Below are positions 1 through 64,000 of a stretch of DNA of 64,000 nucleotides, one piece after another (within the stretch, counting starts at the first letter, position 1; each line of letters begins with the position of its first letter). Source of the stretch: Fibrobacter succinogenes. GTDB lineage: Bacteria; Fibrobacterota; Fibrobacteria; Fibrobacterales; Fibrobacteraceae. The translations under genes were made by a program, and so were the position numbers. A model generated the notes under the pieces. It searched no databases. It saw nothing but the letters and a program-made list of their open reading frames with translations, and was not told the origin of the DNA. The DNA is taken from assembly GCA_902762305.1 (NCBI GenBank), contig CACWNW010000002.1:186001-250000 (forward strand), read 5' to 3'.

Positions 1-2
1 AA

Positions 3-674
3 GCGCGCGTAGACCCGACCGCCGCCCCGCAGCACTACAACTACCGCGATGCGAGCAAGCAATTGCGGCGCGTGTATTACGGAGAGCTGCAAGAGACGCT
101 CTACTGCGGCTGCAAATACGATGACAAGAAGAACGTCGACTTTTCGAGTTGCGACTTCAAACCGCGCGAAAACCCGAACCGCAAAAGTTTCAAGCGCGCC
201 GAACGCATCGAATGGGAGCACATGGTAACGGCCCACAACATGGGGCACTTTCTGCCCTGCTGGAAAGACGGCGGACGCAAGAACTGCAGCATGAACGACA
301 CCACGTTCAAGCTGATGGAAGGCGACATGCACAACCTCTACCCCGCCATCGGCGAAATCAACGGCGACCGCAGCAACTTCATGTACAGCCAGTGGACCAA
401 CAATCCCGAACCGATGTACGGCAAGTGCAAGACCATCGTCGACTTCAAGGAAAAGAAGGCACAACCCCGCGAAGAAGCCCGCGGCATCATCGCCCGCGCC
501 AGTTTCTACATGGAAAAGACCTACGGCGTAAAGCTTTCGAACCAGGACCGCAAACTATTCGAAGCCTGGGACAAGATGTACCCCGTCACGGAAAAGGAAT
601 GCGAACGCGACCGCCGCATCTTCAAGGTGCAGGGAGACCACAATCCCTTTGTGTACGAAAGATGCCCGCAGTAA
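3..674 (+). CDS. Endonuclease I family nuclease, 5' end outside the window
   Basis: This frame is open to the left edge, so the gene starts upstream and only its C-terminal 223 codons are present. The motif EWEHMVTAHNMG followed by DMHNLYPAIGEINGDRSN is the signature of the endonuclease I (EndA/Dns) family, which contains a beta-beta-alpha metal-binding core. Members are secreted or periplasmic non-specific DNA/RNA endonucleases, often used for nucleotide scavenging. Several cysteines (CGCKY, CDFKP, CWKDGG, CSMND, and a C-terminal ERCPQ) fit a disulfide-stabilised exported protein. The signal peptide itself cannot be checked here. A palindromic repeat, not a clear terminator, separates it from the convergent pilT gene. 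Family confidence is high; the export statement is inferred from the family. Confidence 0.9.
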   Translation, partial: ARVDPTAAPQHYNYRDASKQLRRVYYGELQETLYCGCKYDDKKNVDFSSCDFKPRENPNRKSFKRAERIEWEHMVTAHNMGHFLPCWKDGGRKNCSMNDTTFKLMEGDMHNLYPAIGEINGDRSNFMYSQWTNNPEPMYGKCKTIVDFKEKKAQPREEARGIIARASFYMEKTYGVKLSNQDRKLFEAWDKMYPVTEKECERDRRIFKVQGDHNPFVYERCPQ

Positions 675-692
675 TGCAGGCAAAACTATAAA

Positions 693-723
693 AAGGAGAT
701 CCCCGGTCAAGCCGGGGATGACA
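693..723. repeat. Short palindromic intergenic repeat, family A
   Basis: The unit reads AAGGAGATCCCCGG, a short loop, then CCGGGGATGACA. Near-identical units lie at 39123-39152 and 41808-41838, with a decayed one at 41772-41796. It forms a GC-rich hairpin without a following T-run, so it is a REP-like repeat rather than a standard terminator. It sits between the converging endonuclease and pilT genes. Confidence 0.75.
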
Positions 724-733
724 TCGGGTAAAG

Positions 734-1834
734 TTACATCCAACCGCGGTCGGATGTGCCAGAAATACCGCGAACCTTGAGGTCGAAATCGTCCTTGTTC
801 GTGGCGGCATTCATGGCCGTTTCCAGCGTAATCTGTTCCGTCCTGTAGAGTTCTAGCAGAGCCTGGTCGAACGTCTGGCTGCGGTACTGCATGTGGCCTT
901 CGGCAATGGCATGTTCCACCATCGAAAGTTTGTCCTTGTCGCGGATGTATTCCTTGATGGCAGCCGTATTCACGAGCACTTCGGCAGCAGGCACACGGCC
1001 CTTGCCATCGGCAGTCGGCAACAGACGCAGCGAAATGATGCCCGCAAGAACTTCGGAAAGAAGGATACGGATTTCGTCGTGCTGGTGCGGCGGGTACATC
1101 GAAAGCACACGCTGGATAGTTTCGGTCGCGTTCGTCGTATGGATTGTCGCGAACACCATGTGGCCCGTATCGGCCGCAGTAAGCGCAATCTGCATCGTCT
1201 CGAGGTCACGGATTTCGCCCACCAGGAGCACGTCCGGGTCCTGACGGAGAGCGGCGCGCAACGCGTTCGCATAAGAAAGCGTATCCACGCCGATTTCACG
1301 CTGCGAGATAATCGCCATGTTGTCGCGGTACAGGTATTCGATAGGGTCTTCGACCGTAATGATGTTCACCGGTTCCGTCTGGTTGATGTAATCCAGCATG
1401 GAAGCAAGCGTCGTCGACTTTCCAGAACCCGTCGTACCCGTAACGAGCACGAGGCCACGGCGCGTAAGCGCCATGTCGCGAATGACATCGGGCAAATGGA
1501 GTTCCTCGAACGCAGGAATCTTCGCCTTGATATGGCGGATAACCATAGCGATCGTACCGCGCTGGCGGAACACGTTCACACGGAATCGGCCCATGTCGCG
1601 GGCGCCCACGGCGAAGTCGCATTCCTTGTTCGCCTCGAAACGCTGCTTCTGGTCGCGGTTCATGATATCGTCCAAGAAGGAATCCATCATGGCCGAATCG
1701 ACGCGCGTTTCGAACAACTTAGTCAACGCACCATTGATACGGTAAATAGGCGGAACGCCGGCACGGATATGCAAGTCCGAAGCCTTGTATTCCACCATCG
1801 CACGCAACAACTGTTCAATCTTAAGATCTGCCAT
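734..1834 (-). CDS. pilT: PilT-family type IV pilus retraction ATPase
   Basis: A hexameric cytoplasmic ATPase of the secretion-ATPase superfamily that powers pilus retraction and twitching. Walker A (GTTGSGKST) lies near residue 135 and Walker B (LLVGEIRD) near 205. An Asp box (TVEDPIEY) and the His box region (ATIHTTNA) are also present, and the length of 366 aa is normal. The ATG at 1834 is chosen because GGAGG lies 8-9 nt upstream; the GTG three codons earlier has no such site. It overlaps the end of the upstream TPR gene by 14 bp, so the two are probably co-transcribed and translationally coupled. The PilT versus PilU paralogue cannot be settled by eye. No other pilus gene is in the window. 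Confidence 0.93.
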   Translation of the reverse strand: MADLKIEQLLRAMVEYKASDLHIRAGVPPIYRINGALTKLFETRVDSAMMDSFLDDIMNRDQKQRFEANKECDFAVGARDMGRFRVNVFRQRGTIAMVIRHIKAKIPAFEELHLPDVIRDMALTRRGLVLVTGTTGSGKSTTLASMLDYINQTEPVNIITVEDPIEYLYRDNMAIISQREIGVDTLSYANALRAALRQDPDVLLVGEIRDLETMQIALTAADTGHMVFATIHTTNATETIQRVLSMYPPHQHDEIRILLSEVLAGIISLRLLPTADGKGRVPAAEVLVNTAAIKEYIRDKDKLSMVEHAIAEGHMQYRSQTFDQALLELYRTEQITLETAMNAATNKDDFDLKVRGISGTSDRGWM

Positions 1835-4304
1835 TAGTGCCACCTCCGAACCTGTTCTGGTAAGCCGCCTCTATCTCGGCCAAGCGCTGGGCGATGGCCT
1901 TGTTTCCGGGTTCCTTGCGGGCCAAGTCCTGGTAAATATCCAGCGCCTTCCCGTAAAGTCCCTGTTCAAAATAGATTTCGGCAAGCGTCGGCGTGTTCAG
2001 GCTCTCGTCAATATCGGGGGGCAACTTGTCCAAAGGCGCTGTCGGGTCGGTAACGAGCCCGGCGGAAACTTCGTCGTCGGAATCGCCCGACATCAGGAAG
2101 TCTACGCCCTTGTTGCTCGGAGGCACGGGCTTCTCGTCCAGGGAATCGTCATCGGTATTGAATAGCTGCTTGAACGCCCCGGAGAATTCGGATTCGAGGC
2201 TTTCCAAGTCAGACGACCTGCTCGAAAGTTCGGGAATCGGATCGGCGGCGGGTTCTACCGGAGCCGCGACAACCTTCTCAACAGGGGCAGACGTCTTCGC
2301 CTCGGATTCATCGGGCAGAGTGTCTTCGCCAAACAGGCTGTTGAAGGACTTGTCGAGATCGGCTTCAAGAGCGGCATCGGCAAGGGGAGCTTCTTCGATC
2401 TTCGCGCCCGTATCTTCTTGAGTCGGGGTTTCAATCGCCGGCTTGTCTTCGGGAACAAACTTGTCTTCGTCCGCAAACAGCGAAGAGAATGCCGCACCCA
2501 TTTCGCGGTCAAGTTCTTCCTTTTCTGCTTCAGGATTTGCAGCAGGCTTTTCGACAACTTCGGCGGTATTTAATTTGTCAGTAGGACGGACCGCGGCTGC
2601 CGGAGCAGGCGTCTCGTCCGGAAGTTCATCCTTCTCGGCGAACAGTTCATCGAACGCCTTGTCGATACCGATACCTTCTCCATCGAGAACAGACTTCGCA
2701 TCGTCAGCAGGAACCTGTTCCACAGCGGCGGCGGGAGCCTGTTCCACAGCGGGTTCCTCGACAGCAGGTTCAGCGGCAGGCGTACTGCCGGGAGTCCAGC
2801 CCGAGAGGTCGAGCCCATCGGCTGCACCGGTAAGTTCAAGTGCCGGCTCATCGAGCGAAAGTTCCTTTTCTTCGACCGCAGGCTTCTCGGCGGGCTTTGT
2901 CGCAGGCAGTTCCTCAGGGAGTTCATCCTCACCGAAGATATCGGCAAACGCGCTATCCAGGCTCTGGGGCTTGTCAGCAGGGTCTTCCGCAGGAAGGTCA
3001 AGTGTCTTTTCCGGTTTCTCTTCGAGTGCCGGTTCTTCGAGGGCAAGCGATTCCTCGCTCGCACCGAACCCCATGTCGGCAGATGCGGACTTCTGGAAGA
3101 GTCCACCCGCGTCTGCAGGTTCGGGATTCCACGCATCCAGGTTCACCTTCTGTTTCGGCTCGACCGGAGCGGCAGGCTTGGCCGCAGGCAGTTCTTCGGG
3201 AAGTTCGTCTTCACCGAAGATATCGTTGAAGGCGCTATCCACGGACTGCGGCTTGTCTTCAATCTCGTTACCGAAGACGCTCTTAACGGGAGCTTCTTCC
3301 TTCGGCTCCGGTTCGTCTTCGAGGCTCGTCGGCAAATCAAACTGCGCAAACGGAGACGCATTCGCGGGTTCCGGAGCGGGCTTGGCCGGTGCAGGCGCAG
3401 CAGCCGAAGGCATATCGCCGAACGAATCCAAGTCGTCTTCTTCGCCAAACATTTCTGCAAACGCAGAGCCCACGTCGTGGCCCGAAATTTCTTCGCCGGC
3501 AGGGATGTCCGTCTGGGCCGCAGCCTCGGCGCTCGCCTCGGAAAGTGCGGTATTCAGGGACTGCTGCAGCGAATCCATCGCCGATTCCTCGACGGAATTG
3601 TCGTCGCCACCCAGGGCGGCAAGTGCAGCAAACGGGTCTTCTTCATCGCCACCATGCGACGTGGAGAAGGGAGATGCGCTCATGCTTCCGAAATCTTCGG
3701 CAGGAGCGTCGAGGTTCATATCCAGCGACTTCGAGAAGGGAGAATCCTCTTCGGCAGGCGTTTCGGCAGTTTCGCTCGGAGCCTCGACAGCAGCAGAATC
3801 CTGCGCCTGCGGTTCGCCCATATCGGCAAAGTCCGGCATGGAGAAGTCGGCATCGGCCAAAGCCTCGCCCGCGGCTCCGGCAACGGCTCCGGCAACGGCA
3901 GCGCCCGTATCCGAAACGGTTTCGTACTCTTCCTTCCAGAACATATCGAGCGGGTCCATGTCGTGCACGCGACGGAAACAGCGATTACGTTCATCGAGGT
4001 TTTCCATCTGCTCGTAAGCCTCGCCCATGCGCTTTTGCGCAGAAAGGCAGAACGGCTCCTTCTCAAGGACCTTTTCGCATTCCTTGACACATTCCTTGAA
4101 GCGCCCCTTCTGGAACAGGATCTTGGAGCGGACCAGCATACCCGGGATATCGCCGGGATACATCTGCAAGCCGGCATCGACACGCGCGAGCGCGTTATCC
4201 ACATCGCCGGCCATGTTTTCGTAGTCCGCAAGCCAGGCAAAGGCCATAGTCTTGGCCTTCTTCTTGCCGATGGACTTTTTCAGGGTATCCAGTGTAACAG
4301 CCAT
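1821..4304 (-). CDS. TPR protein with long disordered acidic-repeat linker
   Basis: 827 aa. Residues 1-150 form TPR-like helices (LADYENMAGDVDNALARV, LYPG-type turns) and the last 75 residues hold another TPR (AEIYFEQGLYGKALDIYQDL). Between them lie about 590 residues of Glu/Pro/Ala-rich, probably disordered sequence. Through this linker a short amphipathic acidic motif recurs at least six times; the clearest copies read SAFNDIFGEDELPEELPA and SAFADIFGEDELPEELPA. Others are AFDELFAEKDELPDE, SFNSLFGEDTLPDE and AFAEMFGEEDD. No signal peptide is visible, so it is probably cytoplasmic. Its stop overlaps pilT and its ATG directly follows the stop of the Trm112-like gene, with GGAGGG as ribosome site. 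A scaffold binding many copies of one partner is my inference; no function is known to me. Confidence 0.85.
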   Translation of the reverse strand: MAVTLDTLKKSIGKKKAKTMAFAWLADYENMAGDVDNALARVDAGLQMYPGDIPGMLVRSKILFQKGRFKECVKECEKVLEKEPFCLSAQKRMGEAYEQMENLDERNRCFRRVHDMDPLDMFWKEEYETVSDTGAAVAGAVAGAAGEALADADFSMPDFADMGEPQAQDSAAVEAPSETAETPAEEDSPFSKSLDMNLDAPAEDFGSMSASPFSTSHGGDEEDPFAALAALGGDDNSVEESAMDSLQQSLNTALSEASAEAAAQTDIPAGEEISGHDVGSAFAEMFGEEDDLDSFGDMPSAAAPAPAKPAPEPANASPFAQFDLPTSLEDEPEPKEEAPVKSVFGNEIEDKPQSVDSAFNDIFGEDELPEELPAAKPAAPVEPKQKVNLDAWNPEPADAGGLFQKSASADMGFGASEESLALEEPALEEKPEKTLDLPAEDPADKPQSLDSAFADIFGEDELPEELPATKPAEKPAVEEKELSLDEPALELTGAADGLDLSGWTPGSTPAAEPAVEEPAVEQAPAAAVEQVPADDAKSVLDGEGIGIDKAFDELFAEKDELPDETPAPAAAVRPTDKLNTAEVVEKPAANPEAEKEELDREMGAAFSSLFADEDKFVPEDKPAIETPTQEDTGAKIEEAPLADAALEADLDKSFNSLFGEDTLPDESEAKTSAPVEKVVAAPVEPAADPIPELSSRSSDLESLESEFSGAFKQLFNTDDDSLDEKPVPPSNKGVDFLMSGDSDDEVSAGLVTDPTAPLDKLPPDIDESLNTPTLAEIYFEQGLYGKALDIYQDLARKEPGNKAIAQRLAEIEAAYQNRFGGGTNGRS

Positions 4305-4562
4305 TTATCCCTCCAAGGGAAGCGGAATAGCTTCGTCAGCCAAAAGGACCGGAATGCCATCGCGAACGATGTAGGCACGGGTGCCCCCCTCATTCACAAG
4401 GGCCTCGGTCAGAGGTTCTGAAATTTTTTCGCCAGCGGCGTTCTTGAGAGTACCTGCGGAAACGGCCCCGTTCAGGAGACCAAGGAGGGCGTCATCCGCC
4501 ATAGAAAGCTTTTCCCTAGTTTCAGGGCAGCAGAGAATATCCAAAAGTTTATAATCGAACAT
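4305..4562 (-). CDS. Trm112-like small protein (YcaR/UPF0434 type)
   Basis: A small protein of about 85 aa that begins FDYKLLDILCCPETREKL and ends with IVRDGIPVLLADEAIPL. This two-part pattern (LLDILxCP at the N-terminus, V.DGIPVLL near the C-terminus) is typical of the Trm112p-like family. In eukaryotes and archaea Trm112 activates methyltransferases; the bacterial role is not settled. I chose the ATG at 4562 over the GTG at 4583 because the family normally begins just before LLDIL. The stop abuts the ATG of the TPR gene, and the glycosyltransferase gene lies 68 bp upstream on the same strand. Confidence 0.8.
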   Translation of the reverse strand: MFDYKLLDILCCPETREKLSMADDALLGLLNGAVSAGTLKNAAGEKISEPLTEALVNEGGTRAYIVRDGIPVLLADEAIPLPLEG

Positions 4563-4630
4563 AAAGCCTTTATAATCAACCACTTATGATTGACATAAAA
4601 ATAACTCAATTTTTAAAGAAAGGGTTAACC

Positions 4631-6277
4631 TTAGCGCAAATATTTGAGGTCTACGAGGGCAAAATTGCCGTTTTTTCCGTTTCCAATGAGCAAAAACACC
4701 TTCAGGCCCAGTTTTTCGAGCCATCCCATGTCGAAATCCTCGCGATAGCCCGAAAAATTCGAGACAACCAGGAGCTCGCGGCAGCCGGTGCGGTTGCAGA
4801 TGGATTCCATGTCCGAAAGCGGTCCCAGGAGGTGCTGTCGGTTTTCGTCGCTAATCTTTTCGGGTTCGCCGCTCACGCAGCCGAGAATCTCGATTCCGGG
4901 AATCACGTTGTAGCTGTCGAACCAGTTGGTAAGCGAATCCTCGCGGCCACCGAGCAGAATAGAACGGTGACGTTTTTTGGCAAAGATGCGGTAGAAATAG
5001 TTTATCCAGAATGCGATGCGGCGCCATGCGAAGAGCGCAAACGGGATGAACAGGCTCGAACAGGCGACATATACGCACCACCCAATACTGGGATAGATTG
5101 TAGAACGGTCTCCCGGGTCATAAGAAAATTGCGCAAAGTAACGGAACACCTCATACCCCCCAACGGCAAGAAGGTTCAACGGCACAAGGTACCGCAAGAA
5201 CTTTTCGCCCTTGAGGCTGGATTCTGTGTATTCCCCACGGAAAATAAGAAGGACCATATTAATAAAGGCGACCAAGCCGACAAGCCACCAGTCTTCAAAC
5301 GTCGTTATTATCCCTATGGATTCCTTAATGGATGTAAAAACGCATTCATCGTTTCCCAAACCGGGCAAAAATACAAGAGCCCACAGCGCCACAACTCCCA
5401 GGTCGAGGAACATCTTCCAGAACTTCGGGATAAGGCGCGAGAACATGCCCACGAAGGCCGCGAACAGGATACCGAACGACACGAGGAAATTCGGGACGAA
5501 ATAAAGGTCCTTGTGCTTGCGCACAAAGATAAGCATCGCCTTGTAGAAATCCACGTACGAGCCCCAGCGGCGCGTGCGGCAGCTCTGGCCCTTGAAATGC
5601 AAGATGTTCGTGACCGGCGTATAATAGTTCTTGAGCCCCATCTGCTTCGTGCGGAAGCAGAGGTCCAGGTCTTCGCCGTACATGAAGAAGTCTTCGTCAA
5701 AGCCGTTCAGTTTCTCGTAGACATCGCGACGGATGCAGAAGAACGAGCCACTGATGGCATCGACTTCGGTCACGGCGTCGGGATCGGCGTACGTCATGTT
5801 GTACGAGGCGAGCGTCTTGTTGTTCGGGAACAACGCGGCAAGCCCGATGGTCTTGGACACGGCAGAGACAATCGTCGGGAAAGAACGGCGGCAGGCCCAC
5901 TGGATGGAACCGTCCTCGTTCAAGATGCGGCAACCCACCGTACCCGATTCCGGATGCTCCTCCATGAAGTCGAGCACCTTGGTAAAGGAATCGCGCGAAA
6001 CGACCGTATCGGGATTGATAAAGAACAGGTAGGGCTTGGTCGCCTGCTTTTCCGCAAAATTGCACCCCCTGCCGAACCCCAGGTTTTCTTCGGAATTCAG
6101 CCAGAGGACTTCCGGGAAGAACTGCTTGATTTCGGGCAGAATCGGTTCCTTGGAACCGTTATCGAGGACTATCACCTGGGCGTCGATACCCGCACACGCA
6201 TCGCGTACGGACTTGAGGCAGGCCGGGATAAAGTCGCAGGAATTGTAGGCAACAATGATGACGGAGCAGGAATACAT
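4631..6277 (-). CDS. GT2 glycosyltransferase fused to membrane and Rossmann-like domains
   Basis: About 548 aa. Residues 1-260 are a family-2 glycosyltransferase of rhamnosyltransferase type: CSVIIVAYNS at the nucleotide-binding edge, INPDTVVS as the DxD-type site, and EDLDLCFR near the end of the domain. Several hydrophobic segments follow, then a C-terminal 110 residues beginning RSILLGG that look like the NAD/CoA-binding-like domain found in the N-terminal half of polyprenyl-phosphate sugar-1-phosphate transferases. The catalytic part of those transferases is absent. The ATG at 6277 gives the normal GT2 N-terminus; the GTG at 6283 directly follows the upstream stop and is also possible. 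It lies in a run with two other GT2 genes and a DUF2723 gene, so it probably makes a cell-surface glycan. Confidence 0.82.
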   Translation of the reverse strand: MYSCSVIIVAYNSCDFIPACLKSVRDACAGIDAQVIVLDNGSKEPILPEIKQFFPEVLWLNSEENLGFGRGCNFAEKQATKPYLFFINPDTVVSRDSFTKVLDFMEEHPESGTVGCRILNEDGSIQWACRRSFPTIVSAVSKTIGLAALFPNNKTLASYNMTYADPDAVTEVDAISGSFFCIRRDVYEKLNGFDEDFFMYGEDLDLCFRTKQMGLKNYYTPVTNILHFKGQSCRTRRWGSYVDFYKAMLIFVRKHKDLYFVPNFLVSFGILFAAFVGMFSRLIPKFWKMFLDLGVVALWALVFLPGLGNDECVFTSIKESIGIITTFEDWWLVGLVAFINMVLLIFRGEYTESSLKGEKFLRYLVPLNLLAVGGYEVFRYFAQFSYDPGDRSTIYPSIGWCVYVACSSLFIPFALFAWRRIAFWINYFYRIFAKKRHRSILLGGREDSLTNWFDSYNVIPGIEILGCVSGEPEKISDENRQHLLGPLSDMESICNRTGCRELLVVSNFSGYREDFDMGWLEKLGLKVFLLIGNGKNGNFALVDLKYLR

Positions 6278-6283
6278 GGGCAC

Positions 6284-6997
6284 TTATGCGAGTCCAAGCC
6301 TGAGTTTAAGCACAAGGAAGAAGGCTTCGGAAATGATGCCGCCGCTCATCTTGGATGTCCCGCGGGTACGGTCGGCAAACACGATGGGAATTTCCTTCAC
6401 GCGGAGGCCCTTCTTCCAAATTTTGAACGTCGTCTCAATCTGGAAGCAATAGCCGTCACTCTTCATCTTGTCGAGGTTCAGGGCCTGCAAGGCCTCACGG
6501 CGGAAGCACTTGAAACCGCCGGTCGCATCGCTAATCGGGAGCCCCGTCACGATACGGGTATAAACGTTAGCGCCGTAGCTCAAGATAAGGCGGCGCAAAT
6601 CCCAGTTCACCACGCTAATGCGGTGATCCTGGTAGCGGCTGCCGAGCACCAGGTCGGCCGTCTCGGCAGTTTCCAAGAAGCGGTTCAAGTCCGCAGGGCT
6701 GTGGCTAAAGTCGGCATCCATCTCAAAAACGCGCTGGTAATCGCGTTCGAGCGCCCACTTGAAACCCGTAACGTATGCGGAACCGAGCCCCATCTTCCCC
6801 TTGCGGCGGATCAGGTGAACACGCGGGTTCTTCGCAGACTCCGCTTCCACAAGGTCGCCAGTGCCGTCGGGACTTCCGTCGTCTACCACGAGAATCTCGA
6901 GGCATTCGTTCTGCGAAAGAATTGCCGACATGATGAGGAGGATGTTTTCCTTCTCGTTGTAAGTGGGAATGATGACAAGACTCTTAGGGAACACCAT
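6284..6997 (-). CDS. Polyprenol-phosphate mannosyltransferase-like GT2 (DPM1 type)
   Basis: 237 aa, the length of single-domain dolichol/polyprenol phosphate mannose synthases. Diagnostic motifs are LVIIPTYNEKENI at the start, VVDDGSPDGTGDLV, FEMDADFSHSP (the metal-binding DxD) and DATGGFKCFRREAL, followed by FQIETTFK. These enzymes move a sugar from a nucleotide sugar to polyprenyl phosphate on the cytoplasmic face, giving the lipid-linked donor used by multi-span transferases. There is no C-terminal membrane segment. It lies between two other GT2 genes and downstream of the DUF2723 gene, which is the expected user of such a donor. The sugar cannot be told from sequence. Confidence 0.87.
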   Translation of the reverse strand: MVFPKSLVIIPTYNEKENILLIMSAILSQNECLEILVVDDGSPDGTGDLVEAESAKNPRVHLIRRKGKMGLGSAYVTGFKWALERDYQRVFEMDADFSHSPADLNRFLETAETADLVLGSRYQDHRISVVNWDLRRLILSYGANVYTRIVTGLPISDATGGFKCFRREALQALNLDKMKSDGYCFQIETTFKIWKKGLRVKEIPIVFADRTRGTSKMSGGIISEAFFLVLKLRLGLA

Positions 6998-7030
6998 ATC
7001 TATACTCCTACACGCAATAATCTACAAAAC

Positions 7031-7954
7031 TCACTCGCCAAAAGTTTCGGCTATGGGATAAATTCTGCGTTTGCGACCGTTGAGCATCTCGGCAAGAAGC
7101 CCGAGCGAAAAGAACTGAACACTCATCACCAGCGAGAACCCGCCGGCAAGGAGCAACGGACGCACATGCATCGCACCCGTCTGGAACCACTCATAACCAA
7201 AGTAACCGCACACGCCAAGGCCAAGCGCCATGAACACGAGCCCGATGAGCCCGAAAAAGTGCAGCGGCTTGGTCGAGAAACTGCGCATGAACATGAGCGA
7301 GACCAGGTCGAGGAACCCGGAAACGAGGCGCGAAATCCCGTACTTGGAAACCCCGTGGACGCGGGCGCGGTGCGCGACAGGCATCTCGGTGATGCGGAAG
7401 CCTTGCCACTTGGCCATCACGGGAATAAATCGGTGGTAATCGCCGTAGAGTTCGATGTAGCGCACCACGGAATGGCGGTAGGCCTTGATTCCGCAGTTGA
7501 AATCGTGCAGGCGCTTGCCGCACACGGCAGAAACAGTCAGGTTGAAGAGCTTGGAAGGGAGCGTCTTGTGCCACGGGTCGAGCCTGCGGACCTTCCAGCC
7601 CGAAACCAGGTCGTAACCCTCTTCCAGAATCTTTATCATCTTCGGGATTTCGAGCGGGTCATCCTGCAGGTCACCATCGAGGGTCGCCACATAGCGACCC
7701 GTCGCCTTCGAGAAACCGAAGGCGAGAGCGTCGGCCTTGCCGCAGTTGAACTGGAAACGGAATCCCTTCAGGAAGGGGTATTCGTGCGAGAGGTTCTCGA
7801 GAACTTCCCACGTGTTGTCGCGGCTGCCGTCGTCGATGGCGATGACCTCATAGGAGAATCCCGTGGGCTCCATCGCGGCGACAATCTCTTTCATGAGTTC
7901 CGGAAGGTTTTCGCTTTCTTCCTTGACCGGAATGACCATGCTTAAATCCATCAC
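7031..7954 (-). CDS. Membrane GT2 glycosyltransferase (GtrB/ArnC/DPM-like)
   Basis: 307 aa. The N-terminal GT2 domain shows LSMVIPVKEESENL, AIDDGSRDNTWEVL, VATLDGDLQDDP (DxD) and DFNCGIKAYRHSVV. Two C-terminal hydrophobic segments (about residues 232-255 and 270-292) anchor it in the membrane. This layout is that of bactoprenol-phosphate glucosyl- or aminoarabinosyltransferases, which load a sugar onto undecaprenyl phosphate. The start is one of two adjacent ATG codons (7954 or 7951). It begins 12 bp after the DUF2723 gene ends and is followed by the DPM-like gene 33 bp on, so it belongs to the same transcription unit. Confidence 0.87.
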   Translation of the reverse strand: MMDLSMVIPVKEESENLPELMKEIVAAMEPTGFSYEVIAIDDGSRDNTWEVLENLSHEYPFLKGFRFQFNCGKADALAFGFSKATGRYVATLDGDLQDDPLEIPKMIKILEEGYDLVSGWKVRRLDPWHKTLPSKLFNLTVSAVCGKRLHDFNCGIKAYRHSVVRYIELYGDYHRFIPVMAKWQGFRITEMPVAHRARVHGVSKYGISRLVSGFLDLVSLMFMRSFSTKPLHFFGLIGLVFMALGLGVCGYFGYEWFQTGAMHVRPLLLAGGFSLVMSVQFFSLGLLAEMLNGRKRRIYPIAETFGE

Positions 7955-7966
7955 GGCACCTCTAGG

Positions 7967-10900
7967 CTAGTTGGCGGCGGCAACAACCGGCGCGGAGTCG
8001 GACTTAGCCGAATCCACCGGTTCTGCGGGCTTTGGTTCCTCTTCGACAACCATCGGCTTTTCGGGGCTGTTCTTGATCTGTTCCACGCTCATCATGAGCC
8101 TGCCACGGCCACCGGCATCGTAATCCGGAACGTTCTTCAGGCCTTCGGCGAGGTAGTCCAGAGCCTTCTGCTTCTCGCCCACGATATCGTAGACGAACGC
8201 AGCCGCCCAGTAGACGCGCCATTCATCGCTAAACTGCTTCTTGCCCAAGTCGAGGTACTTGATGGCGGCAGCGCAGAGGCTGTCGGCCGCAGCCTTCTTC
8301 TCGGCGGTAAACGGCTTGCTCATGCGGAGACCAGCAATCTTTTCGCGGGCATCGAACGAAATCTGGAGGTACAGCGAAACGTAGCTCGAAAGCAGGCGGG
8401 AAGTTTCGTCGTTGATGTAGGCGGTTCCATCGCCCAGGCCACGGAACTTGTAGACGCTGTCGATGAGGTCTGCCGCATACTTCGCGTCGAAGGCATTGCG
8501 CTTCGGGTTAAGGTCGCCCTTGACCAGGTTGTACACGAGGCCTTCCTGCACCATGTACTTCTCGAGGCCCATGAAGTTCGAGGTACCCACGGTCGTGGAG
8601 ATTTCGATAGGCTTGTCCATGTTCTGGAGGGCAAGGTCGATCACGAGCTTGTGCTGCGTGAGCATCATGCCGCTGCGGGTGCGCTTCGCCCAATCGACAA
8701 ACGCGTCCCAGATCTGGTAATGCGTCTTGAAGGTGTAGAGCTTCGCGGAATCGGCAGAGGAGAGTTCCTGGCCTTCCATGGCATCGATACGGGCCTTGAG
8801 CTGCGGCATCAGGCGGTTCGCCCTGTTCACCCAGGTCGCGACAGCATGGTTCGGATTGTTGGCTCCGCTGTTGTCGAGCACCATGTCGCTATCGATAGTC
8901 TTCTTGTTGTAGCTCAGCTTGAGAATCGGCTCGTTGTCGAGCATCTGCTTGATGTACCAGTCGGTATTGCCGAGCGAGAGGTTCACCACGCGCACGTCCT
9001 TACGGATGCCGGCCACTTCCTGCGCAAACCACAGCGGGAAGGTATCGTTGTCGCCGTTCGTGAAGAGGATTGCGTTCGGGCGGCAGCTGTTCAGCAGGTT
9101 GTAGGCGTAATCCCACGGCACCCACAGGCCGGAACGGTCATGTTCCTTGTAGTTGGAAATGCAGGGAACAAGGAACGACACGAGAACGAGAGCCGAAGCA
9201 ACAACAGGTGCAGATGCAGCCATTACAGGCGTTGTCGCGGCAAGGAGCACGAGGATACCGGCGCCGAGGCCGAACATCATGCTCATGAAGATAAACGCCG
9301 GAGTATAGAAGTAGTCACGTTCGCGTACTTCCATGTGGACCGGTTCCGGGAACGGGGCACGGAGCCCGCGCTGGGCAAAACCGTTCTCGATTTTCTTCCA
9401 GCTAGCCCATGCAGCAGAGTTTTCGTAGTTGCTGATATCGCGTTCCACCTTCGAAATTTCGGCAGCAGAAGCACCGCGCTGCTTCATCAACTCGATGCGG
9501 TACTTGCCGACTTCGATTTTCTGGCGGAGGTCAATCAGGTCGTTCGGATCCGGGACCTGCGCAATGCCAGCACCCATGGTGTTGAGGTCGGCCACGTTCC
9601 TGTTCATCACCGACACCCAGTAGTCGTGTTCACGGCCTTCCATGCGGGTACCGTCGGCGAAGTTGATGTAGAACAGGAGGCCGAGAGAGCAGAGGCCATA
9701 GAGCACAGAAAGGAAGATGCCCAGGTGCCTGTTGCGCCTGCAGACATAGACGCAGACAAGAACCAGGAGACCGTTAAAGATGAGGAATATCAGGAGCTGG
9801 GCGGCGATGTTGTCACCCATAAAGCCCATCTGGGTCGGGAACTTTTTCCCGAAGCGTTCCAGCGGGACGTTCTCGGACGGATCGAAGGTGTAGACACCGT
9901 TCGCGTAGTTCACGCCACCCACCTTGTAAGGCAGGTACTGCGCCATCTGGTAGCCACCGTAGCTCATGTTCGGGAACGAGAGCACCTGGTGAGCAAGCTG
10001 GGAACGGCGGTAGAAGGCACGGGTAAGCATGCTTTCGGAACCGTACTGCTTACGTTCGACGAAGTTGTTGAAGGCTTCCCAGTTCTCGCCCTTGAAAATG
10101 TTACCGAGCTGCAGGTTGCCCTGCTCGTCGCGGATGTTGATTTCCGGATCGTTTTCGTCGATAATCGGGTTGAGTTCCGAACGGATAGGAATGTAGAGGT
10201 GAGTGCTGTAGCCAATCAGGGCGAAGAACGCAAAAGCGAGAGAAAGCTTGACCGCATGGTTCATCTTCGGGGAGAACGGCTTCGCCAGCGTGAGAATCGC
10301 AAGCACGACAAGGCAGGTCAGCGAGATCTCGATGAATGCAGAAACCATGTAAATCACGGAGCAGAGGAGCGTACCCGTAATCCAGATGGGCAGGCGTTCA
10401 AAAATCTTCTTGGGCTGGGCGACAAGCAGGAGCACGAACACGGCAGGCACCGTGAGCATCGTGTAGAGGTGGGCGCCCACGCCGAGGAACGCGATGTAGC
10501 AGATAAAGATGAGGATGCGGTCATTCGAAGAGTCTTCGCGCTTGTTGTACCAGACGAGGCCGAGGTACGAGATGAGCATCAGGATGAACATCGCGAGGCC
10601 GTAGACTTCGGCTTCGACGGCGTTGAACCAGAACGTGTCGGAGAACGTCAGGAGGAAGCCGGCCACGAGAGCGGCAGTAGCAAGCACAATCGTGCGGACC
10701 TTACCGGTAATCCTTTCGGCAAGGGAGTCCGTCTTGAGAACAGTCGCAAGGAAATCCCAGGCGAACAGCGCCGTGATATAGACGGTCGCCGCGGAACTGA
10801 ACACCGAGATGAAGTTCACGCGCTTGGCAATTTCTTCCACGAACGGGAGAAGCACAATGACCGCACGGGCGAAGAACACGAAGAACGGAGTTCCAGGAGG

Positions 10901-11050
10901 ATGCGGAATACCCAGCGTGTTCGCACAGGCGACGAACTCGCCGCAGTCCCAAAAGCTCACTGTAGGAGCCATCGTAAGCGAGTAGACGATCAGGGCGACA
11001 AGGCCCGCGATACCCGCAAAGATATGCTTCATCCATTTTTCATTAATCAT
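7967..11050 (-). CDS. DUF2723 multi-span membrane protein, probable protein O-glycosyltransferase
   Basis: About 1027 aa. The N-terminal half has many hydrophobic helices and starts with the DUF2723 signature (LTMAPTVSFWDCGEFVA, then GIPHPPGTPFFV). Central loops and a helical periplasmic C-terminal part follow, ending in a Pro/Glu-rich tail. The family is related to the animal protein TMEM260, which has been shown to be a protein O-mannosyltransferase; bacterial members are often tied to surface glycosylation but are poorly tested. The start is ATG 11050 with GGGAGG just upstream; longer readings in the frame are GC-rich artefacts. The ATG overlaps the nusB stop by 1 bp. Two polyprenyl-phosphate glycosyltransferases directly downstream could supply its lipid-linked sugar donor (inference). 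Confidence 0.85.
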   Translation of the reverse strand: MINEKWMKHIFAGIAGLVALIVYSLTMAPTVSFWDCGEFVACANTLGIPHPPGTPFFVFFARAVIVLLPFVEEIAKRVNFISVFSSAATVYITALFAWDFLATVLKTDSLAERITGKVRTIVLATAALVAGFLLTFSDTFWFNAVEAEVYGLAMFILMLISYLGLVWYNKREDSSNDRILIFICYIAFLGVGAHLYTMLTVPAVFVLLLVAQPKKIFERLPIWITGTLLCSVIYMVSAFIEISLTCLVVLAILTLAKPFSPKMNHAVKLSLAFAFFALIGYSTHLYIPIRSELNPIIDENDPEINIRDEQGNLQLGNIFKGENWEAFNNFVERKQYGSESMLTRAFYRRSQLAHQVLSFPNMSYGGYQMAQYLPYKVGGVNYANGVYTFDPSENVPLERFGKKFPTQMGFMGDNIAAQLLIFLIFNGLLVLVCVYVCRRNRHLGIFLSVLYGLCSLGLLFYINFADGTRMEGREHDYWVSVMNRNVADLNTMGAGIAQVPDPNDLIDLRQKIEVGKYRIELMKQRGASAAEISKVERDISNYENSAAWASWKKIENGFAQRGLRAPFPEPVHMEVRERDYFYTPAFIFMSMMFGLGAGILVLLAATTPVMAASAPVVASALVLVSFLVPCISNYKEHDRSGLWVPWDYAYNLLNSCRPNAILFTNGDNDTFPLWFAQEVAGIRKDVRVVNLSLGNTDWYIKQMLDNEPILKLSYNKKTIDSDMVLDNSGANNPNHAVATWVNRANRLMPQLKARIDAMEGQELSSADSAKLYTFKTHYQIWDAFVDWAKRTRSGMMLTQHKLVIDLALQNMDKPIEISTTVGTSNFMGLEKYMVQEGLVYNLVKGDLNPKRNAFDAKYAADLIDSVYKFRGLGDGTAYINDETSRLLSSYVSLYLQISFDAREKIAGLRMSKPFTAEKKAAADSLCAAAIKYLDLGKKQFSDEWRVYWAAAFVYDIVGEKQKALDYLAEGLKNVPDYDAGGRGRLMMSVEQIKNSPEKPMVVEEEPKPAEPVDSAKSDSAPVVAAAN

Positions 11051-11487
11051 TATTTTCCTCCCTTCGTCGAACCTACGACTATGTTGCGCTTCTGCATAAA
11101 ACCAGTAAGAAGGCCGTTCACAAACGAACCCGAATCCGCGGTGCTGAACTTGCTCGAAATCTGGATAGCTTCCGAAAGCACCACCTTGATGGGCGTATCG
11201 GTGACATAGAGCAGTTCCACCATGGCAATGCGGATGACAATGCGGTCGAGGCATGCCATGCGTTCGATTTCCCAGTGGACCGTCGCCATCTTGATTTCCT
11301 CATCGAGTTCATCACGATGGGCAAGCACCAGGTCCACGAGCTTCATTCCATATTTTTTCTGTTCGTCATCAAGGGGCTGGCTCTCGAGAACACCCGGAAG
11401 CGCCTCGCCCACCGTCTGGCCCGTCAGTTCCATGGAGTACAGCAACTGCATGGCAAATACGCGGGCTGGTCGAAAACTTTTTTGCAT
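11050..11487 (-). CDS. nusB: Transcription antitermination factor NusB
   Basis: 145 aa all-helical RNA-binding protein that, with NusE (S10), loads on boxA to allow antitermination in rRNA operons. The N-terminal RPARVFAMQLLYSMELTG and the C-terminal LSEAIQISSKFSTADSGSF are family hallmarks; the latter includes the conserved KFS segment followed by VNGLL. It sits directly after ribH, the arrangement seen in many bacteria where ribH and nusB are adjacent. There is no clear ribosome site before the ATG, so translation may depend on coupling with ribH 18 bp upstream. Confidence 0.93.
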   Translation of the reverse strand: MQKSFRPARVFAMQLLYSMELTGQTVGEALPGVLESQPLDDEQKKYGMKLVDLVLAHRDELDEEIKMATVHWEIERMACLDRIVIRIAMVELLYVTDTPIKVVLSEAIQISSKFSTADSGSFVNGLLTGFMQKRNIVVGSTKGGK

Positions 11488-11505
11488 AATCGTTGTCTTT
11501 ATTTG

Positions 11506-11970
11506 TTAGATGGACTTATAGAGGTTAGCCATTTCGACGGCGGTAGATGCCCAGTTGGCACCGAGGTTACCCGCCTTGAGGCCGGCGCGGTTCATCGCCT
11601 GGTCCACGGTATCGGTCGTGAGGATTCCGAGAATCACCGGGAGCTTGCCTTCGGCGGCGATATTCGCGACACCGCCGGTAGAGGCGTTAACCACCACGTC
11701 GTAGTGGCTCGTCTCGCCGCGGATCACGGCACCGATGGCCATCACGGCACTGTACTTGTCGGAATCGGCAAGCCTGCGGCACACGCCCGGAAGTTCGAAT
11801 GCGCCCGGGACGCGCACGACGGTAATGTCCTTGTCGGCAACGCCCAGCAGTTCAAGCTGGCGGAGCGCGCCTTCCAGGAGTTTGTCGGTCACCACTTCGT
11901 TGAAGCGGGCGACCGCGATTGCAATCTTGAGGCCAGAACCATTCAGGGAATTCTTGATTTCTTTAGCCAT
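11506..11970 (-). CDS. ribH: 6,7-dimethyl-8-ribityllumazine synthase
   Basis: 154 aa. It condenses 5-amino-6-ribitylaminouracil with 3,4-dihydroxybutanone 4-phosphate, the penultimate step of riboflavin synthesis. Family motifs are present in order: VARFNEVVTDKLLEGA, VRVPGAFELP, AIGAVIRGETSHYD (with the catalytic His region) and PVILGILTTDT. GAGG lies upstream of ATG 11970, and ribBA ends one base before this start, so the genes are co-transcribed. Length and motifs are normal. Confidence 0.97.
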   Translation of the reverse strand: MAKEIKNSLNGSGLKIAIAVARFNEVVTDKLLEGALRQLELLGVADKDITVVRVPGAFELPGVCRRLADSDKYSAVMAIGAVIRGETSHYDVVVNASTGGVANIAAEGKLPVILGILTTDTVDQAMNRAGLKAGNLGANWASTAVEMANLYKSI

Positions 11971-11971
11971 C

Positions 11972-13216
11972 TTATTTTTCCTCTTTCAAATTTTCTTCGG
12001 CAGGAGCCGCGCCATCCAAATGCAGCTGGTGGCCCATCTTCTTCTGCTTCGTGAGCAGGTAGAAAAGGTTTTCCTTGTTCGGCTTGACCTCGATGGGGAC
12101 GCGTTCCACAATCTTGAGCCCGTAGGCCGAGATGCCCGAAATCTTGCTCGGGTTGTTCGTCAAGAGGCGCATTTCCTTCACGCCGAGATCCGCAAGGATC
12201 TGCGCGCCCGTACCGTACTGGCGCAAATCGGACTTGAACCCGAGGTGCAGGTTCGCCTCGACCGTATCCATGCCCTTCTCCTGCAGCTCATAAGCACGCA
12301 GCTTGTTGCAGAGCCCGATGCCTCGACCTTCCTGGCCGCGCATGTACAGGAACACGCCACCGTGCTCGCCGATGAACTTCATGGCGGACTGCAACTGTTC
12401 ACCGCAGTCGCAGCGGAGGCTACCGAAAATATCGCCCGTAAGGCATTCGCTGTGCACGCGCACGTAAACCGGCTTGCTGAAGTCGGGGTTGCCCGCGACC
12501 CAGGCCACGTGTTCCACGCCGTCGGTCTTGCTCTTGTAGGCATACGCGGTAAAATCGCCGTACTTGGTCTGCACGTGCGGGGCGGCCACACGCTGTACCA
12601 GCTTCTCGTTCTTGAGGCGGTAGTCGATGAGGTCACGGATGGAAATAATCTTGAGACCGAACTTCTTGGCCACTTCCTGCAGTTGCGGCATGCGGGCCAT
12701 CGTTCCGTCCTCGTTCATGATCTCGATGAGGGCGGCGGCAGGCCTGAGTCCGGCCAGTTTTGCGAGGTCCACCGCGGCTTCGGTATGTCCCGCACGGCGC
12801 AGCACACCTTCTTCTTGTGCGTACAGGGGCGAAATATGCCCCGGACGGCCGAAGTCGCTCGGCTTGGAGTTCGGGTCGGCAAGCGCCTGTATCGTTGCCG
12901 CACGGTCATGAGCGGAAACACCCGTGGAGCACCCCTCGATCTTGTCGACCATGATGGTAAAGGGGGTGCCCAGAATCGAGGTATTCTCGGCGGTCTGGCG
13001 CGTGAGGTTGAGTTCGTGGCAGCGCTTGATGGGCAGCGGGCAGCAGAGCACGCCACGGCCCTCGTGGAGCATGAAGTTCACCTTTTCAGGCGTAATCTTC
13101 TCGGCGGCGATTACGAAATCGCCCTCGTTCTCGCGGTCTTCGTCGTCGACCACGATTAAAAACTTGCCGTTCTTGAAATCTTCTATGGCCTCTTCAATCG
13201 TATTAAGCAAGGTCAC
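11972..13216 (-). CDS. ribBA: Bifunctional DHBP synthase / GTP cyclohydrolase II
   Basis: 414 aa fusion. Residues 1-205 are 3,4-dihydroxy-2-butanone 4-phosphate synthase, with the acidic loop [12 protein letters not shown] near residue 25 and [13 protein letters not shown] further on. Residues 210-400 are GTP cyclohydrolase II, with the zinc cysteines in [19 protein letters not shown] and the motif [10 protein letters not shown]. The two halves supply the two precursors used by RibH. The GTG start overlaps the end of ribE by 14 bp, so translation is coupled. A C-terminal tail of about 20 residues after the catalytic core is rich in Glu and Lys. Confidence 0.97.
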
Positions 13217-13802
13217 GTTCCTTCAGATAATTTTCGATATATTTGCCGAGCATGTCGACTTCCACGTTCACGATGGTCCCGGCAACCCAGTTGCGCAGGT
13301 TCGTGCGGGCAAGCGTCTCGGGGATGATGCACACGCGGATGGAATCCTCGAACTTCTCGGCCACCGTGAGGCTAATCCCGTTCAGGGAGATGGAACCGCG
13401 GCGGATGATGTAGCGCTTGAGGTCCGCAGGCATCTTCAGGTCGACTTCCACGCCCGTTTCGCGCGGAACCACCTGGATGACCTCCGTAATGCAGTCCACA
13501 TGGCCCATCACGAAGTGCCCGCCCATGAAGCTGTCGGCACGGCACGGAAGTTCCAAATTCACCAGTTTTCCGACCGCAGCCTGTTTGAAGGCGGTATTTT
13601 CGACCGTCTGGTGCATCAGGCAAAAAGTGGCTTCGTCATCGGTACAAGATTCTATGGAAAGGCACACTCCGTCGTTAGCGACGCTGTCGCCCAATTTGCA
13701 ATTTTTAAAGAATCCCGGCGACTTGAGGCGCATAGAAAGCGCATCGCCACGACTCTCTATCGAGACGATTTCGCCAGTAGATTGAATAATTCCAGTAAAC
13801 AT
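13203..13802 (-). CDS. ribE: Riboflavin synthase, alpha subunit
   Basis: About 199 aa. It dismutates two lumazine molecules to riboflavin plus the pyrimidine precursor. The start [12 protein letters not shown] is the invariant family N-terminus, so the in-frame TTG at 13811 is rejected. Two lumazine-binding repeats follow: one with [12 protein letters not shown], the second with [13 protein letters not shown]. It is first in the ribE-ribBA-ribH-nusB run. There is no Shine-Dalgarno site; a TATATT hexamer ends 8 nt before the ATG, which suggests a leaderless mRNA and leaves no room for an FMN riboswitch in the 77 bp before the divergent gene. Confidence 0.96.
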
Positions 13803-13810
13803 ACGCGCCA

Positions 13811-13816
13811 AATATA
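13811..13816 (-). promoter_or_regulatory. Probable -10 element of the rib operon (leaderless)
   Basis: On the minus strand TATATT occupies this site and is followed by 8 nt and the ribE ATG, with no ribosome site between. A convincing -35 is not visible. The same layout recurs at other genes in the window (see 39918-39923, 45439-45444, 49507-49535). Confidence 0.5.
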
Positions 13817-13879
13817 GAATTTTCGCGCCTTACATTTTTTTTGTTATCTTAGAATTGACGGGATTGGAAAGGTCTATTT

Positions 13880-16732
13880 ATGAAGATTAGCAAGGCATAT
13901 CTCCTGTTTCCGTTTCTATTCGCCGCCGCATGCAGCAATAGCGAAATGCAAATTATATCCGAGGAAACCTGCCAACAAAGCAGCGATTCGACAGAAGTTG
14001 AGCCCCAAGACTCGACAACCAATCCTTTGAAAGAAATCGACGGCATGATCCAGCTCTCCGGCGGAAAGGTGACCGTCGGCTCCAATGACAAGAGTTTCAA
14101 AACAAACGAAAGGCCAGCCATGAAGGTCGTATTGGACTACGAATTCTTCCTGGACATCCACGAAGTCACCTGCGGCGATTACGACAAGATTGCGAAAGAA
14201 GCGGACCTGAAACGCTTCCCCTGCAAGGGCGACAGCCTGCCCATTACCGACGTGACTTACTTCGACGCCGTCCTTTTCGCGAATGCCAAAAGCAGCCAAG
14301 AAAAAAGAGATACAGTCTATACCTACGGCAAGGCAACATTCGACACCGAAGGACACTGTTCGAATTTGGAAGGATTGACATTTCACCCCGAAACCGAGGG
14401 GTACAGGCTTCCGACCGAAGCGGAATGGGTTTTCGCAGCGACAAGGGCTTGGAATACGGAGAAAAGCTGGAACAGCGACAACTCCGGCTACACCGCACGT
14501 GAAGTTTGCGGTGCGGGAACCGACTCCGCGGGATTCTGCGACATGGCGGGAAACGTTATGGAATGGGTGAACGACTGGCTCGGGCTATTCCGCGACACGA
14601 CCATCACCAACTACGCCGGTGCGCCCGATGGCGGAGAGAAGGGCGAACGTATTCTAAAAGGCGGCAATTACGCATCCGCCCCAAACGAACTGAATCCCTA
14701 CAGCCGTGGAGACGTCTATACCGTAACCTCCGCGACTAGGGCCGAATATGTGGGCTTCCGACTGGCGCTGGGCGCTATCCCCGACGCCCTCTGGATGGGA
14801 AACGACGGCAAATCCCAGGCAAGCATCGTCTCGCCACTTGCGGGGAGCGAAACCATCAAGAGCCTTACGGGTACATACAACGTAAAATTAGCCTTCCGAA
14901 ACGACATCTCGGGCAACATCGCCTATATCGATTACCTGAACGGGCCTCAAGCCGTAATTGAAATAGAAGACACGCTGGATGCGTTCCATCCCGACATCTC
15001 TCCCGACGGGAACTACGTGGCGTTCTGCACCGGAATGGAAGGCATTTCAAAAAATTCAAAGCTCTATGTGCGCAAGCTGGACAAGGAAGCCTGCGATGCA
15101 ATCCAACTGAATGTCGAATCAGCCGCTATTCCGCGCTGGCGGGTTCTTGAAAACGGAGACACCGTAATCGTCTATGTGACAAACGCCGGCAACAACAAGG
15201 ACGAAACCACATTCCTTTCCGCGTCGACTTGGCAAGTGCCATTCACAAACGGAAAGTTCGGGACTCCGCAGAAACTCTTCGACGGGGCCTTCCACGGCGG
15301 CATCAGCGAAGACAACACGCTCGCTGTCACAGGTGCAAAATTGCTTCGCGCCCGCGTCGCCAAATCCGGTTCCACGCTCACGCAAAACGCAACAAATACA
15401 ATTTGGTACGACAGCGCACAGGCCTGCAACGCATCGCTCGCACAGGATGGCAGCAAGCGCACCGCATTCCTCGACTTCGTCGGGAAACCCGGCGTCAAGT
15501 TCGTCGGAAGCAGTTACAACACGCACGAGCGCCTCTTTATCGCAGACAGCGCAGGGAAACTCATACAGTCCATCAAGTCTCCCGCAGGCTACGCGTTTGA
15601 CCATACGGAATGGGCAACGGACGGAGTCAATTCCAACATCGTGGCGACGCTTACCAACGCAAACGGGGCGCACATGAAAATTGCGTTCGTGAACACGAAA
15701 GACAGCAACACTACAGAACTTGTCGAAGGCGACGAACTCTGGCATCCCGCCCTCTGGATGGAAAAAAAGGAAATCGAACCGGACACGCTCCCCGTCGACA
15801 CTGTAGAAACCGAATTTCAACTTGACCCCGACAGCGCGGGTATATATTACAACGCAAGCGGAGCATGCCCCTACGCCATCGAATTCCGTTACAAAATGGA
15901 AATTCTCTGGCAATACAAAGACACTGCCAATACGGTAATTCTGGGTTCTTCGCGCGCTTATCACGGGATCAATCCGCTCCTTTTCGACGAGCCCGTATTC
16001 GCCATCAATCTAGCGACACCGGCGGCATCCATTTCGGGAAGTTCCATCTTCTTCAAAAATTACATCCTTCCCCACGTAAAGAATCTGAAAACGGTGGTTA
16101 TCGCATTGGACCTAGACAGAGCTTACAACGAAGGGAAAAACATCAACAACATGTTCTACCGCACATACTCATCGTATCCCGGCTTCGTTTACGACAAGAA
16201 TCATAATTACTGGGTCGACAACTACCCTCCAAAACTGTTCGAAATGACCTACAAGGCCCCCGGCAAAGATTCCGAAGCGAAGACACTCCGGCCAACACGC
16301 GGTTTCAAGCCCATGGACACATTCGGATGGGGCTCACCAAATGTCGCCGAAGATTCCTGCTGGATGGACACCAAGGCCAAAGAATTCCAGGCAAACTTTG
16401 ATTTACTGAAAGATTTAATCGCTACTTGCAAGGAGCACGATATCACCGTCATCGGGGTAATCATTCCGGTCAGTCCTGAATACAAGAACACAGGAGCGTT
16501 CGGCTACCGCGGTCTAAGGCGAAGCGACGCATTTAAAGTCATTGAAGACCTTTCGGACTTAAGCCTAACCTACCCGAATTTCGTCCTGATGGATGAAAAC
16601 AAGATGGGAGAACACGACTACACCGACGAAGACGCTCTTGACAACGCGCATCTTTCCAAGGTTGGTGCAGCAAAGTTGACCCCCCGCATAGATTCGCTCA
16701 TCAGAACGTTGAATATTGATTTCGCCCATTAA
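13880..16732 (+). CDS. TIGR02171-type lipoprotein: SUMF1-like, TolB-like and SGNH-like domains
   Basis: 950 aa. A signal peptide ends in the lipobox FAAAC, so this is an exported lipoprotein. Residues 50-290 form a formylglycine-generating-enzyme-like (SUMF1) fold: YRLPTEAEWVFAA, FCDMAGNVMEWVNDW, RILKGGNYASA and EYVGFRLAL. Residues 310-620 resemble TolB/PD40 beta-propeller blades (AFHPDISPDGNYVAFCTG). The last 270 residues contain TVILGSSRAYHGINP and, near the end, DNAHLSKVGAAKL, a pattern like the Ser and Asp/His blocks of SGNH hydrolases. The total size and order fit the paralogous Fibrobacter family TIGR02171, function unknown. It is transcribed divergently from the rib operon. The SGNH reading is my inference. 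Confidence 0.85.
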   Translation: MKISKAYLLFPFLFAAACSNSEMQIISEETCQQSSDSTEVEPQDSTTNPLKEIDGMIQLSGGKVTVGSNDKSFKTNERPAMKVVLDYEFFLDIHEVTCGDYDKIAKEADLKRFPCKGDSLPITDVTYFDAVLFANAKSSQEKRDTVYTYGKATFDTEGHCSNLEGLTFHPETEGYRLPTEAEWVFAATRAWNTEKSWNSDNSGYTAREVCGAGTDSAGFCDMAGNVMEWVNDWLGLFRDTTITNYAGAPDGGEKGERILKGGNYASAPNELNPYSRGDVYTVTSATRAEYVGFRLALGAIPDALWMGNDGKSQASIVSPLAGSETIKSLTGTYNVKLAFRNDISGNIAYIDYLNGPQAVIEIEDTLDAFHPDISPDGNYVAFCTGMEGISKNSKLYVRKLDKEACDAIQLNVESAAIPRWRVLENGDTVIVYVTNAGNNKDETTFLSASTWQVPFTNGKFGTPQKLFDGAFHGGISEDNTLAVTGAKLLRARVAKSGSTLTQNATNTIWYDSAQACNASLAQDGSKRTAFLDFVGKPGVKFVGSSYNTHERLFIADSAGKLIQSIKSPAGYAFDHTEWATDGVNSNIVATLTNANGAHMKIAFVNTKDSNTTELVEGDELWHPALWMEKKEIEPDTLPVDTVETEFQLDPDSAGIYYNASGACPYAIEFRYKMEILWQYKDTANTVILGSSRAYHGINPLLFDEPVFAINLATPAASISGSSIFFKNYILPHVKNLKTVVIALDLDRAYNEGKNINNMFYRTYSSYPGFVYDKNHNYWVDNYPPKLFEMTYKAPGKDSEAKTLRPTRGFKPMDTFGWGSPNVAEDSCWMDTKAKEFQANFDLLKDLIATCKEHDITVIGVIIPVSPEYKNTGAFGYRGLRRSDAFKVIEDLSDLSLTYPNFVLMDENKMGEHDYTDEDALDNAHLSKVGAAKLTPRIDSLIRTLNIDFAH

Positions 16733-16768
16733 TCGGACGCTTTATTCCCGCTTTCGCCCCCCGTTTTT

Positions 16769-16794
16769 GCTAAATTTTCACCCGAAAATTTAGC
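16769..16794. repeat. Perfect 11-bp inverted repeat at the pheT promoter
   Basis: GCTAAATTTTC, four bases, GAAAATTTAGC. There is no T-run on either side, so it is not a standard terminator. Its left arm overlaps TTTTTGCTAAATT, which looks like an extended -10 element, so it could be an operator or a 5' mRNA hairpin about 70 bp before pheT. Confidence 0.6.
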
Positions 16795-16861
16795 AGGCAC
16801 GTATTTTGCACACAGGCAGTCCCGTTACGCCCCGAGCAAATCCCGTGCCAAAGAGGAAAAG

Positions 16862-19297
16862 ATGAAAGTTTCTTTGAATTGGCTCAGACGTCACGTTGAT
16901 CTTCCGGAATCTGCGGAAGAAGTTGCAAAGGCGCTCACCTCCATCGGCCTCGAAGTCGAAGGCATGGAAGAACCGGGCAAGGTCTACGAAAAGCTCGTGG
17001 TGGCGAAGGTCCTCACCTGCGAAGCCCACCCGGACAGCGACCACCTGCACATCACCACCGTGAACGACGGCAAGGAAACGCTCCAGGTCGTATGCGGCGC
17101 CCCGAACGTAGCCGCAGGCCAGACCGTGGTTCTCGCCCCGATTGGCGCAGAACTCCCGCTCCCCGACGGCGGCACCCTCAAGATGAAGAAGTCCAAGATC
17201 CGCGGCGTCGAAAGCTTCGGCATGATTTGCGCCGAAGACGAAATCGGCCTCAGCGACGACCACGCGGGCATCATGGTCCTTGACGACAGCATTCCGGCCG
17301 GCACCCCGTTCGTGAGCCTCGGCCTCTATGACGTGTGCTATGAACTGAACGTGACCCCGAACCGCCCGGACGCCCTCAGCCACCGTGGCGTGGCACGCGA
17401 ACTGGCCGCGAAGTTCAACCGCCCGCTCAAGCCGCTCGCCTATGAACTCAAGGAAGATGCCGAGGCGGCAAGTTCTGCGATTAGCCTCGAAGTTGTCCCG
17501 GGCTGCGGCTGCTCCCGCTACGTGGGCCGCGTCATCAAGGACGTGAAGGTCGAAAAGTCCCCGGCTTGGCTCGCGAAACTCCTGCATGCCGTAGGCATGA
17601 ACAGCATCAACAACGTGGTCGACATTACGAACTTCATCTTGATGGACGTGGGCCAGCCGCTCCACAGCTTCGACATGGACCAGCTCCACGGCAACAAGAT
17701 CAAGGTGCGCCGCGCCGTGAAGGGCGAAAAGATTGAAACGATTGACCACACCGCTCACGAACTCGTCGAAAACGACCTCGTGATTTGCGACGGCGACCGT
17801 CCGGCCTGCGTTGCCGGCGTGATGGGCGGCGTCGAATCCGAAATCGTCGATGCCACCAAGAACGTGTTCCTCGAGAGCGCCTGGTTCAACCCGACGGTGG
17901 TCCGCAAGCAGGCCAAGCGCCTTTGCATCTCGACCGATTCCAGCTACCGCTTTGAACGCGAAATCGACTTCGCCACGCAGGACGAATACAGCAAGTACGC
18001 CTGCGCTCTCATCCAGGAAGTCGCGGGTGGCCGTATTCTCAAGGGCACCGTCGAATACACCGGCGACGACCACAAGAAAGAAAATAATGTCGTCACGCTC
18101 CGCATCGCACAGGCCGAACGCGTTATCGGCATGAAGCTTGAAATGGCCCAGGTGGAAAAGTTCCTCACGGGCATCGCCCTCGAAGTCGTCTCCAAGACGG
18201 CGGACTCCATCACGTTCAAGATTCCGAGCTTCCGCCCCGACCTCGAACGCGAAGTTGACCTCATCGAAGAAGTCGCCCGCCTCGTCGGGTTCGACAACAT
18301 CCCGTACACGCTGCCCTCCTTCAAGATGCAGCCGAACGAGCTCCCGCCGATTGAAGTTCTGAACCGCAAGATCCGCAAGACGCTCTCTGCGATGGGCCTG
18401 CATGAATGCCTGAGCCTGCGCTTCACGAGCAAGGCCCGCACCGAGGTCCTCTTTGGCCCCGAAAGCGACGACCGCCGCTCCAAGCCCGCACTGCTCCTGA
18501 ACCCGCTTTCCGAAGAACTCGGCGCAGTCCCGACGAGCCTCCTCCCCAACCTTCTCAAGAGCGTTGCCGAGAACGAGAAGAACCGTCCCGGTTCTGTGCG
18601 CCTGTTCGAAGTGGCCAAGGGCCAGTTCAAGCGCGACCGCAAGGACGTGCGCGACCCGGGCTTCGACGAATCGAACCTCGTCGCCCTCACGATTGCAGGC
18701 AACTTCGACGTGAACCCGCTCAACGACAAGCCCGCCCAGATTGACTTTGCCGCGTTCAAGGGATTCGTGCAGAGCTTCCTCAAGCGCGTGGGCCTCGTGG
18801 TTGAATTCCGCGTGCCCGCCAAGGCAGAAATCTTCCTGCACCCGGGCAAGCAGACCGAAATCCTCGCCGACGGCGTGGTGCTCGGCACCATGGGCGAACT
18901 CCACCCCTCCGTGATGGCCGCGAACGACATCAGCTACACCACCTACGTGATGGAACTCGACATGGACAAGATGGAACACGCCACCCACAAGAAGATCGTG
19001 TTCGAAGCCTTCAGCCGCCAGGTGCCGTCTAGCCGCGACATCTCGCTCGAAGTCGCGAAGTCCATGACCCACGAAGACATCGTCGCCCGCATCAAGGGAC
19101 TCAACCCGAAGAACCTCGCGAAGATCACCCTCAAGAGTATCTACGAAGGCGACAAGATCGAAGCCGGCAAGAAGAACATGGTCTACAGCCTCACCTACCA
19201 GGCAATGGACCGCACGCTTACCGACGACGAAGTCAACAAGGCACACAACAAGCTGCGTGACAAGCTCGTCGCGAACGGCGACATCGCGCTTCGCTAA
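16862..19297 (+). CDS. pheT: Phenylalanyl-tRNA synthetase beta subunit
   Basis: 811 aa, normal length. The N-terminus MKVSLNWLRRHVDLP, an OB-fold tRNA-binding domain (about 40-150, with SDHLHITTVN), the B3/B4 editing region (VTPNRPDALSHRGVARELA), the B5 and core domains, and the C-terminal FDX-ACB domain (about 715-811, FEAFSRQVPSSRDISLEV) are all present. It pairs with PheS, which is not in the window. AGAGGAAAAG precedes the ATG. The 3' 189 bp occur a second time at 20875-21063. Confidence 0.97.
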   Translation: MKVSLNWLRRHVDLPESAEEVAKALTSIGLEVEGMEEPGKVYEKLVVAKVLTCEAHPDSDHLHITTVNDGKETLQVVCGAPNVAAGQTVVLAPIGAELPLPDGGTLKMKKSKIRGVESFGMICAEDEIGLSDDHAGIMVLDDSIPAGTPFVSLGLYDVCYELNVTPNRPDALSHRGVARELAAKFNRPLKPLAYELKEDAEAASSAISLEVVPGCGCSRYVGRVIKDVKVEKSPAWLAKLLHAVGMNSINNVVDITNFILMDVGQPLHSFDMDQLHGNKIKVRRAVKGEKIETIDHTAHELVENDLVICDGDRPACVAGVMGGVESEIVDATKNVFLESAWFNPTVVRKQAKRLCISTDSSYRFEREIDFATQDEYSKYACALIQEVAGGRILKGTVEYTGDDHKKENNVVTLRIAQAERVIGMKLEMAQVEKFLTGIALEVVSKTADSITFKIPSFRPDLEREVDLIEEVARLVGFDNIPYTLPSFKMQPNELPPIEVLNRKIRKTLSAMGLHECLSLRFTSKARTEVLFGPESDDRRSKPALLLNPLSEELGAVPTSLLPNLLKSVAENEKNRPGSVRLFEVAKGQFKRDRKDVRDPGFDESNLVALTIAGNFDVNPLNDKPAQIDFAAFKGFVQSFLKRVGLVVEFRVPAKAEIFLHPGKQTEILADGVVLGTMGELHPSVMAANDISYTTYVMELDMDKMEHATHKKIVFEAFSRQVPSSRDISLEVAKSMTHEDIVARIKGLNPKNLAKITLKSIYEGDKIEAGKKNMVYSLTYQAMDRTLTDDEVNKAHNKLRDKLVANGDIALR

Positions 19298-19319
19298 GCC
19301 GAGCCTATATAAAGATTAA

Positions 19320-19354
19320 AACCGCTGAGGCATCCTCGGCGGTTTCTTCTTTTA
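19320..19354 (+). terminator. Rho-independent terminator after pheT
   Basis: AACCGCTGAGG, CAT, CCTCGGCGGTT, then a T-rich tail (TCTTCTTTT). It lies between convergent pheT and the FISUMP gene and may serve both strands. Confidence 0.8.
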
Positions 19355-20758
19355 GTCCTTCACGCAACGGATAGGAATGGCAAATTTGTACTTTTCGTTG
19401 ACTCCCAAGAACGTATTCCCAGTAGAAGCCTTTCCATCGTACATGATGAACATCCAGGCATATTCTTCGGCATAGTCAAGCGACCAGAAATACCCCTCCT
19501 GGCCCGCTTTCTTGAATTCATCCGTATCGAAAAGGTAATAGCCGCCCGGCAGCAGGGAAAAGCCGTATGTATCGAGACCATACACCCAAAGGTAAGCGCT
19601 CCTGAGCGTACTGGCTCCATAAGGCCACTCGTCATCCTCCCCTAAGACAGCCACTTGAGGCGTTCCCGTTGCCGCCACATCTTCAAGGATATGTATTTCC
19701 GAAGACGACGGCAAATGCCAACCGTCCATGCAAAGCCCCTGGATATGGGTCAAGTCACGGCAGTCAGTCCCGTTGCCGCATTCCCGCGGATTTTCGGGAT
19801 CGTTCGCCAGGGCGACCGAGTCGATGGCCGCGCCCCACGTATAGAGCCTACCATATTTTATACAGCTGTCCGGTTCATTGTCGTAGCACCAGTTCTTCCC
19901 GAGCAGGCTCGGAGTCAAATCGCTATCCGCATAGCCCAGGTTTTCCGCCATCCAGACAAGGGAATCGATGGCTATCGTCTTATACACCTGCCCGTCGCGT
20001 TCGTCCACGACCTCGCCATAAGAAAGTTCAGGGTTCAGGTAGCGCCACGAGAACTTTCCGTCGAGGCGCCCGTTACCCATTTCGTTGAGGGAAAGTCCCA
20101 GGGCATCCGCACAACGGCTCTTCAGCTCCGTAGCCGTACTGTCCATAAACTCTTCCGCCGTTTTATTCGGCATGATTTCCTGGGTACAGATCAAGTGGAG
20201 TTCATTGCACGCAAGCCCGAGCTGATCCTCGACCGACCCCTTTGCATTTTCACAGCGTTCCACGAAGGAAAGGGAATCCGCCTTGCATCCGGCTGCCGGA
20301 TTGTCCATATCATAGGTCTTGTCAAGACGGTCTACGACAATAGCCATCATGGAATCGCGCCGCAAAAGCTGCGTAAAGAGTTCCCTGGCAGAATCAAGGT
20401 CCACCACAAGCCGGACGCCGTTTTCATCTTCATAGACATTCACAGTGCAGACGGCAGAGTCGGCCCCCATATCGGTATAGTTAAAGTATGGCTTCGGAGC
20501 TCTCAAGAAAACGACATTGTACCACGAAACGGACGAATCCCCTTCGAGCACGACCTTTTCCGAATCGGCGGATTGTTCCGGCTCCCAGGTTTTCAGGAGT
20601 TTGAGATAAGCGACGGTATCCTTGATAATCTGGGCATTCTCTTCTTCGGTCGTGCCATGCGCAAGAAACTTGTCGTTTTCGGAACAGGCCAAGACAATGG
20701 ACAAAAGGAGCAAAAACGGGGAAAGCCACAGGAGAAATACAGGAACGAACTTGCGCAT
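19352..20758 (-). CDS. FISUMP-domain (TIGR02145) lipoprotein
   Basis: About 468 aa. The start at ATG 20758 places a signal peptide of basic start, long hydrophobic core and lipobox SIVLAC at the N-terminus; the longer reading adds 18 residues before it. The C-terminal 190 residues hold the FISUMP domain typical of Fibrobacter: DGQVYKTIAIDSLVWMAENL, CYDNEPDSCIKYGRLYTW, LCMDGWHLPSSSEI and the final AIPIRCVKD. The middle is unassigned with scattered cysteines. The role of FISUMP proteins is not known; they are thought to be surface or envelope lipoproteins. The gene lies between pheT and a duplicated pheT 3' end. TATATT ends 9 nt before the ATG and no ribosome site is visible. Confidence 0.88.
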   Translation of the reverse strand: MRKFVPVFLLWLSPFLLLLSIVLACSENDKFLAHGTTEEENAQIIKDTVAYLKLLKTWEPEQSADSEKVVLEGDSSVSWYNVVFLRAPKPYFNYTDMGADSAVCTVNVYEDENGVRLVVDLDSARELFTQLLRRDSMMAIVVDRLDKTYDMDNPAAGCKADSLSFVERCENAKGSVEDQLGLACNELHLICTQEIMPNKTAEEFMDSTATELKSRCADALGLSLNEMGNGRLDGKFSWRYLNPELSYGEVVDERDGQVYKTIAIDSLVWMAENLGYADSDLTPSLLGKNWCYDNEPDSCIKYGRLYTWGAAIDSVALANDPENPRECGNGTDCRDLTHIQGLCMDGWHLPSSSEIHILEDVAATGTPQVAVLGEDDEWPYGASTLRSAYLWVYGLDTYGFSLLPGGYYLFDTDEFKKAGQEGYFWSLDYAEEYAWMFIMYDGKASTGNTFLGVNEKYKFAIPIRCVKD

Positions 20759-20874
20759 ATATGGACAAATATAAAAAGGTTGCCTACTGCACAAATTAGC
20801 ACTCTTTGACAAAAATTTTTGCTATATTGGTGGCAAAGGGCGGACCGGAGCCGCGAGTTCGGGCTTCTTCCGCA

Positions 20875-21063
20875 AAAAATCTCGCGAAGATCACCCTCAA
20901 GAGCATCTACGAAGGCGACAAGATCGAAGCCGGCAAGAAGAACATGGTCTACAGCCTCACCTACCAGGCCATGGACCGCACGCTTACCGACGACGAAGTC
21001 AACAAGGCCCACAACAAGCTGCGTGACAAGCTCGTCGCCAACGGCGACATCGCCCTGCGATAA
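20875..21063 (+). pseudogene. Duplicated 3' end of pheT (last 62 codons plus stop)
   Basis: The 189 bp match 19109-19297. The encoded 62 residues are identical; I count nine base differences, all at third codon positions and all silent. The frame stays open upstream to about 20806, but the sequence 5' of 20875 does not match pheT. This is about two thirds of the FDX-ACB domain and is too short to act as PheT. TTTTTGCTATATT, an extended -10-like element, lies at 20816-20828, so the piece may be transcribed. It is followed by its own strong terminator. Confidence 0.85.
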
Positions 21064-21087
21064 TAGCGCGAGTTATGCAACATTTAA

Positions 21088-21117
21088 AAAGTCCTGGGTT
21101 AAACCCAGGACTTTTTT
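21088..21117. terminator. Bidirectional rho-independent terminator
   Basis: GTCCTGGG, TTAAA, CCCAGGAC flanked by AAAAA on the left and TTTTTT on the right, so it can end transcripts from both strands: the pheT remnant on plus and the MORN gene on minus. Confidence 0.9.
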
Positions 21118-21119
21118 GC

Positions 21120-21989
21120 TTAGTATTTTATCCTTTCCAAGGGGACTTCCTTTCCATCCTCATATTTCTGCTTAGTCCGAATTCGTCCTTTTTCATCGTA
21201 GTACTTTTTTACGCCATGTGATTTTCCATTCCTATAGGGTTCCTCGTACGTTTTCCGACCCGATTCATCATATTCTATTTCGTTTCCATGACGCACCCCG
21301 TCTTTATAATTCGTCACCTTAAATTTCTTCCCTGTTGGGTAATACCAAATATCTACCCCATTACGTTTACCATTCTTAAACTGAATTTTATTCGCAAGTT
21401 TTCCGTTTGAATGATACGCTTTCAAGACCTGTACATAAGCGGGAACGACAATATCTCTATCACGAATATTCAAATCGGTAACATAAATTCCCTTTTTAGC
21501 ATTTTCAGGCTTCAAATCGTCTGAAGTAATTTCATAGATGGAATCAACAGGACAACCGTTATCCATGATAAACTTTTTCAGTGCGCTTATATTTTGCGAC
21601 AAGACTGAATTACTCCGCACCACAGATTCATACATTCCCATACTATAATCGTCGAAATAAACAATAGAATCAGGTTTTCCGCACCAGTTAAGGGCCCAAC
21701 CAGAATCCATCAAATCCTTATGACGGGACTCCAGAAAAAATCCACCAGGATCGCACCCGCACAACCCTGCCAGTTCTAACTTTTGAAACTCATTATTGAT
21801 TTTTCTCGCATATAGGGAATCATCAATGGAAGCAAACAATTCCTCCATCTGCGGATTATTTCTCAAATCGAGGACATTGAGGAAAATGGCACAGCCGCCT
21901 TCGCACGCAGAGCGGCCATCGCAAGAGTACGAAAGTGAAAATGCACCCAACAAAAAAGCAAACAACTTTACAAATGTCCGATAATTCAT
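21120..21989 (-). CDS. Exported MORN-repeat (YwqK-like) protein
   Basis: About 289 aa from ATG 21989, which puts a hydrophobic signal sequence first (FVKLFAFLLGAFSLSYSC); the cysteine may be a lipidation site but the lipobox is poor. The C-terminal third carries consecutive MORN-type repeats: YHSNGKLANKIQFKNGKRNG, then YYPTGKKFKVTNYKDGVRHG, then YDESGRKTYEEPYRNGKSHG, then YYDEKGRIRTKQKYEDGK. Such proteins are widespread in Bacteroidota/Fibrobacterota and called YwqK family; function is unclear. Base composition is AT-richer than the flanking pheT and alcohol dehydrogenase genes. TATATT lies 10 nt before the ATG. Confidence 0.8.
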   Translation of the reverse strand: MNYRTFVKLFAFLLGAFSLSYSCDGRSACEGGCAIFLNVLDLRNNPQMEELFASIDDSLYARKINNEFQKLELAGLCGCDPGGFFLESRHKDLMDSGWALNWCGKPDSIVYFDDYSMGMYESVVRSNSVLSQNISALKKFIMDNGCPVDSIYEITSDDLKPENAKKGIYVTDLNIRDRDIVVPAYVQVLKAYHSNGKLANKIQFKNGKRNGVDIWYYPTGKKFKVTNYKDGVRHGNEIEYDESGRKTYEEPYRNGKSHGVKKYYDEKGRIRTKQKYEDGKEVPLERIKY

Positions 21990-22063
21990 ATTTGCCTTAA
22001 ATATAAACCATCCCAGAACAGATTGCAAGAGTTGTTCGCTTCTTGCGCCGCAATTCAAAAAGG

Positions 22064-23242
22064 CTATTCAAGCGTGGCGTGCGCCGCGATGGTGTAAATC
22101 GCAGTCACGTCCTTCGCCTTGAGCGGTACAAAGCCCCAGCCGTCGCCCGGATTGAGCTTTTCGACCAGCTTCGGGATATCCTCTTCCTTCGCGCCGAGTT
22201 CGGCGAAGTTGATGGGCATGCCGATGGAATGCAAGAAGCGGCGGAACGCACGGATGCCTTCCAAAGCAGTCGCCCTCGGGTTCTCGAAATTCATCTCGCA
22301 GCCGAACACGCGCGTCGCCATCTGGGCAAAACGCATCACGTTGTGGTCCACCACGTATTCCATCCAGGCGGGCATGATGACCGCGAGGCCCGCGCCATGG
22401 GCGCAGTCGTAGAGTCCCGAAAGTTCGTGTTCGATGGCGTGGCTGTTCCAGTCCTGACTGCGCCCGCAGCCCACAAGTCCATTGTGGGCTACCGTCCCCG
22501 CCCACATGATGTTCGCACGGGCCTGGTAGTTGGCGGGGTCGGCCATGGCGCGCGGCCCTTCCTTGAGCATCGTGATGAGCAGCGCCTCACAAAGGCGGTC
22601 CGTCGTCTCAACCTCAAGCGTATTCGTGAAGTAGCGTTCAAAAACGTGCGCCATGATGTCGGTGATGCCGCAGGCCGTCTGGTAAGGCGGCAAAGTGCAC
22701 TGCAACGCCGGGTTCTGCACCGCAAACTTCGGGCGAATCACATCGGCACCGATATCGCGCTTGAGCATTCCCTCTTCCTTGGTCACCACGGAATCTCCAC
22801 TGCCTTCGGAACCCGCGGCGGCAATCGTCTGCACCACGCCAATCGGGAGCGCCTTCGTCACCGGCAATTTTTTTGCATAAAAATCCCAGAAGTCGCCATC
22901 ATAGAGCGCACCCACGGCGATACCCTTACTGCTATCGATCGTGGAGCCGCCACCGACGGCAAGGACGAAATCTACCCCGTTCGCACGCACCATCTCGATG
23001 CCCTTGTAGATGAGCGTATCGCGCGGGTTCGGCTTCACGCCGCCAAGTTCCACATAAGCAATGCCCGCAGCGTCGAGCGAAGCCTTCACGCGGTCAATCA
23101 AGCCGGAACGTACTGCAGAGCCACCACCGTAGTGGATGAGCACCTTCTTGCCGCCATACTTTTTGACGAGTTCACCGCATTCGCTTTCGCGACCCATGCC
23201 GAACACGAATTCCGTGGGGCTGTAGAAATTGAAATTGTCCAT
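22064..23242 (-). CDS. Iron-containing alcohol dehydrogenase (BDH/YqhD-like)
   Basis: 392 aa, group III metal-dependent alcohol dehydrogenase. NAD(P) binding is indicated by the GGGSTIDSSKGIA motif. The metal-binding region contains DIMAHVFERYF and, further on, HAIEHELSGLYDCAHGAGLAV, giving the usual Asp and three His ligands. The closest type by eye is butanol dehydrogenase/YqhD, which reduces short aldehydes; the true substrate is unknown. AAGGA lies 7 nt before the ATG. GC-rich codon use matches the core genome, unlike both neighbours. Confidence 0.92.
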   Translation of the reverse strand: MDNFNFYSPTEFVFGMGRESECGELVKKYGGKKVLIHYGGGSAVRSGLIDRVKASLDAAGIAYVELGGVKPNPRDTLIYKGIEMVRANGVDFVLAVGGGSTIDSSKGIAVGALYDGDFWDFYAKKLPVTKALPIGVVQTIAAAGSEGSGDSVVTKEEGMLKRDIGADVIRPKFAVQNPALQCTLPPYQTACGITDIMAHVFERYFTNTLEVETTDRLCEALLITMLKEGPRAMADPANYQARANIMWAGTVAHNGLVGCGRSQDWNSHAIEHELSGLYDCAHGAGLAVIMPAWMEYVVDHNVMRFAQMATRVFGCEMNFENPRATALEGIRAFRRFLHSIGMPINFAELGAKEEDIPKLVEKLNPGDGWGFVPLKAKDVTAIYTIAAHATLE

Positions 23243-23356
23243 ATTCCATCCTTTGGTTTTATCTAAAAATACAAGAATTCAGCCGAAAATGCGAACAAAT
23301 TCGGCTTTTTTCTGTGTACAGGGGGAAACAGGTCTAATTACCCAACAAGAACTTCT

Positions 23357-24064
23357 TTAAAAATGGAACGACGCGCCAATATATGGCACAATGCTGATTC
23401 CCGAGAAAAATCGACTGTTATTTGGAAATTGCAAAGCCCGATAAGGCTCTTCATAATCATTTTCTTTATATTCGGCAAATCCAACTCCAAGAATATTTTT
23501 CATGAAATCAGCACCAATCGTGATCCCAAACCTTTTTGTTATACGGTAATCAAAAATGACATCCCCTCCAACAAGGATTCTAATAAATAAAGCCGACATA
23601 CTAACATCGAATTCGGGGTCATCAATCCACGGGACGTAGTAAAAGAATTTTATGTCGTTAGCTACAATAAAATGCATCGCGAAAGTAAAATCATTTGCCA
23701 CAGGAGAGAGCCCCCATCCAGCTTTTGCATTAAAACCATATCTAAAGTCATGCCGGAAGCCATTTAAACGCAAATCAAGAAAATCTATACCCGTACCAAA
23801 TACAGAAGAATATCCTCCCTGACGCACCGAATAACGGGCCCAATTAAGCTGCATGCCCACCCTATGTTCATAAAGGGGCGCCCACAGAAAATCTTTTTCC
23901 ATGGCATAAAAACCATCATATTTACTGTTGTATTCATACCAATCCCACTTATTCCAGTCTATCGGGAAGGCGATATTTAATGTATGGAAAACGGTAGCCT
24001 TATTCTGCGCAAACGAAGTCAACGCACAAAAGAGTACCAGAAGAAGAACGAGTTTTATTCGCAT
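23357..24064 (-). CDS. Putative outer-membrane beta-barrel protein, family not recognised
   Basis: About 235 aa. The signal peptide MRIKLVLLLVLFCALTSFAQ sets the start at ATG 24064. The mature part is rich in aromatic residues and alternating hydrophobics and ends ISIVPYIGASFHF, with a terminal Phe as in outer-membrane barrels. I do not recognise a family. The reading frame also runs upstream through a run of ten G, which lies a few bases before the ATG and could act as a variable ribosome-site region. AT-rich composition marks the left edge of the accessory island. Confidence 0.65.
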   Translation of the reverse strand: MRIKLVLLLVLFCALTSFAQNKATVFHTLNIAFPIDWNKWDWYEYNSKYDGFYAMEKDFLWAPLYEHRVGMQLNWARYSVRQGGYSSVFGTGIDFLDLRLNGFRHDFRYGFNAKAGWGLSPVANDFTFAMHFIVANDIKFFYYVPWIDDPEFDVSMSALFIRILVGGDVIFDYRITKRFGITIGADFMKNILGVGFAEYKENDYEEPYRALQFPNNSRFFSGISIVPYIGASFHF

Positions 24065-24069
24065 AGACG

Positions 24070-24079
24070 CCCCCCCCCC
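24070..24079. repeat. Homopolymer run of ten C (G on the minus strand)
   Basis: Located 5 bp before the start codon of the barrel-like protein, in its translation initiation region. Runs of this length are prone to slippage. Confidence 0.85.
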
Positions 24080-24156
24080 GGGAGCTAATTTACCTAAAAT
24101 TTTTTTCGTCAAAATTTAGAAATTTTCAGTCAAGACCTTGCCAGTATTGCAACATT

Positions 24157-24783
24157 CTATGCCACGATATCCATCAGGTCGTAGTACATGAGGCGCGTAT
24201 GCGGATCGTTGTCTTCGGCGTTCATAAATCGGAAACCATTCTTCTCATAAAACGGCACTGCATTCAAGTATGCGTCCACCATCAAGAAGCGATAACCCGT
24301 CTTGTTATTGATAACGAACATAGACTTAATGAAGTTCAAAATAGCCGTTCCAATCCGCAACCCCTTTGCAGTTTCATCAACTCCCAAACGACAGAACTTT
24401 ACCGCAGGATAACTTTTCAAACGTTTTTCGTTCGGAAACCCTCGTTTCTTGCGGAATCGATTGAATTCCGTCCTGTCCTTAAAATCACTTATAGCAACCT
24501 TGTCGTTCGCAAGGCTGCAATAGGCAAGAACACGACTGGTATTGCTATCAACAAAAGCATAACTAACAGACAGCAAATGTTTTTGAAAAGCCGCTGCATG
24601 ATGAAGAATGAAATCATCCAAATCTTCATCACCACAACAGAAATTCTCAATTGAATACGACGGCTTTAAACGAATGAAACTTAACTTTTCCCTATCTACA
24701 AAACATACTGCCGCTGCAACTCCGCGAACAGACCAGTTCCCCGAAGTGGCCTCAATCTCGTAAAAACGGCGATCATGTTCCAT
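24157..24783 (-). CDS. GNAT-family N-acetyltransferase
   Basis: About 208 aa. The acetyl-CoA binding core is visible as VKFCRLGVDETAKGLRIGTAIL, followed by the GYRFLMVDAYLNAVPFYEKNGF block that is typical of the fold and of GNAT proteins similar to TacT/AtaT. The N-terminal part (FCCGDEDLDDFI) resembles that same subgroup. The start is uncertain: ATG 24783 avoids overlap with the upstream DUF1016 gene; an earlier frame start at 24816 would overlap it by 7 bp. No ribbon-helix-helix antitoxin gene is adjacent, so a toxin role is not supported. The substrate is unknown. Confidence 0.8.
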   Translation of the reverse strand: MEHDRRFYEIEATSGNWSVRGVAAAVCFVDREKLSFIRLKPSYSIENFCCGDEDLDDFILHHAAAFQKHLLSVSYAFVDSNTSRVLAYCSLANDKVAISDFKDRTEFNRFRKKRGFPNEKRLKSYPAVKFCRLGVDETAKGLRIGTAILNFIKSMFVINNKTGYRFLMVDAYLNAVPFYEKNGFRFMNAEDNDPHTRLMYYDLMDIVA

Positions 24784-24809
24784 CGCAGAAAGGTTCTGTA
24801 TGGAGAAGC

Positions 24810-26036
24810 CTAGCATTTGCGCGCGGCCGACTCCTCGTCCTTAACATTGCGCTTCTTCTCAATTTTTGAATTGACGCAAAGACGATTGGCATTCTTCCCT
24901 GAATGTTCGTGTTCGAAGATTTCCTTCTGCATTTCGATTTCGCGGGCCAGTTCCTTTTTTGAAGGCAAATACGTCAAATATTTGGCGGCATACATACGCT
25001 TGTTCGTTGCAAGGGTCGAAAATTTTGCTACATCGGCATTTGTTTCCGAACAGAGAATCACGCCGATAGTCGGATTGTCCCCCGTATTCCTTTTATAGGT
25101 GTCATAAATCCTGAGATACATATCCATTTGGCCAACGTCTTCATACGAAATCTTGGTCGTCTTCAAGTCAATCAGAACAAAGCACTTTAAAATGTAGTTG
25201 TAGAAAATCAAATCGATATAGTAATCGTCTTCGTCAGTATGGATATGCTGCTGGCGACCGATAAAAGCGTAGCCCTTTCCCATTTCCATCAAGAATTTCT
25301 GCAAATGGTTCAAAATCGTACTTTCCAGAGTCGATTCAGTCAATGCGGCGTCCTGATTGAGTCCCAAAAATTCGACAATTAATGGGTTCTTGATGAATTC
25401 AGAACTTTCCTTTTGGAAATCGGCCGTCAAAGCCTTCATCTCCTTGACTACTGGAGCTCTTTTCGCTTTCGGAGTTTGCATTAGGCGATAATAGTATTGC
25501 GAGGAGATGTTGCGCTTTAGGGTACGATAGTCCCACTGTTCTGCCGCCGCCTCTTGCATGTACCATTGGCGAGCATCAAGGTCAGGTACACGCATCAAGC
25601 TTTCGTAATGGCTCCAGGATAATTGGACAGGCATCGCCTGCCTTTTTTCCTTCTCTTTAAAAAGGGCAGGCATTGCCTGCCCTTTTTCGGCAAGTTCGTT
25701 TTCAAACTCCGCAGGAAAAACTGGCAGTACCTGCAAATCGCGAAAGGCAAGATAAAATTTCCTATAACCTTTTAGCGATGCTATAGAATATCCTTTCCCA
25801 AATTCAACAGTCAGAGCATCAGACACCTGCTGAATAATATGTTTCCCGTAATCCGCCCTAGCCTTCCCTTGCTGTTCCTGTTCCACGATTCGCCAACCCA
25901 GCAACCAATTACATGCCACTTGCATCAAGTTTGCTGCTCGGAAACTCATTTTTCGCGCTGTCGAGACGATCGATCGCAAATCAGCTATATACTTATCGTC
26001 ACCAGTCTTTCTTTTTTTTTCTTCTTTAGACTTCAT
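24810..26036 (-). CDS. DUF1016 (YhcG-like) PD-(D/E)XK nuclease-domain protein
   Basis: About 408 aa. The N-terminal DUF1016 helical domain has NWLLGWRIVEQEQQG and FGKGYSIASLKGYRKFYLAF. The C-terminal nuclease fold shows YYIDLIFYNYILKCFVLIDLKT, which contains the D...DLK catalytic pattern of PD-(D/E)XK enzymes. The family is common in accessory regions and linked to DNA metabolism or defence, without a settled role. ATG 26036 is favoured over 26048 because GGAGG lies 5 nt upstream. Residues near 125-145 contain an unusual insert with AMP repeated, encoded by two short palindromes (25627-25689). Confidence 0.88.
   Translation of the reverse strand: MKSKEEKKRKTGDDKYIADLRSIVSTARKMSFRAANLMQVACNWLLGWRIVEQEQQGKARADYGKHIIQQVSDALTVEFGKGYSIASLKGYRKFYLAFRDLQVLPVFPAEFENELAEKGQAMPALFKEKEKRQAMPVQLSWSHYESLMRVPDLDARQWYMQEAAAEQWDYRTLKRNISSQYYYRLMQTPKAKRAPVVKEMKALTADFQKESSEFIKNPLIVEFLGLNQDAALTESTLESTILNHLQKFLMEMGKGYAFIGRQQHIHTDEDDYYIDLIFYNYILKCFVLIDLKTTKISYEDVGQMDMYLRIYDTYKRNTGDNPTIGVILCSETNADVAKFSTLATNKRMYAAKYLTYLPSKKELAREIEMQKEIFEHEHSGKNANRLCVNSKIEKKRNVKDEESAARKC
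25627..25689. repeat. Two palindromic units inserted in frame within the DUF1016 gene
   Basis: AGGCATCGCCTGCCTTTTTT and GGGCAGGCATTGCCTGCCC are related palindromes separated by about 20 bp. They encode the unusual QAMP...RQAMP segment just before the conserved QLSWSHY block of the protein, so they look like in-frame repeat insertions. Confidence 0.6.
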
Positions 26037-26408
26037 TTCAGCCTCCATTTGGCCGCAATTTGCGACCGGTTGATGTTAGAGGCGTCCCCTTTATCCCGAA
26101 ATCTCAGAAATAAAAAAGACGCATTTTTCCATTAAAAACAGAAAAACACGTCGGGCATTAATGTACCTATTATTCGAAAACTTGGCTAGGGGCGCAAGAA
26201 AATTTTACATAATTAGGAGTGAATCAACTGCGCGAGTTCATCCTGCGCAGCACTATTGCTTGCGTAGTTCCGCATGACGAATTTCATGTCGAGAAGGACG
26301 CAACGGATTTTGTGGTAAGGCTTTTGGCAATCTTTCCAGTCACCATAGATATAGCCGAAATTTTTCAGGCAATATGAAGTAATCGCAGAAGTTGGTCGTA
26401 GTGCTTTT
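26037..26408. other. Gap between DUF1016 and HNH genes
   Basis: The first 175 bp are AT-rich without a gene and probably hold the promoter of the DUF1016 gene on the minus strand. The rest is covered by the broken coding remnant listed at 26213-26416. Confidence 0.5.
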
Positions 26409-26416
26409 TTAAGTTT
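26213..26416 (-). pseudogene. Start-less 3' gene remnant downstream of the HNH gene
   Basis: One minus-strand frame runs about 67 codons to a TAA without a usable early start. It includes KNFGYIYGDWKDCQKPYHK and RNYASNSAAQDELAQLIHS, which look like real protein composition rather than random translation. The 5' part is missing and the frame runs into the 3' end of the HNH gene, as if the HNH cassette had replaced it. I do not recognise the family. Confidence 0.45.
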
Positions 26417-27248
26417 TCCTCACTTCATCAATTATTTTTTTCAATTGATCCGGCTCAAAAGGCGGATTTTGACGATGTAACATTGCATGACAATTGGGGC
26501 ATACAGGAATCAAATCCTTGATTGGATTTATCTTGTAATCTTTCCCAATTTTTGAAACAGGAACTATATGGTGAACATGTATAAAATCCTGGCCGATAGA
26601 ACCGTATTTAGATCTAAAGTCAAGTCCACATATCCTACACTGATACCCATAATAGGATAAACATAATTCTCTATTTATAGGATTTCTTTCATATCTAGTT
26701 GCTCTGACCTCAAAAGGACTACCTTCTACGAAGCCTTCTATTTCCGGTTCTTTTTCAGAAATTGTTAATAAGGAAAAGATTAGGCAATACGCTTGCTTGG
26801 TCCATTCACAAATTACTTGATATTCGTCGTACAACGACTCGCTTTCGATAATGGGAATTTTTGTAATTCGACAAGAAAAAGTCCTCCAATTATAAGACCA
26901 TAGCGATGGATTGATTTCCTGAACATTATTTCCATTTACTGAGAAAACGAGCTTAACTCCAGTGCGTTTCGTTATTGTCTTAGTATAATCAAGGAATCTT
27001 TCTATTTTCTCCGTTGAAGCAGAATTCATTTCATGAACAAGCGCACCTGCATGGAGTTGTGGCTTTATTTCAATAACTATACGTATCGAATTTGAAATAT
27101 ATGTGACTACATCAAAGAAAAGAAAACCATCATTTTGCGGACATGAAATAAAAATTTCCGTCCCATCACGGTTTTCGGTCCGGACATCAAAAGGCATTGA
27201 AAATGTAATCTCTAAGAACTCTTTTAGAGAATCCGGTGACAAAGTCAT
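26409..27248 (-). CDS. HNH endonuclease with unassigned N-terminal domain
   Basis: 279 aa. The C-terminal 80 residues are a zinc-stabilised HNH (McrA-like) domain: CRICGLDF, then IHVHHIVPVS with the catalytic His pair, then LIPVCPNCHAMLHR with the HNH Asn/His and second Cys pair. The N-terminal 195 residues are not recognised; they contain an IVIEIKPQ segment that might belong to a degenerate nuclease or DNA-binding fold. It is the last gene of the five-gene minus-strand operon; its ATG overlaps the TGA of the MORC-like gene by 4 bp, so translation is coupled. It is the likely DNA-cleaving effector of the cassette. Confidence 0.88.
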   Translation of the reverse strand: MTLSPDSLKEFLEITFSMPFDVRTENRDGTEIFISCPQNDGFLFFDVVTYISNSIRIVIEIKPQLHAGALVHEMNSASTEKIERFLDYTKTITKRTGVKLVFSVNGNNVQEINPSLWSYNWRTFSCRITKIPIIESESLYDEYQVICEWTKQAYCLIFSLLTISEKEPEIEGFVEGSPFEVRATRYERNPINRELCLSYYGYQCRICGLDFRSKYGSIGQDFIHVHHIVPVSKIGKDYKINPIKDLIPVCPNCHAMLHRQNPPFEPDQLKKIIDEVRKT

Positions 27249-28837
27249 TTTTCATCCTCGTCAATTTCGGGATCCGGCAAATCAGCAACCAATTTCTTTA
27301 ATATTCGTGATACGGTGAATCGCATATCTTCATAATTTTCAATACTTGCTTCATTACAGGTTGAATTTTCTGCTTCCGCCAAAGACCACAACAAATCATC
27401 AAGACCCTCGACAACAACACTCTTAGCCAAAATAGGTCCATATATTTTTTTATAGAACGGATGGCTTTGGTTAATATTTACAGCATGCTTTCCATTTACC
27501 AAAGCAGGCTCCCAAAGAGCTCCACCATCAATGTCATCAACAGGAACGACTCTATTTTGCTTTGGATCAACTTCATTTACAATAGTTATCGTTTTTGTAA
27601 ATTCGCCTCTGTTGTTTTTTACAAGAGCTTCGTTTTCATTTCCTGTTGGCGTAATGTTAGAGGATTCAACAGAACTCCCCTTTGCATCAATATTACTGTT
27701 TGCTGGAGCATGGGCGTCTTTTCCCGATGTCGAAATCTTTTTCGTTTCTCCGTCACGATATCTCTTTTGCGCCTCTCTTCGTGGTGCAGCCAAGAATTCC
27801 ATCAAGAAATTTTCAATTTCCGAAATCAAAAGAATTCTCGACTTCTTTATATCCACATTCAAGAATTCATCTAATTCATGGGTGAACGAAAAATCGACTC
27901 GTAATAGAGAATAGTGAGGTTCCTTTGTAAAGAAACCCAGCCAATCACCATAATGTATTAAACGATTTTCTCGATAAACGTAAAATCCCTGATAATCATT
28001 ATTGCCGCGAGCCCTATCGCTTGCTTCCTTAGAGCTGAATTCTGACTTTCTAGGAATAATGTGAGCAGCAATTTTGAACGATCCGGCTTTACGACCATCA
28101 ACTTCTATTGGTACATTTTGCGTTTGGACGTTTTCTGATTTTTCTTCTTGTGTGCAGAATGGATCCCAAGGTTCCAGTTTCTCATCGTTAACATAGATTT
28201 CAACATCAGATGCTCTTGAGTCCTTTTCATCAAGGAAACGCTGAAACACCATTGATAAATGGAACTTTAGATCGGTAATTTTCTTTTGGAGCGCTCTTTT
28301 GGCAGTACTATCACTTTTATATTCTTTTAAAAGACGGTCTACCTTATCCCAAACAACAAGTGTTCCATGGCCATCAATCGCAACACTATCAAAAAATTCG
28401 ATTTCATCGGAATCAACCTCAAGTATCTTTAAAGCCCAGGAATTCTTTTCACAAATATGGTCTAAATCCCACTGAACCTTTTGAAGTTTATCTTCTTTAG
28501 TTTTTTTTGATATCACAGAAAGTTGACGACAAAATGCTGTTGACGCTGTTTTTAAGCCTAGGCCAAACTTACCCAAGCTACTTTTATTTTCTCGTTCTTT
28601 GGACCCATATTTCATTGCATTTTTTAAACCATCTAGATCCATACCGATACCATTGTCAGCAACACATATACTTACATGTAAACTTGGATCTACATCTACA
28701 CGAACAAACACTTGGGTTGCATTCGCTGCAATGGAGTTATCCACAATGTCCGCTATTGCAGTATTGAAATTGTAGCCTGTATCACGTAGGCCATTAACGA
28801 TTCGGTCTGGGTCCGGAAGAAGTTCAAAGTCTGGCAT
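27245..28837 (-). CDS. MORC/MutL-like GHKL (Bergerat-fold) ATPase
   Basis: 530 aa. The first 200 residues are a GHKL ATPase domain with all three boxes: AIADIVDNSIAA (N box, near residue 30), VADNGIGMD (G1, near 62) and LGKFGLGLKTAS (G2, near 88). The next region, with FYVYRENRLI and a KPEP-like SFTHELDEFLNVDIKKSRI stretch, resembles the S5-like transducer of MORC, Hsp90 and MutL proteins. The last 170 residues are not recognised. Prokaryotic MORC-type ATPases have been predicted to act in restriction-modification-like systems as ATP-driven clamps. AAGGAG lies 7 nt before the ATG. It is encoded between the SNF2 helicase and the HNH gene. Confidence 0.87.
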   Translation of the reverse strand: MPDFELLPDPDRIVNGLRDTGYNFNTAIADIVDNSIAANATQVFVRVDVDPSLHVSICVADNGIGMDLDGLKNAMKYGSKERENKSSLGKFGLGLKTASTAFCRQLSVISKKTKEDKLQKVQWDLDHICEKNSWALKILEVDSDEIEFFDSVAIDGHGTLVVWDKVDRLLKEYKSDSTAKRALQKKITDLKFHLSMVFQRFLDEKDSRASDVEIYVNDEKLEPWDPFCTQEEKSENVQTQNVPIEVDGRKAGSFKIAAHIIPRKSEFSSKEASDRARGNNDYQGFYVYRENRLIHYGDWLGFFTKEPHYSLLRVDFSFTHELDEFLNVDIKKSRILLISEIENFLMEFLAAPRREAQKRYRDGETKKISTSGKDAHAPANSNIDAKGSSVESSNITPTGNENEALVKNNRGEFTKTITIVNEVDPKQNRVVPVDDIDGGALWEPALVNGKHAVNINQSHPFYKKIYGPILAKSVVVEGLDDLLWSLAEAENSTCNEASIENYEDMRFTVSRILKKLVADLPDPEIDEDEK

Positions 28838-28852
28838 ATAAGTACTCCTTTT

Positions 28853-30733
28853 TTAGATGGGTAATTTGGTTAAGATTTCAGAAATCAACTTTTTGTTATG
28901 ACTTGTATTACTTTCTGTTACAGTAACATCAGCAATGTCCTTTTTCTCATCCAATTTATTTTGAATGATTTCCTCTATCGTGTCCTGATAGTACAATCGA
29001 TAAACAAAAACATTTTTCTTTTGTCCGTTTCTATACGAGCGCGCGGTGGCTTGCGCTTCCAAAGAAGGATTCCACTCTAAGTTATAGTGTATAACATGGT
29101 TGGCGCCGGTTATATTCAGCCCAACTCCAGCGGCTCTTGGATTAAGCAAGAGAATCTCCGATTTGTCAGATGCATTAAATGCATCTACAATTTTTTGGCG
29201 TTCTTCTATTGGAGTGCTTCCGTTAATTTCAGAGGCTTGGATTTCCCATCTATTAATAAAATCAGCTTTCATAAGTTCAAACATTTTGACATACGAGGTG
29301 AAAATCAGAGCTTTTTCACCACAATCAATTATATTCTGCATAATTTCACATAGACGTTGATACTTCACCGATGTTTTACAAGGATCTTTTTCATTTTTTT
29401 CTGGAGATACAATAAAAGGATGGGTACAGAACATTCTTAGATTTGTAAACATTCCTATGGAGATGTCTTCAGAATTACTCTGTTTTATCTCGTTAATGTA
29501 AGAAACGTATCTTTCGCTTTCTTCCCTAGACATTCGGATAGGTTGATTTATTACAACCTTTGCAGGCAAGTCATTGGAAACATTCGCCACGACTCTTCTT
29601 ATCATCAATGTTGAAAGGAATGACGCTATTTGTTTTCCTCCGCTCACATCATCTGAATACTGCTCGGACAATTCCTTGGCATTATTAAAAACATTCGGTT
29701 GAATGAATTCTAATAAAGAAAGAATATCGCTTATATGATTTTCAAAAGGAGTTCCCGTTACAGCGATACTTTGATTACGCCGAATGGCCTTGCATTTTTC
29801 CGCTCGCTCACTATCAAAATTTTTTATGTTTTGAGCTTCGTCAAGAATGACTATATTCCAGCAAATCATATTCATAAAGTGAATATCATTGCACAAGGTT
29901 GAGTAAGATGTAATTACTACATCGTAATCCATAAATGTTTTGTAATAACCGGTTCTATCACTACCATGATGAATCAGAGTCTTTAATGTCGGCGAAAATT
30001 TTCTACACTCGTTCACCCAATTGTCTAATAAGGAAATGGGCGCTATAACTAAGGCAGGTCCTCTATCGAATCGCCTTTCCAATGTCAATATTGCAATTAT
30101 TTGTAGTGTTTTTCCAAGTCCCATTTCATCGCCAAGAATGCAACCATGCGTTTGCTCAAGCATAAAAGCCATCCATTCAAAACCAGTTTTTTGATAGGGA
30201 TATAAGGTTGCATTTAATCCTAGCCCGTTCAACAGAGAACCATCATTAGGAGTTTTTAATAACGAATAGGAATCAACATTGTCCTCAAAAAGAGGCCTTT
30301 CGAAATTAAACTTCTTTAGTTTTAAATATTGGGAAAGAGAAATGGTTCCTGAAGATGTAACACCAACTTCATTAAACACCTCCTGAAATTCATCAACATT
30401 GGATATAAAAAACCAGCGATTTTCTACAACAATAGAATCAATGATTTTTCCTTGACAGAAAATCACCGACCAACGATTTCCATTTTTTTCCACATATGGG
30501 GAAAGTGTCAAGTCGTTATTGTGACAGGCTAATTCTACTTTAAGAGTGCAATTAAATCTTGAAAACTTTAAATCTGGAATATCTAATTCAGGTGAACCAC
30601 ATTCATAATTATTTATATGAATTTTTCCGCAAGATTCTCTAGCCGAAACAATATTTGATGCCGATGGAAAATATATGCCATCCGCCATACTAATCGCAAG
30701 ATGATTGTCTTTTAAGATCCAACGGCAAGCCAT
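28853..30733 (-). CDS. SNF2-family helicase/translocase
   Basis: 626 aa. Superfamily-2 SNF2 motifs in order: Q-type YPYQKTGFEWM, motif I DEMGLGKT (about residue 200), motif II LDEAQNIKN (about 296), motif III VTGTPFEN, and motifs V/VI GVGLNITGANHV and QATARSYRNGQ (about 560). The first 150 residues are a domain I do not recognise. Such enzymes move along double-stranded DNA and remodel bound protein, and in prokaryotes are often part of defence cassettes. The gene starts 2 bp after the upstream unknown gene and ends 15 bp before the MORC-like gene. Confidence 0.93.
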   Translation of the reverse strand: MACRWILKDNHLAISMADGIYFPSASNIVSARESCGKIHINNYECGSPELDIPDLKFSRFNCTLKVELACHNNDLTLSPYVEKNGNRWSVIFCQGKIIDSIVVENRWFFISNVDEFQEVFNEVGVTSSGTISLSQYLKLKKFNFERPLFEDNVDSYSLLKTPNDGSLLNGLGLNATLYPYQKTGFEWMAFMLEQTHGCILGDEMGLGKTLQIIAILTLERRFDRGPALVIAPISLLDNWVNECRKFSPTLKTLIHHGSDRTGYYKTFMDYDVVITSYSTLCNDIHFMNMICWNIVILDEAQNIKNFDSERAEKCKAIRRNQSIAVTGTPFENHISDILSLLEFIQPNVFNNAKELSEQYSDDVSGGKQIASFLSTLMIRRVVANVSNDLPAKVVINQPIRMSREESERYVSYINEIKQSNSEDISIGMFTNLRMFCTHPFIVSPEKNEKDPCKTSVKYQRLCEIMQNIIDCGEKALIFTSYVKMFELMKADFINRWEIQASEINGSTPIEERQKIVDAFNASDKSEILLLNPRAAGVGLNITGANHVIHYNLEWNPSLEAQATARSYRNGQKKNVFVYRLYYQDTIEEIIQNKLDEKKDIADVTVTESNTSHNKKLISEILTKLPI

Positions 30734-30735
30734 GC

Positions 30736-31533
30736 TTATTTCCTTGATTGAAATCTTTGGAGACTCGCAATACTTATATTTATAGGCGATGCGTCATACT
30801 GAAATTCAACATTTTCTTTTAAGGTTATTTTTTTAGGGACAATTTCTTCTATCAACTCGTTTACTTCCAACACAGTTGCTTTCTTTTTGAAATCTGCCGC
30901 AATGCTGCTTATATCAGAAGCTGTTCTTCTGAGAAGATAATTTGAAGCATAAGCATTCACAATTTCGGCCACATAGCCATGAGATTCATGGACGAGATTC
31001 AATTTGTTCAAAACAGGGGATACGTAAAAATCATTTCTATCAATTGTTTTTCCGCCATCCCACCAAGAGTAATCGCTTAAAAATTTCCACAAATATTCAG
31101 CCGTTTTCTCATAATCGTCACAATCAGGAAACTGCCTTTCTAAAATTCTAATAGCACAACGTTCGAAGCGTTCTTTTTCGCTATTACAACCTCTACAGTT
31201 TTTTATATAATCTTTTACATTGGTACTTAAACTTGAGCATATATCCACTGCATATTCTTTGTACGTAAAAAGCTCTGTACAAAAATCCACCACATAAGAA
31301 GCAATGACAAACCATTGATTGGGCAAGAAGATGTACTGATTCTGTTTTGTTGTAATTATGGATGATTTTGACAGATACTCAATCTTGCAACCTTTTTCTG
31401 CCAAATATCGACGATAGTTATCCTGAAAATCATTTTTTAGCGAAATCTCTTGCCATAGGAACTCGTTTTGATACCGGAATTCCGCACTCTTCATGACAAC
31501 GTTGAGATTTTTTAATATATGAGTTTGCGACAT
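30736..31533 (-). CDS. Unknown protein of the methylase-SNF2-MORC operon
   Basis: 265 aa, predicted mostly helical and soluble. I see no known motif. Notable stretches are FLPNQWFVIASYVVDFCTEL, a Cys-rich CRGCNSEKERFERC, and YSWWDGGKTIDRNDFYV. There is no signal peptide. It starts 4 bp after the methyltransferase stop and ends 2 bp before the helicase start, so it is almost certainly a dedicated component of the system, for instance a specificity or adaptor subunit (inference). Confidence 0.75.
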   Translation of the reverse strand: MSQTHILKNLNVVMKSAEFRYQNEFLWQEISLKNDFQDNYRRYLAEKGCKIEYLSKSSIITTKQNQYIFLPNQWFVIASYVVDFCTELFTYKEYAVDICSSLSTNVKDYIKNCRGCNSEKERFERCAIRILERQFPDCDDYEKTAEYLWKFLSDYSWWDGGKTIDRNDFYVSPVLNKLNLVHESHGYVAEIVNAYASNYLLRRTASDISSIAADFKKKATVLEVNELIEEIVPKKITLKENVEFQYDASPINISIASLQRFQSRK

Positions 31534-31537
31534 ATAC

Positions 31538-32686
31538 TCACCCTTCCAAAAGTTGTCTTTTAATTTCCTTCGCCAGCGTCCTAATCACAGGAACAGCGAC
31601 ACTATTGCCAAATTGATGGTAAGCCTCTTTATCCGATACAACAATTCTCATCGTCGGCAGCCTATTCTTGTTGTTCTGATTCTCTGCCGCTTCAGCATAC
31701 TTCCAACCATTGCCAACAATCTTATAGCCCTGCAACCGACCAGCCTCAACAGGCGTTAGTTTTCGAGGATTCTTCCTCTTCTGGGTTTGATCAATTAAGA
31801 TTTCGCTGCCGTCTTTCCAATAACGTGCCGAAATGGTACTGCAATAAGTTGCATCTTCCTTGAACAACGAATAGCCAAAGCCTTTTCCATTTGCACGATT
31901 TCGTTCTTTTCGGAGCTGATGACCAATCCACATTCTATCACTGATAGTCATCTTCTCGGGTAGCGTTTCATCTGGTTCAAGGATATCTCCCACCTTTGTC
32001 GCGACAGCCTTATCTAATTCCTTTACGTCAAAAATTGATCTTAAATTTTTGTCTAAGCCCAGCGGAAATTTAAAGTCCTCTGCCGCGCACTGTTCTTTAT
32101 CCCAACAAACAAAGAACAGTCTTTCTCTATTTTGCGGCACACCAAAATACTTGGCATTCAAAACCATTGTACGAACTTCATATTCTAAATCTTCTTGCAA
32201 AACGCGCAATAATGTTTCAAGAGTTTTTCCATGGTCGTGATTTTTTAAGCCTTTAACATTTTCAAGGAAGAGAACCTTCGGTTTTTTCCCAATCTTTATT
32301 TTATGATTGACGATTGCGGCGATATTAAAAAAGAGGGTTCCACGGGTATCTTCAAAACCCTTGCGTTTACCGGCAATTGAAAAAGCTTGACAAGGGAAGC
32401 CTCCACAAAGCACATCGAAATCAGGGACCTTATCCAGTTCAACATCGTTTATATCGGCATTAAAAAACTTGTAATTACCTTCTTCGTCTTTTTCAAAAAG
32501 AGATGGTTCGATAGCCTTGTAGTTTTCTTCATAAGTTATACGAGCGTTCTTATCCCATTCACTTGCAAAAACACATTTTCCACCAACGGAATGCATTGCC
32601 GTGTGGAACCCACCGATACCAGCAAACAAATCAATAAATCTAAACTTCGGCTTGCTATCGTTCTTGACAACCTTTTTACTCGGCAC
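31538..32686 (-). CDS. DNA (cytosine-5-)-methyltransferase
   Basis: About 382 aa. All main C5-methylase motifs are present: FIDLFAGIGGFH (I), GGFPCQAFS with the catalytic Cys (IV), FLENVKGL (VI), QNRERLFFVC (VIII), RKLTPVEAGRLQGY (IX) and YHQFGNSVAVPV (X). The variable region between VIII and IX is about 110 residues and would set the target sequence, which cannot be read by eye. GTG 32686 is chosen because GGAG lies about 6 nt upstream and the frame before it is GC-rich non-coding sequence. It is the first gene of the five-gene operon and probably protects the host DNA from the HNH partner. Confidence 0.94.
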   Translation of the reverse strand: MPSKKVVKNDSKPKFRFIDLFAGIGGFHTAMHSVGGKCVFASEWDKNARITYEENYKAIEPSLFEKDEEGNYKFFNADINDVELDKVPDFDVLCGGFPCQAFSIAGKRKGFEDTRGTLFFNIAAIVNHKIKIGKKPKVLFLENVKGLKNHDHGKTLETLLRVLQEDLEYEVRTMVLNAKYFGVPQNRERLFFVCWDKEQCAAEDFKFPLGLDKNLRSIFDVKELDKAVATKVGDILEPDETLPEKMTISDRMWIGHQLRKERNRANGKGFGYSLFKEDATYCSTISARYWKDGSEILIDQTQKRKNPRKLTPVEAGRLQGYKIVGNGWKYAEAAENQNNKNRLPTMRIVVSDKEAYHQFGNSVAVPVIRTLAKEIKRQLLEG

Positions 32687-32911
32687 TTTTCGCTCCGTGT
32701 TGAAAGTGAACGAGTTCACTCTCGCGGGAGCGGTTCTGGCCGATTCGTTTGGCCGAAGTACGGGCAAAAAGAAACGGCGGGGAGCCGACTCACTCCTCGC
32801 CTAAAAGCGCGACATTTTCAAAAGAATACAATACACCCGCAAAACCCGAGCGGATACAGTACGCCCAGGGTACACTACGCCCATGCAGCCCACGGGCGAC
32901 GGCGAGTTATT

Positions 32912-32967
32912 GTCTTATTCTCGTTGCAGAAAGTGTCGAAGTTTCAGATAGAGGACAAGAGCAAAAC
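32912..32967 (+). repeat. Direct repeat copy 1 with internal inverted repeat
   Basis: About 55 bp that match 33196-33250 with a few differences; the shared core is TGTCGAAGTTTCAGATAGA. The ends TCTTATTCTC and GAGGACAAGA are imperfect inverted arms. Confidence 0.75.
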
Positions 32968-33195
32968 TCAGCGAGTTCACCCCTGTCCTGCATTTATCCA
33001 GTCTTTTTCGGAAATAAAAAAGGCGTGGAGTTGAATGCATTTACCTATCTGAGGCCTTCGACTGCCCGCAACGAATAAACACAAACAACTCACGCCCCAA
33101 AAGGCCGCTTGCGTACAGGCAGACTGCTATAAAAACAATAAACCATGTAGCAAAACGATGCGGCAGGCACATGCCGGTCGCAGACGTGAGCGTTC

Positions 33196-33250
33196 GTCTT
33201 GTTCTCGTCGCAGAAATTGTCGAAGTTTCAGATAGAGAACAAGAGAAAAC
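33196..33250 (+). repeat. Direct repeat copy 2 with perfect 10-bp inverted arms
   Basis: Second copy of the repeat at 32912-32967. The arms TCTTGTTCTC (33197-33206) and GAGAACAAGA (33235-33244) are exact inverted complements around a 28-nt core. Confidence 0.75.
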
Positions 33251-33490
33251 CCTATTTTCACCTTGAAATATAGATTATTGGAGTGGCAAAAGATGACAGC
33301 CGACCATTTTGTGGCTAAAATTTGCCTAATAACGCGAAAAACCGGCCCCAAAGGAGCATGCAACAAGTTGGCCCAGCCCAACCAAAGCCATTATCGTTGT
33401 CATTTTATCAAAACGAAATCGATTTTAGCCCTATAAAAAGCGAATTTTTCAATTTACTTTATAGCAAGTAAAGTTCGTATGGGAGGCTTT

Positions 33491-34984
33491 ATGATTTTTT
33501 CAATGAAGGGATTCGCTCATTTCGCGGGTTCCGTCGCATTTTTGGGCACCCTTGCCAGTGCAGCGACGATAAACGTTGACATGGGCAAGGAATATCAACG
33601 CATCAGCGGCTTTGGTGCCGCATCGGCATGGGCGGGGTCCATCACCGACAAGAATGCCGCTTTCCTCTGGGACTCCACCAGCGGCGCCGGGCTTACGCTG
33701 CACCGCATCCGCATCGCCCCGGACGGCTCCACCTCCGAAACAAGCATCGCAAAAAAGGCGAGCGAATACGGCGTCAAAGTCTGGGCGGCCCCATGGATAT
33801 CCAAATACACCGTAAATTACGACGGCGACAAAAAGCACCTGGATTTCAATCACGCACAAGACTGGGCCAACACCATCCTGAAGTTTACGCAGGACATGCG
33901 GAAGGCCGGAGTTAACTTATACGCAATTTCGTCGCAGAACGAGCCCGACGGCACCGGCGACAACCACTATGAACCCGATGAATTGGCGCGCTGGGTCGGC
34001 GACTACCTTGGCCCCACCCTCGATACCACAGGCATCAAGATCATCGGTACCGAAGCCATCAACTGGTACGGATTCCCCAATTACAAAAAGGCATTCTTCA
34101 ACTACCCCGCCGCCCTGAAATACACCGACATTTTCGGAACACACGAATATGGCGGAGACCCGGCGGCTTATCCTGAAATTCACGAAGCCGGCAAGGAATT
34201 CTGGGAAACCGAAGTCTACGATCTCGGAAGCAACAACGAAGATGTGGGCATGGGAAGCGCGCTCCGCGTTGCAAACGTGATTCACGACGCCCTAACCATT
34301 GCAAACATGAACGCCTGGCATTTCTGGTGGATTTATTCCTGCAGCGAGCCCAGCTGCGGCAACGGAGCCCTTTGGCCGCAAGGGCAAGGAAACCCCGACA
34401 ACGTGGAACCCACCAAGCGACTCTGGGTCATGGGGAACTTCAGCCGCTTCGCACGTCCCGGCTCCTGGAGAATCGACGCCACAAAGAATCCCGAAACAAA
34501 CGTAAAGGCCACCGCCTACCGCGATTCGCTCAAGACGAAAATCGCGGTCGTCATCCTCAATTCCAAGAACGAGGAATTCAAGGCGGACTTTGACTTCGGA
34601 AGCACGAAAATCGGGAGCTTCAAGCCCTACGTCACTGACGGCAACAACAACCTCAAGGAAGGTGACGAAGTCCAGGTCGACGGAACAAAATGCAGTTACA
34701 GCATCCCGGCCCGCAGCGCAACGACAGTCGAATTCATTCTGTGGCAGGAGCCGAAGGTGGAACCGCCCGCAGATTCCACAGACGCAATCGCCTTCGGGCT
34801 TTCTGCACCCCAAAACCTTCAAAGCACATATAAGGTATTTAGCCCGCTCGGAGCGTTTGTCGGCGAATTCCAGGCCGAACATATCGGTGAACTCCGCAAC
34901 GCCATGACAAACGCAGGCCTAGGCCGCGGCGTGTACATGGTCAAACGCGGCAACGCCAAAACGCAACATGTGGTTTTGAGATAA
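33491..34984 (+). CDS. Secreted GH30 glycoside hydrolase (xylanase type) with C-terminal sorting-like domain
   Basis: About 497 aa. A signal peptide ends near TLASAA. The TIM barrel shows the GH30 start YQRISGFGAASAW, the acid/base Glu in ISSQNEPDG and the nucleophile Glu in EFWETEVYD. WHFWWIYS and a side beta-domain follow. The pattern fits glucuronoxylanase/endoxylanase members of GH30. The last 70 residues (YKVFSPLGAFVGEF ... GVYMVKRG ... HVVLR) resemble type IX secretion C-terminal domains, as seen on Fibrobacter extracellular enzymes. ATG 33491 is chosen since GGGAGG lies just upstream of it. Its job is probably hemicellulose breakdown at the cell surface; the exact substrate is inferred. 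Confidence 0.88.
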   Translation: MIFSMKGFAHFAGSVAFLGTLASAATINVDMGKEYQRISGFGAASAWAGSITDKNAAFLWDSTSGAGLTLHRIRIAPDGSTSETSIAKKASEYGVKVWAAPWISKYTVNYDGDKKHLDFNHAQDWANTILKFTQDMRKAGVNLYAISSQNEPDGTGDNHYEPDELARWVGDYLGPTLDTTGIKIIGTEAINWYGFPNYKKAFFNYPAALKYTDIFGTHEYGGDPAAYPEIHEAGKEFWETEVYDLGSNNEDVGMGSALRVANVIHDALTIANMNAWHFWWIYSCSEPSCGNGALWPQGQGNPDNVEPTKRLWVMGNFSRFARPGSWRIDATKNPETNVKATAYRDSLKTKIAVVILNSKNEEFKADFDFGSTKIGSFKPYVTDGNNNLKEGDEVQVDGTKCSYSIPARSATTVEFILWQEPKVEPPADSTDAIAFGLSAPQNLQSTYKVFSPLGAFVGEFQAEHIGELRNAMTNAGLGRGVYMVKRGNAKTQHVVLR

Positions 34985-34989
34985 AAAAA

Positions 34990-36240
34990 CTACCAAAAAT
35001 GGATGCCTAAGCCCACAAAGAACCAATTGCTCCATAGCGCCTCTTCTGGCGCATCATCCCCACTTTCAGCATCCGTTTTTGCAGGGCTGTATATTCCCAT
35101 ATACCGGAACTTAAGAGAAAGGTATGTCGCCCCTTGGAATTCACCTCCTGGGGTTTTTGACATCCAGAAGCGGAAATCCGCTTGCAAGCCGGCCGTGTAG
35201 AATTCGATTCCGCCGATAAAAGGCTGAAATTTAAGCCTTTTGTTCTCGTACACATCAAAGCCGACTGTAACAAAGAAATCGTCAAAGTCGGTGCGAGATA
35301 TTTTACCGCCCATGTCTGGTGTATAGACGGATTCTCCGAGTATATAAGACGGAGTGATTATAAGCCGAGAAAACTGTATAGGCACGCCCATTACAAACGA
35401 ATTTCCGATAAAAACTTCGAATCCCAAGCCACCGGTATAAAGTTTGTCCATATAATAATGCCTAAACCGCTTGTAACGCTCTTGATCAGATTCGACGTTC
35501 TTGATTTCCTTGCCCAACCAGGCGGAATACTCCGACTCCGGATAGTTTTTACAAAACGCCCGCATTTTTTCTAGCATCGATTTGGCGGCAACCGTATCCA
35601 TTTCTTGATGGAAATCAGTCCTGTTCTCTACTCGCATTGCAACAATATCTGGTATGCTATCGGTGCTTAGAGATCTTTTATACGGGCCTCCGAGATACAT
35701 CCAGAATTCCTTATCTAAAAAATGATAATAAGGATGCAAATCCACAAGGATAGAAGCAAGATCCCTGTATTCCTGCTTCATGTTCGCTTGCGCCGCCTCG
35801 GTCAAATATCTTTTCAACTTTACAAGACGTTCTCTACGGTCACGGTCCCCGGGACGGTCGTTGTATTGGGCAGCAAACCGGGTTTCGTTCCTGAGGTATT
35901 GAAACAGGGAATCATAGGCAAAGGAGAATTGGACTTTTTGCCCCGCCTTCATAAGGATGTTTGCAAACTGCGGGACGGCCAGGTCATAACGCCCCCGAAT
36001 CAGGTTTACCTGAAGGATTTCCAGGCTGTCTATCGCCGATTCCGGAATCTTTTCATAGGACAATACAAGAAGGGCGCTATCGACCATGGTCGTGTTGCCC
36101 GTCTTTAAGGCATACAACAAGTCCTTGCGCGTTTTCAATTCGCTCTGCATTTCGGCAGGGTTGACCAAATTCTGGGCAAGAGCAAAAGTCCAAACACAGA
36201 GAACGGTAAAAAGAATATTCCTTATTTGAATACAGAACAT
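34990..36240 (-). CDS. Unknown envelope protein with signal peptide
   Basis: 416 aa. An N-terminal signal sequence (ILFTVLCVWTFALAQ) is clear, and AGGA lies 6 nt before the ATG. Residues 25-260 are helical and charged, with a TPR-like feel; the last 150 residues alternate hydrophobic and polar residues and end GLGIHFW, which suggests a small C-terminal outer-membrane barrel. I do not recognise a family. It converges with the GH30 gene and is followed upstream on the same strand by the GH53 gene 24 bp away, so it may share that transcript. Confidence 0.7.
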   Translation of the reverse strand: MFCIQIRNILFTVLCVWTFALAQNLVNPAEMQSELKTRKDLLYALKTGNTTMVDSALLVLSYEKIPESAIDSLEILQVNLIRGRYDLAVPQFANILMKAGQKVQFSFAYDSLFQYLRNETRFAAQYNDRPGDRDRRERLVKLKRYLTEAAQANMKQEYRDLASILVDLHPYYHFLDKEFWMYLGGPYKRSLSTDSIPDIVAMRVENRTDFHQEMDTVAAKSMLEKMRAFCKNYPESEYSAWLGKEIKNVESDQERYKRFRHYYMDKLYTGGLGFEVFIGNSFVMGVPIQFSRLIITPSYILGESVYTPDMGGKISRTDFDDFFVTVGFDVYENKRLKFQPFIGGIEFYTAGLQADFRFWMSKTPGGEFQGATYLSLKFRYMGIYSPAKTDAESGDDAPEEALWSNWFFVGLGIHFW

Positions 36241-36264
36241 TATGTTCCTAGCGCTCCGTACGGC

Positions 36265-37731
36265 TTATTTTTTAGGGAATTCCTCGAAGGCCTTGCTGTT
36301 CGCGTAGAGGTCGTTGCCCTTCCAGTCAAAGAGCGCGGGGCCCCAGGCGCCGCTGAGCGTCGGTTCCCAGAAGAACGAGCCTATCCAGCGGTCAAGCCCC
36401 TTCACCATCTCGTTCGTGCGCTTGCGGGAGCCGTCGTAATTGTAGTGGTTGTCCTTGTCGCCGCCGTTGTATTCCGCTACGATAAATTCCAGTTTCGAAT
36501 ACTTCGAAGTGACCGTCTGGAAAAGCGATTTCCAGTCATCGGGAGACTTGTCGCCGTACGCCGTGTAGGCAGAGAATCCCATCACGTCGGCAGGGACCTT
36601 CTGGTTATCGAAGATTTCCTGCATCCACCAGGTGACCGTATTCGACTGGCGTATGCGTTCGATGTGCAGCACGGTCTTTGTCGAGGGAGAGACTTCCTTG
36701 ACCGCCTTGATGCCAGCCTTGAAATACTTGGCCGCGTTCGCCTTGCCGCTCGCAGTACCCATGTCGCCGTTGATCGAGGTGGAAGCCTTGTCCACGCCGT
36801 TACCCCAGCAGTCCGTACTGCTGTTCGGCACATGGATGAGGATACCCGGAGTCGTCTCGTTGCCAATCTGCACCATCTCGGGAACCGCGTTCACCTGCTT
36901 GAGAGCATTCATCAAGTCGAGGGTGTAGGCATAGACGGAATCGGCGAGAGCGTCGGAACTATTCACCTTGCGCCAGCGCTCGGGAATAATCTGCTTGCCG
37001 GGATCAGCCCAGTTGTCGCTGTAGTGGATATCGAGCAAAAAAGCCATGCCGGCGGCCTTGATCTTTTGCGCGTAGGCGACGATATGGTCCTTGTCGGCGT
37101 AAGCTTCGGCCTCGTGACCGCAACCCGACGCGGCATAGCCGTACTTAGCCTTGGGATCCACGAATGTCTTGAGGCGGATGGCGTTGAAGCCGTGGTTCTT
37201 GAGCACCGTGAAAATGTCCGACGCCGTTCCGTCCACGTCGTAGAACTTGGTACGGTTGCGTTCGTATTCCTGCACAGTCGAGATGTCGGCGCCGGTGTAG
37301 AAATCGAAGCTGAGCAGCTGTTGGGATGCGGAAGACTGGGGCTCATGCGCCGAGGAGCGCGGGGGTTCCGATGCCGAGGAATGCGGGGGTTCGGAAGCAG
37401 ACGAGTTCCGAGGTCCGAAGAAAGAACTGGAACTCGGATACGGATCCCACAAGATCAAAGACGAAGAAGAAAACGGCGAAGGCACTGCCGACGACTGCGG
37501 GTCAAGCGAGCCGGAAGATGTAATCGAGGCCAAGGCATCGGACGATGTATCCGAACCGGACTGGGACACGTCCGAAGAGGAATCCCCCACGATTTCAAAA
37601 TCAAAGCCAGAGGCATCGCCACCGCCGTTGTCGCACGCCACAAACAGTGCAGAAGCCAACACGGCCGAAGCCGTAATACCAAAAAGACGGCAAGCCGTCC
37701 GGAACTCAAAACAACCCTTTCTGTTTCCCAT
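36265..37731 (-). CDS. GH53 endo-beta-1,4-galactanase lipoprotein
   Basis: 488 aa. The signal peptide ends in a lipobox (ALFVAC), followed by about 80 residues of Ser/Pro-rich linker, then the catalytic domain from FYTGADISTVQ. GH53 hallmarks are FNAIRLKTFVDP, LLDIHYSDNWADPGKQ, VQIGNE with the acid/base Glu, and LEFIVAEYNGG with the nucleophile Glu. The enzyme cuts beta-1,4-galactan side chains of pectin. As a lipoprotein it would act in the periplasm or on the outer membrane. It lies near the GH30 gene, making a small plant-cell-wall block. Confidence 0.93.
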   Translation of the reverse strand: MGNRKGCFEFRTACRLFGITASAVLASALFVACDNGGGDASGFDFEIVGDSSSDVSQSGSDTSSDALASITSSGSLDPQSSAVPSPFSSSSLILWDPYPSSSSFFGPRNSSASEPPHSSASEPPRSSAHEPQSSASQQLLSFDFYTGADISTVQEYERNRTKFYDVDGTASDIFTVLKNHGFNAIRLKTFVDPKAKYGYAASGCGHEAEAYADKDHIVAYAQKIKAAGMAFLLDIHYSDNWADPGKQIIPERWRKVNSSDALADSVYAYTLDLMNALKQVNAVPEMVQIGNETTPGILIHVPNSSTDCWGNGVDKASTSINGDMGTASGKANAAKYFKAGIKAVKEVSPSTKTVLHIERIRQSNTVTWWMQEIFDNQKVPADVMGFSAYTAYGDKSPDDWKSLFQTVTSKYSKLEFIVAEYNGGDKDNHYNYDGSRKRTNEMVKGLDRWIGSFFWEPTLSGAWGPALFDWKGNDLYANSKAFEEFPKK

Positions 37732-37809
37732 GCCCTAAATTTAAACTAAATGTTTCGCAAGCGGAACATCGTAATAAATAAAAACGGGCAAATAATTTAA
37801 ATTTACACC

Positions 37810-39150
37810 ATGCAACCGTGGGATTTGCTCGCTTCCGATACCGTCCAGGGCTTTATAGAAGAAGCCCTTACACGCAAGTGGGATGCACTGCAGGTTTCGA
37901 CTGCGCTCCACAAGGCGGGCTACAGCAACGAAGACCGAGCCTCCATCATGGACTACATGGCGCTCGTGCCCAAGTTCCGCGAGAAGTTTGGTTTCAGTTC
38001 GTTCCTCCTGTGCGACAAGCTCGCGCTGGAACAGAGCACCGCGCAAGATATCGGGCGCTGGAAAGCGAACCTGTGGCCGTGCGGGAACGATGCAACCGAC
38101 GACACAACTGAAAGCGCGACCGGCGCAGGTGCGAAAGTTCACGACCTGTGCTGCGGCATGGGCGGCGACAGTTTCTACCTGCCCGCATCGCTCACACTCA
38201 CGGGCGTCGACCTGGACGAAAACCGCCTCGCGATGTACAGGCATAACCTGCAGGCGTTCGGGAAGGACGCTTCCGTCAAGTGCGCCGACGTGCGCTCCAT
38301 TGAAAGCACGGACAATGGGATGCGCGCAGACTACTTCACCATCGACCCGGCACGCCGCGCCATCGAAGGCGAAAACCAGCGCGACCTGCGCAACCTCACG
38401 CCCACGCTCGAAGAAGTCGTGGAAATCAGCAAGCATTACAAGGGCGGCATGGCGAAACTCCCGCCCGGCTACCCGCCCGCCGAAATCCCGGACGGCACCG
38501 AAATCCTTTACCTTGGCGGACACAGCGACTGCCGCGAATGCCTCGTACTCTTCGGGGAACTTGCGAAGCACCCCGATACCGTCCGCGCCGTCATCATCGA
38601 CAAGAACGGCGAAACCGTCGCCGAATGGAGCCGCAAACGCGACCGTTCGCTCGAAACCCTCGACGACGACCTGCAGGAAAAACTCGACCGGAACGACAGC
38701 CTCGAAGGCAAGGACCGTACCTACCGCACGGCGACGAGCCGGAGCGACCTGCCCCTGGGGGAAATCGGCAAGTACATCGCGGAACCCGCGCCGGTGCTTA
38801 TCCGCAGCCGTCTTTTCAGCGACGCGGCCCTCGCCCACGACCCGGATGCGCACCTGATTTCGGAAGGCATCGCGTATGTCTCCAGCGATAAGCCGCTTCC
38901 CGCGCCTGCATTCACGAGCTACGAGATTCTCGCCCACGCCGAAATCGCGACGGGCGCCGTCCGCAGCATGCTCAAGGAACACGACATCGGGAAAATCACG
39001 CTCAAGCTGCGCGGCGTGAAGCTCGACCCCGACGCCGAAACCAAGCGGCTCAAGCCCAAGGGCAAGAATTCCGCCATACTATTCTACACCCGCTTCCGCG
39101 GCGAGAAAATCGCAATTCTAACAAGGAGATGCCCGCCTTCGCGGGCATGA
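37810..39150 (+). CDS. Class I SAM-dependent methyltransferase with THUMP-like domain
   Basis: 446 aa. Residues 100-200 hold a Rossmann methyltransferase core: VHDLCCGMGGDSFYL (motif I), TGVDLDENRLAMYR (motif II) and ADYFTIDPARR, a D-P-type motif IV. The C-terminal 120 residues (SYEILAHAEIATGAVRSML ... GKITLKLRGVKLDP) match the THUMP-like domain that follows such methyltransferases, which suggests RNA as substrate. The last nine residues are encoded by a family-A palindromic repeat, so the native C-terminus was probably at about EKIAIL. The next gene, ung, begins 4 bp later. There is no ribosome site; TAAATT lies 6 nt before the ATG. Confidence 0.82.
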   Translation: MQPWDLLASDTVQGFIEEALTRKWDALQVSTALHKAGYSNEDRASIMDYMALVPKFREKFGFSSFLLCDKLALEQSTAQDIGRWKANLWPCGNDATDDTTESATGAGAKVHDLCCGMGGDSFYLPASLTLTGVDLDENRLAMYRHNLQAFGKDASVKCADVRSIESTDNGMRADYFTIDPARRAIEGENQRDLRNLTPTLEEVVEISKHYKGGMAKLPPGYPPAEIPDGTEILYLGGHSDCRECLVLFGELAKHPDTVRAVIIDKNGETVAEWSRKRDRSLETLDDDLQEKLDRNDSLEGKDRTYRTATSRSDLPLGEIGKYIAEPAPVLIRSRLFSDAALAHDPDAHLISEGIAYVSSDKPLPAPAFTSYEILAHAEIATGAVRSMLKEHDIGKITLKLRGVKLDPDAETKRLKPKGKNSAILFYTRFRGEKIAILTRRCPPSRA

Positions 39151-39152
39151 CA
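39123..39152. repeat. Family-A palindromic repeat overlapping a gene end
   Basis: AAGGAGATGCCCGCCTTCGC, then GGGCATGACA. It overlaps the last codons and the stop of the methyltransferase gene and ends just before the ung start. Confidence 0.8.
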
Positions 39153-39154
39153 AC

Positions 39155-39829
39155 ATGGTAAAACTTGAACAATCCTGGCTGAACCTGCTCTCCGACCAGT
39201 TCGAACAGCCGTATTTTAAACAAATTAAAGAAAAGCTCTTGCAGGAGAAGGCGGAGCATCACGTCGTGTACCCGCCCGGTTCCAAGATTTTCGCGGCGCT
39301 CGACTACTGCCCCGTCGACAAGGTCAAGGCGGTCATCATCGGGCAGGACCCCTACCACAATCCGGGCCAGGCGCACGGGCTGTGCTTCTCGGTGCCCATG
39401 GGTATCGAGCCTCCCCCGTCGCTAATCAATATCTTCCAGGAACTGCACGACGACCTGGGTATCAACCCGCCACCGCACGGGAACCTCGAAAGCTGGGCGC
39501 ACCAGGGAATCCTCCTGCTGAACGCATCGCTCACGGTCCGCGCCCACATGGCGGCAAGCCACGCAGGAATCGGCTGGCAGCAGTTCACCGACACCGTCAT
39601 CCAGCGCCTCTCCGAAGTGCGCGAGAACCTCGTGTTTCTGCTCTGGGGCAGCTTCGCCATCAAAAAGCAGGCGCTTGTGGCCCCCAACCGCGGCCACCTG
39701 ATACTTACGGCACCGCACCCGAGCCCGCTTTCGGCCTACCGCGGGTTCTTCGGCTGCAAGCACTTCAGCAAGGCAAACGAATACCTCAAGAGCAAGGGCC
39801 TCGAACCCATCGACTGGAGCATCCATTAG
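39155..39829 (+). CDS. ung: Uracil-DNA glycosylase
   Basis: 224 aa, family 1 UDG. The water-activating motif GQDPYHNPGQAHG and the DNA-binding motif HPSPLSAYRGFFG are exact, and LLLNASLTVR lies between them. It removes uracil from DNA to start base-excision repair. It follows the methyltransferase gene after 4 bp and may be co-transcribed with it. Confidence 0.98.
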   Translation: MVKLEQSWLNLLSDQFEQPYFKQIKEKLLQEKAEHHVVYPPGSKIFAALDYCPVDKVKAVIIGQDPYHNPGQAHGLCFSVPMGIEPPPSLINIFQELHDDLGINPPPHGNLESWAHQGILLLNASLTVRAHMAASHAGIGWQQFTDTVIQRLSEVRENLVFLLWGSFAIKKQALVAPNRGHLILTAPHPSPLSAYRGFFGCKHFSKANEYLKSKGLEPIDWSIH

Positions 39830-39835
39830 AAGTTC

Positions 39836-39910
39836 CTAGTTCTGAGTTACTAGTTCCTAGGACGTTTTTAGAGAGCATATCTAGTAACTGGTAACTAGTG
39901 ACTGTTAACT
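39836..39910. repeat. TAACTAG-type short repeats, family C
   Basis: CTAGTAACTGGTAACTAGTG and preceding TTACTAGTTCCTAG are iterated near-palindromic heptamers. The same vocabulary recurs at 51664-51697. Confidence 0.6.
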
Positions 39911-39917
39911 TAATTGC

Positions 39918-39923
39918 TATATT
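39918..39923 (+). promoter_or_regulatory. Extended -10 element, leaderless start of the DUF4321-gatA pair
   Basis: TTGCTATATT with TATATT ending exactly 7 nt before the ATG at 39931 and no ribosome site. The TG one base before the hexamer makes it an extended -10. Confidence 0.6.
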
Positions 39924-39930
39924 AACTAAC

Positions 39931-40260
39931 ATGACTAACAGAAACACCTTCGGACGACTCATCCTCTTTATCGTGCTCGGCCTCATCATCGGCGGAGTGC
40001 TCGGTGAATGCCTCGGGCTTCTCTTCGGGGAACTCGGCGAACTCATGAATGCGGGCGGTTACGACAACATCGTGCGCAACTTCTTTGTCGCCTCCTTCGA
40101 CCTGAATCTCGGCTTCCTGGGAGACAAGGCGGATCCAATCGTCCTGGACCTCTACATGGTTAAGTTCGCGCTGGGCTTTGGCCTCAAGATTAACGTCGTG
40201 AGCATCGTTGGCATGATTATCGCCATCTACATCATGAAGTGGTCCGGAGGAAACAGGTAA
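39931..40260 (+). CDS. Small membrane protein, DUF4321-like
   Basis: About 109 aa with two hydrophobic segments: LILFIVLGLIIGGVLGECLG at the N-terminus and VSIVGMIIAIYIM at the C-terminus, with a polar loop between. The layout fits DUF4321, a small membrane protein of unknown function. The TAA overlaps the gatA ATG by one base, so gatA is probably translated by coupling. The frame before ATG 39931 lies in repeat sequence, so the longer start is rejected. Confidence 0.7.
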   Translation: MTNRNTFGRLILFIVLGLIIGGVLGECLGLLFGELGELMNAGGYDNIVRNFFVASFDLNLGFLGDKADPIVLDLYMVKFALGFGLKINVVSIVGMIIAIYIMKWSGGNR

Positions 40261-41678
40261 TGGAAACCATCAAGAATTTGAGCGCCAAGCTCGCCAGCGG
40301 CGAGACATCGGCGGTCGCTCTCGCACAAGAATCTCTCGCAAAAATTGAATCTACCAAGAACTTGAATGCATACATCAGCGTATTGAACGATCGCGCCCTC
40401 GCGAAGGCCGCGGAATCGGACAAGCGCCGCGCCGAAGGCAAGAGCCTCGGAGCGCTCGACGGCATCCCCGTCGCCGTGAAGGACAACATGTGCATCGAAG
40501 GCACGCGCACCACGGCGGCATCCAAGATTCTCGAAAACTTTGTGGCCCCCTACACCGCAACCGCCATCGAAAAGCTCGAGGCCGCCGGTGCAGTTATCGT
40601 GGGCAAGACGAACATGGACGAATTCGCGATGGGCTCGAGCAACGAGACCTCGTATTTCGGCAAGGTCATTAACCCGCTCGACGAAACCCGCGTTCCGGGT
40701 GGCTCCAGCGGTGGTTCGGCCGTAGCCGTGGCCAGTGGCACGGTCGCCTGTGCGCTCGGCTCCGATACCGGCGGATCCATTCGTCAGCCTGCCGCGTGCA
40801 CAGGCGTCGTGGGCCTTAAGCCCACCTACGGCCGCGTGTCGCGCTATGGCCTGCTCGCCTACGCAAGCTCTCTGGACCAAATCGGCCCCTTCGGTTCTAC
40901 CGTCGCCGACTGCGCCACGCTCCTCAACGCCATCTGCGGCATCGACCCGCACGACAACACCACGAGCACCCGTGAACCCGAAGACTTCACTGCGAAGCTC
41001 GACGCGGGCGTGAAGGGCAAGGTCATCGGCGTCCCGAAGGAATACTTCGCCGAAGGTCTCGACCCGGAATGCAAGGCCGCCATCGAAAACATGCTGAAGA
41101 AGCTCGAAGCCGAAGGCGCCACGCTCAAGGAAGTGAGCCTCCCGCACATCGGTTTCGCCGTATCGAGCTACTACATCATCGCCACTGCCGAAGCAAGCTC
41201 TAACCTTTCCCGCTACGACGGCGTGCGCTACGGCTACCGCAGCAAGGAAGCCCGCAAGCTGTTCGACCTGTATGCCAAGTCCCGCAGCGAAGGTTTCGGC
41301 AAGGAAGTGCAGCGCCGCATCCTCCTCGGAAGCTACGTTCTTAGCGCCGGCTTCTACGATGCCTACTACGTGCAGGCACAGAAGGTGCGCCGCCTCATCA
41401 CCGACGACTTCAACAAGGCTTTCGAAAGCTGCGACGTGATTGCAAGCCCCACGATGCCGGGACTCCCGCTCAAGTGCGGCATGAACGAGTCCGACCCGAT
41501 GGCAGTTTACCTCAGCGACATCTACACCGTGAGCCTGAACCTCTCGGGCCTCCCGGGCGTGAGCGTGCCGTGCGGCAAGGCTGGCGGGCTCCCCGTCGGT
41601 CTGCAGTGGATTGGCAAGTCGTTCCAGGAAACAGACCTGCTCTCCGTCGCCGCCGCGACCGAAAAGCTTGCAAAGTGA
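40260..41678 (+). CDS. gatA: Asp-tRNA(Asn)/Glu-tRNA(Gln) amidotransferase subunit A
   Basis: About 472 aa amidase-signature enzyme that releases ammonia from glutamine for transamidation of Glu-tRNA(Gln) or Asp-tRNA(Asn). The Ser-Ser-Lys triad is seen in VAVKDNMCI, the glycine-rich PGGSSGGSAVAVA and GSDTGGSIRQPAA. GGAGGAAACAGG precedes the start, which overlaps the previous stop. gatB lies 8.5 kb away on the other strand and gatC is not in the window. Confidence 0.96.
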   Translation: METIKNLSAKLASGETSAVALAQESLAKIESTKNLNAYISVLNDRALAKAAESDKRRAEGKSLGALDGIPVAVKDNMCIEGTRTTAASKILENFVAPYTATAIEKLEAAGAVIVGKTNMDEFAMGSSNETSYFGKVINPLDETRVPGGSSGGSAVAVASGTVACALGSDTGGSIRQPAACTGVVGLKPTYGRVSRYGLLAYASSLDQIGPFGSTVADCATLLNAICGIDPHDNTTSTREPEDFTAKLDAGVKGKVIGVPKEYFAEGLDPECKAAIENMLKKLEAEGATLKEVSLPHIGFAVSSYYIIATAEASSNLSRYDGVRYGYRSKEARKLFDLYAKSRSEGFGKEVQRRILLGSYVLSAGFYDAYYVQAQKVRRLITDDFNKAFESCDVIASPTMPGLPLKCGMNESDPMAVYLSDIYTVSLNLSGLPGVSVPCGKAGGLPVGLQWIGKSFQETDLLSVAAATEKLAK

Positions 41679-41771
41679 GTGTCGCACCGTCAAGTTTACT
41701 TGACGGTATGACCGAACGCAGCAGCGGACGCCAAAGGCGTCAAGCGCTGAACAAGTAGTCTTTAGCTCCGC

Positions 41772-41838
41772 AAGGAGATCCCCACCTTGGTGGCCACGCG
41801 CACTAAGCAAGGAGATTCCCGCCTTCGCGGGGATGACA
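41772..41838. repeat. Tandem family-A repeats, one decayed
   Basis: A degenerate unit (41772-41796) and a good unit GGAGATTCCCGCCTTCGCGG plus GGATGACA (41808-41838), followed by an extra GCGGGGATGACA fragment. Confidence 0.7.
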
Positions 41839-41867
41839 TTGCAAGCGCGGGGATGACAAAGTATAAA

Positions 41868-41893
41868 AGGCCTGCCCTACGGCAGGTCTTTTT
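41868..41893. terminator. Rho-independent terminator between gatA and the FISUMP gene
   Basis: CCTGCC, CTAC, GGCAGG, then TCTTTTT on the plus strand. It lies between convergent genes. Confidence 0.8.
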
Positions 41894-41925
41894 GTCGCAT
41901 ATTTTGTCGCAATTCCGCCCGCTAT

Positions 41926-43920
41926 TTAGTTCTTCACACAGCGGACAGGGTAAAATGGGTCATACTCGGCTTCATCAAAAACCGCAACAGTGCCCCGGCC
42001 CTGTATCATCAAGTAATACAGGCCGTTCGGCTCCGACCCATTAAAAATCCACACATCGGTATACGCCCCTTTTCCTTTAAACTCGACATAGCCGGTTTGA
42101 CGGCGGTACACCCCCGTCCCCGTGAAGGACGTGCCTAATTCATTAGTGCCGACATATCCAGCATTCCAGCCATAGGACGATTTCAGTTTATTTCCAAACG
42201 TGTTCCCGCCAACACTGTTTATCAGTTGTTCAGCCTCGCTTTTCGATGGGATGTGCCACCCGTCGGGACAGACGCCCTGAACAACGCCCGTCGTCGAAGG
42301 ACACGTCCCATTATAACAGGTACACCTGCTATCGTTCAGCGCAGCCTCCCTGCTGTACAATCGTCCAGAAACAACACATTCGCCCGGCTCATCATCATAG
42401 CAACGGCTGTTCCCTTCTAGAATGGAGAACTTCGCAGAATCCGCAAAGTCCAGGTTTTCTGCCATCCAAGTCTTTCCACCGACATTCACGGTCTTGTATG
42501 TCTTGCCATCACGACCGTCCATCATTTCGCCATAGCTTACCGACGAATTGAATAGCACGGTTTTATCAAACGAACTCGAAGACTCTTCGCTCGAGGAGCT
42601 CATACTTGAGGAGCTGACACTGCTAGAAGACACGCTCGAGGAGCTCATGCTGCTTGAAGATTTTGCACTACTCGAAGACACACTTGACGAACTGAACGAT
42701 GACGAACTTTTTGCAGAACTTGAAGATGCGGGAACCTTGTTCGAAATGCAGCGGACGGGAATGTGTATTGGGAAGGTGGTGAAACCATCGATATCTACAC
42801 TATCGTCGTCGTAATTAAACGAGAGATAGGTGCTATTTGTCGATGGCTCGTAGACCCATAATTCTTCATACTTACCAATGAGTTTAAAGTCGGTTCTGGA
42901 ATTATTCGGCCAAATAGCGCCAGAAGCGACGATGGACAGCCCGTAGTCATCGGTTCCCGGAACGACGTCTGTCACCCACCCCTTCGCAGACCTCAGTGCA
43001 GTGGCTTTGCCGCTTACAAAATTTATTAGTGAATCCGCTTCTGCGTACGACGGAATATGCCAGCCGGAAGGGCATACGCCTTGAATTTGCCTGTTCCCCA
43101 GTTCACAGCGCCCACGAAAAGAGCACGAACTCGAATTCAGCGCCGCATCGCGGCTATATAGACGGCCGTACAAGTTACAGAACGCCGTATCGAGATTAAA
43201 GCAAAACGATTCACCCATACTGTGGCCTGAATAATTCAGGTTTTCCGCCATCCAGGTCTTTCCATTGACAACGACGGTCCTGTAAGTTTTGCCATCGCGA
43301 GAATCCCTCATGGTGCCGTAGCTTATATTCGGATTGAACTGTTCCCCCTTTTGTTTCAGGAGCGGCTCGACATCCATCTTGCTAAATCTCTCTGACGAGC
43401 TCGATGATGTTGCGCTTGAGGAACTCACGTTCGAAGAACTCGAACTAGAATTGGAACTTGACGAACTAGATGAAATGCTGCTCGATGACATTGCGCTCAA
43501 AGAATAGCTGGAGGAACTATAACGCGAACTGCTACTCGTCATGGCGGCCTCAGAGCCGCCATCTCCCTTACTGCTGCTAGATTCCTCCTTACTGCTCGAC
43601 GATTCCGCTCGGTGGAACTCGCGACCTTCCGCGGTAAGCGTGTCGTAGTCGCTTACCCAGAGGAAGACAGAATCCTGTTTATCAAAAACACACTCATAGA
43701 AGTCTTTATCGCGGCCGATAACGGCAGTGCGACCATTGCGCATCGAGTCACACGGCGTTTTCGACAAATCCTTCGCCGATGTGTACGCATAATCGTAACC
43801 GCGATTCCTCGAGATCGGAGAGAAACTATCGTCATCACCGCAGGCTGCGATAAAGAACGTTGAAGCGACGCAAACCGAAACAAGGATTTGCCGACTAGAG
43901 AAAACTTGTCTTTCTTTCAC
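41926..43920 (-). CDS. Two-domain FISUMP (TIGR02145) lipoprotein with poly-Ser linkers
   Basis: About 664 aa. GTG 43920 is the likely start: GAGGAG lies 5 nt upstream and the signal peptide with lipobox FFIAAC follows. Two FISUMP domains are present, each with DGKTYxTVxVxGKTWMAENL, CNLYGRLYSRDAALN or VVSGRLYSREAALN, GVCPSGWHIPS or GVCPDGWHIPS, and a closing PVRC. A first Ser-run linker of about 80 residues precedes domain 1 and a second separates the domains. Such linkers are typical of Fibrobacter surface lipoproteins. Function is unknown. The Ser runs are coded by mixed codons, so this is not a simple DNA microsatellite. Confidence 0.92.
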   Translation of the reverse strand: MKERQVFSSRQILVSVCVASTFFIAACGDDDSFSPISRNRGYDYAYTSAKDLSKTPCDSMRNGRTAVIGRDKDFYECVFDKQDSVFLWVSDYDTLTAEGREFHRAESSSSKEESSSSKGDGGSEAAMTSSSSRYSSSSYSLSAMSSSSISSSSSSSNSSSSSSNVSSSSATSSSSSERFSKMDVEPLLKQKGEQFNPNISYGTMRDSRDGKTYRTVVVNGKTWMAENLNYSGHSMGESFCFNLDTAFCNLYGRLYSRDAALNSSSCSFRGRCELGNRQIQGVCPSGWHIPSYAEADSLINFVSGKATALRSAKGWVTDVVPGTDDYGLSIVASGAIWPNNSRTDFKLIGKYEELWVYEPSTNSTYLSFNYDDDSVDIDGFTTFPIHIPVRCISNKVPASSSSAKSSSSFSSSSVSSSSAKSSSSMSSSSVSSSSVSSSSMSSSSEESSSSFDKTVLFNSSVSYGEMMDGRDGKTYKTVNVGGKTWMAENLDFADSAKFSILEGNSRCYDDEPGECVVSGRLYSREAALNDSRCTCYNGTCPSTTGVVQGVCPDGWHIPSKSEAEQLINSVGGNTFGNKLKSSYGWNAGYVGTNELGTSFTGTGVYRRQTGYVEFKGKGAYTDVWIFNGSEPNGLYYLMIQGRGTVAVFDEAEYDPFYPVRCVKN

Positions 43921-43954
43921 GAATACTCCTCGATATCCAGAGATCAATCACGCT

Positions 43955-43983
43955 TTGCAATATAACAAAAAATACTTTATACT
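43955..43983 (+). promoter_or_regulatory. Sigma-70-type promoter of the alkyltransferase gene
   Basis: TTGCAA (43955-43960), 17 bp, TATACT (43978-43983). A second TATATT at 43995-44000 lies 6 nt before the ATG and is an alternative leaderless -10. Confidence 0.6.
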
Positions 43984-44006
43984 GCAAAAAAGTGTATATT
44001 TTTTGC

Positions 44007-44561
44007 ATGGCACAAGCGAAACCAGGCATTTTGACCATAAGGCACCGCAATATGTGGGGGCAATGGTCGTTCTCGTTCGAAGGGAACCTCCTGTGCGGCC
44101 TCCGGTTCTCAGGTGCCGACGAGGCTATTGTCCCGAGTTCGGTCAAGGCCTGCGCCTACGCAACTCCCGATAACGACGTTCCGCTCCCGCGTTCAACCGC
44201 GAAGGCATACAACAACGTTGTCAAGGAGCTCAACCTCTACCTCGCAGGCAAGCTACAGAAATTCACCATTCCGATCAAGCTGTCCGGAACCAAGTTCCAG
44301 ATGAGCGTTCTCGAAGCCATCATGGACATTCCCTACGGCAAGACATGGACGTACAAGCAGGTTGCCGAAATCATCGGGCACCCGAAGGCAGAACGCGCCG
44401 TCGGAAACGCCCTGCATACCAACCCGCTGCAGGTAATAATCCCGTGCCACCGCGTGGTCACGAGCCGCGGCAAGATTGGCGGGTACGCGCTCGGCACCGA
44501 CTTAAAAAGGCGCCTCCTGTGCATGGAAGGCGCCATTCAGAACGAACTCGAACTGGAATAA
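44007..44561 (+). CDS. ogt: Methylated-DNA-protein cysteine methyltransferase
   Basis: 184 aa. It repairs O6-alkylguanine by moving the alkyl group onto its own cysteine. The active site IIPCHRVV is near residue 145, preceded by the helix-turn-helix segment YGKTWTYKQVAEIIGHPKAERAVGNALHTNP and followed by GGYALG. ATG 44007 is preferred over an earlier start inside the promoter. Length and motifs match Ogt-type enzymes without an Ada domain. Confidence 0.95.
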   Translation: MAQAKPGILTIRHRNMWGQWSFSFEGNLLCGLRFSGADEAIVPSSVKACAYATPDNDVPLPRSTAKAYNNVVKELNLYLAGKLQKFTIPIKLSGTKFQMSVLEAIMDIPYGKTWTYKQVAEIIGHPKAERAVGNALHTNPLQVIIPCHRVVTSRGKIGGYALGTDLKRRLLCMEGAIQNELELE

Positions 44562-44568
44562 CTTTCAA

Positions 44569-44651
44569 CGTCATCCTGAGCAGTAGCGAAGGATCCAGTC
44601 CTTTATATTCTTGTCTGGATCCTTCGAACGCTTCGCGTTCTCAGAATGACG
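44569..44651. repeat. 83-bp imperfect palindrome, family B
   Basis: Outer arms CGTCATCCTGAG and CTCAGAATGACG pair with one mismatch; inner arms GAAGGATCCAG and CTGGATCCTTC pair exactly. It lies just after the alkyltransferase stop. A single half-unit occurs at 50086-50128. Confidence 0.85.
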
Positions 44652-44696
44652 TAGGGTAACTATTTGTGAGCTCGCTTGTTCGCGACACTCAGCTTA

Positions 44697-45431
44697 CTAT
44701 TTGTTCTTGTTAACGATAAGTGTCTTGGCCTTGAAGGTCTTCTTGTCAATCCACTTGACCATCAGGGAGACCTTGTTGTCCTTGTTCAGGGCTGCCCAGT
44801 ACTTCTTGAGCGTGTCTTCGGCGTTGTCGAAAATCGGCATCAGTTTCGGGAAGCCGTTGAAGGAGGGAATCGGGCTGCCGTCGGTTTCGTAGGTGCTGAT
44901 GAAGTGGCCGAGACCCGGCAGGGCCTTCTCGTATTCAAACGTCATGCGTTCGCAACCGGCTTCTTCGCTGTTGTTACGGCTCTTGAGTATGGAGAGTTTG
45001 TACACAGCCGGCTGGGCGTTCTTGTAATGGATGCCGGAAATACGCGGCGTGAAGTTCGGGGCATCGTCTTCGTACTGGCGCGTAGCGAGGGCGCTCTCAA
45101 AGGTGCCGCCGAGCTTGATGGCGTTGTAAATCGTATCGGTCTGGTCGCCGTTCGTGATAATCTGGACGTCGGCAGTGTGACGTGCCGGGTAGTAGATAAT
45201 CAGGTGCGGATCAGTGAGCTTGGATTCGTCGAAGGCCTTCGTCTTCATGAAGCCGGTCTTGGCTTCCATCTCGAAAACGCGGTTACGGCTGTTCACGCTG
45301 CGGCCCATGATCCAGTAGACCTGAACGTAGGACTTGCCGTCGGCGCTTTCGCCGAGCACGATGCCACGACCGGGATACGGGTTATTGGAGAGGGCCTTGA
45401 AATTCTGTTTTGCTTCGTCTGTGTATTTCAT
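44697..45431 (-). CDS. PurO-like IMP cyclohydrolase family protein
   Basis: 244 aa. The N-terminal NNPYPGRGIVLGESADGKSY followed by VQVYWIMGRSVNSRNRVF fits the IMP cyclohydrolase family first described as archaeal PurO, which closes the last ring of IMP from FAICAR. Further matching blocks are ITNGDQTDTIY, TRQYEDDAPNFTPRISG and GHFISTYETDG. It has no signal peptide and would be cytoplasmic. Whether it acts as the main IMP cyclohydrolase or beside PurH cannot be told. TATATT ends 7 nt before the ATG and no ribosome site is visible. Confidence 0.8.
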   Translation of the reverse strand: MKYTDEAKQNFKALSNNPYPGRGIVLGESADGKSYVQVYWIMGRSVNSRNRVFEMEAKTGFMKTKAFDESKLTDPHLIIYYPARHTADVQIITNGDQTDTIYNAIKLGGTFESALATRQYEDDAPNFTPRISGIHYKNAQPAVYKLSILKSRNNSEEAGCERMTFEYEKALPGLGHFISTYETDGSPIPSFNGFPKLMPIFDNAEDTLKKYWAALNKDNKVSLMVKWIDKKTFKAKTLIVNKNK

Positions 45432-45438
45432 GGCCCGA

Positions 45439-45444
45439 AATATA
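45439..45444 (-). promoter_or_regulatory. -10 element giving a leaderless start for the PurO-like gene
   Basis: TATATT on the minus strand, 7 nt, then ATG 45431. The -35 region is weak (TTGTGG about 18 bp upstream). Confidence 0.55.
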
Positions 45445-45457
45445 GAAAAACTAGAAG

Positions 45458-46801
45458 TTATTCCACAATCAATCGCATCTTGTTGCCGGGATCATTGTCA
45501 TACACCAGCATGGTCGCCTCGGTAAACGGGCTTCTTGCCGCCACGTTGAAGGTAACCTTCGTATTGCAGATGCAATCCGCCTGCGGGACTGAAGTATCGT
45601 AATGCGGAGTCACGTAAAGTATGCTGTCCTTTACCTGGGCTTCGACGCTTTCGATTATCGCCGCGCATGTAACCGAGATTTGTTCAATGACAACCTGCGC
45701 CGAATCACCGTTTACATACATATGCGCCACAGGCGGGAGGGCGGCATCTACCATTGGATCGTCGGGGAAATCATTCCCCATGCACTGAGCATCTGCCTTG
45801 GTAATCTTCTGGTATCCCAGATCCGGCTGGTTAATCGACCTCTGCTCCAATTCCAGCGGCGGCCTGTTGTTCTCGAACGCCGTGTAGCCGAATGCGACAT
45901 AGCTTTCATCGAACGTGAATTTCACATCGGCCGTGCAGCCGCACTCGAGTTTCACGCCCTTCTCACCGGAATGGTCGATATTCACAAAGAGCGTATCCCC
46001 GATGACCGATGCCACGGTATTGTCCGCATTCAGGTTATCCCAGAATGACTTCTGCAAGGCGGAATCGCAGGCGTAGGTCAGCTTGACTTTGTGCAAATCG
46101 ATTTGCGCGAAGCTGTTGGAGATGCTGAGATACGCAGCAGGCAGTACAGGATCAACAACCGGATCATTCGTCCATACTTCTTCCTGGCAGGTTGCCGTAA
46201 TGCTCTTCAGCGGGACGGGACCGTTATATTCACGCTTAGAAGAAGAACTCGGCGGAGTCACGCCAGACGAAGAGCCCGGAGCAATGCTGGAAGAAGACGT
46301 TCCCGGCAGTTCCGAAGAGGACACGCCCTGCGAGCTGGACGATTCGACCTTCCCGCTCGAGGAAATCTTTTCCGGAGCAGGGCCTTCCACAATCTTGAAG
46401 ACCGCATCCTCGTATTTAAAATACTTGATGTCGGCATCCGCATCGGAGATATCGAACGTAAAGTCCGTCGTGCATAACCAAGTCAGAGCCTCCCTCGTCG
46501 AATCCGTATCCCAGATATGCAATGTGTCGCCGGAACGTTCGTACAGGCATTCATCGCACAATTCAACGCTGTAATCCATCTTCGGGAGAAGAACCTGGTA
46601 GCCGTTACCTTTTGAGCCAACAACGAATGCCTCGCCCTCCCCTTCCCAGGGCGTAAAGACACCGCAGTTCCCTGCGTGGGCAATCCCGGCCTTTTTAGAC
46701 GGTGTCCCAGGATCTCCACCATTCACGTTCGAAGACGAATCGTCCCCGCAAGCAACAATCATAAGCGAAAGCGCGGCAGCGCATGCGAAATACTTTTTCA
46801 T
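45458..46801 (-). CDS. Lipoprotein with two copies of a C...CxC module
   Basis: About 447 aa. Signal peptide with lipobox SLMIVAC, then a region of about 130 residues, a Ser-rich linker, and two related modules at the C-terminus. Each module has a Cys, then a DTLFV or SILYV strand, then a CxC pair and a V-x-F strand: ECGCTADVKFTF and DCICNTKVTFNV. The same module occurs in the next two upstream genes. ATG 46801 is favoured for spacing from AAGGA; ATG 46807 is also possible. It is the last gene of the TIGR02147 operon, 32 bp after its neighbour. Function is unknown. Confidence 0.75.
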   Translation of the reverse strand: MKKYFACAAALSLMIVACGDDSSSNVNGGDPGTPSKKAGIAHAGNCGVFTPWEGEGEAFVVGSKGNGYQVLLPKMDYSVELCDECLYERSGDTLHIWDTDSTREALTWLCTTDFTFDISDADADIKYFKYEDAVFKIVEGPAPEKISSSGKVESSSSQGVSSSELPGTSSSSIAPGSSSGVTPPSSSSKREYNGPVPLKSITATCQEEVWTNDPVVDPVLPAAYLSISNSFAQIDLHKVKLTYACDSALQKSFWDNLNADNTVASVIGDTLFVNIDHSGEKGVKLECGCTADVKFTFDESYVAFGYTAFENNRPPLELEQRSINQPDLGYQKITKADAQCMGNDFPDDPMVDAALPPVAHMYVNGDSAQVVIEQISVTCAAIIESVEAQVKDSILYVTPHYDTSVPQADCICNTKVTFNVAARSPFTEATMLVYDNDPGNKMRLIVE

Positions 46802-46833
46802 AACCATTTTCCTTCTTCAATTAAAGTCAAGCA

Positions 46834-47946
46834 TCAACCATCCAGATCGGAGACATCTATAGGAACGGTTTCCACCAAGGGCATCGGCTCTCCCCTGCTA
46901 AACACGAGATAATGCGCATTGGAGAACAACTCGTTCTGCTCAATCCTGAAGGATACCCGTGTCGGGCAAATGCAGTTGGTTATCGGACTATCCGCAGCCT
47001 CGACCGGTTCAACATAGAGCGTCCCGTTGGATTCATAAACATCGAAACGTTCAAAAACAACTCCGCAAGGCATCATTTCTTCGGGAATAATGATGGTATC
47101 GTACCCGTCGTCGCCCACCTTACGGCCAGCAACGGAAGCCTTCTCCGTAGTGTCGACCTTTACGGGAAGGAGCGTATTGCTCGCCATCGTGAGCTTCCTG
47201 GCCGTCCGTCTGTCGTTCTTGCAAGAGAGATCGATGTCCTTCGCCTTTTTGCGCAGCGTGGAATCGGCAACAATATTGATAATATCCATAATGTTGGGCG
47301 TACCGCCGTCACCGTGAGCATCATCAAATACAAGGACCGTCGCCTGCGTATAAGCATCACTGTTTTCTACGGCGAATTCAATCCTGAAATTGCAAATGCA
47401 CCTCATCGCATTCGTGCGGTCGAACGTCGCACTCACGTAAACCGTGTCTCCCGAGACATCGACATCGAGAGTATCAACGACAAGGCCGCAGGTAATCATA
47501 AGGTTTTCCAAGGTAAAGCGAGTCTGTTCGGAACCGACACTGCGATAGGCAAACGAAGGCATTTTTTCTTCGCGAACGTCAGCCGTATCTATCGGGGCAG
47601 TATCCAGGCCTCCATCCAGCATAGGGTCGATAGCCTTCCCATTCGCATCGCACTGGCCATTGGCATTCGTAATTACCTGATGCGGGTCCACAGGGACAAG
47701 CACCGACGAAGACGATTCGACCGGAAGAGCCGCCGAAGAGGAAGATTCCGGAGTTTCGCTCGACGAGGGTTCCTTTGTCGAAGACGAAGACTTCGCACCC
47801 GAAGAGGATTCTACCCCCGAAGACAGAACCGCTTCAGACGAGGAGCTTTCACCGGTCAACGGATCCGGAGCCGTCGAAGAAGCATCGTCCCCACAGGCAA
47901 TAAGCACGAGCGACAAAGTCGCTACTGTAGCAAGTATCTTTTTCAT
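46834..47946 (-). CDS. Lipoprotein with two copies of a C...CxC module
   Basis: About 370 aa. ATG 47946 follows AAGGAGG by 5 nt; the signal peptide ends in lipobox LVLIAC, followed by Ser/Glu-rich linker. The modules are MITCGLVV ... DTVYVSA ... RCICNFRIEF and MPCGVVFE ... GTLYVEP ... NCICPTRVSF. A segment with NIVADSTLRKKAKDIDLSC lies between them. It starts 10 bp after the stop of the upstream lipoprotein gene. It is probably an outer-membrane lipoprotein; no function is known to me. Confidence 0.75.
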   Translation of the reverse strand: MKKILATVATLSLVLIACGDDASSTAPDPLTGESSSSEAVLSSGVESSSGAKSSSSTKEPSSSETPESSSSAALPVESSSSVLVPVDPHQVITNANGQCDANGKAIDPMLDGGLDTAPIDTADVREEKMPSFAYRSVGSEQTRFTLENLMITCGLVVDTLDVDVSGDTVYVSATFDRTNAMRCICNFRIEFAVENSDAYTQATVLVFDDAHGDGGTPNIMDIINIVADSTLRKKAKDIDLSCKNDRRTARKLTMASNTLLPVKVDTTEKASVAGRKVGDDGYDTIIIPEEMMPCGVVFERFDVYESNGTLYVEPVEAADSPITNCICPTRVSFRIEQNELFSNAHYLVFSRGEPMPLVETVPIDVSDLDG

Positions 47947-47956
47947 GGTCGCCTCC

Positions 47957-48673
47957 TTATTCAAGCTCTTTCAGTTGAATTGCATTTCTTTGTTCAAGCA
48001 CCGTGTATTTAATGTCGGAGTACTCCGCATCCAGCGTAAACTGCACACGCGCCACGCACGAACAATCATACGACATACCCTTACTCCGAATGACTTTGAC
48101 ATACAACGTATCGTAATTAAGGCCGAGTGAGGTATATTCCGGAGTATTGGCCCTTTCCATAAAGGCCTCCGCCTCGCTTTCGCCGCACGGAATATTAAAG
48201 TAATCGCTAATCAAGATATTGACTGAATCCGCAGCGACAGACTTGGAGGCATAGGGTGCCAGCACATCGCTAGAAACAGCAGGCTCGTCCGGGTCCACAT
48301 TGACGACATCTACCGAGCACTCGAGAGAGAAATTCCTTGGCCTCACGATGAGGTTGGTTTGTCCCCTTTGCGACGAAGATGACACAAACGGGTTAAGATC
48401 TTTCTGGGTACTGTCGCTTGAACTGCTACCTTCCATTCGATCCTCCAACTTCGAAGAACTCGAAGAAAGTTCGTCACCTTCCTGTTTTATATCATTCGGG
48501 TTACCATCGTCGCTTGAACTACTCCATCTTTCCGGCTCGGGTTGTTCAGATGTGCTGCTGGCCAAAGCCTGGTTATTCGGGTCAATGGTCCCGCCCGCGA
48601 CATTATCGCCGGAGCACGCAACCATGCTTATCGAAATAAGAGCGCCAATGGCAAGAAAGAGGTTCTTAAGCAT
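47957..48673 (-). CDS. Lipoprotein with one copy of a C...CxC module
   Basis: 238 aa. Signal peptide with lipobox ISMVAC, a Ser-rich linker to about residue 105, then one module: FNIPCGESEAE, YDTLYVKV, DCSCVARVQFTL. GGAGAC lies upstream of ATG 48673. Its start overlaps the end of the TIGR02147 gene by 8 bp, which indicates translational coupling to that regulator. Confidence 0.75.
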   Translation of the reverse strand: MLKNLFLAIGALISISMVACSGDNVAGGTIDPNNQALASSTSEQPEPERWSSSSDDGNPNDIKQEGDELSSSSSKLEDRMEGSSSSDSTQKDLNPFVSSSSQRGQTNLIVRPRNFSLECSVDVVNVDPDEPAVSSDVLAPYASKSVAADSVNILISDYFNIPCGESEAEAFMERANTPEYTSLGLNYDTLYVKVIRSKGMSYDCSCVARVQFTLDAEYSDIKYTVLEQRNAIQLKELE

Positions 48674-49499
48674 GGTATGTCTCCTTAACCTTGCCCGTTA
48701 CCGGGAAAAATTGGAAATTAATTCTACAAACTTGGTTCTGGTCCTTGTATTCGTTCGCGATGGAAAGAACCTTCTTGCAGCAAGCATCCAATTCTGCAAC
48801 AATCCTCCTGTTCGCTTCCTCATTCACGCTAAGGGTAACCCCGGTAAAGTAGCGCTCGTTCGGAGAATAGCGGTCGACAGCACGAGCCGCCATGTTCGCC
48901 ATCTCCTTGTGCATGGCGCGGATGGCGATGGGCAAAGCCTCCTTCGAGCCGATGACGGTCTGTTCCGTCTGCGAATAGACCTTTTCCCCGTCCTTCTTCA
49001 GGAATCCTGCCTTGAGCAAAAAGTTCAATATGTCCCTGACTTCTTCGGCAGACACATGCTCCTTGCATTCCTCGGCAATATCGCGAGGGTTGGCTCCCGG
49101 CATCATCGGGATAAGCTCCCTCAAGACGGGATACTTCCAGGACTCGTAATACTGGAAGGCGTCCCCATCGACAACACGCACCTTGTGTTCCATTGCAATT
49201 TTCTGCATTTCGATAAGGGCAATCTTCTTGACGATATCCTTCTTCGCATTGCAGAACATGACCATTTCGCGAAAGTAATCTTTTTCGAAACCGATAAGCC
49301 CCATAGCATTTGCGACATTCTCCACCTTGGACATGCCCAGCTTACTTTCGCCCAAGCAAACAAGCTTCAAAAAATTAGGCGAAGAAAACCCGGCGCTCTT
49401 GCAGAACTCACGCCACGAAAACGCACCCAAGCGCTTGCGCTCGTCGTAATAGTCCTGCATGTATAGGTGATAGTCCTTATATTCGAGTATCGATTTCAT
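48666..49499 (-). CDS. TIGR02147 family protein (DUF4423), probable transcription regulator
   Basis: 277 aa. The N-terminus ILEYKDYHLYMQDYYDERK, then a helix-turn-helix-like block FSWREFCKSAGFSSPNFLKL, and a C-terminal winged or helical region (LLKAGFLKKDGEKVY, MHKEMANMAARAV) match the TIGR02147/DUF4423 family, a paralogous set first noted in Fibrobacter. Members are generally encoded next to lipoprotein genes, as here. It is the first gene of a four-gene operon. The ATG lies 7 nt after a TATATT -10 with a good -35, so the mRNA is probably leaderless. Repeated TGTATAGTATTTT sites upstream could be its own operators (inference). Confidence 0.87.
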   Translation of the reverse strand: MKSILEYKDYHLYMQDYYDERKRLGAFSWREFCKSAGFSSPNFLKLVCLGESKLGMSKVENVANAMGLIGFEKDYFREMVMFCNAKKDIVKKIALIEMQKIAMEHKVRVVDGDAFQYYESWKYPVLRELIPMMPGANPRDIAEECKEHVSAEEVRDILNFLLKAGFLKKDGEKVYSQTEQTVIGSKEALPIAIRAMHKEMANMAARAVDRYSPNERYFTGVTLSVNEEANRRIVAELDACCKKVLSIANEYKDQNQVCRINFQFFPVTGKVKETYHA

Positions 49500-49506
49500 G
49501 TATATT

Positions 49507-49535
49507 AATATACCCTCTTATTTTTCGAAAGTCAA
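49507..49535 (-). promoter_or_regulatory. Promoter of the TIGR02147-lipoprotein operon, leaderless
   Basis: On the minus strand: TTGACT (49535-49530), 17 bp, TATATT (49512-49507), 7 nt, ATG. This is a near-consensus sigma-70 promoter that would start transcription at or next to the start codon. Confidence 0.75.
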
Positions 49536-49538
49536 TAG

Positions 49539-49551
49539 AAAATACTATACA
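49539..49551 (-). promoter_or_regulatory. Operator-like repeat, proximal copy
   Basis: TGTATAGTATTTT on the minus strand, directly upstream of the -35. An identical 13-mer lies 71 bp further upstream (49610-49622). Confidence 0.5.
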
Positions 49552-49600
49552 AAATCAACGAAATATGCAAAAATTCAACGTTTTTCATGAAATTTTTTAA

Positions 49601-49637
49601 GTAAAATACAAAATACTATACAATTCGTATAATACAA
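49601..49637 (-). promoter_or_regulatory. Operator-like cluster of three TTGTAT repeats
   Basis: On the minus strand TTGTATTATAC, TTGTATAGTAT and TTGTATTTTAC follow each other at 13-14 bp steps. The middle one contains the second exact copy of TGTATAGTATTTT. Confidence 0.45.
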
Positions 49638-49710
49638 GGAAAAAGACCCCCTAAAAACAAGGAGGCCAAGCGCAACAGCAGAGATGTTTAATTTGTCTGT
49701 AAAATAAACC

Positions 49711-50073
49711 CTATCGTTTCGGGTTGTAGTTGTTCATCAGGACCATGGCCAGCGCCACACAGAGCATAATGACGCTGCCGACAACGACCTGCTGGCGGTG
49801 GTTGTAATCGCGCTTGATGTACTTGGGGTCTTCTTCGTTCAGTTCCTGGAGCGACGGCCCCTGAGCAAGCTTCGTAGAATCGATTCCGCAGATTTCGGCA
49901 ATATCTTCCTTGCTCAAGTTCAGCGTGCTTATATTGAGACTGTCGCACAAATTCGGGGTACTTGTATCAGCCGCAGCAGCGGGAAGCGCGAAGAATAAGG
50001 CGAGCAAGACCACGAGCAACAAACTGCTGTGGATTGCCACGCTATGACAAGTTCTCGATTCAGCCGTTTTCAT
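49711..50073 (-). CDS. Small membrane protein with signal sequence, unknown
   Basis: 120 aa. An N-terminal hydrophobic stretch (SLLLVVLLALFFALPAAAA) is followed by a polar middle with two cysteines and the segment LNLSKEDIAEICGIDS. A C-terminal membrane helix (VVVGSVIMLCVALAMVLM) ends in NNYNPKR. The protein probably has its middle part in the periplasm. I do not recognise the family. It stands alone between the TIGR02147 promoter and gatB. Confidence 0.65.
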   Translation of the reverse strand: MKTAESRTCHSVAIHSSLLLVVLLALFFALPAAAADTSTPNLCDSLNISTLNLSKEDIAEICGIDSTKLAQGPSLQELNEEDPKYIKRDYNHRQQVVVGSVIMLCVALAMVLMNNYNPKR

Positions 50074-50085
50074 CGTCGCTCATTC

Positions 50086-50128
50086 CTGGATCCTTCGACT
50101 CCGTGCTACGCACTTCGCTCAGGATGAC
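50086..50128. repeat. Family-B repeat, half-unit
   Basis: CTGGATCCTTCGACTCCGTG then GCTCAGGATGAC; matches the arms of the palindrome at 44569-44651. Confidence 0.75.
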
Positions 50129-50170
50129 TCCTTTTATCTCTCGTCTGTAGGGCGTAGCCCGTTCTCTCGT

Positions 50171-51625
50171 CTACTCCTTAGCGAGCTTGTCGAGGATCTG
50201 GTTCACGAGGCCCGGGTTGGCCTTGCCACCGGACTTGCGCATGGTCATACCCACGAGGAAGCCCTTCAGCGCAACCTTGCCCGCCTTGAATTCGGCGAAC
50301 TGGGCGGCATTTTCGGCACACACGGCACGGACCACTTCTTCGATAGCGCCGGTGTCGGTCACCTGCACAAGGCCCTTTTCCTTCACGATGGCTTCGGGAT
50401 CCTTGCCGGTTTCGAACATCTCGGCGAAGACCGTCTTTGCAATCTTTCCGTTGATGGTGTTGTCGGCGATGAGGTTCACGAGCTTGCAGAGGTCTTCGGG
50501 CTTGATCTTGAGGGCAGAGAGGCCACCTTCAAGTTCCTTCACCTTAGCGAGGAGTTCGGTAATCACCCAGTTGGCCAATACCTTGCCGTTCTTGCAGTTC
50601 TTGGCGGCGGTGTCGTACCATTCGCTCACGTCGCGGTCTTCGGTGAGCACCATGGCGTCGTATTCAGAAACACCGAAGTCGTCCATGAAGCGCTTGCGGC
50701 GGGCATCCGGCAGTTCCGGAAGCGTGCGGCGGATTTCTTCCACGAAGGCCGGGTCGGTCACGAGGCGGACCATGTCCGGTTCCGGGAAGTACTTATAGTC
50801 GTGGGCGTCTTCCTTGCTGCGGATAACGATGGTCTTGTCCGCGTTGGGGTCGTAACGCTTGGTGCACTGTTCCACTTCCTTGCCGGCGTCGAGCGTCGAG
50901 GCCTGCAGGTTCATTTCGCAGTAGAGAGCCTTTTCGAGGTTCGTAAAGCTGTTCAGGTTCTTGATTTCGGCGCGGATACCGAACGGAGCGTCTTCGCTGG
51001 CACGGAGAGAAATGTTGCCGTCGCAGCGCATGTTGCCGTTTTCCATGTTGGCATTGGAAACGCGCGTGTATTCGAGAGTCTGCTTGATTTTCTTCAAAAC
51101 GAGCACGGCTTCTTCGGGGCTACGAATATCCGGTTCGGTCACGATTTCGCAAAGCGGAGTGCCGCAGCGGTTCGCATCGAAGTGGGAATCGGTCGGGCTC
51201 ATGTCGTGGATGAGCTTTCCGGCGTCTTCTTCCATGTGGATACGGGTAATACCCACGCGCTTCTTGGTGCCATCTTCCTTGACGATTTCAAGCCAGCCGT
51301 TCTTGCAGATCGGGTGGTCGTACACCGGAAGTCCGCCCGTCTGGGTAATCTGGTAGCCCTTCGGCAGGTCCGGGTAGAAATAGTTCTTGCGGGTCCACAT
51401 CGCGTTCAGGTCGATTTCGCAGTTCAGGGCGAGGCCCAGGCGAATTGCATATTCCACCGCCTTCTTGTTCGGCACGGGCATGGCACCCGGCATACCGAGG
51501 CAAACAGGGCAAACGTGCTTGTTCGGCGTCGTATTCACTTCGATTTCGCAGCCGCAGAACATCTTGGTTTTAGTTGCAAGCTGGCAATGGATTTCAAGAC
51601 CGATAACAGGACAATAGTTGGACAT
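50171..51625 (-). CDS. gatB: Asp-tRNA(Asn)/Glu-tRNA(Gln) amidotransferase subunit B
   Basis: 484 aa. It binds and activates the misacylated tRNA while GatA supplies ammonia. The N-terminal YCPVIGLEIHCQLATKTKMFCGC, then VCPVCLGMPGAMPVPN, NLNSFTNLEKAL and the C-terminal YqeY-like tail (VGMTMRKSGGKANPGLVNQIL) are diagnostic. CGGAG lies 5 nt before the ATG. The zinc cysteines (CGC and CPVC) are present. Confidence 0.97.
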   Translation of the reverse strand: MSNYCPVIGLEIHCQLATKTKMFCGCEIEVNTTPNKHVCPVCLGMPGAMPVPNKKAVEYAIRLGLALNCEIDLNAMWTRKNYFYPDLPKGYQITQTGGLPVYDHPICKNGWLEIVKEDGTKKRVGITRIHMEEDAGKLIHDMSPTDSHFDANRCGTPLCEIVTEPDIRSPEEAVLVLKKIKQTLEYTRVSNANMENGNMRCDGNISLRASEDAPFGIRAEIKNLNSFTNLEKALYCEMNLQASTLDAGKEVEQCTKRYDPNADKTIVIRSKEDAHDYKYFPEPDMVRLVTDPAFVEEIRRTLPELPDARRKRFMDDFGVSEYDAMVLTEDRDVSEWYDTAAKNCKNGKVLANWVITELLAKVKELEGGLSALKIKPEDLCKLVNLIADNTINGKIAKTVFAEMFETGKDPEAIVKEKGLVQVTDTGAIEEVVRAVCAENAAQFAEFKAGKVALKGFLVGMTMRKSGGKANPGLVNQILDKLAKE

Positions 51626-51663
51626 AAAAACTCCGTAATTTTACGGAGGGAAAGATAGTTATT

Positions 51664-51697
51664 TGAGTTACTAGTTACCAGTTACTAGTTACTAGAA
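51664..51697. repeat. Family-C TAACTAG-type repeat upstream of gatB
   Basis: GAGTTACTAGTTACCAGTTA followed by CTAGTTACTAG; same vocabulary as 39836-39910. Confidence 0.6.
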
Positions 51698-51741
51698 TTG
51701 TTAGTTTCAGGCGAATTTCCAGTAAAAAGGACGCAAAGAAA

Positions 51742-52191
51742 TTAAAGTTCGTCCAGGGTCACCACAAGCGCGTCGGTGGCATCACGGAAATTGGCGCATT
51801 CGGTAAGGATGCAGTCGGCGCCGTTCACGAACGCCGTTGCAAGGCGCAATGATTCCGCTTCGGAAATCTTGTGATTCGTCTTCTGCGAGGCGGCATAGAG
51901 TTCGGCCGCCTTCACCGAGATTTCGGCATCGACGGGGCAGACCTTCACGTTCTTCGAATGTTCAAAGAACTCGCGATACTGGCGGGCAAGCACGCCTTCG
52001 CCATTTTCAAACGCCCTACGGCTAATTTCAAACAAGGTAACAGACGACACGAGAACCTGGATGTTCTTCTCGTACACCATGTCGAGTACGCCCGACACCG
52101 CTGGATAGAAATCCGGATGCATCTGCAGCAACCGGACCAGCGGGCCCGTATCCAAGAAAAGAACGCGGCTCTGTCCGATATCCCTTATCAC
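51742..52191 (-). CDS. PIN-domain protein
   Basis: 149 aa from a GTG that overlaps the TGA of the upstream gene (GTGA), so translation is coupled. The PIN fold shows VLFLDTGPLVRLL (first Asp), SSVTLFEISRRAF (Glu), KISEAESLRLATAFVNGADCIL (acidic pair) and TECANFRD. PIN domains are metal-dependent RNases, often toxins. Here there is no small antitoxin gene; the partner is a large exported protein, so a classical toxin-antitoxin pair is not supported. Confidence 0.8.
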   Translation of the reverse strand: MIRDIGQSRVLFLDTGPLVRLLQMHPDFYPAVSGVLDMVYEKNIQVLVSSVTLFEISRRAFENGEGVLARQYREFFEHSKNVKVCPVDAEISVKAAELYAASQKTNHKISEAESLRLATAFVNGADCILTECANFRDATDALVVTLDEL

Positions 52192-53264
52192 TGGTAGATT
52201 TCCATATAGGCGATGTCTTCGCGCATGTTTGCACGGACCATCTTGAAACGTTCTGCCTTCGGGTAAAAGTACCAAATCATCCATTCGCCCGCCATGTCGG
52301 TGCGCTTGGTCTTGATGGCAACAGGCTTCTCGCCCTTGTAGAATTCGCGCTTGTGCGGGATTACGTGTTCGAACGGCCTGTAGGTATGCACGGTCTCGCC
52401 CGCCTTGCGCTCGATAAAGCCGTTACCGCCCTTGCTCCATGTGATATACACGGCGCCGTTTTCGTCCTTGGTCTCTTCGCAGCTGTCAAAACCGCTTCCG
52501 CACCACAGGTACTTCTTGAACTTGAATTCCATCTCGGGCATGTTGAACACCTCGGCCTTGCGGGTGTTGCCCTTATAGTTACTGTACTCGCCAGCGAGCG
52601 TATAGCTCCCGACGTTGTAATCGTCGCAGCCACGCTGTGCGACCTTCACCCTGCGGCCCGTAACGGCGATATCCACGGTGCAGCCGTCTTCCTGGTAGGC
52701 GAAACGGGCATGGCCGTTGGATTCGCGGATTTCAAGGTTGCCCATCTCGATTTCGGCACGACCGCTCTCGGGCCCGTTCTGGATAACCACGTTGAAACGT
52801 TTGGGGTTATTGGGGGACTTTTTCAGATAAATGCTTCCCGTAGCCGAGGCGTACTCGCCGCTCAGGTCGAGCGATTCCTGCTGGAAGCGGGCCAGTTCCG
52901 CACGGCGCACCCATACGGTCCCGTACTTGCAGTCGATAGGCACGTATGTCGGAGGTTCCTTGGGGTCACGTTCCACCCAGGTCACGACCTTCGTCTTCTT
53001 GACTTTCGTCTTGGGCCTACCCTTCTTGTCCTTGACCACGCGCCCCTTCTTATCCGTCACCTCCACGGTTTCCTTGACCCAGGAAACCTTCTGAACCTTC
53101 TCCTTGGGAATGGGGAGTTCCTTCATCCAGTCCGACTTGGAGAGCGCACCGACCGGTGCCGATTCGTCAACCCCGCTTTTTACTTTCTTATAAACGGGAA
53201 GTGTTTCTTGAGCAAAGGCTATTGCAACGAGCAAAAAAGCAATAAAACAGATAATTTTTTTCAA
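52188..53264 (-). CDS. Exported protein of unknown function
   Basis: About 358 aa. The likely start is a TTG at 53264 with GAGG upstream, giving the signal peptide KKIICFIAFLLVAIAFA. An ATG ten codons earlier is also possible. After a Lys-rich stretch (KKGRVVKDKKGRPKTKV) comes a beta-rich body with paired cysteines (EDGCTVDI, QRGCDDY, WCGSGFDSCEET). I do not recognise a family. The repeated short strands of about 30 residues suggest a secreted beta-sheet domain. The last codons overlap the PIN gene. Confidence 0.65.
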   Translation of the reverse strand: MKKIICFIAFLLVAIAFAQETLPVYKKVKSGVDESAPVGALSKSDWMKELPIPKEKVQKVSWVKETVEVTDKKGRVVKDKKGRPKTKVKKTKVVTWVERDPKEPPTYVPIDCKYGTVWVRRAELARFQQESLDLSGEYASATGSIYLKKSPNNPKRFNVVIQNGPESGRAEIEMGNLEIRESNGHARFAYQEDGCTVDIAVTGRRVKVAQRGCDDYNVGSYTLAGEYSNYKGNTRKAEVFNMPEMEFKFKKYLWCGSGFDSCEETKDENGAVYITWSKGGNGFIERKAGETVHTYRPFEHVIPHKREFYKGEKPVAIKTKRTDMAGEWMIWYFYPKAERFKMVRANMREDIAYMEIYQ

Positions 53265-53384
53265 AACAAACCTCACAGGCGGGAAATCTAACATTTTTGC
53301 AAAAAAAACTGACCGCCTTTTATCACAGTTACCTTGTTTTTACTAAACTTTTGACATATTGAATTACCAAAGGAGTATTCAGAG

Positions 53385-54767
53385 ATGAAAAAGATGATCC
53401 TCGCTTCTTGCGTTCTGGCGGCAGCCGTTTTTGCCGCTCCAGAAGCAGCACCCGCCGATGCGAAGGCCCCCGCAGCAGCCCCCGCTGCCGAAGCCGCTCC
53501 CGCTGCTGAAGCACCCGCCACCGAGGCTCCCGCCGCAGAACAGGCCGCTCCCGCTGCCGAAGCTGCCCCTGCAGCCGCCGAAGCAGCACCTGCCGCTGAA
53601 GCACCGGTAGCCGAAGCAGCGCCCGCTAGCGAAGCACCTGCCGCCGAAGCCGCCCCGGCCGAAGCCCCGGCAACCGAAGTCGCCGCAGCCGAACCCGCAC
53701 CTAAGGAACAGGTCGCAGCCGCCGAGCAGAAGCCTGCCAAGAAGAAAAAACGCCGCAAGAAAAAGAAAATGATCCAGAACGCCGTGCTCGAGACCCCGAA
53801 GCTCGCATTCGACATCAACGCCGACTTTGAATTGGAAGCCGGCAAGGTATTCTGGTACAGCGAGGACGACGAATACGCTGACAACCTCGAAACCTGGAAC
53901 GGTGAAGCCAACTTCGCCGTGCTCGCCGAAGGCGAAGACTTCAAGGGCAAGATTGCCGTGGCGTTCAACCCCGGCGACCTGAAGGACGAAATTTTCGCCG
54001 ACAAGGCCTCCAAGAAGGAAGCCTTCCGCAATGACGAAAACGGCAAGGCCGACGACTACTTCAGCCTCGACGAAGCCTGGGCCTTCCAGGAAACCGACAT
54101 GTTCAACTTCAAGGTCGGTCGTTGGGACAACACCGACAAGAACGGTGACTACTTCGGTGGATACATCGACGGCTACAAGAACGGCTTCATGTCCACGCAG
54201 CCCTCCGAGAACCAGTTGCAGTTCGGCTTCACGCCGACCGAAACGATGGACCTCTACCTTTCGTTCATCAGCAAATCGGCCAACTTGAACAAGGGCGACC
54301 TCCGTGCCGTGTTCAACTTCCACAACCTCGAAGCGCTTAACAACATCAAGATCCAGCTCGGTTACCGCAGCAACATCTTCGACCTGGTCTATGACGCCGA
54401 TGCAGTCGTCGAGCACAATGTGTCCCTCAAGGCCAACGTGCCGGTTCTCAACTTCATCAACGTCTTCGGTGAAATCGCCCTCATGGACCTGAGCACCGAC
54501 GGCGACCTGGTCATGCCCATCACGGGCGGTGTTTCCATCACCACTCCGGTTGTCGACCGCATCATCCTCGAAGCCGAATACGTGGGTGACCGTCACGAGC
54601 ACGCCAAGTACGTGAGCAAAAACAGCAAGCACGTGAAGGACGTCCTCGGGGCCATCTACCTCGAGAAGGCCTTTACAGACCGCTTCAGCCTCTCTGCCGG
54701 CTTCCACAGCTTCGGCAGCACGAAGGACTGGATGCTCTCCGGCAACCTCGTCGGCCGAATAAATTAA
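53385..54767 (+). CDS. Porin-like outer-membrane protein with Ala/Pro/Glu tract
   Basis: 460 aa. The signal peptide ends at VFAAPEA; then about 100 residues of Ala/Pro/Glu repeats (PAAEAAPAAEAP type), a basic cluster KKKKRRKKKK near residue 125, and a 330-residue C-terminal part with alternating beta-strands (FNFKVGRWDN, LQFGFTPTETMDLYLSF, IQLGYRSNIFDLVYD) that ends SGNLVGRIN. It looks like a barrel porin with a periplasmic spacer that could touch peptidoglycan. AAGGAG precedes the ATG. High use of optimal codons suggests strong expression. The family is not identified with certainty. Confidence 0.75.
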   Translation: MKKMILASCVLAAAVFAAPEAAPADAKAPAAAPAAEAAPAAEAPATEAPAAEQAAPAAEAAPAAAEAAPAAEAPVAEAAPASEAPAAEAAPAEAPATEVAAAEPAPKEQVAAAEQKPAKKKKRRKKKKMIQNAVLETPKLAFDINADFELEAGKVFWYSEDDEYADNLETWNGEANFAVLAEGEDFKGKIAVAFNPGDLKDEIFADKASKKEAFRNDENGKADDYFSLDEAWAFQETDMFNFKVGRWDNTDKNGDYFGGYIDGYKNGFMSTQPSENQLQFGFTPTETMDLYLSFISKSANLNKGDLRAVFNFHNLEALNNIKIQLGYRSNIFDLVYDADAVVEHNVSLKANVPVLNFINVFGEIALMDLSTDGDLVMPITGGVSITTPVVDRIILEAEYVGDRHEHAKYVSKNSKHVKDVLGAIYLEKAFTDRFSLSAGFHSFGSTKDWMLSGNLVGRIN

Positions 54768-54830
54768 AGCGACCGCTCGAGCTACATCCGGAAGTTAAAT
54801 TACTCCGGTATGCGCTCGCTCTCGCAACCA

Positions 54831-54853
54831 CGCCCGGTTAATACCGGGCGTTT
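54831..54853 (+). terminator. Hairpin after the porin-like gene
   Basis: CGCCCGGT, TAAT, ACCGGGCG, then TTTG; an 8-bp perfect stem with a short T-run. Confidence 0.65.
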
Positions 54854-54885
54854 GTTGCTCACAGACGACCGAGTTCTAGACGTCT

Positions 54886-54907
54886 CCGGAGCGAAACTCC
54901 GGTTTTT
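54886..54907 (+). terminator. Rho-independent terminator
   Basis: CCGGAG, CGAAA, CTCCGG, TTTTT; strong stem and T-run in the plus direction. Confidence 0.8.
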
Positions 54908-54923
54908 CGAGCATTCTCACAGC

Positions 54924-55029
54924 AAAGGCCCGTTAAATAAACCTAAGCCGAGTACAGCAGAAACAAGCTTGCTTGTTTCTATTGTTGAGGCGCCGGTTTA
55001 TGCGATGAAATCGCAATACGGGCCTTTTT
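54924..55029 (+). ncRNA. Candidate structured RNA ending in a terminator-like stem
   Basis: About 106 nt that can fold as a closed multi-branch. The closing stem is AAAGGCCCGT (54924-54933) with ACGGGCCTTT (55018-55027), then T-run. Inside are TAAACC/GGTTTA (54938-54943 with 54995-55000), GCC/GGC (54947-54949 with 54989-54991), a 9-bp hairpin AGAAACAAG/CTTGTTTCT with loop CTTG (54959-54980), and a small hairpin TGCGAT/ATCGCA (55001-55015). It lies after two terminators and 130 bp before the VWA gene. It could be a small RNA or a leader regulating that gene. It matches no RNA family I know; no promoter was identified. Confidence 0.5.
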
Positions 55030-55160
55030 CTGTTCACTGATGGAACCGCTCGCGTTACATCTTTTTTTATAAAAAAATTTACTTTTTTCGAAATTAATTT
55101 ATACATTTTGTATACAACGTCGTTCTTGTTTACGGCGTTGCAATCCTGGGGGAACGGATT

Positions 55161-58100
55161 GTGGTGTACAAATTGACAAAGGTTCTACTATTTACCTTGG
55201 CTTTGGCCATGGGCGCTTCGGCGTATACGCTCCAAATTAGTCCATCGACAACTTCTGGTTCCGGAAGCATCGATTCCTCTGGAATCAGCGTCAAAACATT
55301 AAGCAATGTCAACAGGGGCGATTCCATTATGATCATGGCAAACGCGGCTTTTGACTATCTGTTCAACCACTGGGAAGTTATCGAAGGGTCGTGCAAAATA
55401 CAAAACACAAAAAAAATCGCAACAAAGGTTTACGACATATCAAGCAACTGCACCGTCATGCCGATCTTCAGCTTGGGCTTCCTCTACGCCATCACGGAAA
55501 CGCCCACCCTTTACAACTTCACAGAACACCTGTATGCAAAATTCGTTACTAGCGGAGTCTCCGGAGTCCGGTTCTTCTTCAAGCCCATTACGCCAGGCGA
55601 CTATACGCTCGTCATCTCCAACGGATTGACCCAAGATTCACTAAAATACCTCCGGTACACCTCGCTCCACTATACATCAATCAATAAGTCGCAGACTTTC
55701 TGCGGCACGTTTTCCGAAACCATACATTTCAACCAAGACACCGACCTGTACATCATCATCGCAAACACAACCGAAAACCCGAACAACTTTTGGATCAGCA
55801 TTGCATCGCAATCATATAAGCTGAAGTTCAGTTCCGACGGGCACGGGACCGTCATGCCAGCAAACGGATACGATTCCGCTTTCGCCAATTCCAAATACAC
55901 CGTCTATGCGAAAGGAGACTTCGGTTACCGATTTGCCGACTGGCAGACAATAACAGGTTCGCCCACCATCGACGACAGGGTAGCTGCAAGCACCTTCGTC
56001 ACCGTCAAGGGCAATACCGAACTGAAGGCACGATTCAAGCCCGGCGAGATATACAGCGTGTCCACGCAAAAACAAACTTTCAACTTCAAGAAAAACTACT
56101 ACACGGAATCGACCCAATCGACCATCCGCTTCACATGGACCCCACCCGACACCATGCCGTACATCGTCAACTTCGGTGTCGCCGATTCCATACGAGGAAC
56201 CTATACCGGATATAATGAAGACGGCTCTTTCCGGAATTCCTCAATCCCACAGCTGACAAGCGGTTCAAAGTACTTCCTCGTAAAAGGAACCGCGGGCACC
56301 CCGCTCTACTGGACATTCCGGGAGAATTCCACCGGCATTCCGGACTTATCCTTCACGAGCTGGATATCGACGCCCGCCATCCTGGACGTGAACGCGACAA
56401 AGGGCGGCGCCACAAGCCCGTCAGGGCGACAATATACGAATCCGGGAAGCAAATTCACCATTACGGCATGGCCCCACGGAGGTTATGAATTCAGTTCCTG
56501 GGTTCCCACCAGATGCAACCTGACCCTCGGTGACAGCAAGAAATCCAAGACTTCCGTCATCCAGACTGATCAGCAATGTTCTGTCGAGGCGCAGTTCATC
56601 GAAGACACGTCAGCCATACCGTCCCTTACCATATCGAATCTCGACATCGGGAATTATCCCGAAATCTGCGCGCAGGTTTCCGCGACCGACAAGAACTCCG
56701 GTCTTTCGTTCTACGGGCTCGGCGAGGACGATCTACAACTCTGGCAAGACGGCATCGCCATCAAGCCCCAGGTCACTAGCATCACCAACGTTTCGGGAAT
56801 TTCGGTCGTCATCGTCGTCGACGAGAGCCCCTCGATGGAATACAACGACCGAATGATCAAGGCAAAGGATGCCATCAAGTCATTCATACACAACATGGGC
56901 ACCTACGACAGGACAGCCCTCGTCGGGTTCCGCGGCTACAGAGACTCGACCATCGTACTCCAGTCCATGACCTCGAACAAGTCCCAACTGCTAAAAGCCG
57001 TAGAAAAACTCACAACCTATGGGAACGGCACCAACATCATCACGGGCGCCTACGCAGGCCTGCGACAAATCAGGAACGAAACCAACCCGACAGCAGTCAT
57101 CATATTCTCCGACGGCGAGAACAACGATGGCACCATCGCACTAGAAACAGCCATCAATCTTGGCAAGTCAAAGAAGACCGTCATCCATTCCATCGGTGTC
57201 GAAACCGAGGCCTCGTACCCGCTGGAAGATCTCGCGAAGCAAACCGGAGGCATGTTCACGACTACAAACGACGCAAGCGAACTTTCCGGAATCTACGAGG
57301 CCATCCGCGACAACATCAATTCGCAGTACCTGGTCTGCTACCAGGCTCCCGACACACTCCAAGACGGCGAGACGCACGACGTCGTCATCGGCATGACATT
57401 CAACAACACCGATGCACGCGATACCGTCCAGTGGAACAAAGGTGGGCATCCACCGAGCATCGCCCTTACCGAAGACACCTGGAACCTGGTCAACAACACC
57501 CAGCCGGAGAACAACCCTCTCACCATCGGCGTCTACATTCAGTCTAAAATCAAAATAAACTCCGCCGATCTTTACCTGCGAACATCCGGTACGTCGAACA
57601 GCGTCTTCGCGAAATACACCCTGAAAAACACCCGCGATAGCCTCTGGGAATACACCGTCCCGGCAAACCTCGTTGTTGCGCCAGGGCTGGACTTCTACGT
57701 CATTGCGACAGATTCGCTCGGGCAAACGGGCAAGGCCCCGAAAATCCAGACACCGGCCATGGAACCGTACACCATATTCGTTGGCAATGACATTCCCGAC
57801 GTAAAAACGGCATCCATCGCCTGCAAGGACACCACAGGCTTCAAGAGGTTCTCCTTCAGCATCAAGGACAGCGATGGCATCGGGAATGCGAAACTTTACT
57901 TCAGGGATTCACGGACGGTTATTTTCCAGGAAACCGCCCTCACCTATTCCTTCATTGACGATTCTTGGTCCGCAGAAATCTATGTTCCATCAAGCTTCTT
58001 CTCCACCATAAACTACTACCTCCGTGCAACCGATTCCTGGGGAGCAACCGTCCGCATTCCGGACCATGAATATTTCACTACGGGCGCATGCAGAACAGAT

Positions 58101-59300
58101 TCCACGATTTCTCCGGATGATACGTCCATGACCACGGACACGATTCCCGAGGACACCATCAAACACACTTGGCGAGACTCCATCGTATACTCTCTCATCG
58201 CCGACACCGCCGAGATATACGACAAGGATTTGGACGGCAGGGCTGACTTCGTACGCATCCATTTCAAGGAAGAGCACGACGACAACATCTCGAACATAGA
58301 TTCCATTTTCTGGAATTCGAACTACGGCCAGTGGCGCTACGCGGCTAAGGATGACATAAAGAAGAACCGGCAAGACGGCAAATGGGTCGAAGCCTACATC
58401 AACGAACCATTCGACTACGGCCTGACCATGGCGGATTCCGCAAGGAAGCCCTTCCTGAGTTTTTCGACACCGCTATCGAGCGAACTCGAGAACGTAATGC
58501 TGAGCGACAAGGTCGGCGCAGTCCCCGCAAGGGCCACCCTACATCCGGGCGAGATGAGCCTCGCGAAATATATGGACCCGTCCTCGAACGACCCGCCCGA
58601 CACGCTAGTCATCCAGATGTCCGAACCCATCATCGGCAGCGATAGCGAAAACGCCTGGGAAAAGCTGTTCCGCTACTCCCCCTCGTGCAGGGATTCCTCA
58701 TCGCAACCGCTGATTACAAGCAAGCCGCCGACCATCGACGAAACCGGCACAAAATGGTCGTTCGTCCTCGATATGCACTCCATCAAGACGGGATTCTGCC
58801 TGTATACCGACCCAGATGCGGAATACATTGACATGGCCGGCAACACGCTCGGACGCGGCGGAGTCAAGATCAACGGCACGGACGGCATCATCTACCTTAC
58901 CGAAATCAAGCCGTTGCAGCCCGTCAGCGGTATCGGTCCGCTCCCGAACTGGATTGCCCCGGATGGGTCCAGATGGGAAGAAATGCCGGACACGCTCTCC
59001 GCCATCGGCGTGAGGACGGTACTCCCCTACACGGCAGACGTCTACATCTTCGATGCGCTATCCGTCTACGTGAACAACTTCGAACAAAAATTCGGGTACA
59101 ATGGAGAGATGGAGGACCCGAAGCGCGACAGTCCCGATGGGCAATCCAAACTGGGATTCCTGTACTGGGACGAACATTCCAAGGAAGGGCGGAAGGCCGG
59201 CACCGGAGTCTACATCTGGAGAATATTCTTCAAGTTCGACGACGGCCACAAGGAAGCAATTACCGTAAAGACCGGCATCAAGCGGAACAACGGCATTTAA
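55161..59300 (+). CDS. Large secreted VWA-domain surface protein
   Basis: 1379 aa with a signal peptide (LLFTLALAMGASA). Residues 22-520 alternate three InlB B-repeat-like modules (e.g. YTVYAKGDFGYRFADW, FTITAWPHGGYEFSSW) with beta-sandwich segments. A von Willebrand A domain spans about 545-725, with the metal site VVDESPSM and the later GTNIITGAYAGLR and IIFSDGEN blocks. Ig-like and further beta-domains follow to the C-terminus (TGVYIWRIFFKFDDGHKEA). It is probably an adhesin or surface scaffold. GTG start (two GTG in tandem) after GGGGGA. The family is not described to my knowledge beyond its domains. Confidence 0.85.
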   Translation: MVYKLTKVLLFTLALAMGASAYTLQISPSTTSGSGSIDSSGISVKTLSNVNRGDSIMIMANAAFDYLFNHWEVIEGSCKIQNTKKIATKVYDISSNCTVMPIFSLGFLYAITETPTLYNFTEHLYAKFVTSGVSGVRFFFKPITPGDYTLVISNGLTQDSLKYLRYTSLHYTSINKSQTFCGTFSETIHFNQDTDLYIIIANTTENPNNFWISIASQSYKLKFSSDGHGTVMPANGYDSAFANSKYTVYAKGDFGYRFADWQTITGSPTIDDRVAASTFVTVKGNTELKARFKPGEIYSVSTQKQTFNFKKNYYTESTQSTIRFTWTPPDTMPYIVNFGVADSIRGTYTGYNEDGSFRNSSIPQLTSGSKYFLVKGTAGTPLYWTFRENSTGIPDLSFTSWISTPAILDVNATKGGATSPSGRQYTNPGSKFTITAWPHGGYEFSSWVPTRCNLTLGDSKKSKTSVIQTDQQCSVEAQFIEDTSAIPSLTISNLDIGNYPEICAQVSATDKNSGLSFYGLGEDDLQLWQDGIAIKPQVTSITNVSGISVVIVVDESPSMEYNDRMIKAKDAIKSFIHNMGTYDRTALVGFRGYRDSTIVLQSMTSNKSQLLKAVEKLTTYGNGTNIITGAYAGLRQIRNETNPTAVIIFSDGENNDGTIALETAINLGKSKKTVIHSIGVETEASYPLEDLAKQTGGMFTTTNDASELSGIYEAIRDNINSQYLVCYQAPDTLQDGETHDVVIGMTFNNTDARDTVQWNKGGHPPSIALTEDTWNLVNNTQPENNPLTIGVYIQSKIKINSADLYLRTSGTSNSVFAKYTLKNTRDSLWEYTVPANLVVAPGLDFYVIATDSLGQTGKAPKIQTPAMEPYTIFVGNDIPDVKTASIACKDTTGFKRFSFSIKDSDGIGNAKLYFRDSRTVIFQETALTYSFIDDSWSAEIYVPSSFFSTINYYLRATDSWGATVRIPDHEYFTTGACRTDSTISPDDTSMTTDTIPEDTIKHTWRDSIVYSLIADTAEIYDKDLDGRADFVRIHFKEEHDDNISNIDSIFWNSNYGQWRYAAKDDIKKNRQDGKWVEAYINEPFDYGLTMADSARKPFLSFSTPLSSELENVMLSDKVGAVPARATLHPGEMSLAKYMDPSSNDPPDTLVIQMSEPIIGSDSENAWEKLFRYSPSCRDSSSQPLITSKPPTIDETGTKWSFVLDMHSIKTGFCLYTDPDAEYIDMAGNTLGRGGVKINGTDGIIYLTEIKPLQPVSGIGPLPNWIAPDGSRWEEMPDTLSAIGVRTVLPYTADVYIFDALSVYVNNFEQKFGYNGEMEDPKRDSPDGQSKLGFLYWDEHSKEGRKAGTGVYIWRIFFKFDDGHKEAITVKTGIKRNNGI

Positions 59301-59307
59301 GCTGGGC

Positions 59308-59919
59308 TTAGCCGCCCGACTTGTACACCTTGGTGTGGGAAATCTCGATGTTCATGCCCAACAGGATTCCCAAGCGCAGCGAGGAAACCCGGTACGAGAC
59401 TTCATCGGCCGAATAGGATTTCCGCATGGAGGAATAGTCTACACTGACCTCCACCGTAAAACCCTTGGGCAAGACAGCGCCCACACCGCAATTGACAAAG
59501 AAATTCGCAGGAGCTTCCCACCAGTGCTCGTCAGCAGTCAGCGGAGTAAGGTAGCCCCCGCGCAGGGTAAAATACGGCGAGACAAGGTCATCCCACATGA
59601 CACGCCCAATCGAAAGGACTCCCCACACCGGGAGCGTCGCCGGAGCGGCCTCGGAATCTTCATCGTGCTGCGAAGTCCTGAATCCCAGACCAAAACCCGT
59701 ACGCATCGGGATATACTCCGCCGCAAAGAGCGCCTCGACACCGGCCTCGATGACATATTCGGTCTCCCACGATCTATCCGAAGAAACGGACTTGGAATCT
59801 TTTGGAATAGAAACCGTTGCCGGGAAAAAGAACTGCGCCGACGGTTTCAAGTCGAGCGAATGCGAATAGCCGAACAGGCAAAGACCCGCCAGCAGAATAG
59901 AACTCTTTTTTAAGGACAC
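59308..59919 (-). CDS. Putative small outer-membrane protein
   Basis: 203 aa. Signal sequence SSILLAGLCLFGYSHS, then beta-rich sequence with alternating hydrophobics (YVIEAGVEALFAAEYIPMR, GLGFRTSQHD, PYFTLRGGYLTPL, FTVEVSVDYSS) that ends RLGILLGMNIEISHTKVYKSGG. This is the look of an eight-strand outer-membrane barrel. GTG start with GGAGG 6 nt upstream. It converges with the VWA gene at only 7 bp, with no terminator between. No family recognised. Confidence 0.65.
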   Translation of the reverse strand: MSLKKSSILLAGLCLFGYSHSLDLKPSAQFFFPATVSIPKDSKSVSSDRSWETEYVIEAGVEALFAAEYIPMRTGFGLGFRTSQHDEDSEAAPATLPVWGVLSIGRVMWDDLVSPYFTLRGGYLTPLTADEHWWEAPANFFVNCGVGAVLPKGFTVEVSVDYSSMRKSYSADEVSYRVSSLRLGILLGMNIEISHTKVYKSGG

Positions 59920-60060
59920 CTAATCCCTCCCTGTTACCCGCAAACAAAATAACAAAGAATCCAGATAAAATCAAGGGGGACGGGACACAGGAATGCGACG
60001 AGGGCTGTAGAATGCAGCACAGGGTCATAGAATGTGCCGCGGGCCTAGATTCGCGCACGT

Positions 60061-60825
60061 TCAGAAGCGAGCCGCCTGCCGCTCGGGCAAGTTCTTCCAG
60101 TAGCGCACCGGGAGGCAACGGCGCAGGAGCTTCGGGTTCTCGCGCTCCTTGATGGCGATGGACTCGTAGTAGTCCTGCCACAGCCGGGTGTAACCATCCG
60201 TGTTAATCGCATTCACCAGGGCCGCATCGTCGGGCACGTCGACAACCCGGCATTTCCCGGTCTTGTCGTGGAGCAACGCGTACCTGCGCTTCGCATCGTA
60301 GATGACCCAGTTTCCGTCCGCAAACCTGTTGCTGAAATGCGATTCCATCAGCAGGAGGATATCGTATTTCGGTTCTATCTTCGCGACGTAGAAATCGCCC
60401 GGAGCCTTCGAGAAGCGCACCATCCCGAGCATGCCTCCCGCCTCGTGCCGCACGGAGCCCGCAAGCTTGTACAGCGGGAGCATCTCGGGCGATGCGGGGT
60501 TTTTGCCGTAATTCGGGTCGTCGCCCGTAAACAACTTGCGGAGGAAGGCGAGAATCTTCATCTCGATGCCCGCCTCTTCCGAAAGGAACGCCGTCTCGAG
60601 CAGGTTCAGCACGTCTTCGCCCGCATAGTTCACGATGGCGCGTCGCAGGCGCATCGCCGAATCCTCGTTCGCCTCCACACGGAAGCGCTGCTGGAACAGG
60701 TCGTCCGCAGCTCCCGCATCGCGGTCGGGGACAAAGCTTTCCACATCAAGGTGCTGCGAATAGATTTCGAAAACGGCACTCAGGAAGCCGTCGAATGTAG
60801 AATCGTATGAAATGCAGATAGACAT
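60061..60825 (-). CDS. TIGR03915/DUF4130 family, probable DNA metabolism protein
   Basis: 254 aa. The N-terminal ISYDSTFDGFLSAVFEIY and the central VRHEAGGMLGMVRFS and the later YDILLLMESHFSNRF and WVIYDAKRRYALLHD are typical of DUF4130/TIGR03915. The C-terminal LWQDYYESIAIKERENPKL, then RRCLPVRYWKNLPE resembles the uracil-DNA-glycosylase-related end seen in this family. It is encoded beside a TIGR03916 radical SAM protein in many bacteria, and the pair is thought to act in DNA modification or repair; the reaction is unknown. It lies 68 bp downstream of its partner on the same strand. Confidence 0.88.
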   Translation of the reverse strand: MSICISYDSTFDGFLSAVFEIYSQHLDVESFVPDRDAGAADDLFQQRFRVEANEDSAMRLRRAIVNYAGEDVLNLLETAFLSEEAGIEMKILAFLRKLFTGDDPNYGKNPASPEMLPLYKLAGSVRHEAGGMLGMVRFSKAPGDFYVAKIEPKYDILLLMESHFSNRFADGNWVIYDAKRRYALLHDKTGKCRVVDVPDDAALVNAINTDGYTRLWQDYYESIAIKERENPKLLRRCLPVRYWKNLPERQAARF

Positions 60826-60893
60826 GGTGTTGGTCGATGGTCAATGGTTATTAGTTATAAATGTTTGTCGCGGGTGTGCAGCAAGGCGCGCAC

Positions 60894-62222
60894 CTACCCC
60901 GCTGCCAACAGTCGCGGTTGTGCCGGCAGCGCAAGCGGCAGCCTACCGGCTGCGGGCATCGCCGGAGCAGGTGCCGGAAGCGCAAGCGTCTCCGGAGGGC
61001 TGAACAGGTCCAGCTGCTGCGACTTCGCGGGCGCAATCAGCAGCGGGCGTATCATCTCGGGGTAGAACTGCCTGACCCCCGCGGGTATGTCGGGATGGTA
61101 GATGAAGTATTTCGCCCGCTTGAGGACTACCCCCATCTTCTTGAGGGTTTCCAGGCGTATCTTGCAGTACCTGCGGCTCGAAACAATGAGCTGCGCCGAC
61201 TTCACGCCGATACCGGGAACCCGCAGAATCATCTCGTAATCCGCAGTCTGCAGGTCGACCGGGAAAAACTCCGGGTGCCTCAGCGCCCAACCCGCCTTCG
61301 GGTCCAAATTCAGGTCCAAGTTCGGGTGCTTCGCGTCAAGAATCTCGTCGTAGTCGAACTTGTAAAAGCGCATGAGCCAGTCCGCCTGATAAAGCCGGTG
61401 TTCGCGCACCAGAGGCGGCTTGGTGGTCAAGGCGGGCAGGCGCTTGTCGGCATTCACGGGCACATAGCCCGAAAAATACACGCGCTTCAGGCGCTGCTGC
61501 TTGTAGAACCCCGCCGACAGCGTGAGAATCTGGAAGTCGCTCTCGCCCGAGGCGCCCACGATCATCTGCGTGCTCTGCCCCGCCGGCAAGAAGTTCGGAG
61601 TGTACCGCCCCCGCGAACCGCCGTACTCTATTTTACGCTCGGCAAAATAGTTCATGGGGCCATAGACCGAACCGTAGTTCTTCTCGGGAGCGAGGTACGT
61701 AAGCGAACGCTCCGACGGGACCTCGATATTCACGCTGGTGCGGTCGGCATAGAGGCCCGCCTCGTGGAGCAGCGCCTCGGACGCCCCCGGAATGCTTTTC
61801 AAATGGATGTAGCCCCCGAACCGGTGGACCCTCCGCAGCTCCTTCGCCACCCGCACAAGCCTCTCCATCGTGGCATCGGGCGAACCCACCACCGCAGAAC
61901 TCAGGAACAGCCCCTCGATGTAGTTGCGGCGGTAAAATTCCAGCGTGAGGTCGATGACCTCCTTCGGGGTGAACGTCGCCCGCGGGACATCGTTGCTACG
62001 GCGGTTCACGCAATAGGCGCAATCGTACTTGCAGGCGTTCGAAAGCAGAATCTTCAGCAGCGAAACGCACCGCCCGTCCGAAGACCACGTGTGGCATATC
62101 CCCGCCGGGCAGGCATCGCCCAGGCCGCTCGGGGGCGCAGAACGCCTGGACCCGCTCGACGAGCAGGAAACGTCGTACTTGGCGGCAGCGGAAAGAATAT
62201 TCAGTTTCTCTCGGACATCCAT
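60894..62222 (-). CDS. TIGR03916 putative DNA modification/repair radical SAM protein
   Basis: 442 aa. The radical SAM cluster motif CKYDCAYC is near residue 64, and the N-terminal KLNILSAAAKYDVSCSSSGS is a hallmark of the subfamily. A C-terminal helix-hairpin-helix (LRVPGIGVKSAQLIV, about 330) would bind DNA. The last 45 residues are Ala/Pro-rich and look disordered. Such enzymes use SAM and a 4Fe-4S cluster to generate a radical; the substrate here is unknown. It is paired with the DUF4130 gene just downstream. Confidence 0.92.
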   Translation of the reverse strand: MDVREKLNILSAAAKYDVSCSSSGSRRSAPPSGLGDACPAGICHTWSSDGRCVSLLKILLSNACKYDCAYCVNRRSNDVPRATFTPKEVIDLTLEFYRRNYIEGLFLSSAVVGSPDATMERLVRVAKELRRVHRFGGYIHLKSIPGASEALLHEAGLYADRTSVNIEVPSERSLTYLAPEKNYGSVYGPMNYFAERKIEYGGSRGRYTPNFLPAGQSTQMIVGASGESDFQILTLSAGFYKQQRLKRVYFSGYVPVNADKRLPALTTKPPLVREHRLYQADWLMRFYKFDYDEILDAKHPNLDLNLDPKAGWALRHPEFFPVDLQTADYEMILRVPGIGVKSAQLIVSSRRYCKIRLETLKKMGVVLKRAKYFIYHPDIPAGVRQFYPEMIRPLLIAPAKSQQLDLFSPPETLALPAPAPAMPAAGRLPLALPAQPRLLAAG

Positions 62223-62454
62223 AATCTACTCATTCGCTCACTTGAACTTATGTGCAGTATAAATATAACACATAGTGAACAAAAAAGCAAGTAGCACCCA
62301 ATTTTTTCATAAAAAAAAAGGTTTGTAATCTTCCTTTTATAGATAATTCATCCATAGGCAAATATATTAGGGGCGCCATATCGGGCCCCTTCCGCATTAA
62401 ATTATTAATGGACAAGTGTGCCCACAGGGTGCCTCAGGGCAAAAAGGAGTTTAG

Positions 62455-63969
62455 ATGAGCGTCAAGATGACCAATATTTTCACGGCAGGCATTCTGGCAT
62501 TCTGCGGAATGGCTTCTGCTTATACTGTGTCGGGAACCGTTTCCGATGAACAGGGCAAGGCCCTCCAAGGAGCATCGGTCAGCCTCCTCAAGGAAGGCAA
62601 GTTCACAACGACGGACGAGCAGGGCAAATTCACCATCCACGAAGACGAGATAGACGGAATTCACGCTTTCAAGAACGCCGTCGGCTATTTGAACGTCAAC
62701 AACGGCGTGCTCACCTACTCGCAGAGCAGTTCCTCGCCGGTACACGTGACGATTTTCAACGCGCTCGGCAACCAGGTATTCAGCAAGACCCTGCAGGGTT
62801 CCGGCATGTTCGACCTGAACCGCGCCATCAAGGCACGCGGCACCTACTTCGCGCAGGTGCGCGTAGGCAGCGCAATGCAAAACTTCAAGTTCGCGACCGA
62901 GGGCAACTACACCAGCAGTTTCAGCACGCAGGGCGCACTCCTGAAGGATGCCGCCCAGGACGAAGCCATCCGCTTTGTGCTCGAAGGTTTCGACACACTT
63001 ACCGTGCCGCTCGGCACTCTCGACACCACGCTCGACGTGAAGCTCAAGGCAGTGGTCCCGCAGTTCAAGTTCGGCTACGCGCTCGGCAACGACCCGACCC
63101 CGAGCAAGGGCTGCGGTACAAATTCCACATTGAAAAAACTAAAGAGCGTCGAAAACGGCGACCAGTTCCAGATCAAGGTCGGCAGCGACACCCGCAACTA
63201 CTTCATCACCCTACCCAAGAACTACGACAACACCAAGCCGCACAAGGTGCTGTTCGCGCTGCACTGCTACGGCAGCAATGGCGAAGACTTCGTGCACCAC
63301 GCCGCCGACTACGACCATCCGACTCCGTACTACGGCCAGCAGGTACTCGACAAGAACGGCGACTACATCTTTGTCTCTCTCGATGCGATTGGCGGCCTGT
63401 GGAACAAGGGCCAGGCTGACCACGACTTCTTCGCCCAGACGCTTACCACCCTGAACGAGAACTACTGCATTGACACGAGCCGCGTGTTCATCACGGGCTT
63501 CAGCTACGGCGCCATGTTCAGTTACTCGCTGGCCCAGGACATGCAGGACCGCGTTCGTGCCGCTGCGACCTACGCCGTGGCCGATTACAACATCTGGCTG
63601 CCCGAAGGCAACGCCATGAAGAACCTGCCTATCGCCTGGATGAACGTGCACGGCGTAAACGACGACCGCTGCGACTACAACCGCGCCAAGAACAGCGCCC
63701 TCACGCGCATCCTCAAGCGAAACGGCAAGGCCGACGAGAACGGCGACTTCACCGACGCGAGCAGCGAAAAGCCCGAAGAAATCAGCGGCAACACCGGCCA
63801 CTTGTGCTACGACTTCAAGACCGTGGACGAACGCTTCCCCGTCAAGTGGTGCAGCTGGCCCGGAAGCCACCAGTGGACCGCCCACGATACCGGCAACATG
63901 AGCGTGGGCTGGAACTGGGAAAGCACCTGGGTTCCCGAAGAAGTCCACAAATTCTTCGAGCAGTTCTAG
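62455..63969 (+). CDS. Secreted CE1-like feruloyl/acetylxylan esterase with N-terminal accessory modules
   Basis: 504 aa. A signal peptide (AGILAFCGMASA) is followed by a carboxypeptidase-regulatory-like module (YTVSGTVSDEQGKALQGASV), then a module resembling a type IX sorting domain in an internal position (VTIFNALGNQVFSKTL ... GTYFAQVRVG). The C-terminal 310 residues are an alpha/beta-hydrolase of the CE1/PHB-depolymerase type: VLFALHCYGSNGEDFVH (oxyanion), ITGFSYGAMFSYSLA with the nucleophile Ser near 348, and SWPGSHQW with the catalytic His. It probably frees ferulate or acetate from arabinoxylan. AAGGAG lies 6 nt before ATG. The 5' leader can form GC hairpins, e.g. TGCCC (62419-62423) with GGGCA (62437-62441). 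The gene is complete. Confidence 0.87.
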   Translation: MSVKMTNIFTAGILAFCGMASAYTVSGTVSDEQGKALQGASVSLLKEGKFTTTDEQGKFTIHEDEIDGIHAFKNAVGYLNVNNGVLTYSQSSSSPVHVTIFNALGNQVFSKTLQGSGMFDLNRAIKARGTYFAQVRVGSAMQNFKFATEGNYTSSFSTQGALLKDAAQDEAIRFVLEGFDTLTVPLGTLDTTLDVKLKAVVPQFKFGYALGNDPTPSKGCGTNSTLKKLKSVENGDQFQIKVGSDTRNYFITLPKNYDNTKPHKVLFALHCYGSNGEDFVHHAADYDHPTPYYGQQVLDKNGDYIFVSLDAIGGLWNKGQADHDFFAQTLTTLNENYCIDTSRVFITGFSYGAMFSYSLAQDMQDRVRAAATYAVADYNIWLPEGNAMKNLPIAWMNVHGVNDDRCDYNRAKNSALTRILKRNGKADENGDFTDASSEKPEEISGNTGHLCYDFKTVDERFPVKWCSWPGSHQWTAHDTGNMSVGWNWESTWVPEEVHKFFEQF

Positions 63970-64000
63970 AAATTACCTCCATAACCAAACCAAAGGACCT

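Follow-up and report, generated by a model that had tools for sequence, protein, structure and literature searches.

What is the strongly structured sequence at positions 54924-55029 of the window, the 64-kb stretch of Fibrobacter succinogenes DNA that we analysed? The sequence-only reading had described a 10-bp closing stem, nested helices with a perfect 9-bp hairpin and a T-run at the 3' end, had seen no fit to the known RNAs that it considered, and had proposed either a small RNA or a leader sensing a signal for the large surface-protein gene that follows. All of these structural elements are present (the features of the window described here lie on its + strand). The minimum-energy RNA fold reaches -46 kcal/mol, compared with -24.1 (sd 3.2) for 200 shuffled sequences, none of which folds as well (z -6.8). 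The closing stem (AAAGGCCCGU/ACGGGCCUUU in the RNA fold) joins the left arm AAAGGCCCGT at 54924-54933, found in the folds of this segment and of the whole repeat unit described below and continued outward by ACAG at 54919-54922, with the right arm ACGGGCCTTT at 55018-55027, which is followed by TT and CTGTTCAC; the segment itself ends in TTTTT. The perfect 9-bp hairpin, AGAAACAAG-CUUG-CUUGUUUCU (54959-54980), is carried on a long imperfect arm, and a second small hairpin of 5 bp, GCGAT-GAA-ATCGC (55002-55014; GCGAU-GAA-AUCGC as RNA), appears in homologues in the compensatory versions GCAAT/ATTGC and GCGAC/GTCGC. An equally good fold is obtained for the opposite strand (-45, z -7.2), and as single-stranded DNA the segment adopts the same fold (z -6.1). 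The Rfam search that had been called for returned no family at the gathering score in the 64-kb window, and a permissive scan of 54700-55200 gave chance-level matches only and none on 54924-55029 itself; the window holds no tRNA or tmRNA. The segment is thus a strongly structured sequence unknown to Rfam, and it is part of a larger repeat unit.

A DNA search of the same genome revealed a second copy with 94% identity, and about 20 more copies were found in relatives, all of the same genus and with differing closing-stem sequences. The flanks CTCTCGCAAC and GTTGCTCACGGA gave access to the larger family. Its basic unit of about 94 bp consists of GACCGYTCG-hairpin A-CTCRCTCTC followed by hairpin B, which typically reads GCAAC-CA-CGCCTCG-TTAATA-CGAGGCG-TTT-GTTGC-TCAC.

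The array in the window follows the gene of a 460-aa protein (53385-54767, from the ORF list and from orthologues in other Fibrobacter genomes), which has no Pfam match and may be porin-like. The TAA stop codon of this gene occupies 54765-54767 and the array begins 3 nt 3' of it. Unit 1 (54771-54864) is plain, with hairpins A and B, and matches our covariance model R1 over its full length with 101.3 bits, being itself among the sequences used to build the model. Its hairpin B, GCAAC-CA-CGCCCGG-TTAATA-CCGGGCG-TTT-GTTGC (54824-54858), is evident from the sequence, from covariation over 129 distinct units and from a terminator scan, its core being a terminator-like site at 54830-54851. Unit 2 (54867 to about 55038; whole-unit fold z -5.6) contains the segment in question and is 'filled': hairpin A (54867-54918) is followed by a hairpin B whose loop (TTAA / AATA) carries a 78-nt insert at 54937-55014, with AA on each side (54935-54936 and 55015-55016). 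Both the 9-bp hairpin and the 5-bp hairpin belong to this insert. Comparison with unit starts identifies AACCGCTCGCGTTACATC, at about 55044-55061, as a remnant of a third unit corresponding to the first 18 nt of a plain one. The scan predicts two terminator-like sites in the array, at 54830-54851 and 54886-54902, where 0.8 would be expected by chance, and behind the 460-aa gene such sites were found only within the array. The GC table places an AT-rich stretch of 10-35% GC directly 3' of the array (55062-55118), which would be the likeliest place for a promoter of the next gene; a promoter scan returned no sigma-70 consensus match there and no promoter-like site for the locus. That gene (55161-59300; ORF list, Pfam) lies outside the repeat and encodes a 1379-aa protein with a VWA domain and two InlB B-type repeat domains. 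In most relatives examined, the VWA gene does not stand beside the 460-aa gene.

The insert was delimited by comparison with plain units and with R2, a model built on 30 filled copies and run on 80 genomes of the genus. The upper score class of R2 comprises 46 filled copies at 115-147 bits, and the lower class is a broad population at 67 bits or less. Some matches of the lower class are confined to model positions of about 19-103 and are relatives of the insert alone, widespread in the genus; some weak matches in the genome of the window are plain hairpin-B units. The insert relatives have in common the motif GCCGAG-N-three pairs-GCR-hairpin-YAT-three pairs-CGAGGC in otherwise unrelated surroundings, and ten loci that hold them gave no Rfam match. 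R1 aligns other filled copies over their full length with the extra sequence as an insertion in the B loop (e.g. 1419-1592 of locus L210, 79 bits). The cleanest comparison is offered by locus L020, in which plain and filled units follow one another in tandem and are near-identical apart from the insert. At locus L134, a related element sits in the linker between hairpins A and B of a unit, likewise between two A's. Filled and plain copies have the stem types CGCCTCG, CGACTCG, CCCCAGT and AGGCCCG in common, which would fit an insert that entered B loops many times as well as one that entered once and then spread by exchange. Judging from these alignments, the extra branches of the segment belong to a second structured Fibrobacter repeat, which is dispersed independently and of which a 78-nt member is nested in the loop of hairpin B.

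Seven loci (L220, L221, L223, L224, L229 with two copies, L231 and L232) hold a version of this second family in which the flanks, too, are conserved over a long distance (about 250 bp by eye). It reads ...ggttgatgttagaggcgttc ... AAGCCGAGAGCAGCGGAAATAAACTTGTTTATTTCCATTGCCGAGGC ... taatgtacctaat and has no Rfam match, and one of the two copies at L229 overlaps the start region of an ORF reading MAKKSINILDKDYTRWVKELSTRYRKSQ. This conserved version could be a conserved regulatory region or RNA.

In the genome of the window, R1 has 92 matches, which form 65 arrays with one to five units each and lie between genes. Units in tandem are mostly spaced by 90-99 bp, with a period of about 97 bp. Two contigs start within a repeat unit (G000:C8:4-56 and G000:C24:4-56; loci L205 and L197), suggesting that the repeats break the assembly and that these copy numbers are lower bounds. 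Some units (loci L092, L122 and L017) share this kind of hairpin B but have a left half of quite another sequence (CACCTAAAGGTGGCCATGT...GGTCGC), and the repeat is therefore modular. Near several arrays (L069, L122, L127, L037 and others) we also observed dispersed repeats of a third type, GTCATCCTGAGC...GGATCC. Across the phylum, R1 matches 84 of 168 genomes, namely 78 of Fibrobacter and six of two sister genera (five and one), and none of the phylum genomes outside Fibrobacter and these two genera of the same family. The unit is nearly ubiquitous in Fibrobacter (G064 and G145 are the genomes of the genus without a match) and present in few copies in the two sister genera. A pattern scan of genome contigs with the 9-bp hairpin hit mostly Fibrobacter, plus some unrelated chance palindromes. 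The literature that we searched, which covers part of what is published, holds no description of these repeats, and the genome paper of F. succinogenes S85 does not mention intergenic repeats.

We then related the arrays to their neighbouring genes, called by a simple codon-usage script trained on the window rather than by a standard annotator. The upstream gene is co-directed with the array in 48 of 62 cases and the downstream gene in 31 of 63, as expected by chance; for the filled copies (n=37) the counts are 34/37 upstream and 12/37 downstream. Nearly half of the arrays with clean flanks (26 of 57) start at most 10 nt behind a co-directed stop codon, compared with a mean of 2.9 and a maximum of 10 when arrays were placed at random in the same intergenic spaces (20,000 trials). 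At its 3' end, an array directly adjoins a convergent stop codon in only one of 30 cases. Among the arrays that do not follow a called stop codon, about 14 begin, by eye, directly 3' of a terminator-like hairpin with a T-run. A Pfam scan of 100 flanking genes identified ordinary housekeeping genes, nine of them with a Fib_succ_major domain, and no transposase among the best 25 of the 126 families matched.

The site in the window is variable between relatives. In many relatives, the orthologous 460-aa gene is followed by nothing but a normal terminator; in others, one to four units separate its stop codon from that terminator. At orthologous sites in other Fibrobacter genomes, the repeats stand behind the same gene and the downstream sequence is different. 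The 460-aa genes of loci L039 and L095 are 95.6% identical, with a two-unit array in L039 and none in L095. The filled hairpin of L039 is 100% identical to that of the window over 105 nt, against only about 82% identity for the adjoining gene. By sequence comparison, these differences show recent gain, loss or exchange.

Is the structure itself maintained? In the 30 filled copies, two-sided changes are found at 18 of 41 pairs (79 cells), mostly in the closing stem, with nine pairs of the closing helix and four of its outward extension affected; none of 500 shuffles scores as high. Among 129 distinct units, 539 cells carry two-sided changes compared with 170 after shuffling, in an alignment (A3) that was fitted to the model structure so that pair counts lean towards it. 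The sequence-only reading had named a lack of compensatory changes in homologues as what would speak against it; homologues are rich in them, and the proposed structure therefore stands on this count. In hairpin A, 40-41 of 41 units retain the mismatches C-C, C-T, T-C and C-T, next to a pair that is C-G in some units and T-A in others, suggesting that part of the structure is recognised rather than merely palindromic.

The pairing intermediates bear on the level at which this maintenance takes place. If a sense RNA were selected, intermediates would be expected to be G-U rather than A-C. The units contain 39 G-U and 50 A-C, one doubtful pair left out; the insert alone has about 14 G-U and 8 A-C, and a tRNA control, a small sample, has 11 and 3. 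The equal folding of both strands and the lack of a sense-strand G-U excess favour, but do not decide for, maintenance at the DNA level, including template switching, which can make and repair both stem arms in one step (PMC8794818).

Taken together, the segment at 54924-55029 is very probably hairpin B of a dispersed, modular, REP/BIME-like DNA repeat of Fibrobacter of about 94 bp that would be passively read into the 3' ends of transcripts; the loop of this hairpin B harbours a second repeat. Copies would be spread and homogenised at the DNA level, either by an enzyme acting in trans or through recombination, and the form recognised would be hairpins of single-stranded DNA. Units behind stop codons would be passively transcribed along with the 3' end of the upstream mRNA; their hairpins and T-runs may there terminate transcription or shield the mRNA end.

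The orientation bias could also be explained by selection for a function at the 3' end. Hairpins A and B would then form a 3'-UTR element that ends transcription and shields the mRNA, with its structure selected as RNA. The prevailing co-direction with the upstream gene (48/62 arrays), the location directly behind stop codons, the T-rich sequence after hairpin B with two terminator-like sites in the array, the strong covariation and the conserved mismatches all fit such an element. Nevertheless, about 14 arrays lie behind an existing terminator and hence would be mostly untranscribed, units at the orthologous site either precede a normal terminator or are absent, and the G-U excess of a sense RNA is not seen. 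We therefore regard selection as RNA as possible but doubtful. A passive effect on 3' ends is compatible with the dispersed DNA repeat that we prefer, and to this extent the two explanations overlap.

How the DNA repeat would move can be proposed only tentatively. The unit may be a non-autonomous DNA element peculiar to the genus, with a single orientation of insertion and with target sites immediately 3' of stop codons and intrinsic terminators. The enzyme that moves it would be other than a Y1 transposase and would recognise a hairpin whose pyrimidine mismatches are fixed. The unit would itself be the target of a second such element, which enters its loop between two A's. Mobilisation of a REP by a REP-associated tyrosine transposase (RAYT) of known kind would account for the high copy number, the extragenic location, the palindromes, the tandem clusters and the stem mismatches, but we consider it improbable and have rejected it. 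No Y1 transposase (Y1_Tnp) was found in 53 of 80 Fibrobacter genomes, and near-complete genomes without one (G026, G029, G030, G033 and G078) hold at least 24 units. The single Y1 gene of the genome of the window looks like an ordinary IS200 copy with no units adjoining it; this gene (G000:C18:886-1242, locus L059) is located near tRNA genes. In addition, REPs are palindromes of 20-40 bp with an unpaired GTAG or CGTC head (PMC3733652), whereas the unit is far longer, spanning 94 model positions and starting with GACCG, and its alignment contains neither head.

The proposal of a trans-acting small RNA transcribed from 54924-55029 has in its favour a stable fold with a terminator-like base stem, yet a locus that belongs to a repeat with 92 dispersed unit copies, with differing stem sequences and unrelated genes in front, makes such an RNA very improbable, as do the promoter scan, which returned no promoter-like site, and the observation that neither the folding nor the G-U pairs favour one strand. 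A cis-regulatory leader or sensor RNA of the VWA gene, suggested by the multibranch fold with a terminal T-run about 130 nt 5' of the start codon, is hardly credible and was rejected, since the element follows the upstream gene (34/37 filled copies) and not a related, co-directed downstream set (12/37 filled copies, 31/63 arrays, unrelated flanking genes), the next gene at the other filled copy of the genome is convergent, the repeats persist at the orthologous site where no VWA gene is present, and the VWA gene is separated from the array by the stretch suited to a promoter.

The Fibrobacter repeat resembles REP/BIME sequences (PMC2817692, PMC3733652) in being extragenic, abundant, palindromic and clustered and in hosting another element; REPs are insertion targets of IS1397, IS621, ISPpu9 and others (PMC1525189). 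Unlike these, its unit of about 94 bp has two different hairpins, its arrays are direct rather than alternating inverted and keep to one orientation, with their start immediately 3' of stop codons or terminators, and there is no linked RAYT gene. With non-autonomous elements of the REPIN/MITE type (PMC3116915) it shares a short, non-coding, dispersed sequence that is variably present between relatives and presumably moved in trans, but it differs in having neither an assigned parent transposase nor a defined target duplication. Hairpin B, with its G+C-rich stem and subsequent T-rich sequence at gene 3' ends, is similar to an intrinsic terminator, but it lies within a longer conserved repeat, often beside a separate ordinary terminator, and its filled form carries the 78-nt structured insert in the loop. 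Finally, the attC sites of integrons are structured sequences of about 60-140 bp that lie close 3' of stop codons and conserve structure over a variable sequence. The Fibrobacter repeat is alike in structure, in length, in its location close behind stop codons and in conserving structure over a variable sequence; unlike attC sites, its units stand in tandem without cassettes and are scattered behind housekeeping genes, and inspection of 41 aligned units identified no attC core sites (RYYYAAC / GTTRRRY) at the unit ends.

Our analysis explains a conspicuous intergenic fold of Fibrobacter as a repeat and not as a regulator. It also exposes a trap: because template switching can create and repair both arms together (PMC8794818), even very strong covariation is no proof of a selected RNA in a dispersed palindrome. 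If the repeats indeed move to sites behind stop codons, this insertion habit would deserve an explanation, and the repeats would readily supply both 3' ends and strain markers in a bacterium that is a major fibre degrader of the rumen.
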